NCBI GenBank assembly: GCA_902584445.1 | Contig: CACHZY010000009.1 | Span: 1 to 64,000, forward strand | DNA length: 64,000 bases | Direction of reading: 5' to 3' | DNA from: an uncultured Bacteroidota bacterium | GTDB lineage: Bacteria > Bacteroidota > Bacteroidia > Flavobacteriales > Flavobacteriaceae | In this document: piece by piece, positions 1 through 64,000 of the stretch | How positions within the stretch are numbered: position 1 is the stretch's first letter | Layout: each line of letters begins with the position of its first letter | Program-made: the position numbers and the translations under genes | Notes under the pieces: generated by a model | Database searches by the model: none | What the model saw: the letters and a program-made list of their open reading frames with translations, nothing else | What the model was told of the DNA's origin: nothing

Positions 1-1
1 T

Positions 2-436
2 CAGAAAAAAGTAGAGGAATTATTTATCATTGATCCTATTCAAGGACTCATAATTAAAGGTTATTTAAATGATATTGATAAATATTCATCTGCTGCCAAG
101 TCAAAATATGAAATGGCATTTTACCTTTTAGAAAAAAACTATGAGTCGTTTGATACATTTTTCGAGGAAAATGATCGTGATTTAATTTTTGAGATTGGCA
201 ATGTAGTGGCAAATCACGAAATATCTCCTGATTTGGGAATTTCAGCATTGAAATTTTATGCGAATTCTTATGACTTTATGGATAACTATCCCCTAGCAAC
301 TGTTTATTATCTTTTATCAAGAATTTATTTTTTTAAACAAAATTTAAATATCTGTAGTGATTATTTAGCTAGAGCATTGAAGATTAATCCAAAATTTCAA
401 ACTGCTTTGGTTTTTAAAAAAAAATATAAATTATGA
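2..436 (+). CDS. Hypothetical protein with TPR-like C-terminus (5' truncated)
   Basis: The frame is open from the first bases, so the true start lies outside the window; about 144 codons are visible. I do not recognise a family. The last 45 or so residues contain helix-pair patterns such as YYLLSRIYF and ARALKINPKF, which look like the ends of tetratricopeptide repeats, so a small scaffold protein is a fair guess only. The stop overlaps the ATG of the next gene (ATGA), implying translational coupling with mpl. An internal ATG at 113 exists, but the upstream codons read as ordinary protein, so I treat it as internal. Confidence 0.6.
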   Translation, partial: QKKVEELFIIDPIQGLIIKGYLNDIDKYSSAAKSKYEMAFYLLEKNYESFDTFFEENDRDLIFEIGNVVANHEISPDLGISALKFYANSYDFMDNYPLATVYYLLSRIYFFKQNLNICSDYLARALKINPKFQTALVFKKKYKL

Positions 437-1792
437 AAAGGTATCATTTTATTGCCATCGGGGGGAGTGCCATGAATAGTTTAGCAATTGCCCTTAAAGA
501 ACAAGGGAATCATATTAGTGGTAGTGATGATGCTATTTTTGATCCATCTAAGACTAAGCTTATAAAGGCGGGAATATATCCAGAAAAAATGGGTTGGTAT
601 CCCGAAAAAATAAGTACCGATTTAGATGCGGTAATTTTGGGAATGCATGCCAAAGCGGATAATTTAGAATTACTGGCTGCTCAGAGTTTAGAACTTAAGA
701 TTTATTCTTATCCAGAATTTATTGCTCATTTCGCAAATCAAAAAACTAGGGTAGTGATTGCTGGTAGTCATGGAAAAACAACAATTTCTGCTATGGTTTT
801 ACATGTGTTAAACTATCACAGCCTTTCTATAGATTTTATGCTGGGGGGGGCAACTCGCTGGTTTTAATAATTCAGTCTCTTTGACCGAGAATAATGATTT
901 TATCTTACTTGAAGGCGACGAATACTTGTCTTCAGCAATCGACTCAAGTCCCAAGTTTCATCACTACAAACCCCAAATTGCACTCATTAGTGGGATTTCT
1001 TGGGATCACGTTAATGTTTTTGAAACATTAGATGATTACAATAAACAATTTGAGATTTTTATCGATTCTATTACTCCAGGAGGAGTTCTGGTTTATAATA
1101 AAGAAGATAAGACTTTGAGCGCCATGGTGGATGCATCAGAAAATACGATTAGAAAGGAAACATATCAAACTGCGGCACATTTTATTGACTCTGGTTGTAC
1201 CTGTCTGGAAACGGATGAGGGAGCCTTACCCCTTGAGATTTTTGGAGAACACAACCTGTCTAATCTTTCTGGCGCTAAATGGATTTGTCAATTAATAGGG
1301 GTCGAACAAGATGAATTTTATCAAGCGATTGCCAGTTTTAAGGGAGCCACTAGGAGGCTAGAAAAAATAACTTCATCCAGAAACAAATTTTTGTTCAAAG
1401 ATTTTGCTCATTCACCTAGTAAAGTAAAGGCTAGCATTACTGCAGTGAGAAAACAATTTGAGGGATTTAAATTAATTGCTTGTTTGGAGTTGCACACTTA
1501 CAGTAGCTTAGATAATAAATTTATTTATAATTATCGAGATTCGCTTAGCTTGTCAGACTTTCCAATTATTTTTTATGATCCCTTAGCTTTAAGAATAAAA
1601 AATCGTCATCCTATTACTGAAAAACAGATTAAGGAAGCTTTTAATGATCATAGAATAATGATTTTCATTAAGCCAAAAGCCTTGGAAGATTTTCTATTAA
1701 TGCAGGATTATGATGAAAGTGTTCTCTTAATGATGAGCTCAGGAAATTATGGAGATATAAGTTGGGATAATTTAAAAAAGAAGTTTTCTTAA
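433..1792 (+). pseudogene. mpl: mpl, UDP-N-acetylmuramate:tripeptide ligase, broken by a 1-base frameshift
   Basis: Mpl joins recycled L-Ala-D-Glu-meso-DAP tripeptide to UDP-MurNAc in murein recycling in the cytoplasm. The first part (433-867) has the N-terminal nucleotide fold HFIAIGGSAM and the ATP loop GSHGKTT (residues 111-117). The second part (in frame from about 848 to 1792) carries GDEYLSSAID, ISWDHVNVFE and the Mpl-typical DFAHSPSKVK. The frames meet at a run of eight G (843-850). With seven G the protein reads through LGGQLAGFNNSVSL, which fits the family; with eight it stops at TAA 865-867. Nothing else is damaged over about 450 codons. This is therefore a very recent mutation, a phase-variable tract, or a sequencing/assembly error, and I favour the last. 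Confidence 0.85.
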
Positions 1793-2018
1793 ATTAATAA
1801 AAAAAAGTACAATCATTTCTATTTAATTATTCTATTTCAATAGCTTAAATAAATTTTAATAATAAATTAAATATGTTTTAGGGGTTTATTTGTCAATCAC
1901 AACCCTTAGATCATAATTTAATTGAAGTGAGTAAGTATATTTCGATTAAATATTTTTCCTGCTAATTCTTTAAATATTATAATTTTAGATCATCTTATTA
2001 TTTTAGAAATAAGTTATT

Positions 2019-2041
2019 TTAGCTTTGAAGTTGAAAGCTAA
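2019..2041 (+). promoter_or_regulatory. Perfect 8-bp inverted repeat overlapping a -7 box, next to a start codon
   Basis: The arms TTAGCTTT (2019-2026) and AAAGCTAA (2034-2041) pair perfectly around a 7-nt loop and end 6 nt before the ATG at 2048. TAGCTTTG (2020-2027) inside the left arm matches the Bacteroidota -7 box TAnnTTTG, but no TTG is seen at -33. It could be an operator on DNA or a short hairpin close to the initiation region. Confidence 0.4.
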
Positions 2042-2047
2042 TTCTAA

Positions 2048-3346
2048 ATGATACTTGTCTATTCTCACAAAATTACGCCTCGTTTAACCTATATTTTTAG
2101 ACAAATATTTGTAAGGATTCTTGAACTTCCAGTTTCATTTACTTCTACGATTGAGAAATTTGTTTCCCATTCTGGACCTAAATTGAGTTATACTAAAAAA
2201 CCGCTTGGAAATGAGTTTTTTATAAAGTCACACGAACTATTATTTCAGCAAGGCGTTCACGAAACTGAATTTGAGATTGAAAAATGGAAAGGACTTCCAG
2301 CTTTTTTTAAAACTGGACCTGAATCACGATTACCTTTCGATATTTTTGCAGCCTCTTTTTATTTAATTAGTAGGTATGAGGAATATTTACCACACATTAA
2401 GGATGAGTTAGGTTCCTATACCCCCTACCAAAGCTTGGCCTACAAAAATAGTTTTTTAGAAAAACCTATTATTGATTTATGGGCAGTTAGATTAAAGGAT
2501 CAGCTAAATAGTCTTTTTCCAGATCTTTCAAATATTTCATGGAAAAAACCAAAATTCTTACCTGTAATTTCAGTTGTCAATCCATTCCAATACAAAAATA
2601 AATCTCTATTATTTTGCTTATCAGATTTTTTATCATTTTTATGTAAGTTAGATTTTTTTTTAATAGCGGAGCAATTTTTGGTCCTTTTTGGATTAAAAAA
2701 AGACCCTTATGATAACTTTGATGAATTAGAAAGGTTGTTTAATGACTTCAAAATATATCCCCAATATTTTTTTCTCTTTACTAAGAATCCTAATTTTGAG
2801 AGGGGTTTATCGATTTATAAGACTGCCTATAGAGAACTTGTAAAGCATGTTGCTGATTATAACAAGGTCTCTCTTTTGGTCTCATATGATGCACAAAATG
2901 ACTCCTCCATCCTTGCAAAAGAAAGGAAAATCCTAAAAAAACTTATTCATCAACAAATCTTGTCTGTTAGATTTAATTTTGGACTATTTTCATCTGCAAA
3001 AGCCTATTATGGTCTAATTAGTGAAGAATTGGAGGAAGACTATAGTATGGGATATAATGACGAAATAGGATATCGCGCTTCAACTGCAGTCCCCTTTTAT
3101 TTTTATGATTTAAATAACGATTTACAAACTTCTTTAAAAATTAATCCGGTCGTAGCAACGGAGGAAGGGATAAGAAAATTTTCAGACCATAAAGCATTTA
3201 AAAAACTGGAAGAAATGTACGAAGGGCTTAGCACAAGATCTTCAATTCATATTGTTTCGGTTTCCAATTCTATTTTGACTATAGATAAAATGAAAAATAG
3301 TTGGCGAGACCAATTCTTAAATTACCTCCATTATCATGCACAATAA
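2048..3346 (+). CDS. Degenerate polysaccharide deacetylase-like protein
   Basis: The 432-residue protein matches the Bacteroidota polysaccharide-deacetylase-like family by its opening (HKITPRLTYIFRQI), the central PFDIFAASFYLISRYEEYLPH (read in two parts, near residues 96-116) and the late EDYSMGYNDEIGYRA with PFYFYDLNNDLQT (about 330-360). As I recall the family, active members carry a DID-type metal motif where this one reads VISVVNPF (173-180), and an HPS motif where this one reads LLVSYDAQ (276-283). Both look lost, so it may not be an active deacetylase. The start is the first ATG, preceded by an inverted repeat. It overlaps the next gene by 11 bp. I am sure of the family likeness and less sure of inactivity. 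Confidence 0.75.
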   Translation: MILVYSHKITPRLTYIFRQIFVRILELPVSFTSTIEKFVSHSGPKLSYTKKPLGNEFFIKSHELLFQQGVHETEFEIEKWKGLPAFFKTGPESRLPFDIFAASFYLISRYEEYLPHIKDELGSYTPYQSLAYKNSFLEKPIIDLWAVRLKDQLNSLFPDLSNISWKKPKFLPVISVVNPFQYKNKSLLFCLSDFLSFLCKLDFFLIAEQFLVLFGLKKDPYDNFDELERLFNDFKIYPQYFFLFTKNPNFERGLSIYKTAYRELVKHVADYNKVSLLVSYDAQNDSSILAKERKILKKLIHQQILSVRFNFGLFSSAKAYYGLISEELEEDYSMGYNDEIGYRASTAVPFYFYDLNNDLQTSLKINPVVATEEGIRKFSDHKAFKKLEEMYEGLSTRSSIHIVSVSNSILTIDKMKNSWRDQFLNYLHYHAQ

Positions 3347-4028
3347 AGCAATTTTATGCAATATATTTTTTGACTTAGATCACACTTTATGGGATTTTGA
3401 AAAAAACTCTTCTCTGACTTTTGAACGTGTTTTTGAGGAAATGAAGATTCGGACTTCTCTTGATCCCTTTTTATCCGCTTACGAAAGAATCAATCACAAT
3501 TTTTGGAAACTTTATCGTGAAAATAAAATCACTCAAATTCAGTTAAGACACCAACGCCTAATACAAACATTTAAGGCAATTGATTATGATTTTGACTTAA
3601 AAAAAATTAATGCACTTTCTGACTTATACATTCGTTACCTTTCAACTTTCACCAATCTTTTTGATGGAACTTTAAAACTTTTGGAAGAGCTTAAAAAAAA
3701 ATATAAACTTCACATTATAACTAATGGATTTGATAAAGTTCAGCATTATAAGATTAAAAACTCTGGATTATCCCCCTATTTTGATAAAATAATAACGGCT
3801 GAAAAAGTAGGTTATAAAAAACCGAATCCCATAATTTTTAAATATGCTTTAAATCTAACTGCTTCACAATTTTCAGAAAGTATTATGATTGGGGACAGTT
3901 TAGAGGCTGATATCCTTGGAGCTATAAATTCAGGGATGGGAGCTATACATTTTAATTCTCATAATGAACCTTTACATGATTATTGTCCAATTGTCAAAAA
4001 CCTAAATGAAATTCAAAATTTCATTTGA
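3336..4028 (+). CDS. HAD-family noncanonical pyrimidine nucleotidase, YjjG type
   Basis: A 230-residue HAD phosphatase. Motif I is FFDLDHT (nucleophile D13, acid/base D15), motif II is the HIITNG segment near residue 125, motif III is the lysine of GYKKPNP, and motif IV is MIGDSLEADILGA. The alpha-helical cap between motifs I and II, and the FDLDHTLWDF opening, are typical of YjjG, which dephosphorylates noncanonical pyrimidine nucleotides (house-cleaning). Its ATG lies 11 bp inside the end of the preceding gene, so it is probably co-translated. Exact substrate is inferred; another small phosphatase role is possible. Confidence 0.85.
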   Translation: MHNKAILCNIFFDLDHTLWDFEKNSSLTFERVFEEMKIRTSLDPFLSAYERINHNFWKLYRENKITQIQLRHQRLIQTFKAIDYDFDLKKINALSDLYIRYLSTFTNLFDGTLKLLEELKKKYKLHIITNGFDKVQHYKIKNSGLSPYFDKIITAEKVGYKKPNPIIFKYALNLTASQFSESIMIGDSLEADILGAINSGMGAIHFNSHNEPLHDYCPIVKNLNEIQNFI

Positions 4029-4098
4029 AATAGAAAAATGACAACGATTTTATTGATTTATTTTATATAGCGTTTGGAATGTTTTAAATTCGTAAGAA

Positions 4099-4425
4099 AT
4101 GGAATTACAAAAAGTACAAAATAAAGTAGATGACTGGATAAAAGAGCATGGTGTCCGCTATTTTGATGAATTGACAAATATGGCTCAATTAAGTGAGGAA
4201 GTAGGTGAAGTCGCAAGAATTATCTCTAGAAGATATGGTGAGCAAAGCGAAAAGGAAAGTGATAAATCCAAAGATTTAGGAGAGGAGCTAGCCGATGTGA
4301 TTTTTGTAGTTTTATGTTTGGCTAATCAAACGGGAGTTAATTTACAAAAGGCATTTGATAAAAAAATGCAACTTAAATCTAAAAGAGACCACGAACGGCA
4401 TAAAAATAACCCTAAGTTAGAATAA
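4099..4425 (+). CDS. MazG-like nucleotide pyrophosphohydrolase
   Basis: A 108-residue single-domain MazG-fold protein that should hydrolyse (d)NTPs to NMP plus pyrophosphate. The metal-binding pattern is visible as SEEVGEVAR (ExxE) followed by EELADVIFVV (ExxD). The N-terminus, with LQKVQNKVDDWIKE, resembles the small all-alpha pyrophosphohydrolases common in Bacteroidota. It sits between a HAD nucleotidase and aroA with a 13-bp gap to the latter, so it could be a nucleotide-sanitising partner of the HAD enzyme. A near-match to the -7 box (TAAATTCG, 4085-4092) lies just ahead of the ATG. Confidence 0.85.
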   Translation: MELQKVQNKVDDWIKEHGVRYFDELTNMAQLSEEVGEVARIISRRYGEQSEKESDKSKDLGEELADVIFVVLCLANQTGVNLQKAFDKKMQLKSKRDHERHKNNPKLE

Positions 4426-4438
4426 ATCATTGAAATTT

Positions 4439-5665
4439 ATGAGGGTCAGATTGGAGCATAAATCTTGCCATATCCAAGGAGAACTTGAAATAACTGGTTC
4501 GAAAAGTGAGTCAAACCGTCTATTGATATTACAAGCTTTGTACCCAAAAATTGAAATTGAAAACCTATCCAATTCTGATGACACAGAGGTTACTAACCAT
4601 GCTTTGAATTCTTCTGATTCCATAATAAATATTCATCACGCAGGAACTGCAATGAGATTTTTAACTGCGTATTTTTCAATCCAACCGGATCGTGAAATTA
4701 TTCTCACTGGCTCAAAACGAATGCAAGAGCGCCCCATAAGACTTTTAGTGGATGCATTGAAAGATTTAGGTGCTGAAATAAGTTATGATAAAAAAGATGG
4801 TTACCCACCATTAAGAATAAGAGGAAAAAAAATTAGTAAAAGTAATGTTACTTTACCAGCAAATATAAGCAGCCAGTATGTCTCTGCATTAATGTTAATA
4901 GCAACTTCCCTAGAAAAAGGATTGACAATTGACTTGATTGGGGAGATGACCTCGGTTCCCTATATAAGAATGACAAAAACGATATTAGATCAATTAGGCT
5001 TTGACACTTCTTATAAAAATAATCAAATTCAAATAGCATCAGCTACTTGTATTGAGCCAAAAATTTGGACGGTAGAATCTGATTGGAGCTCTGCCTCTTA
5101 TTTTTATTCAATTATAGCCTTGTGTAAAGGAGGTCATATAAACTTAAGCAGATTTAAAAAAGAAAGTAATCAAGGAGATTCAGCATTATCTGAAATATAC
5201 AATAGTTTGGGTGTTGTGACTTCCTTTCATAAGGGAATGATTAAACTATCCAAAGTAGAAGACTTTAATGTCACTAAATTGATTAACCTTGATTTAAGAA
5301 ACACCCCCGATTTGGCTCAAACCATCGCAGTTAGTTGTCTTGGACTAGGAATTGCATGCAAGCTAAGCGGTCTACATACTTTAAAAATAAAAGAAACTGA
5401 CCGCCTGAGTGCACTTAAAATTGAAATGGAGAAACTAGGAGCGAAAGTCGATATTACCAGTAATAGCTTAGAGCTTTATCCAAGTCCTCACTTAAAGAAT
5501 AATATCGCAATAAACACCTATAATGATCACCGAATGGCAATGGCTTTTGCTCCATTGGCTTTGAAGGTACCTATAATCATCAATGATTCTCAAGTCGTAT
5601 CTAAATCGTATCCTACTTTTTGGGATGATCTCAAAAGTATTGATTTCATTAAGGAAATAATTTAG
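4439..5665 (+). CDS. aroA: 3-phosphoshikimate 1-carboxyvinyltransferase (EPSP synthase)
   Basis: AroA transfers enolpyruvate from PEP to shikimate-3-phosphate, the sixth step of the shikimate pathway. Visible motifs are [11 protein letters not shown] at the N-terminus, [13 protein letters not shown], the [11 protein letters not shown] segment, [13 protein letters not shown], and [13 protein letters not shown] near the end. The length of 408 residues is slightly short but normal for Bacteroidota, and the rather divergent sequence is also usual there. I chose the ATG at 4439; a TTG at 4430 would add three residues. Confidence 0.93.
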
Positions 5666-5688
5666 ATTACCTTTTCTTTATAATTTAC

Positions 5689-5720
5689 TTGACAACGCCC
5701 CCATTCAGAACTTATATTTG
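5689..5720 (+). promoter_or_regulatory. Predicted promoter of queA
   Basis: TTG at 5689-5691 is separated by 21 bp from TATATTTG (5713-5720), a full match to the Bacteroidota pattern TTG-N17..23-TAnnTTTG. Transcription would begin near 5727, leaving a leader of only about 13 nt before the queA ATG at 5740. Confidence 0.6.
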
Positions 5721-5739
5721 CAAGGCAAAAAACTATAAT

Positions 5740-6789
5740 ATGAAATTATCAGATTTTAATTTTGAACTTCCTAAAAATTTATTAGCACAACATCCCTCAG
5801 CTGGTAGAGATGAATCTAGACTCATGGTACTAAACCGCGCAGATAAAACAATTGCTCACCATACATTTAAAGACATAATAGATTTCTTTAATGAGGGGGA
5901 TGTCATGGTTTTAAATAATACTAAAGTTTTCCCTGCTAGACTTTTTGGAAATAAAGAGAAGACTGGAGCAAAAATTGAGGTTTTTTTACTTCGTGAATTA
6001 AACGAAGAACAGCGATTGTGGGATGTTTTGGTAGACCCAGCTCGAAAAATCAGAATTGGTAATAAGCTCTATTTTGGTAACGATGACAGCTTAGTCGCTG
6101 AGGTAATTGATAACACAACTTCTAGAGGAAGGACATTACGTTTTCTTTTTGATGGTTCATACAGTGAGTTTCGCTCCAAGCTTAAAGCATTAGGTCAAAC
6201 TCCACTACCTAAATATATTAATCGACCTATTGAAGTTGAGGACGAGGAACGATATCAAACAATTTACGCTAAGCATGAGGGTGCAGTTGCAGCTCCAACA
6301 GCAGGATTACACTTTTCAAAGCATTTAATTAAAAAGCTTCAAATTAAAGGTATAGATTTAGCTGAATTAACGCTTCATGTAGGATTGGGTACTTTTAGTC
6401 CTGTTGAGGTTGAGGATTTATCTAAGCATAAAATGGATTCTGAAGAATTAATTATTAGTCAGGATACAGCCTCCACAGTTAATAATGCTATAAAAAATAA
6501 AAGAAAAATCTGTGCAGTTGGAACAACAGTAATGAGAGGACTAGAGAGTTCAGTTTCGTCAATGGGCTCTTTGAATTCATATGAAGGATGGACACATAAG
6601 TTTATCTTCCCCCCTTATGATTTTTCCATTGCAAATGCAATGATTACAAATTTTCATACACCAAAATCCACTTTATTAATGATGGTTTCTGCTTTTGCTG
6701 ACGTAGATTTTATTAAAGAGGCGTATAGCCAAGCTATAAAGAATAAGTATAATTTTTATTCTTATGGTGATGCTATGCTGGTACTTTAA
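5740..6789 (+). CDS. queA: S-adenosylmethionine:tRNA ribosyltransferase-isomerase
   Basis: QueA moves the ribosyl group of SAM onto preQ1 in tRNA to give epoxyqueuosine. The 349-residue protein starts [11 protein letters not shown] and carries [46 protein letters not shown] and [13 protein letters not shown], all diagnostic of QueA. An upstream in-frame TTG at 5689 is not the start, because it lies in the predicted promoter and the added residues do not resemble the family. The gene follows aroA by 74 bp and appears to have its own promoter. Confidence 0.95.
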
Positions 6790-6824
6790 ATCCTCAAAGT
6801 ATTTTGTAAGTTGAACAAAATGAA

Positions 6825-7880
6825 ATGATGGATAAGGAAAATAAAAAAGACATCCGTTCACTTTCCGTCGAAGAATTACGCGAATTTTTTATAAAAAATA
6901 GTCATCAAGCTTTTCGTGGTAATCAGGTCTATGAATGGCTTTGGCAAAAAGGTATTCACAAGTTTGAGGGGATGACTAATTTATCAAAATCTACAAGAGA
7001 ATTACTAAAAGAACACTTTGTAATCAATCATGTAGCTATAGATCTTCAGCAAAAAAGTGAGGATGGCACAATTAAAAACAGAGTTAAACTATTTGATCAA
7101 TTTTTTGTTGAGTCTGTATTGATTCCTACAGCAGCTAGAACAACAGCTTGTGTTTCGTCTCAGGTAGGTTGCAGTCTTGATTGTAAATTTTGCGCTACCG
7201 CAAAGATTAAACGAATGCGGAATTTAAACATGGACGAAATATATGATCAAGTGAAAGCAATGGATCAGCAAAGTCGATACTATTATGGACGCCCATTATC
7301 TAACATTGTTTTTATGGGTATGGGAGAACCACTTATGAATTACAAAAACATGATCGCTTCTATTGAGAAAATCACTCACCCTGATGGCTTGGCTATTTCA
7401 CCTAGCAGGATTACGGTTTCTACTTCGGGTATTCCAAAAATGATAATAAAGATGGCAGATGACGGTGTGAAATTTAGTTTGGCTGTATCATTACACAGTG
7501 CAAGACAGTCGGTAAGAGAACAATTAATGCCTTTTGCAAAGAAATTTCCTCTAAATGAATTGGTAACTTCAATTCAATATTGGTATAAAAAGACTTCTAA
7601 GCCAGTAACCTATGAATACATTGTTTGGAAAAATATTAATGACAAAAAAGAGGATATTGATGCACTAATAGATCTTTGTAAATCCACCCCCTGCAAGGTT
7701 AACTTGATTGAATACAATCCCATTGGTGAAAATGAATTTCTACAAGCTGATAATGATACTATTAGTGATTATCGATCCGCACTTGAGGCTAATAGAATTA
7801 CTGTTACGTTAAGAAGATCTAGGGGTAAGGACATTGATGCTGCCTGTGGTCAGCTAGCGAATAAATTCATGAAAACATAA
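6825..7880 (+). CDS. rlmN: Dual-specificity 23S rRNA/tRNA adenine C2-methyltransferase RlmN
   Basis: A radical-SAM enzyme that methylates C2 of A2503 in 23S rRNA and A37 in some tRNAs. The cluster motif CSLDCKFC gives C116, C120 and C123. C109 in ACVSSQVG and C341 in AACGQLANKF match the two catalytic cysteines known in E. coli RlmN. VFMGMGEPLMNY (SAM binding) and SLAVSLHSA are also present. The 351-residue length is normal. Two ATGs are adjacent (6825, 6828); either may be used. The gene sits 35 bp after queA, so two RNA-modification genes are paired. Confidence 0.96.
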   Translation: MMDKENKKDIRSLSVEELREFFIKNSHQAFRGNQVYEWLWQKGIHKFEGMTNLSKSTRELLKEHFVINHVAIDLQQKSEDGTIKNRVKLFDQFFVESVLIPTAARTTACVSSQVGCSLDCKFCATAKIKRMRNLNMDEIYDQVKAMDQQSRYYYGRPLSNIVFMGMGEPLMNYKNMIASIEKITHPDGLAISPSRITVSTSGIPKMIIKMADDGVKFSLAVSLHSARQSVREQLMPFAKKFPLNELVTSIQYWYKKTSKPVTYEYIVWKNINDKKEDIDALIDLCKSTPCKVNLIEYNPIGENEFLQADNDTISDYRSALEANRITVTLRRSRGKDIDAACGQLANKFMKT

Positions 7881-7921
7881 ATTTATAATTCATTTATGAA
7901 TAGTGGTATCTTTACAAAGGT

Positions 7922-8899
7922 ATGAAAGTTGTGGAGAAAATTAAGGAGCCCATTTACGAAGAAATGGAACTTTTCGAAAAAAAGTTTTCCAAATCTATGT
8001 CCTCCCATGTTTCCCTTCTAAATAGAATTACTCATTTTATAGTTAATAGAAAAGGAAAGCAAATGCGTCCGATGTTTGTTTTTCTTGTTGCTAAGATGAT
8101 GGGAAATGGCAAGGTTAATGAAAGATCCTTCAGGGGAGCTGCTGTAATTGAATTGATTCACACTGCAACACTTGTTCATGATGATGTGGTAGATGATAGT
8201 AATGAGCGCAGAGGATTTTTCTCGATTAATGCTTTGTGGAAAAATAAAATCGCAGTTTTAGTAGGTGACTATCTTTTATCAAAAGGCCTGCTGCTTTCAA
8301 TAGAAAATGAAGATTTCGATTTACTTAAAATTATTTCAATTGCTGTTAGGGAGATGAGTCAAGGAGAGTTAATGCAAATTGAAAAAGCAAGGAATCTTGA
8401 TATAACTGAAGATATTTATTATAATATCATTCGTCAGAAAACAGCTACTCTCTTAGCTGCCTGCTGTGCTATGGGAGCAAAATCTGTTTTAGCTACTGAC
8501 GAAGAGGTTAAAAAAATGTACAGTTTTGGTGAATTATTAGGTATGGCTTTTCAAATTAAAGACGATCTCTTCGACTATTCGGAAGGAAAAATAGGAAAAC
8601 CTACAGGAATAGATATCAAGGATCAAAAGATGACACTTCCTATGATTTATGCATTAAATGTAATGGAACCAGGTGAAAGAAAATGGTTAATTAATACGGT
8701 TAAAAACTACAATAAAGACAAAAAAAGAGTAAAAGAGGCAATAAGAAAAATAAAGATTGTAGGAGGATTAGATTTTGCTAAAAAAAAAATGGAGGATTAT
8801 CGTGTTAAAGCTCTTGAAATTCTGAAAGATCTACCTGAAAGTCCTTACAGGAAATCACTAGAGCTAATGGTCAATTATGTTATTGAAAGAACTATATAA
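7922..8899 (+). CDS. Long-chain polyprenyl diphosphate synthase
   Basis: A trans-isoprenyl diphosphate synthase that extends allylic diphosphates with IPP, most likely making the menaquinone side chain. The first Asp-rich motif is D87DVVD91, the second D214DLFD218, and GKQMRP near residue 45 binds IPP. The residue five before the first motif is Ala (A82), a small residue typical of long-chain enzymes such as octaprenyl or heptaprenyl synthases. Length 325 is normal. A near-consensus -7 box TATCTTTA (7907-7914) ends only 7 nt before the ATG, so the transcript could be nearly leaderless. A downstream user, ubiE/menG, is also in this window. Confidence 0.92.
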   Translation: MKVVEKIKEPIYEEMELFEKKFSKSMSSHVSLLNRITHFIVNRKGKQMRPMFVFLVAKMMGNGKVNERSFRGAAVIELIHTATLVHDDVVDDSNERRGFFSINALWKNKIAVLVGDYLLSKGLLLSIENEDFDLLKIISIAVREMSQGELMQIEKARNLDITEDIYYNIIRQKTATLLAACCAMGAKSVLATDEEVKKMYSFGELLGMAFQIKDDLFDYSEGKIGKPTGIDIKDQKMTLPMIYALNVMEPGERKWLINTVKNYNKDKKRVKEAIRKIKIVGGLDFAKKKMEDYRVKALEILKDLPESPYRKSLELMVNYVIERTI

Positions 8900-8901
8900 A
8901 G

Positions 8902-8991
8902 ATGTTTATAATTTTGATTTTAATTTATCTAGCCTTTTTTGCTCAGTTATTATATAATTATATTTTTATGCAAATTTTCTTTTTGATTTGA
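8902..8991 (+). CDS. Possible 29-residue hydrophobic small protein overlapping the dnaG start
   Basis: ATG at 8902 opens a 29-codon frame made almost wholly of I, L, F, Y and A with two short polar breaks, so it could span the membrane once. Its TGA (8989-8991) overlaps the TTG start of dnaG (8988-8990), which would allow translational coupling. In such AT-rich DNA a frame of this length and composition can easily arise by chance, so support is weak. Confidence 0.15.
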   Translation: MFIILILIYLAFFAQLLYNYIFMQIFFLI

Positions 8992-10943
8992 TATCCAGAA
9001 CCACAATAGATCAAGTTTATGAAACTACCCGACTGGAGGAAGTAATCGGAGAATTTGTTACCCTAAAAAAATCTGGAGCTAATTTTAAGGGACTAAGCCC
9101 TTTTTCTCAAGAAAAAACACCCAGTTTTATGGTTTCTCCTGCTAAGCAAATTTGGAAAGACTTCAGTAGTGGTAAGGGAGGTAATGTGATTGCCTTTTTA
9201 ATGGAACATGAACACTTCACTTACCCCGAGGCTATTCGTTTTCTTGCCAAAAAGTATAATATCGAAATTGAGGAAACAGTTCAGTCTTCAGAAGACAAAA
9301 AAATTAATAACTTAAAAGAAAGCATGTTTTTGGTTACTGAATATGCAACTCAATTTTTTGAGAATTCCTTGACAGAGACTGAGGAGGGAAAGTCTATTGG
9401 CTTGACTTATTTTAAAGAAAGAGGTTTTACAGAAGAAACGAAAAAAAAGTTTTCCCTAGGCTATGCCCCTGAACAATCAGATGCATTTGCGAAACAGGCT
9501 CAAAAGGATGGCTATCAACTAAAGTTTCTCGAAAGTACTGGTTTAGTTATTGTTAATGAGGCAAGTCAAGTTGATAGATTTAGAGGTAGGGTAATCTTTC
9601 CTATTAGAAGTATGTCGGGCCGCGTACTTGGTTTTGGCGGAAGGACACTGTCGGCTAAAGCTAAAACAGCCAAATATTTAAATTCTCCCGAAAGTGAAAT
9701 TTATCAAAAAAGTAAAGTGCTCTATGGAATTTATGAGTCTAAACAGGCGATTGCTAAAAAAGATATTTGCTATTTGGTAGAAGGATATACTGATGTGATT
9801 CAAATGCATCAATCTGGAATTACTAATGTTGTTTCGTCCTCTGGAACAGCTTTAACAGTAGATCAAATACGAATGATTAACCGATTGACTAGTAATATCG
9901 TTGTTCTTTTTGATGGAGATGCAGCGGGATTAAGAGCTTCGCTTAGGGGAATCGATCTGATTTTAGAGCAAGGTATGAATGTTAGGGTTTGTAGTTTTCC
10001 CGAAGGGGAGGACCCAGACAGTTTTGCAAAGAAAAATAATACAAGTGATATTATCTCTTTTTTGGAAAAAGCACCAAAAGATTTTATTCAGTTTAAAGCT
10101 TCATTGCTTTCTGAAGAAGCTAAGAATGATCCAATTAAAAAGTCCAATACCATTTTAGAAATTATTGATAGTATTTCAAAAATACCTAACGTAATCAAAC
10201 AAGAAATTTACATTCGAAACTGTGCTAGTATCATGGAGATTTCTGAAGAAGCATTATTTAGTGCCTTAGCTCAATTAAACCAAAAAAATAAGCAAATAGG
10301 TTCAAAAAAAATAATTTCGAAACCTGAAAAAACCCTTTTAAGAAAAACAAATACTTCCAGTCTTAAAGTTGATCAAATTTTCGAGTTAGAAAAACAAATT
10401 ATTTTTATTCTTTTAACTTATGGTAATTTAGAATTAGATTTTGAAGATTCTATTATGCAGACTAATGATAAAGGCGAATTGGTCGAGGAGTCTAAGACTA
10501 CTAATGTGAAGGTTTATGAAAAAATTTTTTTGGATTTACAGGAAGATGAAGTTGAACTATCAAATGATCACTTCAGAGGTCTTTTCTATCAATTAGTTGA
10601 AAGTCATCAAAAAAATGGCGGTAATATTAATCTTGAAAAATTAATGCAATCGAACGATTTAGATCAAAACGAAATAATTACAGACTTGGTTATGAGAGAC
10701 GAACAACATAGGCTTCACGAGTGGGAAAAGCGAAATATTTTTGTTAAAAATAAGGGTACTGAAGTTGTTCAGCTTGTAAGTGAGACGATTTTATCTTTGA
10801 GACGTTTTTTAATCGATCAAAAAATTATTGAACTTCAAGAACAAACCAAATTAAATAATAAAAATGATGATATTCTTCAAGACATTTTAAGCTATCAACA
10901 GCTAAAAAAAGTTATCTCAAAGAGACTAAATAGAGTTCTTTAA
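8988..10943 (+). CDS. dnaG: DNA primase DnaG, zinc ligands missing
   Basis: DnaG makes the RNA primers for replication. The 651-residue protein has the N-terminal CHC2-type domain, then the TOPRIM core with YLVEGYTDVIQMH and VVLFDGDAAG, then a helicase-interaction region. In the zinc domain the usual Cys-x2-His and Cys-x2-Cys positions read S37, S40, D58 and S61 (GLSPFSQEKTPSF and IWKDFSSGKGG), so no zinc can be bound there. I recall similar replacements in other Flavobacteriia. The start must be the TTG at 8988, because a stop lies upstream (8955-8957) with no ATG between and MISRTTIDQ matches known DnaG openings. Confidence 0.95.
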   Translation: MISRTTIDQVYETTRLEEVIGEFVTLKKSGANFKGLSPFSQEKTPSFMVSPAKQIWKDFSSGKGGNVIAFLMEHEHFTYPEAIRFLAKKYNIEIEETVQSSEDKKINNLKESMFLVTEYATQFFENSLTETEEGKSIGLTYFKERGFTEETKKKFSLGYAPEQSDAFAKQAQKDGYQLKFLESTGLVIVNEASQVDRFRGRVIFPIRSMSGRVLGFGGRTLSAKAKTAKYLNSPESEIYQKSKVLYGIYESKQAIAKKDICYLVEGYTDVIQMHQSGITNVVSSSGTALTVDQIRMINRLTSNIVVLFDGDAAGLRASLRGIDLILEQGMNVRVCSFPEGEDPDSFAKKNNTSDIISFLEKAPKDFIQFKASLLSEEAKNDPIKKSNTILEIIDSISKIPNVIKQEIYIRNCASIMEISEEALFSALAQLNQKNKQIGSKKIISKPEKTLLRKTNTSSLKVDQIFELEKQIIFILLTYGNLELDFEDSIMQTNDKGELVEESKTTNVKVYEKIFLDLQEDEVELSNDHFRGLFYQLVESHQKNGGNINLEKLMQSNDLDQNEIITDLVMRDEQHRLHEWEKRNIFVKNKGTEVVQLVSETILSLRRFLIDQKIIELQEQTKLNNKNDDILQDILSYQQLKKVISKRLNRVL

Positions 10944-11155
10944 CCCAAGTTTTACAGTTACACTTATGGCTGTGAACCGATTTTATTTGTAAATTCTAAT
11001 TTATAATCAGTTGTGAAGATTGTAAAAAAAACCTTAATAAAACCTTTAACCCAATATTAGTTTTTATTGATATTTTTTATTTTTCAACCTCAACTTTATA
11101 TAATTAATTAGAAAATTATTAAAAACCATTTCCCGAAAATTTTTCAATGCCAATA
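10944..11155. other. Non-coding spacer between dnaG and the propeller lipoprotein
   Basis: No credible reading frame or RNA gene. A weak ACAG/CTGT dyad lies just after dnaG but is too short and lacks a T-run for a terminator. The right end leads into the promoter of the next gene. Confidence 0.4.
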
Positions 11156-11187
11156 TTGAGGGGGTTTCATCACAAAACATACCTTTA
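11156..11187 (+). promoter_or_regulatory. Predicted promoter of the propeller lipoprotein
   Basis: TTG (11156-11158), a 21-bp spacer, then TACCTTTA (11180-11187), one base from TAnnTTTG. Transcription would start near 11194, giving a leader of about 16 nt to the ATG at 11210. Confidence 0.5.
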
Positions 11188-11209
11188 CGAAGAAGTAATA
11201 ATATTATAA

Positions 11210-12277
11210 ATGAGAAAACTATTTACCCTTACATTACTAATATTGATCTCAATAAGTTGTACAGAAAAAGACACTCTAGATATTGGTAGTGAAATAATCT
11301 CTGACAGAAATGTTTATGTCGCCGGATATATTGCAGATGAATCTGGTAATAGTACTGCATGTTATTGGCTGAACGGAAAAAGAGTAGATCTTGGTCCAGG
11401 TCAACTTGAAGATATTGTGGTAAGTGATGGTAAAGTCTATGCTGTCGGATGGAATTATGGAGGGTCAGCTTCTTACTGGATTAATAATGAATCATTTGAT
11501 TTAGAGGGTAATGGTGCAGAAGCTTATTCTATAGCTGTTCATGACGGAGACGTATATACAGCCGGTAGAGATGACGGGGCATGTTACTGGAAAAACACAA
11601 TAAAAAACAAATTATCTGGTGGAGATTCATCAGGATATGGTATAGCAATAAAACAAAACGGGGATGTATTTGTAGGTGGATACTATATGAATAATCATCA
11701 TTATGTTATTCCAGCTAGATGGAAAAATGGTAATAGATCAAATTTAAGTGTACCTTCCGGAGGAGATGGTGAAGTTAAGGATGTTAAAATTTATAATGGA
11801 ACCCCATATTTCTTTGGATATAACATGGTACCTAACAATATGACTGGTTATGTACCTAAAGCATCTTATTGGAAGTTAAATTCAAGAAACGATATGCCAA
11901 ATGGTGGAGGGTGGCAAAAAGGTATTTATGGAGGTGAAAGTTATAGGGGTTTTGTAGATGAAACGGGTGTATATGTGGCTGGAAAGATAGATTGGATTAT
12001 CGAGACTGAAAATGGGAACGACATACCAGGAACTGGGGGAACTTATGCACACTATTGGCACGATGGAACAAAATTTGATCTTCCAGGTGGAGTATTTAAT
12101 AATATGTGGGTTAGTACAGCCTATGATGTAGCTACTGCAGACGGGTTTATTGTAGTTGCCGGAGATGTAGCTACCGAAACCCAAACTCAAGTCCCTGCAA
12201 TTTGGGTAGATGATTTTTTAACAAAGTTAGAAGGAGATAATACTCACGGTGTTGCAAAGGCAGTATTTATAGATTGA
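11210..12277 (+). CDS. Lipoprotein predicted to form a seven-bladed beta-propeller
   Basis: A 355-residue protein with a type II signal peptide (LISISC, lipidated C17). No named family is certain. The rest is a degenerate repeat that I can count seven times: a strand like VYVAGY (near residues 35, 76, 115, 153, 199, 254 and 314) followed by an aromatic turn like YWxNGxxxDLxGG (W53, W90, W127, W171, W221, W283, W332). Seven such units suggest a seven-bladed propeller. The first unit lacks its leading strand and the C-terminus ends in a lone strand (GVAKAVFID), as expected for a propeller closed by its two ends. It resembles HAF-repeat extracellular proteins in pattern. It stands alone with its own promoter and a 619-bp gap behind it, and may bind a ligand or partner at the cell surface. 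Confidence 0.8.
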   Translation: MRKLFTLTLLILISISCTEKDTLDIGSEIISDRNVYVAGYIADESGNSTACYWLNGKRVDLGPGQLEDIVVSDGKVYAVGWNYGGSASYWINNESFDLEGNGAEAYSIAVHDGDVYTAGRDDGACYWKNTIKNKLSGGDSSGYGIAIKQNGDVFVGGYYMNNHHYVIPARWKNGNRSNLSVPSGGDGEVKDVKIYNGTPYFFGYNMVPNNMTGYVPKASYWKLNSRNDMPNGGGWQKGIYGGESYRGFVDETGVYVAGKIDWIIETENGNDIPGTGGTYAHYWHDGTKFDLPGGVFNNMWVSTAYDVATADGFIVVAGDVATETQTQVPAIWVDDFLTKLEGDNTHGVAKAVFID

Positions 12278-12896
12278 TGGTTATCTTCTTTAAGTTATAG
12301 CAAACCCATCTTCTATTTTCTTAATTTTCTAGAAAAATATAGTATAAATCTAACTTAGAAAAAATGGATTAAGACTTCCTGTAATTGGAAGGTTTGATTT
12401 TCGAAATAGACGGATCTTTTTGAAGTTTATTATCGAGCCAGGGGTTTTTTACCTACAGATTTTTAGGTTAATTTGAATTGAAAAAAAAATAGTTCAAAAT
12501 TTGAACTTATTTAATTTACTTAACATCTTCTCTTTTAATTTACGATTCATTAAAATCCAATATAAAACGAAAAGAAAATATTAAATATAACTTTACTATG
12601 GTTAGTTGAATTATTAAAATAATCACCCTCACATTTTGTTAAATTTAATGAAGGATACAACTTAAATACAAAACATAAATAAGAATTCATATTCTTACAA
12701 TAGTGATGTATTAAGTATATCCTCTGGTTTATACCCATAGAAAGAGGTTGGTTTTGAAACACAAGCCTTTGATAATGGATATTTTAACTCAAAAACACCC
12801 CACACAAAGAAGGTGCGTTTACAATTGTTTTAAATACACCTTTGATCCTTTTAAAATAATTTTTATGAAATTTTAATAATAAACTTCAGAACTATA
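12278..12896. other. 619-bp non-coding region
   Basis: No frame here resembles a protein; the 70-codon minus-strand frame at 12550-12762 has no recognisable motif. Small dyads are visible: CTTCC/GGAAG around 12375-12391 with a 7-nt loop, and GTTCAAAATTTGAAC at 12492-12506, a perfect 7-bp inverted repeat around one base that could be a protein-binding site. No tRNA-like fold or convincing terminator was seen. It may be the remnant of a decayed gene. Confidence 0.5.
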
Positions 12897-13691
12897 TTAA
12901 ACCAAAAATTCAATTGGGATTTCACATACTGGAATTGGATTCATTTTATGTTGGTTCTGACGGTTGAAGTTCAAATAAATTTGAATAGTTTTAATTTCTT
13001 CTGGAGTTAGCCCTTTCATTGAGGGATTTTTTTCTAACTCATTCATAGCCCATTCTAGTTCATCATAATCCACTCCTATTTGTTGCTGATCTGTTCTATT
13101 ATCACTCCAAAGTCCATCAGTAGGCCGAGCAGCTTGAATACTTTCAATTATATTAAGGTGTTTAGCGACTCCATATACCTGTGTCTTAAGTAAGTCAGCA
13201 ATTGGGCTTAAATCAACACCTCCATCACCATATTTGGTATAAAAACCAACACCAAAGTCTTCAACTTTATTACCTGTTCCTGCAACCAAATAATTGTGAA
13301 GGGCTGCAAAATAATAGAGCGTTGACATCCGTAACCTAGCCCGAGTATTTGCCAAACTCAGTAATTGTTGTTCGTTCTCTTCGGTAGGTGGTAAACTTTT
13401 AATAAAACTTTCAAAAAGTGGGGTGAGCATAATGCTGTGATGACTTACATTTTCATGATTTTTTTCAAGCCATTGTATGTGTTCTAAAGCTCTAGAAACC
13501 TGATTTTCTTCTTGATGAATTGCCATTTCTAGGCATAGAACAGGTGCACCAGTTCTGGCACATAAAGTGGAAGTTACAGCTGAGTCAATGCCACCAGAAA
13601 CACCAACTACAAATCCTTTGATTTTTGATGTTTCCAGATAATTTTTTAGCCAGTTGACAATGTGATCTACTACTTTTTCAGGTGATTTCAT
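12897..13691 (-). CDS. nadE: NAD(+) synthetase, ammonia-dependent type
   Basis: NadE amidates nicotinic acid adenine dinucleotide to NAD. The 264-residue protein has the ATP pyrophosphatase loop SGGIDSAV (residues 32-39), LVAGTGNKVEDFGVGFYTKYGDG (in two parts, the substrate and ATP site) and DLSPIADLLKTQVY. No glutaminase domain is present, so it should use free ammonia. It is divergent from gldB with a 69-bp shared upstream region. Confidence 0.95.
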   Translation of the reverse strand: MKSPEKVVDHIVNWLKNYLETSKIKGFVVGVSGGIDSAVTSTLCARTGAPVLCLEMAIHQEENQVSRALEHIQWLEKNHENVSHHSIMLTPLFESFIKSLPPTEENEQQLLSLANTRARLRMSTLYYFAALHNYLVAGTGNKVEDFGVGFYTKYGDGGVDLSPIADLLKTQVYGVAKHLNIIESIQAARPTDGLWSDNRTDQQQIGVDYDELEWAMNELEKNPSMKGLTPEEIKTIQIYLNFNRQNQHKMNPIPVCEIPIEFLV

Positions 13692-13760
13692 AATAATTTA
13701 TCTGCTGTCACTTAAATTTGTATATCGAAATTACATTGTTACAAAAAAAATTCCAACAAA

Positions 13761-14744
13761 ATGGAGATTATAATTGTTAGAATTAGTAAAATTACAAGTA
13801 TCCTACTAATTGTTTTATCTTTTATTAAATGCAAGCATGACAATTCTAAGGAATCTGAAATAATGGCAATTCCAGTTTCAATTACTATTGAACGATTTGA
13901 TCAAAAATTTCACCGTTCAAATCCAGAAAATATTTTTGAATTAAAAAATGAGTACCCCTTTTTATTTCCTGAAAAATTTAGTGATAGTGTATGGTTTAAA
14001 AGACAAAAAGATAGTCTACAGTTAATGTTGCTAGATACTGTCGAATCATCTTTTCCCGAAATGACTCCAATTGAAAATGAATTGGAGTCCCTTTTTAAAC
14101 ATCTTAAATTTTACTTTCCAAAGACGAAAATACCGCGAATTATTGGATTGATTAATAATGTTGATTATCAAACGAAAACCATTTATGTTGACTCTTTATT
14201 GCTAATTTCCCTGGATACTTATTTTGGGTCAGATCATCCTTTATATGCAGGAATTCCAAGTTACGTGAGACAGGATATGGATGTAAAATATTTAAGCTCT
14301 CATATTATAGATAAATATGTTCAACACCTTCTTGAACCTCCAAATGACCGTACGCTATTGTCACAAATGATATACCATGGAAAGAAAATTTATGTTAAGG
14401 ATATCATGCTTCCATCGAAAAGTGATGCTCTCAAAATGTGTTATACTGATCAGCAGGTTCAGTGGGTAAATGATAATGAAGTCTACATTTGGCAATACTT
14501 TATTGAAAAGAAAATCTTGTTTAATACTGCTCCATCTCTGGTCAAAAGATTTATTGAGCCGGCCCCTTTCTCTAAGTTTTATCTAGAAATTGACAATGAA
14601 TCACCGGGGAGGATTGGTGTATGGCTGGGTTGGCAAATCATTAAGTCTTATATGAACAGATACCCGAAAACAAATATTAACACATTACTTAACCTACCCC
14701 CACAAACGATTTTTAGTAAGTCTAATTATAAACCACGTAAATAA
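13761..14744 (+). CDS. gldB: Gliding motility lipoprotein GldB
   Basis: GldB is an essential cell-envelope lipoprotein of Bacteroidota gliding. The 327-residue protein has an N-terminal hydrophobic stretch ending in a lipidation Cys (C24), then the GldB body with IERFDQKFH, ENIFELKNEYPFLFP, LYAGIPSYVRQDMD and the terminal GRIGVWLGWQIIKSYM. It overlaps gldC by one base (TAATG), the usual flavobacterial pairing. A -7 box TAAATTTG (13713-13720) lies 40 bp upstream without a clear -33 TTG. Confidence 0.93.
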   Translation: MEIIIVRISKITSILLIVLSFIKCKHDNSKESEIMAIPVSITIERFDQKFHRSNPENIFELKNEYPFLFPEKFSDSVWFKRQKDSLQLMLLDTVESSFPEMTPIENELESLFKHLKFYFPKTKIPRIIGLINNVDYQTKTIYVDSLLLISLDTYFGSDHPLYAGIPSYVRQDMDVKYLSSHIIDKYVQHLLEPPNDRTLLSQMIYHGKKIYVKDIMLPSKSDALKMCYTDQQVQWVNDNEVYIWQYFIEKKILFNTAPSLVKRFIEPAPFSKFYLEIDNESPGRIGVWLGWQIIKSYMNRYPKTNINTLLNLPPQTIFSKSNYKPRK

Positions 14745-15082
14745 TGTCCAAAAAAATTAGTCCAATCCATATTGATGTTAGTCTCGATGAAAACAATATA
14801 CCTGAAAAGATCCAATGGTCAGCACCTGATGGAGGGGTAGATAATGAGTTGGCCCAGGCCATGCTTTTAGCTATTTGGGATGGCCATAATCAAGAAACCT
14901 TGATAATGGATCTCTGGATAAAAGAAATGCCTATAGATCAAATGAAATTATTTTTTCATCAGACATTAGTAACCATGAGCGATACCTATCTGAGAGCAAC
15001 TCAAGATGATAAGATGTCAGCCACAATGAAAGATTTTTGTGATTATTTTGCAGAAAAACTTGAATTAAAAAAAGACCCTTAA
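14744..15082 (+). CDS. gldC: Gliding motility protein GldC
   Basis: A 112-residue soluble protein needed for full gliding activity in Flavobacterium, always found with GldB. Recognised by IHIDVSLDENNIPEKIQW, SAPDGG and EAMLL-like helix AQAMLLAIWDG followed by MTLDLWTKEMP-like LIMDLWIKEMPIDQMK. It starts on the last base of gldB and its final codons overlap the end of the convergent engB by 4 bp. Confidence 0.93.
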   Translation: MSKKISPIHIDVSLDENNIPEKIQWSAPDGGVDNELAQAMLLAIWDGHNQETLIMDLWIKEMPIDQMKLFFHQTLVTMSDTYLRATQDDKMSATMKDFCDYFAEKLELKKDP

Positions 15083-15684
15083 GAAGAGGATAGTGAATTG
15101 TTGATATGGTTTATGTAACTCAATAAATCATCCCTCCCCAAACTTTTTTCTGATGAGGTGATGAAATATTTTGGCATTTCTTCCCAGTCGTTTTCAAGTC
15201 TTTTAAAGTATTCGGATGTATTCTTTTTAATTTCTTTTTCTTTAAGCTTATCTGCCTTGGTGAAAACGATTGAGAAAGGAATATAATTTTCACCTAACCA
15301 ACGCATAAATTCAAGATCAAGAGTTTGTGGCTTGAGTCGAATATCAATAAGTAAAAACGCGGCAATCAATTCTTTACGTTTGATAAAGTAATTGGTAATG
15401 AATTTTTGGAAAGTTTTTTTTTTAGTTTTCGAAACCCTTGCGTATCCATATCCGGGAAGGTCAACTAGATGCCATTGTTTATTAATTAGAAAGTGATTGA
15501 TAAGTTGAGTTTTTCCAGGTCGAGAGGAGGTTTTTGCAAGTTTTTTTCTATTACAAAGCATGTTTATTAGGGAGGATTTTCCCACATTAGACCTTCCAAT
15601 AAAAGCATATTCAGGGATTTTACTTTTAGGGCACAGCTCCACCTTGGTGTTGCTTAATACAAATTCAGCATGGGCAACGTTCAT
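15079..15684 (-). CDS. engB: Ribosome biogenesis GTPase YsxC/EngB
   Basis: A 201-residue essential GTPase of large-subunit assembly. G1 is GRSNVGKSS (residues 30-38), the SRPGKTQLINHF switch follows, G3 is DLPGYGYA, and G4 is FTKADK, with the ITSSE G5 near the end. It converges on gldC and shares 4 bp with it. The alpha/beta hydrolase lies 10 bp upstream on the same strand, so both probably share the promoter at 16477-16508. Confidence 0.95.
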   Translation of the reverse strand: MNVAHAEFVLSNTKVELCPKSKIPEYAFIGRSNVGKSSLINMLCNRKKLAKTSSRPGKTQLINHFLINKQWHLVDLPGYGYARVSKTKKKTFQKFITNYFIKRKELIAAFLLIDIRLKPQTLDLEFMRWLGENYIPFSIVFTKADKLKEKEIKKNTSEYFKRLENDWEEMPKYFITSSEKSLGRDDLLSYINHINNSLSSS

Positions 15685-15694
15685 TAATTAAAAT

Positions 15695-16459
15695 TTAAAA
15701 ATAAATTTTTTCTATCCAGGAGTGCATGATTCTATTAAACTCTTGAGGATGCTCCATCATCGGTGCATGTCCACACTTATCAATCCAATAAAGACTTGAG
15801 TTGGGAAGAAGTAAATGAAACTCTTCGGCTACATTGGGAGGAGTTACACTGTCTTGAGCACCCCATATGATAGCAGTTGGAGTTTTCATTTTCGGCAAGT
15901 CCTTAGCCATATTGTGACGAATGGCACTTTTGGCAATTGCAAGTGTTCTGACTAATTTATTTCTATCATTTACAGTTTCAAAAACCTCATCAACGATTTC
16001 CTTAGTTGCAACCTTGGAATCATAAAATACTTCTTCGCTTTTAGTTTTGATATAATCGTAGTCACCTCTTTTTGGGTAACCATCACCCATCGCGTTTTCA
16101 TATAAGCCAGAGCTCCCAGTTATAATAAGCCCTTTTACTTTTTTGGGATGAAATTTGGAAAACAATAAAGCGATATGACCGCCAAGTGAATTTCCTAAAA
16201 GTATAACCTCATTTAATTCCTTAAAAATCAAAAACTCATTAAGAAAATTAGCAAGTGATTTCACAGTAGTGTCAGAAAGTGGAAGATCATAAACTGGCAA
16301 TTCGGGGACCACTATTTTAAAACCTTTATCAGGGAAATAATTAAGAACTCCAGCAAAATTACTCAAGCCTCCCATTAAACCATGAAGAATAACTATAGGT
16401 TGGCCTTCTCCAGACTCTATATAGCGGAAATTAGACTCAGTAATTATTTCTTTTTCCAA
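15695..16459 (-). CDS. Alpha/beta-hydrolase, TTG start
   Basis: A 254-residue cytoplasmic alpha/beta-hydrolase. The oxyanion segment is LHGLMGG, the nucleophile elbow GNSLGG (S91), the acid lies near WGAQDSVTP, and the base is the His of DKCGHAPMMEH. Substrate is unknown; small esters or C-C bonds are typical. A longer frame begins at an ATG at 16489, but a full promoter -7 box covers that ATG, so transcription would begin inside it. I chose the TTG at 16459, which gives MEKEIITES, like the openings I recall for flavobacterial homologues. Confidence 0.85.
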   Translation of the reverse strand: MEKEIITESNFRYIESGEGQPIVILHGLMGGLSNFAGVLNYFPDKGFKIVVPELPVYDLPLSDTTVKSLANFLNEFLIFKELNEVILLGNSLGGHIALLFSKFHPKKVKGLIITGSSGLYENAMGDGYPKRGDYDYIKTKSEEVFYDSKVATKEIVDEVFETVNDRNKLVRTLAIAKSAIRHNMAKDLPKMKTPTAIIWGAQDSVTPPNVAEEFHLLLPNSSLYWIDKCGHAPMMEHPQEFNRIMHSWIEKIYF

Positions 16460-16476
16460 GATAAACGATATAAAAA

Positions 16477-16508
16477 CAAAGATATGCATTTAGGTTTTAC
16501 CATCTCAA
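16477..16508 (-). promoter_or_regulatory. Predicted promoter of the hydrolase-engB pair
   Basis: On the minus strand, TTG (16508-16506), a 21-bp spacer and TATCTTTG (16484-16477) make a full Bacteroidota promoter. Transcription would begin near 16470, leaving about 11 nt before the TTG start at 16459. It lies back to back with the mraZ control region. Confidence 0.6.
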
Positions 16509-16566
16509 TTTAATTTTTTTCATGCAAAATTGAAAAATATACCAACTATCAAAACTTATTAACAAA

Positions 16567-16596
16567 GTGGTATAATGTGGTAAAAAGTGGTAAAAT
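16567..16596 (+). promoter_or_regulatory. MraZ operator: three 10-bp direct repeats
   Basis: Three exact 10-bp steps each begin GTGGT: GTGGTATAAT, GTGGTAAAAA and GTGGTAAAAT. MraZ is known to bind short TGG-type direct repeats at 10-bp spacing upstream of its own gene (TGGGN5 in E. coli, AAAGTGG-type in mollicutes), so this is the expected self-repression site of the dcw cluster. It covers the -33 position of the mraZ promoter. Confidence 0.8.
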
Positions 16597-16601
16597 AGTT
16601 T

Positions 16602-16609
16602 TATATTTG
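16602..16609 (+). promoter_or_regulatory. Predicted -7 box of the dcw cluster promoter
   Basis: TATATTTG matches TAnnTTTG. The -33 zone falls within the second and third GTGGT repeats and has no TTG, so bound MraZ would block polymerase directly. Start near 16616, leader of about 17 nt to mraZ. Confidence 0.5.
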
Positions 16610-16632
16610 ATATAATTAGATGTAAAACACAA

Positions 16633-17100
16633 ATGCAGCACTTTATTGGTACATATGAGTGTAAGGCTGACGTTAAGGGACGTATTATGTTACCAGCTGC
16701 CTTAAAAAAGCAGCTCTCCAAGAGCCTCCATAAGGGTTTTGTGATCAAGAGAGCAGTTTTTAATAAATGTTTAGAGCTCTATCCGCTTGATCAATGGGGA
16801 AACCTAATGGAGAAGATTAACAAGCTCAACCGTTTTAAAAAGAAGAATAATGACTTTATCCGCAGATTTACCGCAGGGGTGAAATTAGTGGAAATAGATA
16901 CGACAGGAAGGCTTTTGATTCCGAAAGATTTAACCAACCACGCAAAAATATCCAAAGAAGTTGTGGTTTCATCCGTTGTTAATATTCTCGAAATATGGGA
17001 TAAGACCTTTTACGAGAAATCGATTGATGAAGCGACTACCGATTTTGCCGCATTGGCAGAGGAGGTTATGGGCGACCAAAATGAGAACGATTTATCATAA
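16633..17100 (+). CDS. mraZ: Transcriptional regulator and division protein MraZ
   Basis: MraZ is the first gene of the dcw cluster and represses it by binding repeats upstream. The 155-residue protein has two AbrB-like halves, each with the DxxGR-type turn: ADVKGRIMLPAALK near residue 14 and IDTTGRLLIPKDL near residue 90. The operator repeats sit 37-66 bp before its ATG. The end overlaps rsmH by 20 bp. Confidence 0.96.
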   Translation: MQHFIGTYECKADVKGRIMLPAALKKQLSKSLHKGFVIKRAVFNKCLELYPLDQWGNLMEKINKLNRFKKKNNDFIRRFTAGVKLVEIDTTGRLLIPKDLTNHAKISKEVVVSSVVNILEIWDKTFYEKSIDEATTDFAALAEEVMGDQNENDLS

Positions 17101-17983
17101 ACCCGTAATGCTTTTTGAAGCAGTTCAAGGATTAAAAATTACTCCTGACGGGATTTATGTCGATGTTACTTTTGGAGGAGGAGGCCATTCAAAGGAAATT
17201 ATCAGTCAACTTTCAGCCGATGGGCGATTATTTGCATTTGATCAAGACCAGGAAGCATTTAAAAATCAGTTTGAGGATCATCGATTTCATTTGATTAAAG
17301 GAAATTTTTCAGAGATCAAAAGACATTTAAAGTTTTGTGGAATTACAGCTGTTGATGGTATTCTGGCAGATTTTGGTGTTTCTTCTAGCCAATTTGATTC
17401 AGGAGAAAGAGGTTTTTCAACACGATTTGATGGGCCACTCGATATGCGAATGAATCATTTGGGTCAGTTAGATGCAAGTCAAGTTATAAATGAATATCCA
17501 TTTGAGGATCTACGATTGGTTTTAAGTCAATATGGCGAACTAAGAAATGCTCATAAGCTGGCGACTGCAATAGTGATGAAAAGGAAAGAAGCTCCCATCA
17601 AATCTACTCAAGCATTGGTTGCACTATTTACACCGATTATTCCTAATCACGTTTTTAATAAAATTATAGCCCAGGTATTTCAAGCTATTAGGATTGAGGT
17701 AAATGATGAATTAGGAGCAATAAAGTCATTTTTAAATCAAACCATTGATCTACTAAAGCAAAATGGTAGGCTTGTATGTATTTCTTATCACTCATTAGAA
17801 GATCGTTTGGTTAAGTACTTTATTCGTGAAGGGAAATTTGAGGGAAAAGCAGAGTCTGACCTTTATGGCAATAAGAACTTACCTTTCAAAAAAGTAGGAG
17901 GATTGATAATACCTTCTAAAAAGGAAGTAAAGTTAAACAATAGATCAAGAAGTGGAAAACTAAGAATAGCTGAAAGAATATGA
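17081..17983 (+). CDS. rsmH: 16S rRNA m4C1402 methyltransferase RsmH
   Basis: RsmH (MraW) methylates N4 of C1402 in 16S rRNA. The 300-residue protein has YHKPVML at the start, the SAM loop DVTFGGGGHSKEI, the catalytic-region motif ILADFGVSSSQFD, GPLDMRM and the C-terminal SYHSLEDRLVKYF. I chose the ATG at 17081, which gives the usual short N-terminus before YHKPV; a frame reaching back to 16961 is an artefact of overlap with mraZ. It overlaps mraZ by 20 bp and ftsL by 4 bp. Confidence 0.95.
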   Translation: MRTIYHKPVMLFEAVQGLKITPDGIYVDVTFGGGGHSKEIISQLSADGRLFAFDQDQEAFKNQFEDHRFHLIKGNFSEIKRHLKFCGITAVDGILADFGVSSSQFDSGERGFSTRFDGPLDMRMNHLGQLDASQVINEYPFEDLRLVLSQYGELRNAHKLATAIVMKRKEAPIKSTQALVALFTPIIPNHVFNKIIAQVFQAIRIEVNDELGAIKSFLNQTIDLLKQNGRLVCISYHSLEDRLVKYFIREGKFEGKAESDLYGNKNLPFKKVGGLIIPSKKEVKLNNRSRSGKLRIAERI

Positions 17984-18291
17984 AGCAATTTTTATCCCTA
18001 TTGAAAATGGATTTTTTGGTGAATGACCTTGAGTTCAGAAATTGGAAAATGATAATTTATTTATCAATTCTTGCCCTAATAATGATTGCAAGTGGACACA
18101 GTACTGACCGTAAGATTTTTAAGATAGCACAGTTGAATGATGAGCTTAAAATGCTAAAGAGTGAATTTATTGAGCAACGTACCAACCTAATGAATTTTAA
18201 AATGGAAACAAAAATAATAAAGGAATTAGAACCACTGGGAATAGGCCCTGCGAAGATTCCACCAATCAAAATAATTATAGCCCAAGATTGA
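17980..18291 (+). CDS. ftsL: FtsL-like cell division protein
   Basis: A 103-residue bitopic membrane protein with a short cytoplasmic N-terminus, one transmembrane helix (about residues 24-40) and a periplasmic coiled-coil-like helix (IAQLNDELKMLKSEF). Position between rsmH and ftsI, size and topology identify it as the FtsL of Bacteroidota, although sequence similarity to E. coli FtsL is minimal. It should act with FtsQ in recruiting FtsW and FtsI. ATGA overlap with rsmH shows coupling. Confidence 0.85.
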   Translation: MKQFLSLLKMDFLVNDLEFRNWKMIIYLSILALIMIASGHSTDRKIFKIAQLNDELKMLKSEFIEQRTNLMNFKMETKIIKELEPLGIGPAKIPPIKIIIAQD

Positions 18292-18292
18292 T

Positions 18293-20125
18293 ATGGATAA
18301 AAACCTCAAGCAGATAATGTATCGTTCTTATTTAGTGATCTTTTCACTTTTTATTTTTTCAATAGTGTTAATAGGAAAGTTGATTCATTTGCAATTTTTT
18401 CAAGGCGAAAAATATCGAGATTTGGCTTCAAAACGAACTCTAAAAAATGATATTCTTCAACCAAGTAGGGGTAATATTTATGCAGATGACGGCAGTATTA
18501 TGGCTACATCAGTTGCACGTTATGAGGTACGATGGGACGCTGCTGTTCCATCAAAAAAAACTTATCAGTCTAACAAAAATGAATTGGCTAAGGGGTTATC
18601 AATGATTATTAATATTGATAAAAATGACATTTTAAGGAAGTTAGATAAGGCAGTAAATAGAAAAAATAGATACCTATTAATAGCAAAAGGATTGTCTTAC
18701 TCACAACAAAAAAGAGTCAAAAAGCTTCCCTTGTTCAAACTTTCACCAAATAAGGGGGGGTTAATTATAGAGCAACAAATTTTTAGAGAGCATCCACTTG
18801 GAAGAATAGCTGAACGCACCATTGGATATGAGGTAAAAGATAATAAGGGTAAATTTCTAAGGGTTGGACTCGAAGGAGCATTTGGTCAATATCTCAAAGG
18901 AGATGAAGGAAGAAGGCTAAAACAAAAAATTGCTGGTGGTCAATGGAAACCTATCAATGACAATAATGAAAAAGAACCAACCGAGGGTTTTGATATTCAC
19001 ACCACCATCAACGTCAATATTCAGGACATCGTGCATACTGCTCTATTAGAACAGTTAGAGAAATTTGAGGCCGACCACGGATGTGTAGTGGTAATCGAAA
19101 CTTCTACAGGGAAAGTAAAAGCAATTGCAAATCTAGGTAGAACAGAAGTCGGTACTTATTATGAGAAACTTAATTATGCTGTGGGGGAAGCCCACGAGCC
19201 TGGTTCTACCTTTAAGTTAATTTCAATGATTGCTGCTTTGGAAGATAAAGTTATTGATGAAAATACATTGATCAAAACAGGTAACGGAGAACTTACCTTT
19301 TATGGAAAATATAAAGTCAGGGATTCTAAAAAAGGAGGGTATGGCACCATTACTGCTGGGAAAGTTCTCGAAGTTTCCTCTAATACAGGGATTGTCAAAA
19401 TTATTAATGACAATTATAAAAATAATCCTAAAAGGTTTGTAGACAGACTCTATAATATGGGAGTTAATAAACCCATCGGATTGCCAATTAAGGGTGAGGG
19501 TAATCCAAAAATTCCCTATCCAAATGATGCAGATTGGGATGGTTTAGATTTACCATGGATGGCATATGGCTATGGAGTTGCAATGACTCCATTACAGACA
19601 TTGACTTTTTATAATGCAATTGCTAATGGTGGAGAAATGGTTAAACCCAGATTTATAGAAAAAATTGGAGTTATTGGAGAGCTGCCTCAACAAATATTTG
19701 GGAAGGAGATTCTTAATCCTTCGATATGTTCTCAGTCCACAATTGAAAAAGTTAAAAACATGATGTTCAATGTAATAGATAAAAAATGGGGTACAGCTCA
19801 CAACATTAAGGATAGAGATTTCACAATTGCAGGAAAGACAGGCACTTGTCAAGTAGATTATAATAGAATAGGTAAAGAAGTTCAGTATATCTCAAGCTTC
19901 GTAGGTTATTTTCCTGCTAATAAGCCCGAATATTCGAGTATAGTCGTAATTCACCGTCCAAACAAACGATTAGGTTATTACGGTTCGACTGTAGCTGCAC
20001 CAGTATTTAAAAAAATTGCAAAAAAAATCTATACAGCTACCCCCAAAAAAGTTCATGTTGATTTGGAACAACTAAAATCATTATCACCAGAAATAGTAGA
20101 AAATAAGTTGGAAAATAAATATTAA
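18293..20125 (+). CDS. ftsI: Peptidoglycan transpeptidase FtsI (PBP3)
   Basis: The septal DD-transpeptidase. One N-terminal membrane helix (about residues 10-30) precedes a dimerisation domain with RGNIYADDG, then the transpeptidase domain: S305TFK (acylated serine), S362SN, and K515TGT. The 610-residue protein ends soon after the transpeptidase, and I see no C-terminal PASTA domain, which I recall being present in many relatives. It starts one base after ftsL ends. Confidence 0.95.
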   Translation: MDKNLKQIMYRSYLVIFSLFIFSIVLIGKLIHLQFFQGEKYRDLASKRTLKNDILQPSRGNIYADDGSIMATSVARYEVRWDAAVPSKKTYQSNKNELAKGLSMIINIDKNDILRKLDKAVNRKNRYLLIAKGLSYSQQKRVKKLPLFKLSPNKGGLIIEQQIFREHPLGRIAERTIGYEVKDNKGKFLRVGLEGAFGQYLKGDEGRRLKQKIAGGQWKPINDNNEKEPTEGFDIHTTINVNIQDIVHTALLEQLEKFEADHGCVVVIETSTGKVKAIANLGRTEVGTYYEKLNYAVGEAHEPGSTFKLISMIAALEDKVIDENTLIKTGNGELTFYGKYKVRDSKKGGYGTITAGKVLEVSSNTGIVKIINDNYKNNPKRFVDRLYNMGVNKPIGLPIKGEGNPKIPYPNDADWDGLDLPWMAYGYGVAMTPLQTLTFYNAIANGGEMVKPRFIEKIGVIGELPQQIFGKEILNPSICSQSTIEKVKNMMFNVIDKKWGTAHNIKDRDFTIAGKTGTCQVDYNRIGKEVQYISSFVGYFPANKPEYSSIVVIHRPNKRLGYYGSTVAAPVFKKIAKKIYTATPKKVHVDLEQLKSLSPEIVENKLENKY

Positions 20126-20141
20126 ACCTTTTAGAAGAAAC

Positions 20142-21602
20142 TTGAAAAAAATAAAAGAAATATTGTATAAAGTTCCTATTGAAGGGGTTTTGGGTTCTAC
20201 TAGTTGTATGGTTACAGATATTGCTTTGGATTCAAGAGATGTGATTAAAAATAGCATGTTCGTTGCCATCAACGGTTCTGAGAAAGATGGACACGATTAT
20301 ATAGATAAAGCATTGGCATCAGGGGCAAGTTCTGTTGTTTGTGAGCAACTACCCAAAGAACTTAATCAAGAGATTGTATATGTTCAAGTAAATGATTCAA
20401 GAGTCGCATTAGGATATATGGCAGCTAATTTTTATGAAACACCCTCATCACACCTTAAGCTTGTTGGGGTTACTGGAACCAATGGTAAGACAACGGTAGC
20501 TACCCTACTTTTTGATCTTTTTAATAATATAAAAAAGAAAGCAGGATTAATTTCTACTGTTGCCATCAAATACGATGATAAAGATTTTGTATCTACACAT
20601 ACCACCCCAAATCCTATAACCATTAATCAACACTTACGTGCAATGGTTGATTCTGGAGTATCTCATTGTTTTATGGAAGTCTCTTCACATGGAATTGATC
20701 AAAAAAGAATTACTGGACTGGCTTTTACAGGCGCTATTTTTTCTAACCTAACACATGATCACTTAGATTACCACCCTTCTTTTAAACATTACAGAGATAC
20801 TAAAAAACAGCTTTTCGATAGTATTAATAAAAATGGATTTGCATTAACCAATATCGACGACAAAAACGGCAGACTTATGCTACAAAATTGTGAGGGTAAA
20901 AAGCAAACCTATGCAATGCATCGATATGCAGATTTTAAAGTCAAAGTTTTAGAGCATCAATTCAATGGTATGCTTTTAAAGATAAATCAAAATGAGATAT
21001 GGACTCAAATATTAGGAGAGTTTAATGCCTATAATCTTTTGGCAGTCTATGCCACATCGCAGCTTCTCGGTGAGGATGAATTGTTATGTCTCAAGGCAGT
21101 TAGTCAATTGAAAAATGTTCCTGGCAGATTCCAAACATATCAAACAAAAAACGGTATTATGTTAGTAGTTGATTATGCACATACTCCTGATGCATTAAAA
21201 AATGTATTGAAAACCATAAATAAGATTAGAACTCAAAACGAGAGTTTATATACTATTATTGGTTGTGGAGGGAATAGAGATCAAGAAAAAAGACCATTAA
21301 TGGGTTGCACTGCTGCAAGTTTAAGCTCCAAAGTAATCTTCACATCCGATAACCCAAGATATGAAGACCCCGACCAAATAATAGAAGAAATTAACGCAGG
21401 TGTTAAACCAATTGATTATAAAAAAACAATTAGTATCCCCCAACGAAGGGAGGCAATTAAGTTGGCCTGTCAGATGTCTAAACCAGGAGATATTATTTTG
21501 ATCGCAGGAAAAGGACATGAAAATTATCAAGAAATAAGAGGAGAAAGGTACCCTTTTGATGACTATAAAATTGCTAAAGAAATATTTTCTAAAATCCTTT
21601 AA
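20142..21602 (+). CDS. murE: UDP-MurNAc-tripeptide synthetase, meso-DAP adding
   Basis: MurE adds the third stem residue to UDP-MurNAc-L-Ala-D-Glu. The ATP loop is GTNGKTT (112-118). D403NPR is the motif linked to meso-diaminopimelate specificity, and GGNRDQEKRP lies before it, so the cell wall should be of the meso-DAP type. The start is TTG at 20142 (MKKIKEILYKV), matching family openings; no ATG fits. Length 486 is normal. Confidence 0.95.
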   Translation: MKKIKEILYKVPIEGVLGSTSCMVTDIALDSRDVIKNSMFVAINGSEKDGHDYIDKALASGASSVVCEQLPKELNQEIVYVQVNDSRVALGYMAANFYETPSSHLKLVGVTGTNGKTTVATLLFDLFNNIKKKAGLISTVAIKYDDKDFVSTHTTPNPITINQHLRAMVDSGVSHCFMEVSSHGIDQKRITGLAFTGAIFSNLTHDHLDYHPSFKHYRDTKKQLFDSINKNGFALTNIDDKNGRLMLQNCEGKKQTYAMHRYADFKVKVLEHQFNGMLLKINQNEIWTQILGEFNAYNLLAVYATSQLLGEDELLCLKAVSQLKNVPGRFQTYQTKNGIMLVVDYAHTPDALKNVLKTINKIRTQNESLYTIIGCGGNRDQEKRPLMGCTAASLSSKVIFTSDNPRYEDPDQIIEEINAGVKPIDYKKTISIPQRREAIKLACQMSKPGDIILIAGKGHENYQEIRGERYPFDDYKIAKEIFSKIL

Positions 21603-21605
21603 ATT

Positions 21606-22829
21606 ATGCTGTACTATCTATTTGAGTTTATTGAGCAAAAATTTCAGTTTCCAGGAGCAACTCTTTTTCAATTCATATCATTTAGAGCGTCATTAGCAAT
21701 TATCATATCGTTACTTTTTTCTTTGATTTATGGAAGAATCATCATTCAATTTTTAAAAGCTAAACAAATACGAGAATCAGTTAGAGATCTTGGTTTAATA
21801 GGGGAAAAAGAAAAAGCAGGTACCCCCACAATGGGTGGGGTGATTATTATTTTGGGTACCCTTATTCCAGTATTTCTGTTGGCCAAATTGGAAAATATTT
21901 ATATCATTTTATTAATTATTTCCACCCTCAGTATGGGAGCAATTGGACTGGTAGACGATTATATTAAGATATTCAAAAGACATAAAGATGGTTTAAAGGG
22001 AAAGTTTAAATTATTTGGACAAATTTTTTTAGGTGCAATTATAGGTTCAGTTTTATATTTTCATCCTGAAGTAACTGTTAGAGAGGAAATCAGAATCTTT
22101 GAAAGTGACAAAAATATTAAAATACAGGAAGTTTTTAATCATCAAAAAAAATCAACATTAACAACTATTCCTTTAATTAAAGATAATGCTTTTGATTATT
22201 CTGATTTAGTTACTTGGATCTCACCTGCAATGAAACGTTACACTTGGGCGGTATTTATTCCAATTGTCATTTTTATCCTAACAGCAGTTTCAAATGGGGC
22301 AAACCTAACAGATGGTATCGATGGTTTGGCTGCTGGCTCATCTGCCATTATAGTAATTGCACTGGGACTGTTTGCCTGGGTCTCGGGAAATTCAATTTTT
22401 TCTGATTATTTAAATATCATGTATATACCAAATGTAGGTGAGGTAGTAATTTTTGTAGCGGCCTTTTCTGGAGCGCTGATTGGTTTTTTATGGTTCAATG
22501 CCTACCCAGCTACAGTTTTTATGGGAGATACTGGTAGTCTGACAATTGGGGCGATAATTGCAGTTATCGCCTTGATTGTTAGAAAAGAATTATTGATTCC
22601 ATTACTTTGTGGAGTCTTCTTAGTTGAAAATCTATCAGTAATTCTTCAAGTAGGTTATTTTAAATACTCCAAAAAAAAGATGGGAGTTGGTAGAAGAATA
22701 TTCAAGATGTCTCCTCTTCATCATCATTTTCAAAAAATGGGTTATCATGAAAGCAAAATAGTTACTCGTTTTTGGATAATAGGAATAATACTAGCGGTTC
22801 TTTCTATTGTAACCTTAAAAATTAGATAA
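21606..22829 (+). CDS. mraY: Phospho-MurNAc-pentapeptide transferase MraY
   Basis: MraY makes lipid I from UDP-MurNAc-pentapeptide and undecaprenyl phosphate in the inner membrane. About ten membrane helices are apparent. Signature segments are [20 protein letters not shown] (Asp pair), [12 protein letters not shown], and [11 protein letters not shown]. At 407 residues it is longer than the E. coli enzyme because of an insert around residues 155-200, common in Bacteroidota. Its TAA overlaps the ATG of murD by one base. Confidence 0.96.
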
Positions 22830-24166
22830 TGGTAGACAAAATTGTCATTTTGGGAGCTGGAGTGAGTGGAAACGGTACTGCAATTTTAGCTAAAAAGCAT
22901 GGGTATGAAGTTTTTGTTTCGGACAAGTCTCCTATTGCGGAAGGAACGAAAGAACATTTTAATAAATTGGGAATTGATTGGGAGGAGAACACTCATACAC
23001 TATCTAAAATGCAGGGAGCAAAGTATGTGATGAAAAGCCCGGGAATATCATCTAAAATTCCTTTGATAGACGAACTCAAATCTTTACAAATCCCTTTAGT
23101 GTCAGAAATTGAATTTGCATCAAAATACACCGATGCTGTATTAATTGGAATTACTGGTAGTAATGGGAAAACCACTACTGCTATGCTTACACATCATATA
23201 CTTAAAATGGCTGGTCTTGATGTTGGGCTAGTAGGAAACATAGGTAATAGTTTTGCTAAAGATGTTGCTGAAAACGATCATAAGTATTACGTTTTAGAGA
23301 TTAGCAGTTTTCAATTGGATGATATAATCAATTTTGCTCCAAAAATCGGAGTAATTACCAATATAACTCCAGATCATCTTGACCGTTATGATCATGATTT
23401 TAGTAAATATTTAAAATCAAAATTACGGATCAATCAAAACCAAACTCAAAGGGACTTCTTGCTATTCAATGCTGATGATCCTGAATTGAATAAAGTAATT
23501 AAGCAAATTGAGACTAAAGCTACGATTCACAGTTTTGGATGCAATTCTTTTGATATGAATACAACATACTTAGAAGATGACCAAATCGTCATTAAAACAA
23601 AAAGAGAAAAAATAATGATTAATACAATAGATTTTACCTTAAAAGGACGACATAACCTTTTAAACGCTATGGCTGCTTCTACGGTAGCAAATTTACTGGA
23701 AGTAAGCAAAAAGACTATCCGGGAAAGTCTTTTGAATTTTAAGGGTGCTCCTCACCGATTGGAGCATGTTCTAAAGATTGAAAAAATTAACTTTATAAAT
23801 GACTCAAAAGCAACCAATATCAATTCAGTTTATTTTGCTCTTGAAAGTATGATATCACCTACGGTTTGGATTGTGGGAGGCGTCGATAAAGGAAATGATT
23901 ATGAGGCGCTTTATCCTTTGGTTCGAGAAAAAGTAAAAGCTATTGTTTGTTTAGGAATTGATAATCAAAAAATAATTGATTCTTTTAATCCATTTGTAGA
24001 CATCATATTAGAGACGCAATCAATGAAACAGGCTGTTATGATAGCTCACAAAATAGCAGATAAAAATGAAAATGTGTTACTCTCACCTGCTTGTGCAAGT
24101 TTTGATCTATTTGAAAACTATGAGGACCGAGGTATGCAGTTCAAACAAGCTGTCAGAGAATTATAA
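22829..24166 (+). CDS. murD: UDP-MurNAc-L-alanine:D-glutamate ligase MurD
   Basis: MurD adds D-glutamate to UDP-MurNAc-L-Ala. N-terminal UDP-binding fold begins KIVILGAGVSGNG; the ATP loop is GSNGKTT (110-116); NITPDHLDRY and NDSKATN follow in the central and C-terminal domains. 445 residues, normal. It follows mraY with a one-base overlap and precedes ftsW by 7 bp. Confidence 0.96.
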   Translation: MVDKIVILGAGVSGNGTAILAKKHGYEVFVSDKSPIAEGTKEHFNKLGIDWEENTHTLSKMQGAKYVMKSPGISSKIPLIDELKSLQIPLVSEIEFASKYTDAVLIGITGSNGKTTTAMLTHHILKMAGLDVGLVGNIGNSFAKDVAENDHKYYVLEISSFQLDDIINFAPKIGVITNITPDHLDRYDHDFSKYLKSKLRINQNQTQRDFLLFNADDPELNKVIKQIETKATIHSFGCNSFDMNTTYLEDDQIVIKTKREKIMINTIDFTLKGRHNLLNAMAASTVANLLEVSKKTIRESLLNFKGAPHRLEHVLKIEKINFINDSKATNINSVYFALESMISPTVWIVGGVDKGNDYEALYPLVREKVKAIVCLGIDNQKIIDSFNPFVDIILETQSMKQAVMIAHKIADKNENVLLSPACASFDLFENYEDRGMQFKQAVREL

Positions 24167-24173
24167 TTACAAA

Positions 24174-25376
24174 ATGGAGGCAAGTGTAAAAAAAATAATT
24201 TCAGGAGATCGGGTATTGTGGGTAGCCATCGCCTTACTTTCAATATTCTCTTTTCTTCCAATATTTAGTGCAAGTTCTAATTTGGCATATGTAGTGGGTC
24301 ATGGGACACCCTGGGGTCATCTTTTTAAGCATTTTATAGTTATTGTATTTGGTTTTACTTTAATGATTACAATTCACAGAGTTCCTTATCACTATTTTAA
24401 AGGTATTTCAATTCTCGCTCTTCCGCTGACTATTTTTCTACTAATATATACTGCAAGTCAAGGAAATTTGATAGATGGTGCTAATGCAAATCGATGGATA
24501 GAAATTCCATTTGTTGGTTTGAGTTTCCAAACTTCAAATCTTGCTTCAGTTGTTTTATTAACTTACGTAGCCCATTTAATTTCAAAGTGGAGTCCTAAAA
24601 TATTGAAATTTAAAAGTTCAATTATACCGCTTTGGCTTCCAGTATTTACAGTTATATTCCTTATTCTCCCTGCTAACCTTTCCACAGCAGCTTTACTGTT
24701 TTTGATGATATTGATTTTGGTTTTTTTAGGAGGTTATCCCATTAAATATCTTTTGGGAATATTTGGTGTTGGCCTGGTAATTTTAGTAATTTTTGTACTA
24801 ACAGTAAAAGCCTATCCTGACATGTTACCAAACAGATTAGATACTTGGATAAATCGAATAGTTAACTTTAGTATCTCTGAGGAAAGTGATGGTAATTATC
24901 AAATAGAAAGGGCTAAAATTGCAATATCAACTGGGGGTTTGTTAGGAGTAGGGGCTGGAAAAAGTGTAATGAAAAACTTTTTACCACAGAGTTCTTCTGA
25001 TTTTATCTATGCAATTATAGTAGAAGAATTTGGTCTTATCGGCGGAACGTGTTTGATTTTATTGTACTTGCTAATAATGTTTAGAATAGTGGTGATTGCA
25101 AATAAGGCCAATACAGTGTTTGGGAAATTATTGGTTTTAGGTTTGGGACTTCCCATTATTATTCAAGCATTTGTTAACATTGGGGTCGCTTTAGAGGTTC
25201 TGCCAGTCACGGGGCAAACTTTACCTTTGATTAGTAGCGGGGGCACTGCGGCTTGGATGACCTGTATAACTTTTGGAATTATTTTAAGTGTTAGCGCAAC
25301 CCTAAACAAAGAAAGATCCGAATTCAAAAATGATGATAAACATAACCCAATTGCAATATTGAGTGAAAAAATCTAA
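24174..25376 (+). CDS. ftsW: Septal peptidoglycan polymerase FtsW
   Basis: A SEDS-family glycosyltransferase working with FtsI. The 400-residue protein has about ten membrane helices and the family segments ANRWIEIPF, NLSTAALLF, QIERAKIAISTGGLLGVGAGKS and PLISSGGTA. I chose the ATG at 24174 (MEASVKKI), since a longer frame back to 24066 lies inside murD. Its last 14 bp overlap murG. Confidence 0.95.
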   Translation: MEASVKKIISGDRVLWVAIALLSIFSFLPIFSASSNLAYVVGHGTPWGHLFKHFIVIVFGFTLMITIHRVPYHYFKGISILALPLTIFLLIYTASQGNLIDGANANRWIEIPFVGLSFQTSNLASVVLLTYVAHLISKWSPKILKFKSSIIPLWLPVFTVIFLILPANLSTAALLFLMILILVFLGGYPIKYLLGIFGVGLVILVIFVLTVKAYPDMLPNRLDTWINRIVNFSISEESDGNYQIERAKIAISTGGLLGVGAGKSVMKNFLPQSSSDFIYAIIVEEFGLIGGTCLILLYLLIMFRIVVIANKANTVFGKLLVLGLGLPIIIQAFVNIGVALEVLPVTGQTLPLISSGGTAAWMTCITFGIILSVSATLNKERSEFKNDDKHNPIAILSEKI

Positions 25377-26445
25377 AATAATTATATCGGGGGGAGGAAC
25401 AGGAGGTCATTTATTTCCTGCCTTAGCAATAGCTGAGGAGCTAAAAGTTCGTTTTAAAGATGTGGAAATTTTATTTGTAGGATCATTAGGAAGAGTTGAG
25501 ATGACAAAAGTACCAGCTGCTGGGTATAATATTATTGGTCTTTGGGTTGATGGATTTCAAAGAAATTTTTCTCTGAAAAACCTTATGTTTCCAATAAAAT
25601 TAATTTTTAGTCTGATCAAATCATTATTTATAGTAATGATAAATAAACCGATTATTGTTGTCGGTACGGGGGGGTATGCAAGCGGACCACTAATTTTTGT
25701 TGCCAATTTATTAAAGATACCTTCTTTGATTCAAGAGCAAAATTCTTACCCTGGAATAACTAATAAAATACTGTCCAGAAGAGTAGACAAAATAGCTGTT
25801 GCATATGAAGGCCTGGATCGGTACTTTCCAGAAGAAAAAATAGTATTTACGGGTAACCCTATAAGGAAATCAATAGAAACATGTTGCGTTGATGCCTTAA
25901 AGGCTAAAAAACACTTTGAACTAAATCCTAATAAATTAACTCTAGTCGTTTTAGGTGGAAGTCTTGGTGCCAAAAGAATCAATAACTTAATTGCTGAAAA
26001 ATTAGATTGGTTTCGTTCTCTTGACATACAAATTATATGGCAATGTGGCTCCTTATACTATGAAAAGTATAAAGAATTGTCATGTGATGAGGTTAAAATT
26101 TTAGCTTTTGTAAATGAAATGGATCAACTTTATGCTTCAGCAGATTTCATTATTTCAAGAGCTGGGGCAGCTACTCTATCTGAGCTAAGCTGTGTTGGTA
26201 AACCAGCAATTTTAATTCCCTCGCCAAATGTAGCTGAAAATCACCAATTCCATAATGCAATGGCATTTGCAAATCGAAATGCAGCCGAAGTTGTAACTGA
26301 GAAAAATTTAAATATGCAGTTTGAAGGATCTTTCAAGACATTATTAGATGAAGAGAAACAAAAGGAATTTATTCAAAATTTAAGACAATTAGCAAAACCT
26401 GATGCGGCAAAGGAAATTGTTAATCATATTGAAAAATTATTGTAA
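25363..26445 (+). CDS. murG: Lipid II synthase MurG, GTG start
   Basis: MurG adds GlcNAc to lipid I on the inner face of the inner membrane. The 360-residue GT28 protein begins with the glycine loop GGGTGGHLFPALAIAEEL, has GTGGYASGP, LGGSLGAKRIN and the UDP-sugar site SRAGAATLSEL. Start is GTG at 25363, 14 bp inside ftsW; no ATG fits. murC begins on the next base after its stop. Confidence 0.95.
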   Translation: MKKSKIIISGGGTGGHLFPALAIAEELKVRFKDVEILFVGSLGRVEMTKVPAAGYNIIGLWVDGFQRNFSLKNLMFPIKLIFSLIKSLFIVMINKPIIVVGTGGYASGPLIFVANLLKIPSLIQEQNSYPGITNKILSRRVDKIAVAYEGLDRYFPEEKIVFTGNPIRKSIETCCVDALKAKKHFELNPNKLTLVVLGGSLGAKRINNLIAEKLDWFRSLDIQIIWQCGSLYYEKYKELSCDEVKILAFVNEMDQLYASADFIISRAGAATLSELSCVGKPAILIPSPNVAENHQFHNAMAFANRNAAEVVTEKNLNMQFEGSFKTLLDEEKQKEFIQNLRQLAKPDAAKEIVNHIEKLL

Positions 26446-27783
26446 ATGGATAAAAATGGCATAAAATATTTCTTTTTGGGTATAGGCGGAATCGGTATGT
26501 CATCCCTAGCAAAATATTTGTTTGATAAAGGGTATAGGGTAATGGGTTATGATAAAACACCTAGTGATAATACTTCAAATTTAGTTCTATCTGGAATCCC
26601 AATCCTATTTGATGATGAGGTGGATCTAATTCCTTCAGATTATAATAAAGAAACTACTCAGGTAATCTATACCCCCGCAATACCAAAAGATCATGCCCAA
26701 TACAACTATTTTATTGATAAGGGTTATTCAATTAAGAAAAGAGCAGTATTACTTGGAGAAATAACAAAAGATTCAATAGTCTTTGCTATTGCGGGGACTC
26801 ATGGAAAAACTACCACGGCCTCTTTTTTATCTCATTTATTCAAATATGCTAATTTGGACTATACTGCTTTTATTGGTGGTATTTTAAATTCTGACAATAG
26901 TAATCTTATTAATAGGGGAAACAAATATACTATAGTAGAAGCGGATGAATATGATCGATCATTTTTACAATTATTCCCCGATTATGGATGTATAACATCA
27001 ATTGATCCAGACCATTTAGACATTTATGGTGATTATTCTGAAATGGAGAAAGCATTCACTGATTTTTCCAAAAAAATCTCTCAAAAACTTGTTTTAGCTA
27101 GTGAATTAGATATTGAAGGATTTAGTTATGCAGTTGAGAAGAAGGCTGATTATTACGGTTCTAATATTAGAGTAGATGAGGGAGGTTATTATTTTGATTT
27201 TAATACTCCAGATAGGAAGTTTAAGGATGTTTATCTAAATCTTATAGGAAAGCACAATCTTTCTAACGCTATTGGTGCTGCATCACTAATGCACGTTGCA
27301 GGCTTGGATGTTGAAAAGGCACTGCCTAGCCTCGCAAACTTCCAGGGCGTGACGCGTAGAATGGATATCTTCAAATACAATGGGAAGACAATAATTGATG
27401 ACTATGCACATCATCCAAAGGAGATTAAGGCAGTATTTAATACCACCCAGTCTTTCTTTAAAGAAAAATCAAATAAGGTTATTTTTCAGCCCCATCTTTT
27501 TTCTAGAACTAGAGATTTTATAGAGGAATTTGCTGAAATTTTAAGCCGATTTGATCAGGTAGCATTAATGGACATATATCCTGCTCGCGAGGATCCAATT
27601 CCTGGAGTAAATTCTAATGCTCTATTAGATTTAGTTAACAATCCTAATAAGCAAATTATATCTAGAAATAATTTCAATTCAACAGTTGAGGATCCTAAAG
27701 CGGATCTGGTAGTGATTTTAGGAGCAGGTGACATTGGGACTTGTGTAGAAAACCTCAAAAAGAATATTCATAATGAAACTTAA
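26446..27783 (+). CDS. murC: UDP-MurNAc:L-alanine ligase MurC
   Basis: MurC adds the first stem residue. Opening FLGIGGIGMSSLA, ATP loop GTHGKTT (117-123), VEADEYDRSF, DPDHLDIYGD and DDYAHHPKEIKA identify it and separate it from the related Mpl at 433-1792. 445 residues. It abuts murG and overlaps ftsQ by 11 bp. Confidence 0.96.
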   Translation: MDKNGIKYFFLGIGGIGMSSLAKYLFDKGYRVMGYDKTPSDNTSNLVLSGIPILFDDEVDLIPSDYNKETTQVIYTPAIPKDHAQYNYFIDKGYSIKKRAVLLGEITKDSIVFAIAGTHGKTTTASFLSHLFKYANLDYTAFIGGILNSDNSNLINRGNKYTIVEADEYDRSFLQLFPDYGCITSIDPDHLDIYGDYSEMEKAFTDFSKKISQKLVLASELDIEGFSYAVEKKADYYGSNIRVDEGGYYFDFNTPDRKFKDVYLNLIGKHNLSNAIGAASLMHVAGLDVEKALPSLANFQGVTRRMDIFKYNGKTIIDDYAHHPKEIKAVFNTTQSFFKEKSNKVIFQPHLFSRTRDFIEEFAEILSRFDQVALMDIYPAREDPIPGVNSNALLDLVNNPNKQIISRNNFNSTVEDPKADLVVILGAGDIGTCVENLKKNIHNET

Positions 27784-28480
27784 AAACAATATCTTTTTTG
27801 GATTAACTTTAATAGTAATAATTTTATTATCGGCATTCGCTCACCAACAAAATAAGCGACGTAAAATTGGATCCATAAGTATTAATTTTAAGAGTGATGG
27901 ACCCAAGTTCTTATCCCCATCATTCGTTAATAAATTGTTAATACAAAATATTGGTGAGCTTTCAAGTGAGACTAAAGATAGTTTAGATTTGAGTAGACTT
28001 GAAACTTTACTTGAAAATACGCCTTATATTTTAAATGCTGAGGCTTTTTGTTTTCCAGAAGGTACTTTAGGAATTAATATTTTAGAGAAAAAGCCACTTG
28101 TCATGATTCAAGGAGATAATTCTTATTATTTGGATAATTTTGGAAGTGAATTTCCTGTTTCTGAGTCTTATAGTCCATTGATTCCTATTTACAATGGAGA
28201 ACTTAATAGTTCTAATAAAAATAACCTTTTGACACTGGTAAATTTTTTTAATGAAGACCCTTTTTTGAAAAGTGAAATAGAAACAATTTATAATAAATCT
28301 AATTCTTTTTATGTGGGACTTAAATCCTATGATTTTGAAGTTGAAATTGGAGGTATGTCTATGATTTTAGATAAGCTTTTAAAACTTAAAGTTTTCTGTA
28401 CTTATCAAGAAAATAATGAATTAGAAAAAAAATATAAACTAATTAGTTTAAAATTTAAAAATCAAATAGTTGGATCTTAA
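27773..28480 (+). CDS. ftsQ: FtsQ-like cell division protein
   Basis: A 235-residue bitopic protein: short N-terminus, one membrane helix (about residues 8-24), then a POTRA-like domain (SISINFKSDG onward) and a beta domain. Sequence is poorly conserved, but position between murC and ftsA, size and topology fit FtsQ/DivIB. It should link FtsL/FtsB to FtsA. Overlaps murC by 11 bp. Confidence 0.88.
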   Translation: MKLKNNIFFGLTLIVIILLSAFAHQQNKRRKIGSISINFKSDGPKFLSPSFVNKLLIQNIGELSSETKDSLDLSRLETLLENTPYILNAEAFCFPEGTLGINILEKKPLVMIQGDNSYYLDNFGSEFPVSESYSPLIPIYNGELNSSNKNNLLTLVNFFNEDPFLKSEIETIYNKSNSFYVGLKSYDFEVEIGGMSMILDKLLKLKVFCTYQENNELEKKYKLISLKFKNQIVGS

Positions 28481-28490
28481 AAATAAATAT

Positions 28491-29816
28491 ATGAAGAATT
28501 CAAATATTTCTGTTGGTTTAGATATTGGAACGACAAAGATAGTTGCAATGGTTGGAACTAAGAATGAATTTAATAAAGTTGAAATACTCGGTGTAGGTAA
28601 GTCAAAAAGTTTAGGAGTACATCGTGGCGTAGTTAACAACATCACACAAACAATTCAATCTATTAATCAAGCAATTGAGGAAGCCAAATCCCTTTCAGGG
28701 GAAGTTATAGACGAGGTTGTAGTTGGAATTGCAGGACAGCATATTAGGAGTTTACAGCATAGTGATTATATTACCAGACCTAATCCACAAGAAGTCATTT
28801 CAATTGACGATGTAGAACGGCTGATTCAACAGGTTTATAAGTTGGTTATGCTTCCTGGAGAGGAAATTATCCACGTTTTACCTCAAGAATACAAAGTGGA
28901 TGGTCAAGCTGAGATCAAAGAACCTATAGGAATGTATGGAGGAAGGTTAGAGGCCAATTTTCATGTTGTAGTCGGTCAGGTGTCATCCATTAAAAATATT
29001 GGAAGGTGTGTTAAAAGTGCAGGTCTTAATATGGGTAATATTACTTTAGAACCTTTGGCTTCATCTGAGGCTGTATTAAGTCAAGAAGAAAAAGAGGCTG
29101 GAGTAGCATTGATTGATATTGGTGGTGGAACTACAGACTTGGCTATTTTTAAAGACGGTATCATTAGGCATACAGCGGTAATTCCTTTCGGAGGAAATGT
29201 TATCACAGAGGACATTAAAGAGGGTTGTTCAATAATTGAGAAACAGGCTGAGTTATTAAAAATTAAATTTGGGTCCTCATGGCCTGGTGAAAATAGAGAT
29301 TCTGAGATTGTTTCTATTCCTGGATTAAGAGGAAGAGAGCCCAAGGAAATTTCTCTTAAGACGCTATCCAAAATCATTAATGCAAGAGTTGTCGAAATCA
29401 TTGAACAGGTTTTTCTAGAAATTAAAAATTATGGCCACGATGATCAAAAAAAGAAACTTATTGGTGGGGTAGTTATTACTGGAGGTGGAAGTCAATTAAA
29501 GCATTTGAAGCAACTAGTTGAGTATATTACAGGGATGGATACTCGCATTGGATACCCTAGTGAACACTTGGCGGGGGATACCGGAAAAGCTGAGACTAGT
29601 CCGATTCTTGCCACTGCGGTTGGATTACTAATGAACGCACTTGATCATCATAAAGAAATTGTCAGTCAAGATGAAGATAAGTTTGAAGATATTCAAGGAG
29701 AAACTGATAGTGAACAGAGTAATAAGTCAGAGGATATTAATCCAATGGTTGATAGAAGAAAAACCATTTTAGATAGGTGGGTCGAAAAGTTTAAAGAATT
29801 CTTAGATAACGCATAA
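28491..29816 (+). CDS. ftsA: Cell division protein FtsA
   Basis: An actin-fold ATPase that tethers FtsZ to the membrane. SVGLDIGTTKIVAMVG is the phosphate-1 motif, LIDIGGGTTDLAIF phosphate-2 and ITGGGSQLKHLK the adenosine motif. The C-terminus (ILDRWVEKFKEFLDNA) is the expected amphipathic membrane helix. I chose the ATG at 28491; an upstream TTG at 28470 lies inside ftsQ. 441 residues. Confidence 0.96.
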   Translation: MKNSNISVGLDIGTTKIVAMVGTKNEFNKVEILGVGKSKSLGVHRGVVNNITQTIQSINQAIEEAKSLSGEVIDEVVVGIAGQHIRSLQHSDYITRPNPQEVISIDDVERLIQQVYKLVMLPGEEIIHVLPQEYKVDGQAEIKEPIGMYGGRLEANFHVVVGQVSSIKNIGRCVKSAGLNMGNITLEPLASSEAVLSQEEKEAGVALIDIGGGTTDLAIFKDGIIRHTAVIPFGGNVITEDIKEGCSIIEKQAELLKIKFGSSWPGENRDSEIVSIPGLRGREPKEISLKTLSKIINARVVEIIEQVFLEIKNYGHDDQKKKLIGGVVITGGGSQLKHLKQLVEYITGMDTRIGYPSEHLAGDTGKAETSPILATAVGLLMNALDHHKEIVSQDEDKFEDIQGETDSEQSNKSEDINPMVDRRKTILDRWVEKFKEFLDNA

Positions 29817-29828
29817 ATATTTTTCTCA

Positions 29829-31811
29829 ATGGATTCAGAAATGAATAGTAATTTTAGTTTTGATTTACCCAAAAATAAAAGTAATGTCATCAAGGTTATC
29901 GGTGTTGGCGGAGGCGGAAGTAATGCAATTAATCACATGTTCAAAAAAGGAATTAATGGGGTTGACTTTGTAATTTTAAATACTGATGCACAAGCATTAA
30001 ATGATAGCCCTGTTCCAATTAAAATCCAGTTAGGTGCTACTTTAACTGAAGGTCTTGGGGCAGGTGCTAACCCAGAGGTAGGAGCAATGGCTGCTCAAGA
30101 AAGTTTTGAGGAAATTAAAAACCTTCTGTCGACCCAGACTAAAATGGTTTTTATTACTGCTGGGATGGGAGGGGGTACTGGTACTGGAGCTGCGCCAATT
30201 ATTGCAAAAATGGCAAAAGAGATGGATATTCTAACTGTGGGAATAGTGACCATGCCATTTCAATTTGAAGGAAAATTAAGAATTGACCAAGCAGAACTTG
30301 GTTTGCAAAATATAAAGAAAAATGTGGATGCATTAATAGTAATAAATAATAACAAACTAAGAGAGGTATACGGTAATTTAGGTTTTAAAGCTGGTTTTTC
30401 AAAAGCTGATGAGGTATTATCGACAGCGGCGAGAGGAATTGCAGAAGTCATCACACATCATTACCGACAAAATATTGATCTAAAAGATGCTAGGACTGTT
30501 CTTAAAGATAGTGGAACTGCCATAATGGGTTCTGGATCTGCAAGTGGAGAAAACCGCGCACAAGAGGCAATCATAAATGCACTAGATTCCCCATTACTTA
30601 ATGACAATAAAATCAGTGGATGTAAAAATGTACTTTTATTAATTGTTTCGGGCTCAGAAGAGATTACAATTGATGAAATAGGCAGCATTAATGATTATAT
30701 CCAAGAGGAAGCTGGAAACAAAGCTAATATAATTATGGGAGTTGGAGAAGATGAAAATATAGGAAGCTCTATTGCAGTTACTATTATAGCTACTGGTTTC
30801 GGTTCGGATCAGCAAAATCAGATTGTAAATACTGAGGCAAAGAAAATAATACATACCCTTGAAGATGATCAACCAATTGAACAGTTCTTGATGGGAGAAA
30901 CAAGGGAAATCAAAGGATTTGATTCCCCCATTGATTTGGATCATGATAAATCGATTAAAACTAAAGTTGATCTAGAGGAAGATAATTCTGAAACATTTCA
31001 TGAAGAGAAGAAATATGACTTAGATTCTGATGGAATTTCAATGAAGCCTATACCTCAAGAAATTTTTGATATTCCTGTGATTTCCGAACATATCAATATT
31101 GATGAACTTGATATTGAAAAAGAGAGTGAATCTCTTTCATCAGATGAAATCAATAACTTGGAGGTAGTTTTTGAAATTTTGGAATTCAATTCCACTGAAG
31201 ATCAACCATTAGAATTTGAGGAGGTTTCGGAAGTTACGGATCATGATTTTATTATAAATAACCTTAGCAATGATATACTTGATATGGAAATAGTGGATGA
31301 GGTTGTTATTTGTGCTGATGAAGATTCTGAAAATCAATTCACTTTTGATTTTGCATTAACTACCAAAAATCTGAATGAAATTGATGAAGAAAAGGTTGCT
31401 AACAAATTAGATGATATAGAAAATCCAGTTGAGGATAAAGGCATGAATGAGGCAATGGATTTTAAGTTTGAAATTGTTGAAAAACCTGAAAAATCTGAAT
31501 TATTGGATTTATCCATCGAGAATGAAAATCTAAAACCTGAATCTCCATTTGATAAGAGTATTCAAGAGAGTGTGACCTCTGAAAATGAGAAGAGAAAAGA
31601 GCTTCTAAAAAAATTTAATCATTCCTTTAAGCATAGTTTGAGTAAGATTGATGAATTTGAAAAACAGCCCGCATACAAGCGAATGGGCTTGGATTTAGAG
31701 CAACATTCCTCATCAGATTCAGATGAATCTAGAATTTCATTGGATAAAGATAAAAATGATGATATTCAGTTAAGGTCGAATAATTCATTTTTACACGATA
31801 ATGTAGATTAA
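29829..31811 (+). CDS. ftsZ: Cell division GTPase FtsZ with a long acidic tail
   Basis: FtsZ forms the division ring. The globular GTPase covers about residues 18-330 with [13 protein letters not shown]7-region NTDAQAL (51-57) and the tubulin signature GMGGGTGTG (112-120). A highly acidic linker of about 300 residues follows, rich in D, E, N and S, then the conserved tip [10 protein letters not shown] (651-660) that binds FtsA. At 660 residues it is far longer than E. coli FtsZ, as is usual for Flavobacteriia. It ends the dcw block and is followed by yqeY after 12 bp. Confidence 0.97.
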
Positions 31812-31823
31812 TTTAAGCATAAT

Positions 31824-32276
31824 ATGTCTTTATTAAAAAACCTTAATGATGAATTAAAAGCTGCAATGAAAGCAAAGGATACGCTTAAACTAGAAGCATT
31901 AAGGGCTATTAAATCAGCAGTCCTATTGGCTCAAACCTCATCTGGTGCTGGAGATGCATTATCTGAAGATGACGAGATTAAATTGCTTCAAAGACTTATA
32001 AAACAGCGAAAAGATAGTGCTGCGATTTATAAGGATCAAAACCGAGATGACCTTGCTGCACCGGAGGAAGAACAAGCTAAGGTAATAGCTAAATTTTTAC
32101 CAGAACAATTATCACTTCATGAAATAGAAAAAATAGTGTCGAGTATTATATTAAAAATAAGTGCAGAGGGGATGAAAGATATGGGAAAAGTAATGGGAAT
32201 GGCAACTAAGGAAATGGCTGGTAAAGCGGATGGAAAAACTATTTCTGATGTTGTAAAGAGGAAACTTTCTATTTAA
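31824..32276 (+). CDS. GatB/YqeY domain protein
   Basis: A 150-residue stand-alone YqeY protein, related to the tail domain of GatB in tRNA-dependent amidotransferase. LLKNLNDELKAAMKAKD, the RLIKQRKDSAAIY helix, FLPEQLSLHEIE and MGKVMGMATKEMAGKADGK (in two parts) are all typical. Its precise function is not established. It sits at the end of the dcw operon, as in many Bacteroidota. Confidence 0.93.
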   Translation: MSLLKNLNDELKAAMKAKDTLKLEALRAIKSAVLLAQTSSGAGDALSEDDEIKLLQRLIKQRKDSAAIYKDQNRDDLAAPEEEQAKVIAKFLPEQLSLHEIEKIVSSIILKISAEGMKDMGKVMGMATKEMAGKADGKTISDVVKRKLSI

Positions 32277-32294
32277 AATAAATCCTTTGCGTAA

Positions 32295-32891
32295 TTATTC
32301 AAGAATTACCCATTGCTTTAATTTAACATCCGTTTCAGAAGAAAGTTCCAAGGTTAGAGAACGGGCCATATAGATACCTGCAGCACGACTAGTTTCACCT
32401 ACAGCAAGGCAAAGTGTAAGATTTTCTTCTGGCACAAATTCTCTACTATCTTCGTTATAGACAAATTTCTGATCGGATGAACTTGTATCACTTTCTAAAA
32501 GTCTTAAACTCATGCCTTTTGAAGCTCCTCCAGGCATTCCTATACAGTAACCGGTAAACTCAACCGAACAAATCTGAAGTGTTTCTTTGTTAAAAAAAAA
32601 CTGAACATCACCACCTCTTGCCTTACAAGAATGTGCATGTAATTCTTCATTGAAACCTCTACCTCGCGTATCAATACAATATCCTAGTTGATCTTGTTCA
32701 TCTAGATTGTCTGCAAGATGAATCACTGGTGAAGGAGTTTGGATAATGGGGGGATTTGCAGGTTTCACATCTACCTTTGTGTCCTCAATTTCATTTTCCA
32801 TAACTTGAGCTGCTCCTTCTTTTTTACAAAAACTTAGGGAAAAAAAAATCAAACACAGTAAGCTTCTGTATTTCAAATTATAATTCTTCAT
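32295..32891 (-). CDS. Lipoprotein with a ricin-B-like beta-trefoil
   Basis: 198 residues with a signal peptide ending SLSFC (lipidated C22), a proline-rich spacer (about 43-58) and a C-terminal domain of about 130 residues. That domain shows three similar units, each opening with a cysteine strand (GYCIDTRG, GYCIGMPG, LTLCLAVG) and closing with an aromatic QxF/QxW-like end (DVQFFF, DQKFVY, LKQWVI), the signature of ricin-type beta-trefoils. It should sit on the envelope and may bind sugar. It converges on yqeY with an 18-bp gap. Fold is inferred from internal symmetry only. Confidence 0.7.
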   Translation of the reverse strand: MKNYNLKYRSLLCLIFFSLSFCKKEGAAQVMENEIEDTKVDVKPANPPIIQTPSPVIHLADNLDEQDQLGYCIDTRGRGFNEELHAHSCKARGGDVQFFFNKETLQICSVEFTGYCIGMPGGASKGMSLRLLESDTSSSDQKFVYNEDSREFVPEENLTLCLAVGETSRAAGIYMARSLTLELSSETDVKLKQWVILE

Positions 32892-33013
32892 TTTTTGATT
32901 TGTTCTCTAATAATTTTATCCTTCAAAGGAACATTAATTTTAATAATTTTCGATATTATTTTATGATTATTAGAATTAATAATCACTCTTTTTTCTAATT
33001 TTGATTTTCAAAT

Positions 33014-33087
33014 GGGGGAGTAGTTCAACTGGATAGAATAACAGATTTCGGCTCTGTTGGTTGGGGGTTCGAATCCTCTCTCCCTCA
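33014..33087 (+). tRNA. tRNA-Arg (anticodon TCG)
   Basis: A 74-nt cloverleaf: acceptor GGGGGAG pairs with CTCCCTC (one G-U), D arm GTTC/GAAT, anticodon stem ACAGA/TCTGT around loop TTTCGGC with anticodon TCG, variable loop TGGTT, T arm with TTCGAAT loop, and discriminator A. CCA is not encoded. A -7-like box TAATTTTG (32996-33003) lies 10 bp upstream. A strong terminator follows. Confidence 0.93.
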
Positions 33088-33094
33088 CAAACGT

Positions 33095-33124
33095 AAAACC
33101 CACAAAGAATTGTGGGTTTTTTTT
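33095..33124 (+). terminator. Rho-independent terminator after tRNA-Arg
   Basis: An 11-bp perfect stem, AAAACCCACAA (33095-33105) with TTGTGGGTTTT (33110-33120), closes a 4-nt loop and runs into further T residues. Two smaller ACCC...GGGT dyads follow at 33125-33134 (also followed by T-run) and about 33145-33155. It is the only clear intrinsic terminator I found in the window. Confidence 0.9.
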
Positions 33125-33295
33125 ACCCAAAGGGTTTTTTTATAACCCTACGGGTCTTAATTTATTTTTGTAAATATCTGTAAAACAATTATTTAAAAAA
33201 TTATTCCTAGAAAACAACTTTATATTTTTGATAATTTTTTTTATATTGCTCACTTCATAAAATTTTACAAAACAATTAAAACCATTAAACCCTAG
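33125..33295. other. Non-coding leader region before the sulfatase
   Basis: Together with the tRNA this fills the 404-bp gap between 32892 and 33295. Apart from the two small ACCC/GGGT dyads it is AT-rich with no frame. TATTTTTG occurs twice (33163-33170 and 33223-33230) and fits TAnnTTTG, but neither has a TTG at the right spacing, so promoter assignment is uncertain. Confidence 0.35.
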
Positions 33296-35038
33296 ATGAA
33301 AAAAAGCACCTTATTTTTTTTACTATGTTTTGTTTTTTTGATTAAATGTGAAAAAGATACAACTCCACCTAATGTAATTCTTATTATCACTGATGATCAA
33401 GGTTATGGGGATTTAAATTTTAACGGAAATCCAAATATAAAAACACCAGCCTTGGATAAATTTGCTACTGAGAGTGTAAGGTTTAATAATTTTTATGTCT
33501 CTCCTGTTTGCGCTCCAACAAGGTCTAGTTTAATGACCGGAAGGTATTCATTAAGAACTGGGGTTAGAGATACATACAATGGTGGAGCAATAATGGCATC
33601 TTCTGAGGTTACTTTAGCCGAAATGCTAAAACAAGCGAATTTCACGACTGGAATCTTTGGTAAATGGCATTTGGGAGACAATTATCCTTCCAGACCCTCG
33701 GACCAGGGATTTGACGAGTCATTAATTCATCTTGCAGGTGGTATGGGACAGGTTGGTGATTTTACAAATTATTTCAAAAAAGATACAAGTTATTTCGATC
33801 CAATTTTATGGCATAATAATGAGCAAAAACCCTATAAGGGTTATTGCTCAGACATCTTCACTGAAAACGCAATTGAATTTATTGAGAAAAATAAAAACAA
33901 TCCCTTTTTCTGTTACCTTTCTTTTAATGCACCTCACAACCCGCTTCAGGTTCCTGATGAATACTATCAGGCTTATAAGACCTTAGATCCAACTGATGGC
34001 ATTGACCCAGAATTAATTCCTAATGAAAAAATTAGCGAAAAAACAAAAGATAACACACGTAAGGTATATGCGATGGTTACCAACATTGATGATAACCTAA
34101 AAAAGCTTTTTAATAAGGTTGATGAATTGGGCATAAAGGACAATACTATATTAATTTTTATGACTGACAATGGACCCCAGCATGCAAGGTATATATCCGG
34201 TATGAAAGGGAGAAAAAGTAGTGTTTACAATGGTGGAATAAGGGTGCCATTTTTTTTGAGATTTCCCGCTATGTTTAGAGGTAACCAAGAAGTCAATCAA
34301 ATTACTGCTCATATTGACCTATTACCTACCCTTTCTAAGTTATGTAATGTTGAAATGCCTAGAGATAGAAAAATAGATGGAAGAAGTTTTATACCTTCAA
34401 TCAATAGTGAGAAACTCCCAGAGAGAAGTTTTTTTTCATATTGGACTAGAAAATATCCTGAATTATTTAACAATATTGCTTTGCAGCGAGGTCAATTTAA
34501 GTTGATTGGGAAGACTGATTACAATTCTCCAATTGAAAATTTTGAATTATATGATACTTATAAAGACCCCTTTGAAAAAAATAATCTTGTAACTCAAAAA
34601 AAATCCATTGCTCTTTCTCTCAAGAAGGAAATGCACCAAACCTTTTTGGAACTAGTTAATTCAGAAAACTTAAAAAACCCTCCAAGAATTATGTTAGGAA
34701 GTGATTTTGAAAATCCAGTTTATCTTAATAGAAATGATGCTGGAGGTCAAAGAGCTGTATGGAACCAGGAGCAGGCTTATTCCTTCTGGAAAGTAGATAT
34801 TAATAAAGAAGGCTTATATGATCTAAAATTTAAGTTTTTAAAACCACTGCCAGCTAATGGTAATATGTATTTAGAAATAGGTCAAAGCATACAGCAAAAA
34901 TTTAATTCTAAAGATAATCTTGATGTGATAGAAATGAAATCTGTTTATCTTCCAAAGGGTTTCAATGATTTTACACCTTTTTATATGTTTCAAAAGGGAA
35001 ATTATTTCCCCCTATATGTTAAAGTTACTGCCAAATAG
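33296..35038 (+). CDS. Sulfatase lipoprotein (S1 family, arylsulfatase type)
   Basis: A 580-residue formylglycine sulfatase expected to remove sulfate esters from a glycan outside the cytoplasm. The signal peptide ends LIKC (C18, lipidated). The catalytic motif is C72APTR, so C72 is matured to formylglycine by an anaerobic or aerobic activator encoded elsewhere. Metal ligands include D33-D34 and the DNGPQ segment; GKWHLG is present. After residue 460 there is an extra C-terminal domain of about 110 residues, predicted all-beta, unlike the compact sulfatase end. It converges on the GH32 gene with a 14-bp overlap, which suggests a shared locus. Substrate is unknown. Confidence 0.93.
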   Translation: MKKSTLFFLLCFVFLIKCEKDTTPPNVILIITDDQGYGDLNFNGNPNIKTPALDKFATESVRFNNFYVSPVCAPTRSSLMTGRYSLRTGVRDTYNGGAIMASSEVTLAEMLKQANFTTGIFGKWHLGDNYPSRPSDQGFDESLIHLAGGMGQVGDFTNYFKKDTSYFDPILWHNNEQKPYKGYCSDIFTENAIEFIEKNKNNPFFCYLSFNAPHNPLQVPDEYYQAYKTLDPTDGIDPELIPNEKISEKTKDNTRKVYAMVTNIDDNLKKLFNKVDELGIKDNTILIFMTDNGPQHARYISGMKGRKSSVYNGGIRVPFFLRFPAMFRGNQEVNQITAHIDLLPTLSKLCNVEMPRDRKIDGRSFIPSINSEKLPERSFFSYWTRKYPELFNNIALQRGQFKLIGKTDYNSPIENFELYDTYKDPFEKNNLVTQKKSIALSLKKEMHQTFLELVNSENLKNPPRIMLGSDFENPVYLNRNDAGGQRAVWNQEQAYSFWKVDINKEGLYDLKFKFLKPLPANGNMYLEIGQSIQQKFNSKDNLDVIEMKSVYLPKGFNDFTPFYMFQKGNYFPLYVKVTAK

Positions 35039-36500
35039 ATTTTAAGGAGCTTACTTTGAATAAGTTAAATATTTCCTTTTCATTACCGATTAATTTGATG
35101 GTTTTGTTGGAGTCATCTGAAATAGCATAATTTGTTGAAACACTATAGCCCTCGTCAATAAAAATTTCAATAGAAGTACGATCTAGTAAAACTCTAAAGC
35201 TTTTAAAACTCCCATTAAGAGAGGGTAACTCAGTATTTTCAAAATAAAATTTTCCTTTTTGATATGATAAAATTTGCCCCCTAATATTAATTTCAAAATT
35301 ATTTACTTTTTCTGGGTTGAAAGATCCGTATAGGTCAATCAGCTCATATCTATTCTTAGCAAGTTTTTTGTTAATGGTTGAGAGCTTATTTTTCCTGTAT
35401 AAATTAGTCCTATGGTATAAACTTTCAATTTCCTTAATCGGCCATCTAAATAACCGAATTCCATCAAGTGTTGTTTTTAATTCCATTGTACATGGGAATG
35501 ACATTTGTTGATTAAATGGCATATCATTATCAACAAACACACTATTCCCTGCTCGCATCCATCCAATAATTACAGTTCTTCCATCAGGGCTATTATTAAA
35601 AGTTTGAGCTGCGTAGTAATTTTTTCCTAGGTCTCCAAGGTATTTTGACTTATTAGTAATCATCGATTTACCATCAAAAATTCCTACTTCATAATCAAAA
35701 CTAGCATCGTATATAAGCCATTTCCTGTTTTGAGAGTTTCCATCCACAGAAAGTTCAACCAAATCCATGCATTCATAAACCCAACTTCTGTCAAAATCAC
35801 TTAGAAATTCCCAATTTTTAAGATCATTTGAATAGAAGAAACGAACTTTACCTAAGTCTTTTTTGTTTTTTCTATCTGCTTTGCTTAACCATAAAACCAT
35901 AACCCACTTTTTAGAAGGTTCGTGCCAAAAAACCTTAGGATCTCTCTCCGTTCTTCTACCTTTTCTGTCTGAAAATCCTTGGTTTGGAACTAGCGGTTTA
36001 CCTTGATCAATTAAATTAAAACTCCTGCCACGATCAATACTATAGGCTGCTGATTGATAAAAAGGATCTTTATTTTTTTGAGCGTGCGTAAAATAGGCTA
36101 CAATAGCCTTTTCTTTTTCAGTATTTTTCCCCAAGCTGTTTATATTATCTACAACAGCAGTCCCTGAAAAAATAGTACCATTTCCATAGGGCAAAATTGC
36201 ATGAGGTAATTGTATCCACTTTATCATGTCCCTACTTATTGCATGACCCCAAGTCATATTTCCCCAATTAATACTTTTTGGATTGTGTTGAAAAAACATA
36301 TGATATTCTCCTTTATAATAAACAAGGCCGTTGGGGTCGTTTATCCAATTTTTTTTCGAACTAAAGTGAAATTGAGGTCTTAAAACTTGATCATATTTTG
36401 TTGACGCATAACTTTTGAAAGTTTGAAAGCTGTCAATCATTACATTGGATTGCTCTTGGGCTTGAGTAAACAAAAAAATAAATATTAAACAATATCTCAC
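35025..36500 (-). CDS. Glycoside hydrolase family 32 protein
   Basis: A 491-residue secreted GH32 enzyme, a family that cleaves beta-fructosides such as levan, inulin or sucrose. The propeller motifs are WINDPNG (nucleophile D55), RDP (R186-D187-P188, transition-state stabiliser) and YECMDL (acid/base E243), followed by a C-terminal beta-sandwich. A signal peptide precedes residue 16. Start is GTG at 36500, coupled to the stop of the GH39 gene by a GTGA overlap. No fructokinase or SusC/D is nearby, so fructan use is not certain. Confidence 0.92.
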   Translation of the reverse strand: MRYCLIFIFLFTQAQEQSNVMIDSFQTFKSYASTKYDQVLRPQFHFSSKKNWINDPNGLVYYKGEYHMFFQHNPKSINWGNMTWGHAISRDMIKWIQLPHAILPYGNGTIFSGTAVVDNINSLGKNTEKEKAIVAYFTHAQKNKDPFYQSAAYSIDRGRSFNLIDQGKPLVPNQGFSDRKGRRTERDPKVFWHEPSKKWVMVLWLSKADRKNKKDLGKVRFFYSNDLKNWEFLSDFDRSWVYECMDLVELSVDGNSQNRKWLIYDASFDYEVGIFDGKSMITNKSKYLGDLGKNYYAAQTFNNSPDGRTVIIGWMRAGNSVFVDNDMPFNQQMSFPCTMELKTTLDGIRLFRWPIKEIESLYHRTNLYRKNKLSTINKKLAKNRYELIDLYGSFNPEKVNNFEINIRGQILSYQKGKFYFENTELPSLNGSFKSFRVLLDRTSIEIFIDEGYSVSTNYAISDDSNKTIKLIGNEKEIFNLFKVSSLKSIWQ

Positions 36501-38119
36501 GGAATATGGTTCGTTTTAATAATCATTAGCTTAGCAGATCTTTTCATTAGAGGCAGATCAAAACTTATTTTTCCTTCATCATCAGTTTTAAAATTAATAA
36601 TTTTACTGTAGGTTAGGTTTCCAGCTTCTTTTATTTGAGATAAATTAATTGATTTAGAATTTTTTGGACTTCCAATCTCTATCCATTTTTGGAAAGTATT
36701 ATTGTTTTCTTTATCCAATATTATTGTTTTAATTTGATAAGAAGTGCCTTTTTTTAATCCATTTAGTTTTATCTTAATTTCATCATTTCCTGTTATTTTC
36801 TCTGATTCTGATTCCTCATAATTATAAGTTAGTAGAACAATTTCTTTTTCTGATTTCGTAGCGATTAGTCCAAATCTGCTGTCTTTTTTTGATTTTATGA
36901 CCTTGACACGATTTTCTTTTAAGAGAGCCATCATTTCGAAACCAGTTTGAATAGGTTTTGGAACATTTCCTGCTGTAAGTAGCTCTCTTTTTCCAACAAA
37001 AAATTCATCCTCATCGGCTTCCCAAGAGAACCCCCAATAAAGTAGTAACGAAGTTGGGAATTTGTAATTATCTTCAATTTCATATAGCGAGTTAACTAAC
37101 TTGAAAAGAAATAGTGGTGAACTAATTGAATTCCTGTAGATTAGATCTGGATAATCCTTAACTGTTCGAAAATAATTTGAAGAAAGTCCCCATTCGTTTA
37201 TATGAAATGCTGTCCCTTTGAGAGAAGGAAATAATTTTAGTAATCTTTGTAACCACAAGACAGAAAGGGTAAAACGCTGAACCTGAGGTTGAATATGTGG
37301 GGCTTTATTTAACCATTTTCCTGAAAGTCCATATATGTGATAGGAAATAAAATCAATTTGTGTTCCTTTTTTACCTGTTACATAATTAATTCCATTAGTT
37401 ACATGATTTAAAAATGACTTTAAAAAATATTCATGGTAACATGCAGGCCCACCAACGCGAAGCTCTGAGTCGACAGATTTAACAGCATCTACAAATACAT
37501 CATACATTTTGTAAAAAATTTCTAATTGGTCATTAGGCCACCCATCTGGTTCATTCCAAACCTCAAAAAACCAACTACGGACTTCTTCAGTTCCAAATTG
37601 ATCAATAAAATTTTGGGTTATGGCTTTCATAAGGTCTGACCATTTTTTCCAATCATTTGGTCCAGTATTTATTATTATCATACCCTCGTCATTTCCCCTT
37701 GAAGATTCCACTACATTATTGATTAATAATTCTGGTAAGTAATCATATTCTACAATAGGTTTTATTCCGTTTTCTACATAGGATTGAAAAACCTTGTTTA
37801 CGTTTGAAAAATCATAAATGGGGTTCCCGTCTTGGTCTTCACTATAGACATTTTGTCCCCTAATCACCCCATGTTTTAAATCTTTATTAAAGGTATGATG
37901 TGATCTTAGATAACGGTGAGATCCTTTTTCTCCCATTCTCTTAAGTAAAAACTGGCCAGCAGGCTTTAAACTATGATAGAATAAATGATCTGACCCTGCG
38001 GCTTTCCAAAACTCTGTATTTTTTCCGATTACTTGATCTACTTTGATAATAAAACTATTGTCCTGAGCAAAAATCCATGAGGAAATTATGAGAGTTATTA
38101 AAGTAATTTGCTTAAACAT
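36497..38119 (-). CDS. Glycoside hydrolase family 39-like protein
   Basis: A 540-residue secreted clan-A TIM-barrel hydrolase. E190 in VWNEPDG is the expected acid/base and E309 in HINEWG the nucleophile. Gene layout and motif spacing fit GH39, which holds beta-xylosidases and alpha-L-iduronidases. A signal peptide ends near residue 19 and a beta-sandwich follows the barrel. It lies one base after the propeller gene stop region and overlaps GH32 by 4 bp, so all four minus-strand genes form one operon. Exact substrate cannot be read. Confidence 0.85.
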   Translation of the reverse strand: MFKQITLITLIISSWIFAQDNSFIIKVDQVIGKNTEFWKAAGSDHLFYHSLKPAGQFLLKRMGEKGSHRYLRSHHTFNKDLKHGVIRGQNVYSEDQDGNPIYDFSNVNKVFQSYVENGIKPIVEYDYLPELLINNVVESSRGNDEGMIIINTGPNDWKKWSDLMKAITQNFIDQFGTEEVRSWFFEVWNEPDGWPNDQLEIFYKMYDVFVDAVKSVDSELRVGGPACYHEYFLKSFLNHVTNGINYVTGKKGTQIDFISYHIYGLSGKWLNKAPHIQPQVQRFTLSVLWLQRLLKLFPSLKGTAFHINEWGLSSNYFRTVKDYPDLIYRNSISSPLFLFKLVNSLYEIEDNYKFPTSLLLYWGFSWEADEDEFFVGKRELLTAGNVPKPIQTGFEMMALLKENRVKVIKSKKDSRFGLIATKSEKEIVLLTYNYEESESEKITGNDEIKIKLNGLKKGTSYQIKTIILDKENNNTFQKWIEIGSPKNSKSINLSQIKEAGNLTYSKIINFKTDDEGKISFDLPLMKRSAKLMIIKTNHIP

Positions 38120-38120
38120 C

Positions 38121-39371
38121 TTATTGATTTAATTTAAAAATATAAATCTGTCTAGTTCCGTTGTGCGTGGAATTAAAACCAATAATTTTTCCAGAGGGGC
38201 TCCAACGACAATGTATATCACAGCGCCAGTCTTTTTTATAGGCTGGATCATTTTGAAAACGCCCCAGTGAGATTACTGCTTCTGTCTTCATATCCATAAG
38301 ATATATTTTTTGCTCCTTCATCTCATTTTTGGGATAAGTATCGGTTACCATCCATTTTTCGTCAGGTGAAAAAGTTCCATGTCCATCATAGTCTAGTAGT
38401 CCTTTTCCTAAGCGTTTGTAGTTTTTTTTATCAACATCAAATATTATGTGACCGTACATTTTTTTATTATACTTCGCACTGACCATTAGCTCCTCATCGT
38501 TTAGCCAATCAAAATGAGAACCACCCCATCCATTCGGAAAACATGCTTTTAAATTAGTCCCAATTCGATCAACTGTAAAAGCAGTTGTATTTAAACCAAT
38601 AGGTTTTGCTCTAGATAGCCAAAATATTTTTGAACCTTTTCTGCTAAATAAAGTGTGGTTAAAGTATGCAACACTGTTTTCTTTAATTTCTGGCACATAT
38701 TTTTTTATATCAAAAAGAGAAACGATCAATTTAGCTACTCCATTTTCTAGGTTAATTAAAAATAAACCATCATCTTTTGGGTAAACTTTTTTTATTTTAG
38801 ATTCTTGGCCATTACCTCCATATCCATAGGAGTCCCTTGTGGCCCTTAAGCGAGAAAAATTTATACTTATTGCTTCTTTTCCATTCGGAGATACAGCACT
38901 AATTGGATAAGGAATTACTTTTTTTTCTTTTTTAGTATGTACATTTAGAATAACCGAGACAAATTTTCCTTCTCTTAAATCATTATAAATTATTAAAGAA
39001 TCTGGATTAGTTGATAACCAATGTGCCATACATCCTTGCTGAAAATTCCATGCATGAGTTTTTGTAATTGGAATGAAAGATTTATTTCTAAGATCAACTA
39101 GGCCGAGGGTAGCGGGCTCATTTTCATTAGGTAAATGATCCTTTATAGTTGTTCTTAATACAGTGGCGAAATGCTCATTAGCACTAAATGAGTTTATTCC
39201 ATAATAACTTGCAAAAAAATGTTCATATGGTTTGTCAGTTAATTGAATTGGTCCTGAAATATTGGGGAAATCAACCGAATTGATTACTGTTTTTTTATCT
39301 GTTTTTTGCCCATTAGCCGAAATTGAAAAAATTAGCAAAATTAGGACTACGAATATTTTAATTATTGACAT
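38121..39371 (-). CDS. Oligogalacturonate-lyase-like beta-propeller protein
   Basis: 416 residues with a signal peptide ending near SANGQ. The body shows TolB/WD40-like blades: HFDWLNDEELMVSA, DYDGHGTFSPDEKWMVTD and CRWSPSGKIIGF in order over the last 140 residues. That arrangement, with the conserved His in GSHF and DGHG, resembles family PL22 oligogalacturonate lyases and their relatives in polysaccharide loci. Lyase activity is a guess; it may be a sugar-binding propeller. It is between the SGNH and GH39 genes, 9 bp and 1 bp away. Confidence 0.65.
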   Translation of the reverse strand: MSIIKIFVVLILLIFSISANGQKTDKKTVINSVDFPNISGPIQLTDKPYEHFFASYYGINSFSANEHFATVLRTTIKDHLPNENEPATLGLVDLRNKSFIPITKTHAWNFQQGCMAHWLSTNPDSLIIYNDLREGKFVSVILNVHTKKEKKVIPYPISAVSPNGKEAISINFSRLRATRDSYGYGGNGQESKIKKVYPKDDGLFLINLENGVAKLIVSLFDIKKYVPEIKENSVAYFNHTLFSRKGSKIFWLSRAKPIGLNTTAFTVDRIGTNLKACFPNGWGGSHFDWLNDEELMVSAKYNKKMYGHIIFDVDKKNYKRLGKGLLDYDGHGTFSPDEKWMVTDTYPKNEMKEQKIYLMDMKTEAVISLGRFQNDPAYKKDWRCDIHCRWSPSGKIIGFNSTHNGTRQIYIFKLNQ

Positions 39372-39380
39372 GAATAACCA

Positions 39381-40070
39381 CTATAAATTTTGAAGTATTG
39401 ATTTGACAACTACCTTAGCCAATTCTTCACTGCCATATTTTGAAAAGTGAACATTATAAGGACGTTGTAATTCGTCCATTCTAGGAAGCACAAAACTGTG
39501 AAGGTCATTTATTTTGACATTGTATTTCTTCATCACACTTAAGGCAACTTTATTGTAAATTTTATGCATACCAGGTTTTCTAGCTGGTTTTAGCTTACTA
39601 TTTGGGTATGGTGTTGTAGTTGCAAAGATCAATTTTGCCTTTGTTTTTTTTAATATTTTAACAATTTTTTCGAGGTTATCTTTATATTGTTTTGGAGAAG
39701 CTTGATGTGGGTCATCAAAACTATTGCTGTTTTTTCCGTTTATTGGATTTATATGTTTAATATCGTGAAGCCCAAAGTTGAAATGAATCAAATCCCAAGT
39801 ATTATCTCCCAACCACTTAGATATATTTTTAAGACCTTTTGATGTTCCTGCACAGTTTTCAAATCCGCCATTGGGTAATATGGGTCGGTGAATGTCGACT
39901 TTTTTCAAAAGGGCCTTTTTGACAAACGGATAATAGCCGATGGAAATAGAATCTCCTAGAATTAGGACTTTTGGCAAATTGTTTATATCACTTAAAAATC
40001 CATAAGATGAGACTATTGCTCCAATTGGCCCCAAAGTTGTTAGTTTAATAAAAGTACTTCTACTAATCAT
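39381..40070 (-). CDS. SGNH/GDSL hydrolase
   Basis: 229 residues. Block I is GDSIS (S41 nucleophile), the conserved Asn is in HFNFGLHD (about N98), and the catalytic His is in YNVHFSKYG (H208). The residue three before that His is Tyr rather than the usual Asp, so a dyad or alternate acid is possible. A hydrophobic N-terminus with MISRSTFIKL suggests export. In a glycan locus such enzymes usually remove acetyl or other acyl groups. First gene of the four-gene minus-strand operon. Confidence 0.82.
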   Translation of the reverse strand: MISRSTFIKLTTLGPIGAIVSSYGFLSDINNLPKVLILGDSISIGYYPFVKKALLKKVDIHRPILPNGGFENCAGTSKGLKNISKWLGDNTWDLIHFNFGLHDIKHINPINGKNSNSFDDPHQASPKQYKDNLEKIVKILKKTKAKLIFATTTPYPNSKLKPARKPGMHKIYNKVALSVMKKYNVKINDLHSFVLPRMDELQRPYNVHFSKYGSEELAKVVVKSILQNL

Positions 40071-40133
40071 TTGATTTTTTAAAAGTTTAAAATATCAATT
40101 ATGAGTCAATAAAAAAAATACTATGTAATTTGA

Positions 40134-42338
40134 TTAAGTTATTAGGCTAGCTAAAAAGTCTTTGACCATAATTGGGTTTTCGATAAAATACTTAGCTTGA
40201 GTTTTCTTCCTCCCAACTTTAATTGTGATTGCATGTTGGGGAAGGTCATTAAACATGAACTCATCAGTAACGTCATCACCAAAGCAAATAATGAAATCTA
40301 GATCTTTGTTACTTATAATTTCTGAAACAGCTGTACCCTTATTAAATCTTCCAAAGGCAACTTCAATCGCTTTGTCTCCATCAAGAATATTAAGGTCATC
40401 AGAGATAAGGCTGCTTAACACTGTTTTTAACTCAACAACTCTCTCCGCTGCTAGCTCAGGATCGGTTTTTCTGTAATGCCACACCAAACTATTTCTTTTC
40501 TCTTCGATAAAAGTACCTGGAGTTCGATCGGTAAAAGTTTCCAATAAGGGCATTATATCATCTTGCCATTTTTTTTGATTGACTCCTTTACTTGTCCACC
40601 CACCTTTTTTAAATTTCATAAAATTTCCATGTTCTGCTACCATAGCTATCGAGAGGTCACCAAACCATTGATCTAAGAAATATTGATCCCTTCCACTCAC
40701 GATCGCCAAATCTGTTTTAGGTGTTTCAGAGAGTTGTTTTATAAGTGATATTAAACTTTCTTCAGGTTGAGCCAATTCTGGGTCATCATTAAAATCCACT
40801 AAAGTTCCATCATAGTCCAATAATATCATTCTTCTTTTCGAAGATTTAAATTTTTTAATCAGAGTCTGTTTAATTTTTTTATTAAGTATTTTAGCAGAAT
40901 ATTCATCATCTAAAGCTGGTTTTGATTTCAATGACTTCATAAACTCATTGGCCCAAAGTTCAACTGAGTAACGACTCAGACGCTTTTGCATGCTGAAGTT
41001 CCTTTTTTTCTGTTCTTCAATAGGCATATTTATAGCGGTCAAAATAGACTCGGCCATTTGGTTCAAGTCAAATGGATTTACCATCAATGCCTCGTACAAC
41101 TCTTTTGAAGCTCCTGCCATTTCACTTAAAATCAGAACACCGTCACCACTAACTCTGGTTGCAACAAATTCTTTGGCTACCAAATTCATTCCATCCCGAA
41201 CAGGAGTAATCATTCCAATATCTGAGGTCATATAAAGATCAATAAGATCATCAAAAGCCATCGCTCGATAATAATACCATATGGGCGTCCAATTGACTGT
41301 AGCGAATTTTCCATTTACCCTTCCAACAATCTCGTCGGTTTCCTTTTTTAGCCGTTGATATTCTGACACGCTAGAGCGAGAAGGGACGGTTAGCATTACC
41401 AATCTTACTTTTTCAAGGTATTCGGGATACTTAGTCAAGAAAAGTTCAAAAGCTTTTATCCTATTGATTACCCCTTTAGTATAATCTAAGCGGTCGATGG
41501 ATAGTATTAGTTTGCTTTTTTCAGCACCCTTTTTATGTAGTTCAAGTTGTTTTTTTAAATCAGATTTTTCCCCTTGTTTCATTTCTTTATGAGTCAAAGC
41601 AGCATTTTTAAACTTATTATAATCAATCCCCATTGGAAAGGTATTGACCACGACTTCACGATTTCCTAAACTTACACGATTAAATGAAACATCTTTTTTT
41701 AAAATTCTTTTGACGGAGCTTAAAAAATGACGCTCATAATCATAGGTGTGGAACCCTATAAGATCTGCACCAAGCATGCCCTCTAAAAGAGGCTCTCTCC
41801 ATGGAAAAATTCTAAAAATTTCAAAAGAAGGGAAGGGAATATGCAGAAAAAAACCTATGATAATATCAGGTCTTTCATCTTTAATCATTTTTGGGCAAAG
41901 TAGGAGTTGGTAATCATGAATCCATACCGTATCTCCTTTTTCAATATTCTTAAGAACACTATCAGCAAATTTCTTATTTACTTCATAATACGAGATCCAC
42001 TGATCTTCGCTGAAAACTGAAAACTCGATAAAGTAGTGAAAAAGCGGCCAAAGTGATTTATTTGATAGCCCGAAATAAAAATTTTCAATTTCTGTATTAT
42101 TTAAGGATACAGGAAAAAAGCCCTCTTTTTTTAGTAATTTCTTTAACGGACCCCACGACTTTTTATCAATCTGCTCATCATTGATTCCTGGCCAGCCTAT
42201 CCATAGGGATTCTTGATCCTTGTGAACAGAGTTCATACCTGTTGCTAATCCCCCACTAGTTGGCGTAAATTCAAAAGAATTATCTAACTTCGTTATTTGA
42301 AGAGGTAGTCGATTAGAAACTATAACATTCTTAGCCAT
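40134..42338 (-). CDS. Fused trehalose-6-phosphate synthase/phosphatase
   Basis: 734 residues in two enzymes. The N-terminal GT20 domain (about 1-460) opens SNRLPLQI and has WIHDYQLLLCP, FFLHIPFPS and DGMNLVAKEF; it makes trehalose-6-phosphate from UDP-glucose and glucose-6-phosphate. The C-terminal HAD domain starts at D508YDGT and carries SGRDQYFLDQW, AEHGNF and FGDDVTDEFMF; it removes the phosphate. The product, trehalose, protects against osmotic and drying stress. The gene is divergent from a GH15 gene with only 30 bp between starts. Confidence 0.95.
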   Translation of the reverse strand: MAKNVIVSNRLPLQITKLDNSFEFTPTSGGLATGMNSVHKDQESLWIGWPGINDEQIDKKSWGPLKKLLKKEGFFPVSLNNTEIENFYFGLSNKSLWPLFHYFIEFSVFSEDQWISYYEVNKKFADSVLKNIEKGDTVWIHDYQLLLCPKMIKDERPDIIIGFFLHIPFPSFEIFRIFPWREPLLEGMLGADLIGFHTYDYERHFLSSVKRILKKDVSFNRVSLGNREVVVNTFPMGIDYNKFKNAALTHKEMKQGEKSDLKKQLELHKKGAEKSKLILSIDRLDYTKGVINRIKAFELFLTKYPEYLEKVRLVMLTVPSRSSVSEYQRLKKETDEIVGRVNGKFATVNWTPIWYYYRAMAFDDLIDLYMTSDIGMITPVRDGMNLVAKEFVATRVSGDGVLILSEMAGASKELYEALMVNPFDLNQMAESILTAINMPIEEQKKRNFSMQKRLSRYSVELWANEFMKSLKSKPALDDEYSAKILNKKIKQTLIKKFKSSKRRMILLDYDGTLVDFNDDPELAQPEESLISLIKQLSETPKTDLAIVSGRDQYFLDQWFGDLSIAMVAEHGNFMKFKKGGWTSKGVNQKKWQDDIMPLLETFTDRTPGTFIEEKRNSLVWHYRKTDPELAAERVVELKTVLSSLISDDLNILDGDKAIEVAFGRFNKGTAVSEIISNKDLDFIICFGDDVTDEFMFNDLPQHAITIKVGRKKTQAKYFIENPIMVKDFLASLIT

Positions 42339-42368
42339 AAACCGTTTAAAAAATAGTGGTTACAATTT

Positions 42369-44159
42369 ATGGATTTAAACAAGCTGCAACCTATGTTGGA
42401 TAACCTAAATTATGGAATTATAGGAAATTGTAAGTCATCTGCGCTTATAAATGAGGATTCTTCAATAGATTGGTGTTGTTTACCACAATTTGATTCTCCT
42501 TCAGTTTTTGGTAAAATTCTGGATGAAAAAATAGGTGGATCATTTAAAATTTCATGTGATAAGAGTTATAGAATTACTCAGAAATACTTAAATAAAACCT
42601 GTATTTTAAAAACTAAATTTGATAATGGTTCAGATTCATTTGAATTGCTGGATTATATGCCTAGATTTCAAAAGGAAAATGGGGTTTATTATGCTCCCCC
42701 AGAGATTTGTAGAATTTTAAAACTCATCAAAGGGAATCCAAAATTAAAAATTTTATACGATCCAAAACTTGAGTATTCCATTGGGAAAACTAATAATTAC
42801 GAAAAAAACGATTTTATAGTAAGTGTCGTAAATGAGGAAAGATATGACACGCTCTATTTGTATACTGATCTGAATAAAAAAAGTATTTTAGAATCATCAG
42901 AAATTTGTCTTGATAGAGATTATTTCCTTTCAATTTCTTATAATGAAAAAATCGATCCCCCAACTTTAGGTCATGTTAATTTCGAACTTGAGAGGACAAA
43001 GGTTTATTGGCTCAACTGGTGTTTTAAAACTCCCAGTTATGAGAATTATAATTCTCAAATATTAAGGAGCGCTATGACATTAAAATTATTAACATTTGAA
43101 AAAACCGGAGCGGTACTTGCCGCAGCAACCACTTCACTGCCAGAGACAATTGGAGAAGTTAGAAACTGGGATTATAGATTTTGCTGGATTCGTGATGCTT
43201 CAATGGTTATAAAAGTAATTACAAAATTAGGACACGTTAAAATTGTAAAAAAGTTTATTGATTTTATTTTAAATATTATTCCAGATAAAAATGAAAAACT
43301 CCAGATAATGTATGGTATTAATGGAGAAAAAATGTTAACCGAAGAAACTTTGAATCATCTTTCTGGATATAAAAATTCAAGTCCTGTTAGAGTTGGTAAT
43401 GCTGCATTTATTCAGAAACAAAATGATATATATGGCATTTTAGTTGACGCTATTCACTATCAAATAGAAAAATACATTGATAAGAATGACAAACATGAGG
43501 AACTTTGGTCTATTGTTAAGAATATTGTTTGGGTGGTTGATAATAATTGGAAAATGCCAGATAAAGGAATTTGGGAATTTAGACAGGAGGATCAGCATTT
43601 CACTTTTTCAAAGCTTTTGTGCTGGGTTGCCGTTGACCGTGCAATTAAAATATCCGAGTTAATTCAAGGTGGTAAATCTGCTAAGAAATGGGAATCTTTA
43701 AGGACTGAAATTTATAATGATATTATTGATAATGCATGGAGTGATGAAAAACAAGCATTTACCCAATCCTATGGTACATCTCATTTGGATGCATCTGTAT
43801 TATTGATGGAACCTTATGGATTCATTGATGCAAAGGACATTAGGTATGTTAAAACTGTAAAAGCTATAGAAAAAGAACTCTCGCACGAAGGGCTTTTATT
43901 TAGATATAAAAATGTTGATGATTTTGGTACTCCGAGCTCATCATTTACTGTTTGTACTTTTTGGTTTATCAATAGCCTTTACAAAATTGGTGAGAAAGAA
44001 AAATCAAAATTAATGTTTGACCAGTTATTATCTTACAGTAATCATTTAGGACTCTTTAGTGAAGACATTGACTTCAAATCGAAACGTCTTTTAGGAAATT
44101 TCCCTCAAGCATATTCACATTTAGCACTCATTGATACTGCAATGAATTTCAACGAATAA
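42369..44159 (+). CDS. Glycoside hydrolase family 15 protein (glucoamylase/trehalase type)
   Basis: 596 residues without a signal peptide, so cytoplasmic. The N-terminal beta-sandwich (YGIIGNCKSSALINEDSSIDW, read in two parts, and PQFDSPSVFG) is followed by the catalytic (alpha/alpha)6 barrel with WDYRFCWIRDASM (about residues 267-279) and the late GTPSSSFTVCTFWF and NFPQAYSHLALI. Bacterial GH15 proteins of this layout include trehalases. Divergence from the trehalose synthase gene supports trehalose as substrate here. Alternative: a glucoamylase on maltodextrin. Confidence 0.88.
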   Translation: MDLNKLQPMLDNLNYGIIGNCKSSALINEDSSIDWCCLPQFDSPSVFGKILDEKIGGSFKISCDKSYRITQKYLNKTCILKTKFDNGSDSFELLDYMPRFQKENGVYYAPPEICRILKLIKGNPKLKILYDPKLEYSIGKTNNYEKNDFIVSVVNEERYDTLYLYTDLNKKSILESSEICLDRDYFLSISYNEKIDPPTLGHVNFELERTKVYWLNWCFKTPSYENYNSQILRSAMTLKLLTFEKTGAVLAAATTSLPETIGEVRNWDYRFCWIRDASMVIKVITKLGHVKIVKKFIDFILNIIPDKNEKLQIMYGINGEKMLTEETLNHLSGYKNSSPVRVGNAAFIQKQNDIYGILVDAIHYQIEKYIDKNDKHEELWSIVKNIVWVVDNNWKMPDKGIWEFRQEDQHFTFSKLLCWVAVDRAIKISELIQGGKSAKKWESLRTEIYNDIIDNAWSDEKQAFTQSYGTSHLDASVLLMEPYGFIDAKDIRYVKTVKAIEKELSHEGLLFRYKNVDDFGTPSSSFTVCTFWFINSLYKIGEKEKSKLMFDQLLSYSNHLGLFSEDIDFKSKRLLGNFPQAYSHLALIDTAMNFNE

Positions 44160-44195
44160 GTTATTTAAATAGGGCTTACTTTAAAATTTTTTAAA

Positions 44196-44221
44196 AAATT
44201 TAAATGTTAAATTTAAATGTT
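44196..44221 (+). repeat. Two tandem copies of a 13-bp repeat
   Basis: AAATTTAAATGTT occurs twice in direct contact, followed by a partial copy (AAATTTATAATT). It lies 49-74 bp before the ATG of the OmpA-type gene and could be a control site or replication slippage. Confidence 0.6.
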
Positions 44222-44269
44222 AAATTTATAATTGTTTTTAAATAATATCTAAACTAAATATCACTTAAA

Positions 44270-45592
44270 ATGAAATTCAAATCATTAATTTCCTATACTT
44301 TATTAATTTTCGCTTTTACTTTTTCATACTCCCAAACTGCAAATAATCCCTGGTCTTTAGGATTTGGAGTTAATACCGTTGGTTTAATGAATGAAAGTAA
44401 TATTGAATCTGAGATGGGATTTGGATTTCCATACATAGGCGTCTCAAGACATATTAAGGGTGGATTTTCAATTGGTTCGCAATACAATATTGGAAAAGCT
44501 AAAATTAATAATCTAATAAAAGATTATGTATCAATTGACGGTTTTTTAAAATACAATCTATCCAACAAAAAGTTTATTCCCTTTATAATTGGAGGCTATG
44601 GGTTATCTAATTTTGAAAATGATCCAGATGCAGATGGTTATTTTCCTTCTAGGAGTGCTGGGAGGACAATTTTTGGTGGAATTGGTTTTGATATCTTTTT
44701 TACTCAAAAATTTTCCTTAAAGCTTTTATCTACTTATAGGTCTTCTAGTGAAAATGGAAGTTTCAATCACATTCAAAACGTAGCCGCTTTAAGTTTTAAT
44801 TTTGGAGGACGTGACTCAGATAAAGATGGAATAAAAGATAAAAAAGACAAATGCCCTGAAATCCCTGGTTTAAAGGAATTTGAAGGTTGTCCAGATACTG
44901 ATGGAGATTCAATTCCCGACAATAAAGATGGTTGCCCAGAAGATTTTGGCTTAATTGAACTTAATGGATGCCCTGATAATGATAATGATGGGGTAATTGA
45001 TAAAAATGATTCTTGTCCAAATGAGGCGGGTCTAAAAGAACTTAATGGTTGCCCTGATTCAGATCAAGATGGAGTTATTAATGGTGAGGATAAATGCCCT
45101 GATGAATTAGGTGATCCTCAAAATGAAGGTTGTCCGTGGCCTGATACTGACGGAGATACTATTACAGATAATATTGATTCATGTCCTGATCAACCAGGTA
45201 CATTAGAAAATAGTGGATGTCCTGAGCTTTCCTCTGAAATAGTAACTACTATCAATGAATTATCCACACAAATTAATTTCGCAGCTTCATCACATAGAAT
45301 TCAAGGAAAATCCGTAAAAGAAGCACTTATAGAAATTAAAATTCTTTTAGATGATAACCCTGATGGAAACCTTATAATTGAAGGACATACATCGAGTGAT
45401 GGTGAGGAAGAGGACAATCTTGAACTTTCTAAAAAAAGAGCAGATGCTGTTAGAGATTACCTAATAAGTGTAGGGGTAAACCCTGACAGATTAAAAACAG
45501 AAGGTTATGGGGAAGAAAGACCTCTTTCAGATAATGACACAATGGAGGGAAGACTTACTAACCGTAGAGTTCAGTTTAGAGCAGAATTTTAA
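44270..45592 (+). CDS. OmpA-family outer membrane protein with TSP3 repeats
   Basis: 440 residues. A signal peptide ends near FSYSQ; residues 25-175 look like an eight-strand beta-barrel ending ALSFNFGG. Residues 178-320 hold thrombospondin type 3 calcium-binding repeats ([30 protein letters not shown] and four more), and residues 325-440 are the OmpA peptidoglycan-binding domain ([18 protein letters not shown], with [13 protein letters not shown], and NRRVQF). It should tie the outer membrane to murein with a calcium-rigid stalk. It converges on rpe 26 bp away, with no clear terminator. Confidence 0.94.
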
Positions 45593-45618
45593 ATTCATAA
45601 AAATATAAGGTAACTTTT

Positions 45619-46269
45619 TTAAAAATTTTTAAGTGTAGCAATTGTGTCTATAGGATACTTTGAGGAGAATACATAGCTTCCAGCAACTAAAACATCAGCA
45701 CCACAATCAACAAGAGCCTTTGCATTTTTATTTGTTACACCACCATCGATTTCGATAATTGTTGAAGCTTTAGCTTTATTAATTATTGTTTTTAATTCCT
45801 TAACCTTGTCGTAGGTGTTTTCTATAAAATTTTGCCCTCCAAAACCTGGATTTACACTCATTAAGCAAACTAAATCTATTTCATCAATGATTGCTTCCAA
45901 AAGTTTTACAGGTGTATGGGGGTTTAGTGCTACACCAGCTTTCATTCCATTGGATTTGATTGACTGTAATGTCCTGTGAAGATGTTTTGAAGCCTCGTAG
46001 TGGACAGTTAAAATTTTACTACCTAATCCAGCAAAGATCTCAATATAACGCTCAGGCTCAATTATCATTAGATGCACATCTAATGGCTTTTTAGCGTGAA
46101 TGGCAATTGACTTTAAAACTGGCATTCCAAAGGAAATATTTGGAACAAAAACACCGTCCATAACATCAATATGAAACCAATCAGCTTGACTTTCGTTAAT
46201 CATTTTACAGTCCCTTTCAAGATTGCCAAAGTCTGCTGCTAAAATTGATGGTGCTATTAATGAACCCAT
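45619..46269 (-). CDS. rpe: Ribulose-phosphate 3-epimerase
   Basis: A 216-residue TIM barrel that interconverts ribulose-5- and xylulose-5-phosphate in the pentose phosphate pathway. APSILAADF, HIDVMDGVFVPNISFG, DVHLMI, MSVNPGFGGQNF and EIDGGVTNKNA (metal and phosphate sites) are all present. It follows rpoD by 40 bp on the same strand. Confidence 0.96.
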   Translation of the reverse strand: MGSLIAPSILAADFGNLERDCKMINESQADWFHIDVMDGVFVPNISFGMPVLKSIAIHAKKPLDVHLMIIEPERYIEIFAGLGSKILTVHYEASKHLHRTLQSIKSNGMKAGVALNPHTPVKLLEAIIDEIDLVCLMSVNPGFGGQNFIENTYDKVKELKTIINKAKASTIIEIDGGVTNKNAKALVDCGADVLVAGSYVFSSKYPIDTIATLKNF

Positions 46270-46309
46270 TTAATCTATTTTAAAAAAAGAAAAACTAAGC
46301 TTAAAAAAA

Positions 46310-47173
46310 TTATCCCAAGTAAGTTTTTAAAATTTTACTTCTTGAGGTGTGTTTTAACCTTCTAATGGCTTTTTCTTTGATTTGTCTTACTCTTTCTCTA
46401 GTCAAGTCAAATGTCTCACCTATTTCCTCTAATGTCATTGCATGTTGGTTACCTAAACCGAAATAAAGTCTAACCACATCAGCTTCCCTAGGAGTTAGGG
46501 TTTCTAAGGCTCTTTCGATCTCAGTTCTAAGGGATTCATGTAAAAGAGTTTTATCTGGATTAGGAGACTCTCCACTATTTAATACATCATACAGATTTGA
46601 GTCTTCTCCTTCAACTAGGGGAGCATCCATAGAAACGTGCCTTCCAGAGTTTTTCAAAGACTCTTTAACATCATTAATAGTCATGTCAAGTTCTTTGGCG
46701 ATTTCCTCAGCAGAGGGAGCTCTTTCGTGGGCTTGCTCTAAAAAAGCATATGTTTTATTAATTTTATTAATTGATCCAATTTTATTAAGTGGTAAGCGAA
46801 CAATTCTTGACTGTTCGGCAAGAGCTTGTAAAATAGATTGACGAATCCACCATACCGCGTAAGAAATAAATTTAAATCCACGTGTTTCGTCAAATCTTTG
46901 AGCAGCTTTTATCAAACCTAAATTGCCTTCATTAATAAGGTCTGGAAGAGTTAATCCTTGGTTTTGGTATTGCTTTGCTACCGATACAACAAAACGAAGA
47001 TTAGCTTTAGTTAGCTTTTCCAAGGCAATCTGGTCACCAGCTTTAATTCTCTGAGCTAGTTCAACTTCCTCTTCGGCAGTTATTAAATCAACTTTACCAA
47101 TCTCTTGTAGATATTTATCTAGAGAGGCGGTTTCCCTGTTTGTAACTTGCTTGGTTATTTTAAGCTGTCTCAT
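46310..47173 (-). CDS. rpoD: Primary sigma factor (short Bacteroidota type)
   Basis: 287 residues, lacking the acidic region 1.1 of E. coli sigma-70, as is normal in Bacteroidota. Region 1.2 is [16 protein letters not shown]; region 2 spans about 58-114 with [28 protein letters not shown] and [15 protein letters not shown]; region 4 ends with the helix-turn-helix [20 protein letters not shown]. It should recognise the TTG/TAnnTTTG promoters seen across the window. Operon order rpsO-pnp-rpoD-rpe on the minus strand. Confidence 0.95.
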
Positions 47174-47241
47174 TTAGTTATTATTTTATACTTATTATAC
47201 GTTAAAAAATAAATAATGTTTCAAATAGGTTGATTTTTTTA

Positions 47242-49395
47242 TTATCCCTTTCGATCAGATCTATTTTTTTGATCAGTTCTATCAGACCGCTCAGGCCTTG
47301 GAAGTAATGCTTTGCGAGAAACCCTTGGTTTTCTTGTTTTAGGATCAATTCCAAAATATTTTACGTCAAAAGTATCACCGAGATTTATTTCATCAGTAAC
47401 CTTATCAATTCGGTCCCAAGAAACCTCAGAAATATGAAGTAATATTTCATTGCCAGGTACAAATTCTACAACTGCTCCAAAGTCTAGTATTTTGATGACT
47501 TTGACACTGTAAATTTTACCAACTTCTGGTTTAAAAGTTATGTTGTTTATTCTTTCAATTGCAGCATCAATTTTCTCCTGATTAACCCCTAAAATTTCAA
47601 TAACACCCAATTCTCCGTCCTCCTCAATGACTATAGTAGTATCCGTTTCTTTCTGCATTTCTTGAATGACTTTACCACCAGGGCCAATTACTGCACCAAT
47701 AAATTCGTTAGGTATAGTTAAACTTACCATTTTTGGAGCGTGTGTTTTGACACTTTCATTTGGCTTTTCAATAGTTTCTGTAATTTTATCTAAAATGTGT
47801 AGACGACCATCACGAGCTTGTTTAAGTGCTTTGACTAAAATCTCATAGGATAATCCCTTGATTTTTATATCCATTTGGCAAGCAGTAATGCCGTCCACCG
47901 TTCCAGTTACCTTGAAATCCATATCACCAAGGTGATCTTCATCTCCTAGAATATCACTTAAAACGGCATATCTATCGCCATCACTTATCAATCCCATAGC
48001 AATTCCAGAGACAGGTTTTTTGATTTGAATTCCAGCATCCATTAATGCCATAGTTCCAGAGCAAACTGTTGCCATTGAAGAGGATCCATTAGATTCTAAC
48101 ACTTCGCTTACAACACGAACAGTATATGGACAATCATCTGGAACCATTGACTTAAGCCCCCTTTGAGCAAGATTACCATGACCCACTTCACGTCTTGAGG
48201 TTCCTCTAATAGGCCTTGCTTCTCCCGTACAGAATGGAGGGAAATTATAGTGTAAGTAAAATCTTTCTTCTCCTTCATAAGATGGCATATCAATCTGATT
48301 TGCTTCTCTTGATGTTCCTAATGTAACTGTAGCTAAAGCTTGAGTTTCTCCACGAGTAAAAATAGAAGATCCATGAGTAGAAGGTAGATAATCAACTTCA
48401 CACCATATTGGTCTTATTTCATCTGTTTTTCTTCCATCTAAACGGATCCCTTCGCTTAACACAACTTCTCTAACAGCTTCTTTTTGAGTTTTACTGAAAT
48501 ACTTTCCGATCAAGGGGGCAACTTCTTCGAGCTCTTCCTCAGAAAAACTTGCTTTTATATCTTCTTTAACCTCACTAAAAGCATGATTTCGTTCTACTTT
48601 TCCAGTTCCTCTTTTCGCAATCTCATAACATTTATCATAAGAAGCTCTGTGAATCTTTTGCTCAAGTTCTAAATCTTCCTCTTCCTCATCGTACTCTCTA
48701 GTTTCTTTTTTACCTACTTCCGCTGCAAGTTTCATTTGAGCTTCAATCTGAATTTTAATGGCTTCGTGAGCAAACTTGATAGCTTCTACCATTTCTTCCT
48801 CGCTACACTCATCCATTTCTCCTTCAACCATCATAACAGAGTCTGCAGAGGCGCCAACCATAATATCGATATCTGCAGTTTCTAATTGAGTGCGGCTTGG
48901 ATTAATAACTAACTCACCTTCCACTCGAGCTACTCGGGCTTCCGAGATAGCACATTCAAATGGAAAATCACTTAGTTGAATTGCTGCTGAAGCTGCTAAA
49001 CCAGCCAAAGCGTCAGGCATCACATTTTCATCATGAGACATTAGCTGAATCATGACCTGAACTTCATTGTGATAATCTTTTGGAAAAAGGGGGCGCAATA
49101 CACGGTCAACTAAACGCATGGTTAGTACTTCACCATCACTTGGACGTGCTTCCCTTTTAAAGAATCCACCAGGATATCTACCTGCGGCAGCAAATTTTTC
49201 TCTGTAGTCTACTGTTAAGGGTAAAAAATCCACCTGTGCAGATTTATAATTGGAGACTACAGTGCATAGTAACATGCAGTCTCCCATTCTAACCACAACT
49301 GAACCGTGAGCTTGTTTTGCAAGTTTTCCAGTTTCAATAGTAATTTTTCTTCCGTCGTTTAAACGAATTTCTTGTGTAAATATTTTTGGAATCAT
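47242..49395 (-). CDS. pnp: Polynucleotide phosphorylase
   Basis: PNPase degrades RNA 3' to 5' with phosphate and is part of RNA turnover. The 717-residue protein has two RNase PH domains (first with [23 protein letters not shown], in parts; second with [23 protein letters not shown], in parts), then a KH domain ([15 protein letters not shown]) and an S1 domain ([20 protein letters not shown]). The tail is short and charged ([15 protein letters not shown]). The usual partner rpsO is directly upstream. Confidence 0.97.
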
Positions 49396-49481
49396 TTTTC
49401 TTTTGTTGGTTGAAAATTTTTCTTGTTGTGTGTTGAAGCAACCAACGAAAAACTATTTAAAAATTGAAATATTTTTAAAGC

Positions 49482-49751
49482 TTATTTTCTTAAACTTAAT
49501 TCACTGATAATAGATCGATAACGCTCAATATCTTTGGTCTTAAGATAATCTAAAAGTTGTCGGCGCTTACCAACTAATTTAACTAGTGATCGTTCCGTAT
49601 TGAAATCCTTCTGATTATTCTTAAGATGATTAGATAAGTGGTCAATTCGGTGAGAAAATAATGCTATTTGTCCCTCTGTAGAACCAGTATCAATCTCAGA
49701 TTTTCCATGTTTCTTGAAAATCTTTTTTTTTATTTCTTTGTTTAGATACAT
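49482..49751 (-). CDS. rpsO: 30S ribosomal protein S15
   Basis: 89 residues with the S15 signature: KHGKSEIDTGSTEGQIALFS, RIDHLSNHLK, DFNTERSLVKLVGKRRQLL and YLKTKDIERYRSII. It binds the central domain of 16S rRNA. A full promoter lies 45 bp upstream, so the rpsO-pnp-rpoD-rpe run starts here rather than from accD. Confidence 0.97.
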   Translation of the reverse strand: MYLNKEIKKKIFKKHGKSEIDTGSTEGQIALFSHRIDHLSNHLKNNQKDFNTERSLVKLVGKRRQLLDYLKTKDIERYRSIISELSLRK

Positions 49752-49795
49752 GCAAATATTTTTTTAATAATTTTTATGTATTGTAAATTAAGGTG

Positions 49796-49825
49796 CAAAT
49801 ATATATGTAATTCTTTGATCTACAA
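49796..49825 (-). promoter_or_regulatory. Predicted promoter of rpsO-pnp-rpoD-rpe
   Basis: On the minus strand TTG (49825-49823), 19 bp, then TATATTTG (49803-49796), the best match to the Bacteroidota consensus in the window. Start near 49789 leaves a leader of about 38 nt before rpsO. Confidence 0.7.
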
Positions 49826-49838
49826 CTCTATTTGTAAA

Positions 49839-50696
49839 TTAATCCCTCAAGGGATGATTTAGAATTAAATCAAGATATAGGTTAATATTGTCTTTGAGTT
49901 GCTTTCTATGACAAATAAAATCTAAAAACCCCTTTTCCAATAAAAATTCGCTTCTTTGGAACCCCTCTGGTAAATCTTTTCCTGTGGTATCTTTAACTAC
50001 CCTTGGACCAGCAAAAGCAATTAGTGCTCCTGGTTCCGCAATATTTATATCCCCCAACATTGCAAATGAGGCGGTCGTTCCGCCTGTAGTTGGATCAGTG
50101 CATACGGATATGTATGGTAATTTTGTTTCTGATAACTCAGCTAATTTAGCAGAGGTTTTTGCCATCTGCATCAGAGAGTTTGCAGATTCCATCATCCTTG
50201 CTCCACCAGATCTTGAAATAATTACAAGAGGCAGATGATTTTTTATGGCATAATCAACGGCCCGAGTAATTTTCTCACCAACAACTGAACCCATTGACCC
50301 ACCAATAAAATTAAAATCCATACATGCAACTACTAGGTCCTTACCCTTAGACTTTCCTACTGCGGTTCTTATTGCATCATATAGTCCAGATATTTTTTGA
50401 GCTTCCTTTAAGCGATCAGAATATTTTTTAGAATCCTTAAATTTTAAAAAATCTTTTGATTTAAGCCTAATATCCAATTCCTTAAAATGATTATCATCAA
50501 ATAGGATTTCAAAATATTCTTTACTTCCAATATGAACATGGTAATCATCCTCCGGTGAAACATAAGAATTAGAGGCTAGTTCCTGTGTTTCAATTATCTT
50601 GCCAGTGGGCGTTTTATACCAAAGTCCTTTGGGTATGTCTTTCTTTTCCTCAGTGCGGGTTTGAATTCCTTTCTCACTTCGTTTAAACCAACTCAT
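49839..50696 (-). CDS. accD: Acetyl-CoA carboxylase carboxyltransferase beta subunit, no zinc ribbon
   Basis: AccD and AccA transfer carboxyl from biotin to acetyl-CoA to give malonyl-CoA for fatty acids. The 285-residue protein has the crotonase-fold core with [32 protein letters not shown] and [16 protein letters not shown]. The N-terminal zinc ribbon is present in outline ([11 protein letters not shown] ... [11 protein letters not shown]) but its four Cys positions read T29, G32, S47 and D50, so it cannot bind zinc. I recall the same in other Flavobacteriia. fbaA lies 39 bp upstream on the same strand. Confidence 0.95.
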
Positions 50697-50735
50697 TTTA
50701 TCAGCTGCTATTTAATTCAAAGATATTAAAAACGC

Positions 50736-51806
50736 CTAATCGAGCGTGTTGATATTATTCAAATCCTCGAAAGCCTTTTTCAATCGACTATTAAAGGTTA
50801 ATTCACCCTCTCGAAGCCATTTTCTTGGATCGTAAAACTTTTTATTTGGTACATCTGATCCCTCAGGGTTTCCAATTTGTTTTTTGAGATAATCAATATT
50901 ATCAACCATATAATCTCTTATACCTTCTGTAAAGGCAAATTGGAGATCAGTATCTATATTCATTTTAATTACTCCGTATCCTATTGATTCGCGGATTTCT
51001 TCGATGGATGAACCTGAACCTCCATGAAAAACAAAATCAACTGTATTATCTGGGAGATTAAGTTTTTCTGAAATATATTCTTGAGAATTTTTTAGAATTT
51101 TAGGGGTAAGTTTTACGTTTCCAGGTTTATAAACCCCGTGAACGTTTCCGAAAGCAGCGGCTACTGTAAATCTAGAACTAACTTTACTCAGTTGTTCAAA
51201 AGCATAAGCTACCTCCTCCGGTTGCGTGTACAGTTTTGAAGCATCAATGTCTGTATTGTCTACCCCATCCTCTTCTCCTCCGGTTACTCCTAATTCAATT
51301 TCAAGGGTCATACCCATCTTATCCATTCTCGAGAGGTAATTCTTGCATATCTCAATATTTTCTTCCAGAGGTTCTTCAGACAGATCAATCATATGGGAAC
51401 TGTAAAGAGGTTTTCCGTTTTGCTTAAAAAAGATTTCTCCAGCATCTAATAGACCATCAATCCAAGGTAATAGCTTCTTAGAACAGTGGTCTGTATGGAG
51501 TATAACTGAGGCTCCATAATGTATTGCTAACTCATGAACATGTTTTGCCCCTGAAATTCCTCCTGCAATTGCCGCACTTTGATTTTCATTAGACATGCCT
51601 TTTCCAGCAATAAACTGAGACCCACCGTTAGAAAATTGAATAATGACTGGGCTATTTAAATCAGCAGCAGTCTCCATAACACTATTAACCGAATTACTTC
51701 CTACGACATTTACAGCTGGAAGTGCAAATGATTTTTTTTTAGCAAATTTAAATAGTTGTTGTACTTGATCTCCCGTAAGTACACCGCTTGGAAAGTTTTC
51801 ACTCAT
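50736..51806 (-). CDS. fbaA: Class II fructose-1,6-bisphosphate aldolase
   Basis: A 356-residue zinc aldolase of glycolysis and gluconeogenesis. LHTDHCSKKLLPW, ELGVTGGEEDGVD, AFGNVHGVYKPGNV and VFHGGSGSSIEEI give the Asp/His metal ligands and phosphate site, and KMNIDTDLQFA follows. Length and motifs match the E. coli FbaA subgroup. A -7 box TACTTTTG (51833-51826) lies 20 bp upstream. Confidence 0.96.
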   Translation of the reverse strand: MSENFPSGVLTGDQVQQLFKFAKKKSFALPAVNVVGSNSVNSVMETAADLNSPVIIQFSNGGSQFIAGKGMSNENQSAAIAGGISGAKHVHELAIHYGASVILHTDHCSKKLLPWIDGLLDAGEIFFKQNGKPLYSSHMIDLSEEPLEENIEICKNYLSRMDKMGMTLEIELGVTGGEEDGVDNTDIDASKLYTQPEEVAYAFEQLSKVSSRFTVAAAFGNVHGVYKPGNVKLTPKILKNSQEYISEKLNLPDNTVDFVFHGGSGSSIEEIRESIGYGVIKMNIDTDLQFAFTEGIRDYMVDNIDYLKKQIGNPEGSDVPNKKFYDPRKWLREGELTFNSRLKKAFEDLNNINTLD

Positions 51807-51825
51807 TTATATTGGGTTTACGAAA

Positions 51826-51833
51826 CAAAAGTA
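51826..51833 (-). promoter_or_regulatory. Predicted -7 box of fbaA-accD
   Basis: On the minus strand TACTTTTG is a full TAnnTTTG match 20 bp before the fbaA ATG. No TTG stands at the -33 distance, so support is partial. Confidence 0.4.
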
Positions 51834-51848
51834 TCAAACTTTTTCAGT

Positions 51849-54401
51849 TTAAAATGGATAATTTATTCCAATATTAAAAACTGCCTCTTTTAATCTAAAC
51901 TTTTTTTGCCATCTAGAAGAATTTGGTAGGGCTGGATTATAAGTTTTAAATCCAGTATCTAATCTAAATACAAAAAAGTCAAAATCATATCTAATACCTA
52001 TGCCAGATGCGATAGCAATTTCGTTTAGGTCCTTAAAACCATCGAATCTATATGCAGGATCATTTATATTATCAAGAATATTCCAAATATTGCCTGCATC
52101 TAAAAAAAAGGCGCCATTAATCTTGCTTGTAAAAGGAAAACGATATTCAAGATTTAATGTTAATTTAAAATTTGCTTCGTTAAATTCGTTCATATTATTA
52201 CTACTTCCAGGCCCGAGTTTATATGCTTTCCAACCCCTAATATCATTTGAGCCTCCTGAAAAATAAGATCTGGTAAATGGAATACTATTTGCATTCCCAA
52301 ATGGTATGGCAATGCCACTGAATGCTCTGAAAGCGAGCACAGTTTTTTGGGAGACTTGCCAGTGTTTAATCAAATTAATTTCAGTCTTTACATATTGAGA
52401 GGCTGTAACGCCTGCTATTTCATATTGACCGTTTTCATTCTTCTTAGTTTGAGAGGACTTTAGAATTTCATTTAATAAAGAGCCGATGAGAGTTAATTTC
52501 CATTGAATCTGGAAAAATGTTTCATCCAATAAGTTTTTCTGACTATTGTAATAGACTCCTAAAGAGGATCCAAAGATTAAGTTATTAGTAGTCAGTCTAT
52601 TTTGCCTTTCTTTAACTAAATTAACATTTTGGTAGGCAATATTTTCTGGAATTATTGAGGTTTTGTTTTCCAAAACATCAGAAATAAAATTATTTGCACC
52701 CTCTGGAATAATTAAATTTCCCATAGAGTCATAGTAATTAGGATTTGAATTGAATCGCTTTGCAATCTCATTCAATCTATCATAAGAATTTCGATAAACA
52801 TTAAAATAATTATTTATATTTTGATTATTAATAAACTCAAGATCAACTATTTTCCAGTTTAGTTTTGCAAGATTATTAGGTTCCCAGTTAAGTTGGTAGC
52901 TTGACCCAAAATACTGTTTATCAAGTCCGATATTTTGTTGAAGTGTTGCATTAAAATTAATTGATGTTGAGGGATTCATCGTTTTTGGTATTAACCTATC
53001 TAGATTAATAGGGAAGATGATTCTTGGAAATCTTAAACTGGTATCAGCCCCTAATTCATAAAGATTAAATAATTGATTATCAAAAGATGTAATATCACTA
53101 GAAGATCCTAGTGTATTTTTTAAACTTACTTCTAAAACTTCAGCACCTCGAAAAATATTTCTAATTCCAAAAGAACTTCCTAAAGAAAATCCAAAGTCTT
53201 GAATATTTGAATGGGAAAAATCCAAATCAAAGCCCATTGAAAACCTTTCTTTAGGACTTAAAAAAATATTAGCTTCTAAATCTGAAGTATTACCCACGGG
53301 TTTAAAAGTAATACTTGGGTACTTAAAATTTCTAAGATTCGAAATATAGCGATAAGTTAACGCCCTGGAAAAATCACTATAAGGTTTGTCTTTCTCAATG
53401 AAAATAACTTCTTCAAGAGCTTTTGGCTTGTATTTTAATTTCCCTTTATATAGTATATTAAAATTTTTATAAGTTAAGCTATCTGTGAAGGGCGAAAGTT
53501 GTCCTAATTGACCTGCATTATCTATATATAGATTTATTTTTTTTACATTATGAATTTTATATTGAATTTTTTTTAATGAATCATTTTCCCTATTTTGAAG
53601 GTTTGAGATTTCCACTACAACAGGAATCTTTGTGTCGACTCCACTACTGTCAATTGCAGCAATAAATTGAATATTATTTTGCTGGAAATTATAAACTCCG
53701 TTATTTCTAAAATAACTGATTAACCGATTTCGCTCTGCTTCAAATCTATCGATTTCGAAAGGATCACCTTTGTTAATTAATCGTTCATTTAAAGATAAAT
53801 TGTAAAGAGAATCAATTATAGGAGAATTAATTTCTTTCCGGATACTATCAATTGTAAATTGGTCACGAGTTTGAATATAATATTTTACTGTTCCCTTTTG
53901 GACAGGTGAAAACACTTTTTGCACTTCCACTTTCGTATTAAAGTAACCTTTGTTTTTATAATATTGCTCAAATCTTTGGATATTTTTTACTATGGTAGAG
54001 CTATCAATAAATACTGGTGCCTCCCCATTTCTTTTAAGCCAATTATTAAAATTTAATTTATACCTTTTGATCTCATTGATTTGTTTTGCAGAAAGTAAAT
54101 AATTTAAAAGTTTTTTACGTTTAGACTTTCTTTCCAGCCATTCTTCAAAAAGAGAATCTGGCTTTTCAACAGCCATTTCATGCAGGTATAGCTTGAATGG
54201 AATTCCCAAAGTTTTTTTATTTGGTTTATCTATGGAAATAAATTTTACAGGATCGTTGATTAATTCTTCATTGTTTTTTGAAATGATATTATTTTCGAGT
54301 AAGTATTTATCCCCTGCTATCTCCTTAATACTTTTACATGACTTTACAGATATTATGAAAAGAAATAGAATAGTTAACTTTGAAAGGATAGGTTGGGCCA
54401 T
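51849..54401 (-). CDS. tamL: TamL, lipidated Omp85-family outer membrane protein
   Basis: 850 residues. The N-terminus ends in a lipidation motif (VKSC, C22), which marks the Bacteroidota TamL variant of TamA. POTRA-type domains occupy roughly residues 90-340 (QRFEQYYKNKGYFNTKVEV, PFTDSLTYKNFNILYKGKL). The rest is a 16-strand barrel with the conserved YFSGGSNDIRGWK turn of Omp85 proteins, ending FNIGINYPF. It should help insert outer membrane or surface proteins. A promoter is embedded in the start of the divergent trmH-family gene. Confidence 0.92.
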   Translation of the reverse strand: MAQPILSKLTILFLFIISVKSCKSIKEIAGDKYLLENNIISKNNEELINDPVKFISIDKPNKKTLGIPFKLYLHEMAVEKPDSLFEEWLERKSKRKKLLNYLLSAKQINEIKRYKLNFNNWLKRNGEAPVFIDSSTIVKNIQRFEQYYKNKGYFNTKVEVQKVFSPVQKGTVKYYIQTRDQFTIDSIRKEINSPIIDSLYNLSLNERLINKGDPFEIDRFEAERNRLISYFRNNGVYNFQQNNIQFIAAIDSSGVDTKIPVVVEISNLQNRENDSLKKIQYKIHNVKKINLYIDNAGQLGQLSPFTDSLTYKNFNILYKGKLKYKPKALEEVIFIEKDKPYSDFSRALTYRYISNLRNFKYPSITFKPVGNTSDLEANIFLSPKERFSMGFDLDFSHSNIQDFGFSLGSSFGIRNIFRGAEVLEVSLKNTLGSSSDITSFDNQLFNLYELGADTSLRFPRIIFPINLDRLIPKTMNPSTSINFNATLQQNIGLDKQYFGSSYQLNWEPNNLAKLNWKIVDLEFINNQNINNYFNVYRNSYDRLNEIAKRFNSNPNYYDSMGNLIIPEGANNFISDVLENKTSIIPENIAYQNVNLVKERQNRLTTNNLIFGSSLGVYYNSQKNLLDETFFQIQWKLTLIGSLLNEILKSSQTKKNENGQYEIAGVTASQYVKTEINLIKHWQVSQKTVLAFRAFSGIAIPFGNANSIPFTRSYFSGGSNDIRGWKAYKLGPGSSNNMNEFNEANFKLTLNLEYRFPFTSKINGAFFLDAGNIWNILDNINDPAYRFDGFKDLNEIAIASGIGIRYDFDFFVFRLDTGFKTYNPALPNSSRWQKKFRLKEAVFNIGINYPF
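54375..54382 (+). promoter_or_regulatory. Predicted -7 box of the trmH-family gene
   Basis: TAACTTTG matches TAnnTTTG inside the first codons of tamL, with start near 54389 and a leader of about 45 nt. No TTG is found at -33. Confidence 0.35.
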
Positions 54402-54415
54402 AAAGGAATATTAAA

Positions 54416-54444
54416 CAAAATTACATTTTTTGGATGTTAAGCAA
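54416..54444 (-). promoter_or_regulatory. Predicted promoter of tamL
   Basis: On the minus strand TTG (54444-54442), 18 bp, TAATTTTG (54423-54416). Start near 54409, leader of about 8 nt. It overlaps the first codons of the divergent trmH-family gene. Confidence 0.55.
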
Positions 54445-55150
54445 AAATGAACAAAAAAAAATTCGCCTACTGGGTGAAAAAAAATACCGATTTAAATTTG
54501 GTCTATTCATTGCTGAGGGTTTAAAAATTGTTAAGGAATTAATTCAGGAGGGGTATGCATTTGAATCTATTTATTCATCTAAACCAATAGAATTTGCCCC
54601 CTATAAATTAATTGATAAATCTACCTTGAATAAAGTTTCACAACTCACAAATGCTAGTAGTATTATTGGAGTTTTCAAAATACCTAAATCTTCAAACAGT
54701 TTTAATATAGAATCATTTTCCTTAGCTTTGGATTCAGTTTCTGATCCAGGAAATCTAGGCACAATTATTCGTTTGTGTGATTGGTTTGGCATCAAAAACA
54801 TCTACTGCAGTTCAGATACTGTGGACTGTTATAATTCAAAAGTAGTTCAGTCCTCTATGGGGTCAATAGCGAGAGTTAAATGCCATTATATTGACTTGAG
54901 TACTTTTTTATCTAAGAGCAAATCAACTGTTTATGGCGCCACTCTTAATGGCATGACTCACTATGATAATTTATATGATAAAAAAGGAATTTTAGTTTTA
55001 GGTAGTGAATCTCATGGAATCAGTCCTCAGGTTCTTAAGGAAATAGATCAACTCGTCACTATTAATTCCAAAGGGATTGGAACTAAAGCAGAAAGTTTAA
55101 ATGTTGCAACAGCTACTGCAATTTTATTAGGAGAAGTTTTTAGACCTTAA
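54434..55150 (+). CDS. TrmH/SpoU-family RNA 2'-O-methyltransferase
   Basis: 238 residues. The N-terminal substrate-binding part (LGEKKYRFKFGLFIAEG) is followed by the SPOUT knot with motifs ALDSVSDPGNLGTIIR, VLGSESHGIS and AESLNVATATAILLGE. It methylates a ribose in rRNA or tRNA; the exact site is not readable. Divergent from tamL with a 32-bp gap, and convergent with porT 3 bp away. Confidence 0.93.
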   Translation: MLSKNEQKKIRLLGEKKYRFKFGLFIAEGLKIVKELIQEGYAFESIYSSKPIEFAPYKLIDKSTLNKVSQLTNASSIIGVFKIPKSSNSFNIESFSLALDSVSDPGNLGTIIRLCDWFGIKNIYCSSDTVDCYNSKVVQSSMGSIARVKCHYIDLSTFLSKSKSTVYGATLNGMTHYDNLYDKKGILVLGSESHGISPQVLKEIDQLVTINSKGIGTKAESLNVATATAILLGEVFRP

Positions 55151-55153
55151 TCC

Positions 55154-55897
55154 TCATTCAAAAGTAAAGTTAATAGCAAAACCTCTACTAAACATTTTTG
55201 AGATATGACCAGTCCATGGACTACCTTCAGTATTATCAGGGATTATTTCATTTTGAAGTGAAAAAATTCCTCTTATAGACGGGGAAAATTTAAAATAGAA
55301 TAAATAAAAGTCAAATCCCAGACCTAACTCATAATTAATATTTTGTTTTTGTGTTCTAAATACATTACTAAAGTTATCGTCGGTATTTTTATGGTTACTT
55401 GATAAATTAAAATCAGTTGATATACCTGCTAGAATAAAAGGTCTAAAATTATTTATCCTTTCAGCGCTTATTTTTATTAAAAGAGGTAAATGAATATAAG
55501 TAGATTTGACCTCCCTAAACCGGTCGTCCTGGTTGTCGAATTGAGAAAATTCTGGATAAATCAAATCTCTTTTAGAGTAATATAGACCAGGTTCTAATCT
55601 TAAATTAATAAATCTGTTAATTCTCAAATCACCAACAAGTCCAACATTAAAGCCAGTGTTTGAAATTACTTCAATATCTTTATTTTTACTCGAGTAATAA
55701 TTATTTTCATATTCAAATTTAAAATCATAGGAGTTAGTTCCTATAAAGTAGCCATAGTGAAGAAAACGGTCGTCAAAATTAGGAAGATTCATAACCCTCT
55801 CTCTTACCGTTGGATATTGGGCGAAAGTAAAATTTAATCCATTCAGTAGAATAAGGAGAAATATAGAAGCTTTTATGTTAGTCAGGTTTTTTTGCAC
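55154..55897 (-). CDS. porT: Type IX secretion protein PorT/SprT
   Basis: 247 residues: a signal peptide (to about residue 26) then a small outer-membrane beta-barrel with alternating aromatic strands ending FAINFTFE. FDDRFLHYGYFIGTNSYDF and LPLLIKISAERINNFRPF match the PorT family, which is needed for the type IX secretion system. It starts at a GTG inside the end of ubiE (20-bp overlap), the gene order known from Bacteroidota. No ATG lies before the signal peptide. Confidence 0.9.
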   Translation of the reverse strand: MQKNLTNIKASIFLLILLNGLNFTFAQYPTVRERVMNLPNFDDRFLHYGYFIGTNSYDFKFEYENNYYSSKNKDIEVISNTGFNVGLVGDLRINRFINLRLEPGLYYSKRDLIYPEFSQFDNQDDRFREVKSTYIHLPLLIKISAERINNFRPFILAGISTDFNLSSNHKNTDDNFSNVFRTQKQNINYELGLGFDFYLFYFKFSPSIRGIFSLQNEIIPDNTEGSPWTGHISKMFSRGFAINFTFE

Positions 55898-56615
55898 AAT
55901 AAATTGATGCTACCCCAAAGGTTTGAGGTAGATTTTTCACCTTTATAAACCCATTTTTTATTAAAATATTGTTAAAAGCTGTCCCAAATGGAAATGCAGC
56001 TGCTGAATTAGAAAGATAACGATAGGCAGAAATATCCTTAGCGAACATAAGTCCTAATAAAGGCATGATTTTACTGGTATAAAAATTATAGAATCGTCGA
56101 ACCAGAAATCTTTGGGGAACTGCAGTTTCCAATATAACTAAATTACCCCCTGTTCTTAGTACTCTTCGGATTTCTGACAGGCCTTTGTCAAGATTTTCAA
56201 AATTCCTTACCCCAAATGCAACTGTAGCTGCATCAAAATAGTTGTCTGGATAACTTAATTTCTCGCTATCACCAATTTCCATAATTATCGTATTGTCAAG
56301 CTTTCGATTTTTTACTTTATTAATACCTATTTTAAGCATTCCTTCAGAAATATCTACTCCAACAATTTCATTAGCATTTGTCTTAATCAATTCTATCGCT
56401 AAATCTCCAGTGCCTGTTGCTACATCGAGAACTTTTTTTGGCTTTTCTGGAATCAATAGTGAAACAACTTTTTTTCGCCATAATATATCTATACCCCCAG
56501 AAATAATTCTGTTTAAAACGTCGTAATTTGACGATATTTTGTCAAACATCTTGCGAATTTGAGTTTTTTTACTAATTTTTTTTTCTTGATAGGGAACCAC
56601 TTGTTTGTGAGCCAT
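55878..56615 (-). CDS. ubiE: Demethylmenaquinone methyltransferase
   Basis: UbiE/MenG methylates demethylmenaquinone with SAM in the last step of menaquinone synthesis. The 245-residue protein has FDKISSNYDVLNRIIS, the SAM loop DVATGTGDLAIEL, AFGVRNFENLDKGL and EIRRVLRTGG. I chose ATG at 56615 rather than a TTG six bases upstream, because a -7 box ends just before the ATG. It overlaps porT by 20 bp. Confidence 0.95.
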   Translation of the reverse strand: MAHKQVVPYQEKKISKKTQIRKMFDKISSNYDVLNRIISGGIDILWRKKVVSLLIPEKPKKVLDVATGTGDLAIELIKTNANEIVGVDISEGMLKIGINKVKNRKLDNTIIMEIGDSEKLSYPDNYFDAATVAFGVRNFENLDKGLSEIRRVLRTGGNLVILETAVPQRFLVRRFYNFYTSKIMPLLGLMFAKDISAYRYLSNSAAAFPFGTAFNNILIKNGFIKVKNLPQTFGVASIYCAKKPD

Positions 56616-56618
56616 ATT

Positions 56619-56626
56619 CAAAGATA
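56619..56626 (-). promoter_or_regulatory. Predicted -7 box of ubiE-porT
   Basis: TATCTTTG on the minus strand ends 3 nt before the ubiE ATG, so transcription starting about 7 nt downstream would begin at or next to the start codon, giving a leaderless mRNA. No TTG is seen at the right -33 spacing. Confidence 0.4.
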
Positions 56627-56715
56627 AAACAAATGTTAACCAAGTGATTTAAATAAAATAAAAAACCTCGACCGAAGGATTTTGTATATTCGTAATAAGT
56701 TTTCGAACTTGAATT

Positions 56716-58065
56716 ATGAAAATAATTATTGCAGGAGCAGGGGAAGTAGGATTTCATTTGGCAAAGCTTCTTTCTTATGAATCTCTTGACATTACTTTAA
56801 TTGATATCGACAAAGACCGATTAAACTATGCAGAAGGTCACCTTGATATCAAAACCTTGAGAGGTAATGCCACGTCTTTGGCATTACTTAAAGAATCTGA
56901 TGTAGCTGAATCCGACTTATTTATTGCAGTAACCGCTTCTGAGTCTGTAAATATTACCGTTTGTATACTAGCGAAGCAATTAGGCTCTCAAAAAACTATT
57001 GCTAGAATTTCTAACGCTGAATTTATTAATGCAGATGAAAACGTCAGTTTTGTTGATATCGGTGTTGACGAATTAATCTCTCCAGAAGACCTTGCTGCGT
57101 CCGAAATTCTTCAGCTTCTAGATCAGTCTGCCTTTAGTAATAGTTATGAGTTTGAAGAGGGCGCACTCACAATGATTGGTACCAAATTAGGAGCCAAAGT
57201 ACCTTTCATTGGAAAGACAATTAAAGAGGCTGCTTCTGTTTTTTCCGATGTTCATTTTATGCCTATTGCAATTCAAAGAAAAGGAACTCAATTTACTATG
57301 ATCCCTAGAGGTGATACCATTTTTGAGGAGGGAGATACTGTTTTTTTTATTACACTCGAGGAGGGGGTTGAAGAAATCCAAAAACTATCAGGAAAAAGTA
57401 ATAAGCCGATAAAAAATGTCATGATTTTAGGTGGTAGTAAAATAGGAATCAATACTGCAAAAGAACTTTGCGAAAAAAAATTCCGAGTTATTTTATTGGA
57501 ACAAAATAAACTTAAAGCCATGGAAATTGATGAGCTTATGCCTGATGCAATGGTTATACATGGAGACGGCAGAAGTTCTGAGTTATTAGATGAAGAAGCG
57601 ATAGAATCTATGGATGCTTTTATATCAGTCACTGAAAATTCTGAAACCAACATAATGTCATGTCTGATGGCAAGTTCAAAAGGTGTTCAAAAAACAATTG
57701 CTTTAGTAGAAAATATGGACTATTTTCATTTGTCTCAAGCGATTGGAATTGACACATTAATTAATAAAAAATTATTAACCGCGAATACTATTTTTCGTTA
57801 TATAAGAAGAGGAGAAGTTGTTGATATGACTACATTGAATAACCTAAATGCAGAGATTTTAGAATTTGTCGTCAAGTCAGATTCTAAAGTTGCTAATTGT
57901 AGAATAAAGGATTTAGATTTCCCTAGGCGAGCTACTATCGGTGGAGTAATAAAAGAAAACAAAGGAATAATTGCATTAGGGGATTACCGTATTCTTCCTG
58001 GAGATCGAGTAGTAGTTTGTGCTTTACCTAGAGCAATTAAGCGTGTAGAGGGTTTGTTTTTATAA
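56716..58065 (+). CDS. trkA: Trk potassium uptake regulatory protein TrkA
   Basis: 449 residues with two RCK_N nucleotide folds, GAGEVG (7-12) and GGSKIG (239-244), each followed by an RCK_C domain. It gates the TrkH channel in response to NAD(H) or ATP. trkH begins 7 bp later, so both are one operon. Confidence 0.95.
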   Translation: MKIIIAGAGEVGFHLAKLLSYESLDITLIDIDKDRLNYAEGHLDIKTLRGNATSLALLKESDVAESDLFIAVTASESVNITVCILAKQLGSQKTIARISNAEFINADENVSFVDIGVDELISPEDLAASEILQLLDQSAFSNSYEFEEGALTMIGTKLGAKVPFIGKTIKEAASVFSDVHFMPIAIQRKGTQFTMIPRGDTIFEEGDTVFFITLEEGVEEIQKLSGKSNKPIKNVMILGGSKIGINTAKELCEKKFRVILLEQNKLKAMEIDELMPDAMVIHGDGRSSELLDEEAIESMDAFISVTENSETNIMSCLMASSKGVQKTIALVENMDYFHLSQAIGIDTLINKKLLTANTIFRYIRRGEVVDMTTLNNLNAEILEFVVKSDSKVANCRIKDLDFPRRATIGGVIKENKGIIALGDYRILPGDRVVVCALPRAIKRVEGLFL

Positions 58066-58072
58066 CACTAAA

Positions 58073-59569
58073 ATGTTCAAATTTAACTTAAAGATAATTT
58101 TATATGTGATCGGAATTCTTCTAGCCTTTAATGGCGGATTGATGCTTCTTGCTGCCTTGATAAGCATATTAATGAAGGATGGAGTTTCTTCTGAAATTAC
58201 ATTATGTGCTTTTATTGTTATGGGAATCGGTGCCTCCATGGTGCTTATTTTTAGAAATCACAATACAAATATCCAAAAAAGAGAAGGTTATCTTATTGTT
58301 ACAATTGGTTGGCTATTGATGGCAGTAACAGGAATGTTGCCTTTCTTGACTACGGGTTCGATTGACTCAGTTTATGATGCTTTTTTTGAAACTATGTCTG
58401 GATATACTGCTACCGGCTCAACTATATTAACAGATATCGAGTCGCTTCCTGCAGGAGTTTTATTTTGGAGAAGTATGATGCATTGGATTGGAGGTATGGG
58501 TATAATTGTTTTGGCGATTGCAATTCTTCCACTTTTGGGTATTGGAGGTATGCAGTTATTTTCGGCTGAGGCTCCAGGTCCTAATAGTGACAAACTCCAC
58601 CCGAGAATAACTGATACTGCAAAAAGACTTTGGTTTATTTATGTCGCTTACACCATAGTTGAGACATTACTTCTATATCTGGCTGGAATGTCACTTTTTG
58701 ATGCTGTGAATCATTCAATGAGTACAATGGCTTCTGGAGGTTTTTCTACTAAAAATGATAGTTTAGCCCATTGGAACCATCTACCATGGGTTCATTATAT
58801 AATAATTATTTTTATGTTCCTAGCTGGAACAAACTTCGTTTTGAGCTATTTTGCTTTCACTGGTAAAATTCAGAAGATTTTTCAAGACAATGAGTTTTTG
58901 ACTTTCGCAAAATTTATTTTTGTATTCTCAATTATTGTTTTTAGCGTTTTGATTACTCAGGTAGATTTAGACTCTGATTCTTTCCATCACCCTCAGGTAT
59001 TTGGTAAAATAGAGAGCAGTCTTAGACATTCAGTTTTCCAGGTATTGGCGATTGTTACCACTACAGGGTTTGTAACAGCCGATTATACTTCATGGAATTC
59101 TTTTTTAACAGTTTTCTTTTTTGGTCTAATGTTTTTGGGTGGATCAGCAGGAAGTACCTCAGGGGGTATTAAGGTTGTAAGACATTTATTAATGATCAAG
59201 AGTGGAGTCCTTGAATTTAAAAGAGCTCTTCATCCAAACGCAATAATTCAACCTCGGTTCAATGGAAAAGTTATCAGTCAGGAAATTATCGGAAATATTC
59301 TTGGATTCTTTATACTATATATGCTATCATTTATTATAGGTAGCTTGGTTTTTGGATTTATGGGCTTAGATTTCGAGTCTGCAATAGGTGTAGCTGCATC
59401 ATCGCTTGGTAATGTAGGCCCAGCAATTGGAGATTTTGGTCCTGCTAGTAATTTTAGTCAATTGCCGCAAGTGGGTAAACTTTGGTCTTCGTTTCTAATG
59501 TTAATGGGACGTTTAGAGTTATTCACCGTGCTGATCTTACTTACACCATATTTTTGGAAAAAAAACTAA
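58073..59569 (+). CDS. trkH: Trk potassium transporter membrane subunit TrkH
   Basis: 498 residues with about ten membrane helices and four pore-loop repeats: SGYTATGSTI, MASGGFSTKNDS, VTTTGFVTADY and SLGNVGPAIGD. The GGSAGSTSGGIKV loop is typical of TrkH/KtrB. It imports potassium with TrkA. Its last 4 bp overlap convergent rarA. Confidence 0.95.
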   Translation: MFKFNLKIILYVIGILLAFNGGLMLLAALISILMKDGVSSEITLCAFIVMGIGASMVLIFRNHNTNIQKREGYLIVTIGWLLMAVTGMLPFLTTGSIDSVYDAFFETMSGYTATGSTILTDIESLPAGVLFWRSMMHWIGGMGIIVLAIAILPLLGIGGMQLFSAEAPGPNSDKLHPRITDTAKRLWFIYVAYTIVETLLLYLAGMSLFDAVNHSMSTMASGGFSTKNDSLAHWNHLPWVHYIIIIFMFLAGTNFVLSYFAFTGKIQKIFQDNEFLTFAKFIFVFSIIVFSVLITQVDLDSDSFHHPQVFGKIESSLRHSVFQVLAIVTTTGFVTADYTSWNSFLTVFFFGLMFLGGSAGSTSGGIKVVRHLLMIKSGVLEFKRALHPNAIIQPRFNGKVISQEIIGNILGFFILYMLSFIIGSLVFGFMGLDFESAIGVAASSLGNVGPAIGDFGPASNFSQLPQVGKLWSSFLMLMGRLELFTVLILLTPYFWKKN

Positions 59570-60840
59570 TATCCATATTTGTCTTTCCAATTACCTTTCA
59601 GGAATTTTCTCAATTGTAATTCTTTTGAATTATCTCCAGGTTCAAATATTCTATGCCCCTTAATTTCGTTGGGTAAAAATTCCATTTTAGTAAAATTATT
59701 TTCATGACTGTGGGCATACTGGTAATTCTTGCCATGACCCAACTCTTTCAATAATTCATTTGGAGCATTGCGAAGATCTAATGGCACACCTAGGTTGCCA
59801 GTTTCTTTAACCAATTCCTGAGCACTATTAATTGCTTCGTAAGAAGCGTTGCTCTTTTCGGAACAAGCCAAATAAATGGCGCATTGGCTCAATGGAATTC
59901 TCGCCTCTGGAAATCCTAAAACATTCACTGCTTGAAAAGTGCTATTTGCTAGCACCAGGGCATTTGGATTAGCATTTCCAATATCCTCAGCAGCTAGTAT
60001 AAGCATCCTTCTAGCTATAAACTTTACTTCTTCACCACCCTCAATCATCCTTGCTAGCCAATATACTGACGCATTGGGATCACTTCCTCTTATAGATTTT
60101 ATAAAAGCAGAAATGATATCGTAGTGTAAATCCCCATCCTTATCAAAAAGAGCCATCTGAGTTTGTACTTTTTCAAAAACAATATTATTGTTTATTCTAA
60201 TAGGCTCAGTAGAACTATTTATAACAAGCTCCAGAGCAGATAAAAGCTTTCGGGCATCACCTCCCGAAATTTTAATTAAAGCATCATCCTCTAAGATGTC
60301 AATTTTTTTTGAAGAAACTTCAGGGTCATTATTTAATGTATTGTCCAACAACTTGCGCAACTGATTTTTATCTAGAGGATTTAAGGTGTAAACCTGACAT
60401 CTTGAAAGCAGTGCGTTTATAACTTCAAAGCTTGGATTTTCTGTTGTTGCCCCAATAAGTGTAATACTCCCTTTTTCAACTGCTCCTAACAGTGAGTCTT
60501 GTTGAGATTTACTAAATCGATGTATTTCATCTATAAACAATAGTGGGCTTTTATTTGTGAATAATCCTCCACTTTGTTCCGCTTTTTGTAGAATTTCTCT
60601 TATTTCTTTTACACCTGAATTAATTGCAGAAAGTTGATAAAATGGTCTTTCTTTTTGAGCTGCTAAGAGCCTAGCTAGTGTAGTTTTTCCAGTTCCAGGT
60701 GGTCCCCACAAAATCATTGAAGGTAGATTACCGCTTTTCAACATTGGGGTTAAGGCTCCATTAGATCCTATTAAATGTTGTTGACCTAGATATTCTTCTA
60801 GGCTTTTTGGTCGCATTCTTTCGGCAAGAGGTATATTCAT
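59566..60840 (-). CDS. rarA: Replication-associated recombination protein A (MgsA)
   Basis: 424 residues of the clamp-loader AAA+ family, acting at stalled forks. Walker A is GPPGTGKT (46-53), Walker B LFIDEIHRF (DEIH 104-107), sensor 1 GATTENPSF, and SRCQVYTL follows. The C-terminal tetramerisation part has RGSDPNASVYWLARM and EDIGNANPNAL. Starts within an ATGA overlap with rlmB. Confidence 0.95.
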   Translation of the reverse strand: MNIPLAERMRPKSLEEYLGQQHLIGSNGALTPMLKSGNLPSMILWGPPGTGKTTLARLLAAQKERPFYQLSAINSGVKEIREILQKAEQSGGLFTNKSPLLFIDEIHRFSKSQQDSLLGAVEKGSITLIGATTENPSFEVINALLSRCQVYTLNPLDKNQLRKLLDNTLNNDPEVSSKKIDILEDDALIKISGGDARKLLSALELVINSSTEPIRINNNIVFEKVQTQMALFDKDGDLHYDIISAFIKSIRGSDPNASVYWLARMIEGGEEVKFIARRMLILAAEDIGNANPNALVLANSTFQAVNVLGFPEARIPLSQCAIYLACSEKSNASYEAINSAQELVKETGNLGVPLDLRNAPNELLKELGHGKNYQYAHSHENNFTKMEFLPNEIKGHRIFEPGDNSKELQLRKFLKGNWKDKYGY

Positions 60841-61586
60841 TTTAAGTTAATTTGAACGAATTTCTCCTGTCTAAGCATTTCAAACAAAATTATTCCACAC
60901 GCTACACTTACATTTAACGATGCCATTTTATCTCCCATTGGCAACTTTACTTTATCTGTTATAACTTTCATTATACCGGGCTGAATCCCTTTATCTTCGG
61001 AACCAATAATTAAGGCATTAGATCCCTTAAATTTATATTCGAAGGCACTATCAGTAGCTTTTTCGCTAACCGCCACAATTGAAATGCCACTTGCTTGTAA
61101 AAGATAAATAGCGTCTTTTAGATGATTTACTTTTGCTAAAGGAACAGAAAAAATTCCTCCAGCAGAAGTTTTTACAGTATCGGAATTGATAGGTGCAGAG
61201 CCAGTTTGAGGTAATATAATTCCAGCGACATTCGTTGCGGCTGCTGTTCGAATAATTGCCCCTAAGTTTCGGGTGTCTGTAATACCATCTAAAAGAAGGT
61301 AGGTTACCTTTTTTCCTTCGTTAAAGGCTATCAGATTTTCCAACGATTCAAATTGAATTGGAGCAATTCTGGCAATTGCTCCCTGATGATTTTGTTTTGA
61401 AAAACGATCTAGCCTCTCTTTTGGAACATAACTATGAGAAATACCCAATTCATAGATTTTCTTTTCTAGGCTTTTAAATAGACTTCCCTGCTGGCCTTTA
61501 AGGAGCCAAATTTTATCAATTGTCTTTTTATGAGTTATAGCCTCTAATATTGCTCTTATCCCATAGATATCCTGTTCCGTTCTCAT
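60837..61586 (-). CDS. rlmB: 23S rRNA (guanosine-2'-O)-methyltransferase RlmB type
   Basis: 249 residues. It opens IYGIRAILEAI, has an N-terminal substrate-binding domain, then the SPOUT motifs LDGITDTRNLGAIIRTA, IGSEDKGIQP and MASLNVSVACGIILFEML. RlmB methylates G2251 of 23S rRNA. Overlaps rarA by 4 bp. Confidence 0.93.
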   Translation of the reverse strand: MRTEQDIYGIRAILEAITHKKTIDKIWLLKGQQGSLFKSLEKKIYELGISHSYVPKERLDRFSKQNHQGAIARIAPIQFESLENLIAFNEGKKVTYLLLDGITDTRNLGAIIRTAAATNVAGIILPQTGSAPINSDTVKTSAGGIFSVPLAKVNHLKDAIYLLQASGISIVAVSEKATDSAFEYKFKGSNALIIGSEDKGIQPGIMKVITDKVKLPMGDKMASLNVSVACGIILFEMLRQEKFVQINLK

Positions 61587-61635
61587 TTTAATAATTTAGA
61601 AATAACCTAGCGGAATTTTGTTTAAAAATATTAAT

Positions 61636-63051
61636 TCATCGATCGATGTTGACACTATTGTCAATGAGATAGTTTGCATCAATTTCTTTTTGTGGTATTT
61701 TCAAGAAGAATTTTTTGTCATCGGGTTGTAAATCGGCAGCACTTTTAATTCTATGATTTCCTGTCCTGGAAATTCCAAGGCGAAGTCTTTTTGCATCATA
61801 CCACTCAACACCCATCTCGCCATAAAGTTCTTTTCTTCTTTCAACTAAAATTTCGTCAATAAGCGATTCGCCAATATTTCCTGAGGGTATTGCATTTACA
61901 TCTCGATTCTTTTGCAACTCAAAGAGTAAATTCGCTGCCTCTGTTTCATCTCCTAACCTGGCCTTTGCCTCTGCCTCTATTAGGTGCATTTCTACAGAAC
62001 GAATTATAGGAATGTCTGATGTGAAGGCAAATTTGAATTTTGTTGATGCCCAGGTATTAAAGCGAGTTTCTTCCTCTCCTTCAAATTGGTTAGTAAAAGT
62101 GTTTCTAACATCAGTATCACTGAATAAGGAAACGAAGTCACGATTCCAATAGGCTAAGCCATATCCATCGCTATTAATATCAGTGAATGAGTGCGGAGCA
62201 ATGTCAAAATAATTCGATTGATCTAATTGTTGGGGCATTGCCCATATCCATTCACTGTTATTCATATCATCAAACCCCTCGTTAAATTCAGTTGCATTAA
62301 ATTCAAAACCCTGTTTTGCACTGTTGGCCATTGAAGCTGCTTCTTGCCAGTTTCCCATTACTTGGTGGACCCTAGCAGATATAGCGAAAGCAACACTACG
62401 ATTTACATATGATTTATTGATTCTAGTCTCTGGAGTGAATTGAACCGCATAATTAAGATCCTCTAAAATAAAATTATACAATTCAGTTAAAGATGACATA
62501 GCCTTTCCCTCATTTGCAGGCTCTCTATAAATTGGCGGAGCAGGCAGACTAGGGTCAAAGCTAAAGGTATGTTGGAATTCCATTGCTAACTGAAAATAGT
62601 AAAAAGCTCTTAAAGCAAATGCTTGGCCAAGCAAGGGTTGTTTTTCGGAATCCAAAAGGTATTCACTATTATTGACACCATCAATAAAAATATTAATTTG
62701 GTTAATTATTGTGAAAGGAAATTCCCAGGTAAAGGTCGTTCTTCTATAGGTTGGTTCACGATTATCATTTTCATAATCGAATAAATACCATCCATTTCCT
62801 AAAATTAAATCATTTCCCTTAACAACTCTAGCAAAAAAAATGGAATATAAACCCCCTGAGTCTGTTTTTTCGTAGGATATTCTGCTAAGACGTAATATAC
62901 CTGATATTAAAGCCTCAGCACTTTCTTTAGATTTAAAAACAGCATCCGAATTAATTGTTCCGGTAGGTTTTGGCTCTTCCAAATAATACTTATCGCATGA
63001 CAATAAAATGCTTACAATAAAAAAATAAAATTTAATTAGAGATTTTTTCAT
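61636..63051 (-). CDS. SusD/RagB-family surface lipoprotein
   Basis: 471 residues. The signal peptide ends SILLSC (C19, lipidated). YYLEEPKPTGTINSDAVFKS, the TPR-like QAFALRAFYYFQLAMEF helices and the C-terminal VEMHLIEAEAKARLG and ILVERRKELYGEMGVEWYD (in parts) are standard SusD. It caps the adjacent SusC barrel and captures a glycan or peptide; the ligand is not readable. It lies 9 bp after SusC and 49 bp before rlmB. Confidence 0.94.
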   Translation of the reverse strand: MKKSLIKFYFFIVSILLSCDKYYLEEPKPTGTINSDAVFKSKESAEALISGILRLSRISYEKTDSGGLYSIFFARVVKGNDLILGNGWYLFDYENDNREPTYRRTTFTWEFPFTIINQINIFIDGVNNSEYLLDSEKQPLLGQAFALRAFYYFQLAMEFQHTFSFDPSLPAPPIYREPANEGKAMSSLTELYNFILEDLNYAVQFTPETRINKSYVNRSVAFAISARVHQVMGNWQEAASMANSAKQGFEFNATEFNEGFDDMNNSEWIWAMPQQLDQSNYFDIAPHSFTDINSDGYGLAYWNRDFVSLFSDTDVRNTFTNQFEGEEETRFNTWASTKFKFAFTSDIPIIRSVEMHLIEAEAKARLGDETEAANLLFELQKNRDVNAIPSGNIGESLIDEILVERRKELYGEMGVEWYDAKRLRLGISRTGNHRIKSAADLQPDDKKFFLKIPQKEIDANYLIDNSVNIDR

Positions 63052-63060
63052 TTTAAAAAT

Positions 63061-64000
63061 TTACAATTGAAGATTAATCCCAAGGGCGTAAGTTTTCATT
63101 TGGTGTGATCGGTTATCAGTTAGACCAGATAAAGCTTGTTCTGGATCAATTCCTCTGTGAGATTGATAGGTGAAAATATTATCACCTTGGAAAAAAATTC
63201 TAATTTTTTCTAGGTTTAATTTACCAATAAAATTTTGACTTAAGTTATATCCAATATTTAAGCCTCTTAACCTAATGTAATCGTTTTTAAAAAGAAATCT
63301 TGTCGATTCCGAGTTAAAATCATTTTGACCATTCAAAAACAGCGGAACATCGGTTAAGTCTCCGGGGTTTTGCCATCTTTTTTCAAGATCAGGATGACCC
63401 TGCCTACCAGCTGTTTCAAATCCATTCATCAGACTAGCGTAGACACTATCATATATATAGGATCCAAAGCTAAAATTGAAAAGCGCACTCAAATCAAAAT
63501 TTTTGAATGATGAATTAATTGAAAATCCTCCTACAAATGAAGGTATAGATGACTTTCCTGTATAATACCTTGTAGCTTCTGAATATTCTTTTGTTTTTAT
63601 TTGTTCACCTGTACGAACACCTTGGTCTGTTACAATATCTTTAAACCACATTTGATAGCCGTCTCTAAAATCAACACCTGCAGACTTAGGCATGAAAAAT
63701 TCGTAAAGGGATTTTCCCACTTGCCATTTTTTATTTCCATCAATAAATTCTTTTTGGGTAAGCTCAGTAATAACATTTTTGTCGAATGAAAAATTTAATC
63801 CTAGATTTAATTCAAAATTACTTTGACCAGTTTTGAATTGAGAAGTACCATTAGCTCGGCTTAAAATATTACCGTTAAAAGAAAATTCAAATCCAGAATT
63901 TTTAACCGCACCAACATTTGTTTTTACAAATTCGTTACCTGTAGATAAGGCAAGGGGTTGATCATAAATTAGATCAATAGACTCCTTGTTGTAATATTCT
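63061..64000 (-). CDS. SusC/RagA TonB-dependent transporter (N-terminus outside window)
   Basis: About 313 C-terminal residues are visible; the frame is open to the window edge. STGNEFVKTNVGAVKNSGFE, GKSLYEFFMPKSAGVD, GGFSINSSFKNFDLSALFNF and NDYIRLRGLNIGYNL are typical of the last barrel strands of SusC. It imports the ligand caught by SusD using TonB energy. An internal GTG at 63720 is not a start. Confidence 0.93.
   Translation of the reverse strand, partial: EYYNKESIDLIYDQPLALSTGNEFVKTNVGAVKNSGFEFSFNGNILSRANGTSQFKTGQSNFELNLGLNFSFDKNVITELTQKEFIDGNKKWQVGKSLYEFFMPKSAGVDFRDGYQMWFKDIVTDQGVRTGEQIKTKEYSEATRYYTGKSSIPSFVGGFSINSSFKNFDLSALFNFSFGSYIYDSVYASLMNGFETAGRQGHPDLEKRWQNPGDLTDVPLFLNGQNDFNSESTRFLFKNDYIRLRGLNIGYNLSQNFIGKLNLEKIRIFFQGDNIFTYQSHRGIDPEQALSGLTDNRSHQMKTYALGINLQL

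Follow-up and report, generated by a model that had tools for sequence, protein, structure and literature searches.

How can five exported carbohydrate-active proteins serve a cell when no uptake system is encoded beside them? This question is raised, in a small ocean bacterium, by positions 33296-40070 of the window (the whole 64,000-nucleotide stretch analysed here), where a sulfatase gene on the forward strand converges with genes for a GH32, a GH39, a beta-propeller and an SGNH protein, all on the reverse strand (Table 1). The five ORFs follow a tRNA gene in two converging units, just as the earlier note had described: positions and overlaps (14 bp between sulfatase and GH32, 4 bp between GH32 and GH39) are as given there, the families score above the Pfam cut-offs, and export was judged by eye from N-terminal signal or lipoprotein sequences. 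The remaining gaps in the islet are of 1 and 9 bp. The sulfatase begins 207 bp past tRNA-Arg, and OtsAB, on the same strand as SGNH, lies 63 bp upstream of it. We retrieved 79 loci and tabulated 22 (L002-L023), the rest being at most 29% identical; otsAB was found in 12 of the 22, and tRNA-Arg was detected in 6 of the 12 relative loci scanned. A search for the gene set elsewhere, proposed earlier as a check, recovered the same order in L002-L005, which represent four sister species; all four have the 14-bp overlap and three have the 4-bp overlap, start codons being assigned mechanically. Because the identical order recurs there, and thus in five species with the window's own, we do not regard the arrangement as a product of chance. 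Probably the islet is a mosaic without SusC/D of its own, built between otsAB and tRNA-Arg, and a satellite of a system for glycan utilisation whose genes are dispersed.

Table 1. Features of the islet and its setting in the window
Feature	Position	Strand	Remarks
tRNA-Arg (tcg)	33014-33088	+	ARAGORN; right-hand neighbour of the site
Breakpoint	33190-33276		About 2.4 kb with the PL8 lyase gene of the four nearest species missing here
S1-type sulfatase, probable lipoprotein (by eye)	33296-35038	+	Pfam PF00884, 210.6 bits
GH32	35025-36500	-	Pfam, 215.7 bits; D55/D187/E243 conserved
GH39	36497-38119	-	Pfam, 175.3 bits; E190/E309 conserved
PD40-type beta-propeller	38121-39371	-	PD40 Pfam, 21.2 bits, just above the cut-off of 20.9
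SGNH/GDSL esterase-like protein	39381-40070	-	GDSL_2, 34.4 bits, just above the cut-off of 32.9
OtsAB trehalose-6-phosphate synthase/phosphatase	40134-42338	-	Left-hand neighbour; context, outside the islet
SusD-like protein of another SusC/D pair	61636-63051	-	SusD Pfam match; nothing here links the pair to the islet

The catalytic motifs of the sulfatase, the GH32 and the GH39 are intact. In the sulfatase, the C-x-P-x-R motif, whose role in S1 enzymes we take as given, occupies residues 72-76 and is invariant in 9 aligned sequences; the C-terminal 130 residues gave no Pfam match. The SGNH protein has block I, with G39-D40-S41 invariant in 7 sequences, and, by the consensus that we assume for blocks III and V, lacks the block III Asn and the block V DxxH (GLHD, and xNVH with Y, N, Q or K for D, in 7 of 7 sequences). 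The GH32 carries the NDPNG, RDP and EC motifs, with D55, D187 and E243, presumably in their usual roles, invariant in 10 sequences, and its closest solved structures are exo-inulinases. Since these motifs are canonical, and a fructokinase-like kinase is among the neighbours in sister loci, we rejected, as far as sequence can tell, the unusual specificity that had been suggested for this enzyme. It shares its catalytic motifs with the GH32s of flavobacterial loci that combine GH32 with SusC/D, an MFS porter and a PfkB kinase (L227, L228 and L235, fructan PULs by resemblance), and sister loci have the same kinase type; unlike those loci, the islet pairs its GH32 with a sulfatase and has no SusC/D, and the identity to their GH32s is 32-35%. 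In the GH39 two glutamates that we take to be catalytic, E190 and E309, are invariant in 8 sequences. In its sequence this enzyme is xylosidase-like, rhamnosidase activity being also possible; against the NCBIfam alpha-1,4-L-rhamnosidase model it scores 21.6 bits (cut-off 850). A GH39 endo-rhamnosidase of ulvan is described in passages of PMC8360166, so GH39 alone does not indicate xylose, and we rejected that step.

The predicted fold of the propeller has as its top match 3pe7, a PL22 oligogalacturonate lyase (Z 29.2, 329 aligned, rmsd 3.6), other propellers following at Z 22-25; the model has a pLDDT of 78.4 and was built from 8 sequences. The PL22 Pfam model, PF14583, matched nothing in G000 at E<=0.001 and none of the six propellers scanned at E<=10. 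An hhalign comparison with PL22 covered 71 columns, in the last repeat only, with a probability of 36.7. Run against PDB sequences, the propeller profile gave no useful match, the best being TolB at 0.069, and a propeller search gave hits at E<=0.001 in 28 of 299 family genomes, many of these hits being weak. The predicted likeness to PL22 extends to the neighbourhood. Of 12 loci fetched for a match to the PL22 model, 9 pass the cut-off, and 7 of these 9 (none of the other 3) have GH106 next door; the loci aligned were L255-L260. A propeller-GH106-GH39 order occurs in L020 and L021, the latter from Marinifilum caeruleilacunae, which belong to two other lineages. On its predicted fold and its neighbours, the propeller is a possible uronate lyase. 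Membership of PL42 was set aside, FoRham1 being a BNR_4 protein and the propeller having no BNR_4 match; FoRham1 was not among the fold matches listed.

Two modules can be told apart in the relatives: module A, which is SGNH-GH39 and in some cases includes a propeller (in the window's clade, between the two), and module B, GH32 convergent with the sulfatase. SusC/D pairs lie beside module A in G011 and beside a lone GH39 in G008, and in both genomes GH39 (with SGNH in G011) and GH32-sulfatase occupy separate places. G015 has GH32-sulfatase and no GH39 match, whereas SGNH-GH39 is present, and no GH32 was found, in L010, L019 and L013, the last of which ends within GH39. We suggest that two older gene modules were joined to form the islet, its transporters and sugar kinase likely lying elsewhere in the genome. 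That the five genes make up one new, self-contained pathway, as first proposed, now appears extremely unlikely: the five-gene order is kept in five species, but the modules are separate in relatives, module B stands alone in G015, the islet is without uptake genes, kinase and symporter genes sit beside sister sulfatases, the likely SusC/D partners are on other contigs and, of the 22 GH39 loci, only those of the window's subclade have a propeller of this type inside the islet. The same separation favours the view that two unrelated modules share one tolerated insertion site, GH39-SGNH-propeller acting on a sulfated rhamnose/uronate glycan and GH32-sulfatase on an unrelated sulfated fructoside or fructan, with no joint pathway. 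The PfkB kinase by module B points the same way, having 31-32% identity to fructan-locus fructokinases and no hit to KdgK. We hold this alternative to be unlikely, as sulfatase, GH32 and GH39 are packed in several species with overlaps of 4 and 14 bp and, in G014, have one unusual inheritance pattern, common to SusC17 and SusD17, a pair on contig C17. Only 6 of the 28 genes compared (sulfatase, GH32, GH39, PL8, SusC17 and SusD17) are closer to G014 than to G003 by at least 2 points, and the SusC fragment at 63061 is reversed by 1 point (85 vs 84); the comparison is of genes with values for both G014 and G003, and omits paralogue hits (four C17 sulfatases and the C2 SusC fragment).

The absence of transporter, sensor and kinase noted earlier holds for the islet itself but does not give the whole picture. 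No SusC/D is encoded in the islet or its neighbours, the nearest SusD being 21.6 kb away in the window, with a partial SusC-like ORF at 63061-64000 (22-24% to two SusC), and each of two Pfam models picks out nine SusD in the genome. The C17 pair, which is accompanied by sulfatases, is 93% (SusC17) and 91% (SusD17) identical to the G011 pair divergent from GH39-sulfatase-SGNH; the next best of the nine own SusC/D loci reaches 26-31%. SusD2, on C2, is 83% and 88% identical to the SusD beside GH39 in G011 and G008, respectively, and C2 also encodes hexuronate catabolism, with UxuA, UxaC and KduI over the NCBIfam cut-offs. GH39 and SusD2 occur together in 14 of the 22 genus genomes (GH39 in 17, SusD2 in 15; Fisher p=0.021, kinship ignored), which are mostly drafts, 65-91% complete with one at 99%. 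SusD2 is missing in the GH39-positive G006, G007 and G020 and present in the GH39-negative G021. The two share a contig in only 2 of those 14 genomes (G008 and G011), and GH39 adjoins SusC/D in 2 of the 22 tabulated loci (L017 and L014). SusD17 orthologues (at least 79% identical) were found in 6 of the 22 genomes, all GH39-positive, including all five whose islet was seen with the propeller; this profile alone is not significant (p=0.17), and five of the six carriers are close relatives. GH88 is over the cut-off in 19 of the 22 genus genomes and not in the window's genome, which counts against our explanation because GH88 is expected after a lyase.

In the four nearest species a PL8 lyase abuts the sulfatase, and that of L002 matches the chondroitinase AC 1hm2 at 4.8e-77. 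Positions 32200-33189 and 33277-33522 of the window align to L002 on both sides of PL8; no PL8 remnant was found near the breakpoint (best match E 2.5), and no PL8 was found in the window's own draft genome (1.7 Mb, 69% complete); the likeness to PL8 chondroitinase AC or xanthan lyase is one of the sister species only. The tRNA was seen beyond PL8 in L002, L003 and L005 only, and the branch of the sulfatase tree that bears on joint arrival with PL8 (window clade) has a support of 0.507. In five sister loci (L006, L009, L224, L248 and L249) a fructokinase-like kinase, an aldolase and a symporter lie upstream of the sulfatase, and a 49% homologue of this kinase is on the window genome's own contig C10. 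The missing PL8, the absence of kinase, aldolase and symporter from the site and the 1.7-Mb assembly could all be read as signs of decay, import and PL8 functions being gone and the remaining enzymes clipping glycans for sulfate or for other cells. We find such a remnant very unlikely, with five intact ORFs, conserved catalytic motifs in three of them, and candidate partner SusC/D and uronate catabolism elsewhere in the genome. A bolder scheme, quite unlikely in our judgement, takes GH32, sulfatase and PL8, contiguous in the four sisters, to act on one sulfated uronan with fructofuranosyl branches: GH32 would remove fructose to let the lyase cut, the kinase would salvage the fructose, and the propeller would found an undescribed family of uronate lyases with a PL22-like fold. 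Fructosylated chondroitin is comparable in principle to such a uronan. This term was not found among the literature matches listed.

Literature searches returned no paper on a flavobacterial PUL with GH32, GH39 and sulfatase, or on a marine sulfated-glycan PUL with PL8 and GH39, and to that extent the gene set still counts as undescribed. The refutation foreseen in the earlier note applies by half: relatives do have parts of the set inside a large SusC/D-sulfatase locus, but we found no characterisation of that locus. In exported GHs, sulfatases and esterase the islet is like the glucuronomannan/GH92-sulfatase PULs of Bacteroidota, going by the parts consulted of PMC6298971, PMC9723552 and PMC6794258, and in the G011 locus there are two SusC/D pairs together with GH92, GH88 and 13 sulfatase-like ORFs. 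In contrast to the PULs of those excerpts, the window's CAZyme islet is detached from SusC/D, and the relatives' locus adds GH78, GH28, GH39 and a heparinase-like protein; none of the three papers mentions GH39 in its main text. Ulvan utilisation loci, in the passages of PMC8360166 on them, share GH39, rhamnosidases, sulfatases and uronate processing; GH32 and PL8 do not appear in these passages, and a scan of ten G011 proteins brought out no recognisable ulvan lyase, while the Marinifilum locus holds a BNR_4 protein. The islet thus resembles a known type of algal-glycan system in scattered form.

For the GH39/SGNH half, the substrate class with the best support is that of sulfated, uronate-linked glycans. 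The sulfated uronate glycan of the earlier note survives for this half, given the hexuronate catabolism by the partner SusD and PL8 by the sulfatase in four sister species; GH39 by itself is no ground for naming xylose or uronic acid. In the working model, the C17 and C2 SusC/D would bring oligosaccharides of a sulfated, acylated uronate- and rhamnose-type phytoplankton glycan to the periplasm. SGNH would take off acyl groups, the propeller with its PL22-like fold and/or, in the sisters, PL8 would cut at uronate residues, GH39 would take off xylose or rhamnose, and the sulfatase would take off sulfate. Unsaturated uronates may then enter the KduI/UxaC/UxuA route on C2, while module B would free fructose from a fructoside, to be phosphorylated by the fructokinase-like kinase. 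Genus-wide comparison can lead from an orphan enzyme islet back to transporters and catabolic genes that are not linked to it; here it names two specific SusC/D pairs, one kinase and one lyase as candidates for the islet's system, and it makes the propeller family, with its repeated GH39 and GH106 neighbours, a candidate lyase family.

Re-examination of the window, bases 1-64000 of the 64,397-base contig C9, bore out the five ORFs, strands, overlaps and tRNA-Arg described in the earlier note. Pfam assigned the ORFs to sulfatase, GH32, GH39, PD40 propeller and GDSL/SGNH families, the last two with scores barely above the cut-offs. Alignments showed that the sulfatase retains C-x-P-x-R, the GH32 three acidic residues and the GH39 two glutamates, which we take to have the functional roles assigned to them. 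The SGNH protein retains GDS, but a His stands where the block III Asn is expected and the block V Asp is missing (7/7 aligned sequences), so from its sequence it is esterase-like at best. The closest named records are uncultured Bacteroidetes or Flavobacteriaceae drafts (e.g., AG-914-G02, AG-325-E04, TMED121), whose names suggest a marine organism.

Coordinates of the islet and of other features considered
Sequence	Position	Strand	Feature	Remarks
Window	32295-32891	-	Small lipoprotein-like protein	Ricin-B-type lectin domain (PF00652, 30.1 against a cut-off of 29)
Window	33296-40070	+/-	Islet	Sulfatase (+) converging with GH32, GH39, propeller, SGNH (-)
Window	40134-44159		OtsAB and GH15-type trehalase	Divergent neighbours; landmark of the site in many relatives
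Window	61636-64000	-	Another SusC/D pair	SusC merely 22-24% identical to two SusC compared
L153	11968-13248		Second propeller paralogue of this genome	27% identical; beside transporter-like genes

To describe the site we tabulated L002-L023, 22 loci that each contain a GH39 relative, several of them on short contigs. otsAB lies nearby in 12 and SGNH in 16, while GH32 is found in 9, an orthologous sulfatase (at least 66% identity) in 8, and a propeller-family member in 10, the window's type (at least 62%) being limited to six (L002-L005, L020, L021). These counts suggest SGNH-GH39 as the core, to which GH32/sulfatase and the propeller would have been added. Absences in L010 and L013 are less reliable because trehalase or OmpA matches in these assemblies are fragmented. 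SGNH is preceded by OtsAB at a distance of 63 bp, both in the same orientation, and the islet could therefore be co-transcribed with OtsAB. The ricin-B-type protein has homologues in L002 and L003; none was found in L005.

In L002-L005 a PL8 gene, whose nearest relative of solved structure is chondroitinase AC (4.8e-77), directly abuts the sulfatase (0 bp gap), with tRNA-Arg beyond it in L002, L003 and L005; the L004 contig stops at that point. The window matches the sequence on either side of PL8, with 87 unaligned bases between, and alignment of the site revealed no PL8 remnant at the breakpoint. PL8 relatives occur in 16/22 genus genomes, but none was found in this one, whose assembly (1.70 Mb, 70 contigs) is 69% complete. 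G004 carries adjacent sulfatase (64% identical) and PL8 (62%) away from the islet site, and in L250, L252, L253 and L254 PL8 lies apart from sulfatases.

GH32 and sulfatase form a module of their own, adjoining otsAB without SGNH-GH39 in L224 (G015), L248 (G011) and L249 (G008). In these three loci, and also in L006 and L009, a PfkB kinase precedes the sulfatase on the same strand, overlapping it by 4 bp in L224 and L249, and is divergent from a sodium/solute symporter and an aldolase resembling N-acetylneuraminate lyase; L012 and L018 have GH32-sulfatase without an adjacent kinase. The kinase is 31-32% identical to those of three GH32-SusC/D loci and had no match to KdgK at 1e-3. Since its NCBIfam scores for IolC (100 bits) and fructokinase (93 bits) both fall under the cut-off, it can be called no further than fructokinase-like. 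Its homologue in this genome (49%) adjoins a different symporter on contig C10.

The predicted propeller model (pLDDT 78.4, built from 8 sequences) best matched the fold of PL22 oligogalacturonate lyase (3pe7, Z 29.2; 3c5m, 28.6; next 25.3). The protein did not match the PL22 Pfam model, and the profile alignment spans the last repeat only. A GH106 relative adjoins a PL22-model match in 7/12 Flavobacteriaceae loci fetched (7/9 of those above cut-off), and L020 (recorded as Flammeovirgaceae) and L021 (Marinifilum) have the order propeller', propeller, GH106, GH39. Fold match and GH106 neighbours together make a lyase role plausible, if unproven. A second, distant propeller lies on contig C24; the L153 type also adjoins GH39 in L008, L015 and L016.

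Two models each gave nine SusD matches in this genome. The pair at the window's end has as neighbours a gene resembling rRNA methyltransferases and one for an AAA ATPase (by eye), and no CAZyme was recognised beside it within the window. In G011 (L017) two SusC/D pairs are divergent from GH39, another sulfatase and SGNH; their orthologues here are SusD2 (83%) on contig C2 and SusC17/SusD17 (93/91%) on contig C17, the latter close to four ORFs that resemble sulfatases. In G008 the SusC2/SusD2 pair is divergent from GH39. Contig C2 also encodes a LacI-type regulator (by eye), sugar porter, UxuA, UxaC, TRAP component, KduI and a KdgK-like kinase scoring under its cut-off. The G011 locus further holds two GH78-type proteins, GH28, GH92, GH88-DUF1961, a DUF4962/heparinase-like protein, an enolase-superfamily protein, a SASA esterase and 13 ORFs BLAST-similar to sulfatases. 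Very large sulfatase-rich loci (L271-L273, L017) occur in G011, with its two SusC/D pairs, and similarly in G004, G016 and G017. GH88 is above cut-off in 19/22 genus genomes, this incomplete one not being among them.

Among the 22 genus genomes GH39 occurs in 17, SusD2 in 15 and both in 14 (p=0.021, uncorrected for kinship); SusD17 orthologues occur in six, all with GH39 (p=0.17). By otsAB, G003 (92%) is nearer to this genome than G014 (86%), a pattern followed by 21 of 28 genes compared, with one differing by 1 point. In the remaining six G014 is the nearer by 2 to 17 points (G014/G003): sulfatase (96/89), GH32 (94/92), GH39 (95/87), PL8 (92/88, queried with PL8 of G006), SusC17 (95/89) and SusD17 (97/80). 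They therefore share one pattern across two unlinked loci and count as two events, not six. Compared with the window, L004 (G014) has SGNH, propeller and OtsAB at 75-86%, and identity jumps to 94-96% in GH39, GH32 and sulfatase, a step that would fit replacement of these three genes by recombination at a point between GH39 and the propeller. SusD17 of G011 is 91% identical despite otsAB at 79%. Against a link, only 2 of the 14 genomes carrying both GH39 and SusD2 have them on one contig, and G006, G007 and G020 carry GH39 without SusD2.

Upon the established gene content and order, conserved motifs, separate modules, missing PL8 and SusC/D orthology, a route can be proposed in which the C17/C2 SusC/D would perform uptake, the glycan would be deacylated, cleaved at uronate, relieved of xylose or rhamnose and desulfated, C2 genes would catabolise the uronate, and GH32 might free fructose. 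The sugar removed by GH39 could be either xylose or rhamnose, because a GH39 endo-rhamnosidase active on xylose-rich ulvan fragments is described (PMC8360166). Our literature searches found no paper joining GH32, GH39, sulfatase, Flavobacteria and PUL, or PL8, GH39, PUL, marine and sulfated. To our knowledge, separation of a CAZyme islet from its SusC/D does not by itself make a novel type of system; apparently novel are this particular mosaic, the module of GH32, sulfatase and kinase, and the family to which the propeller belongs.
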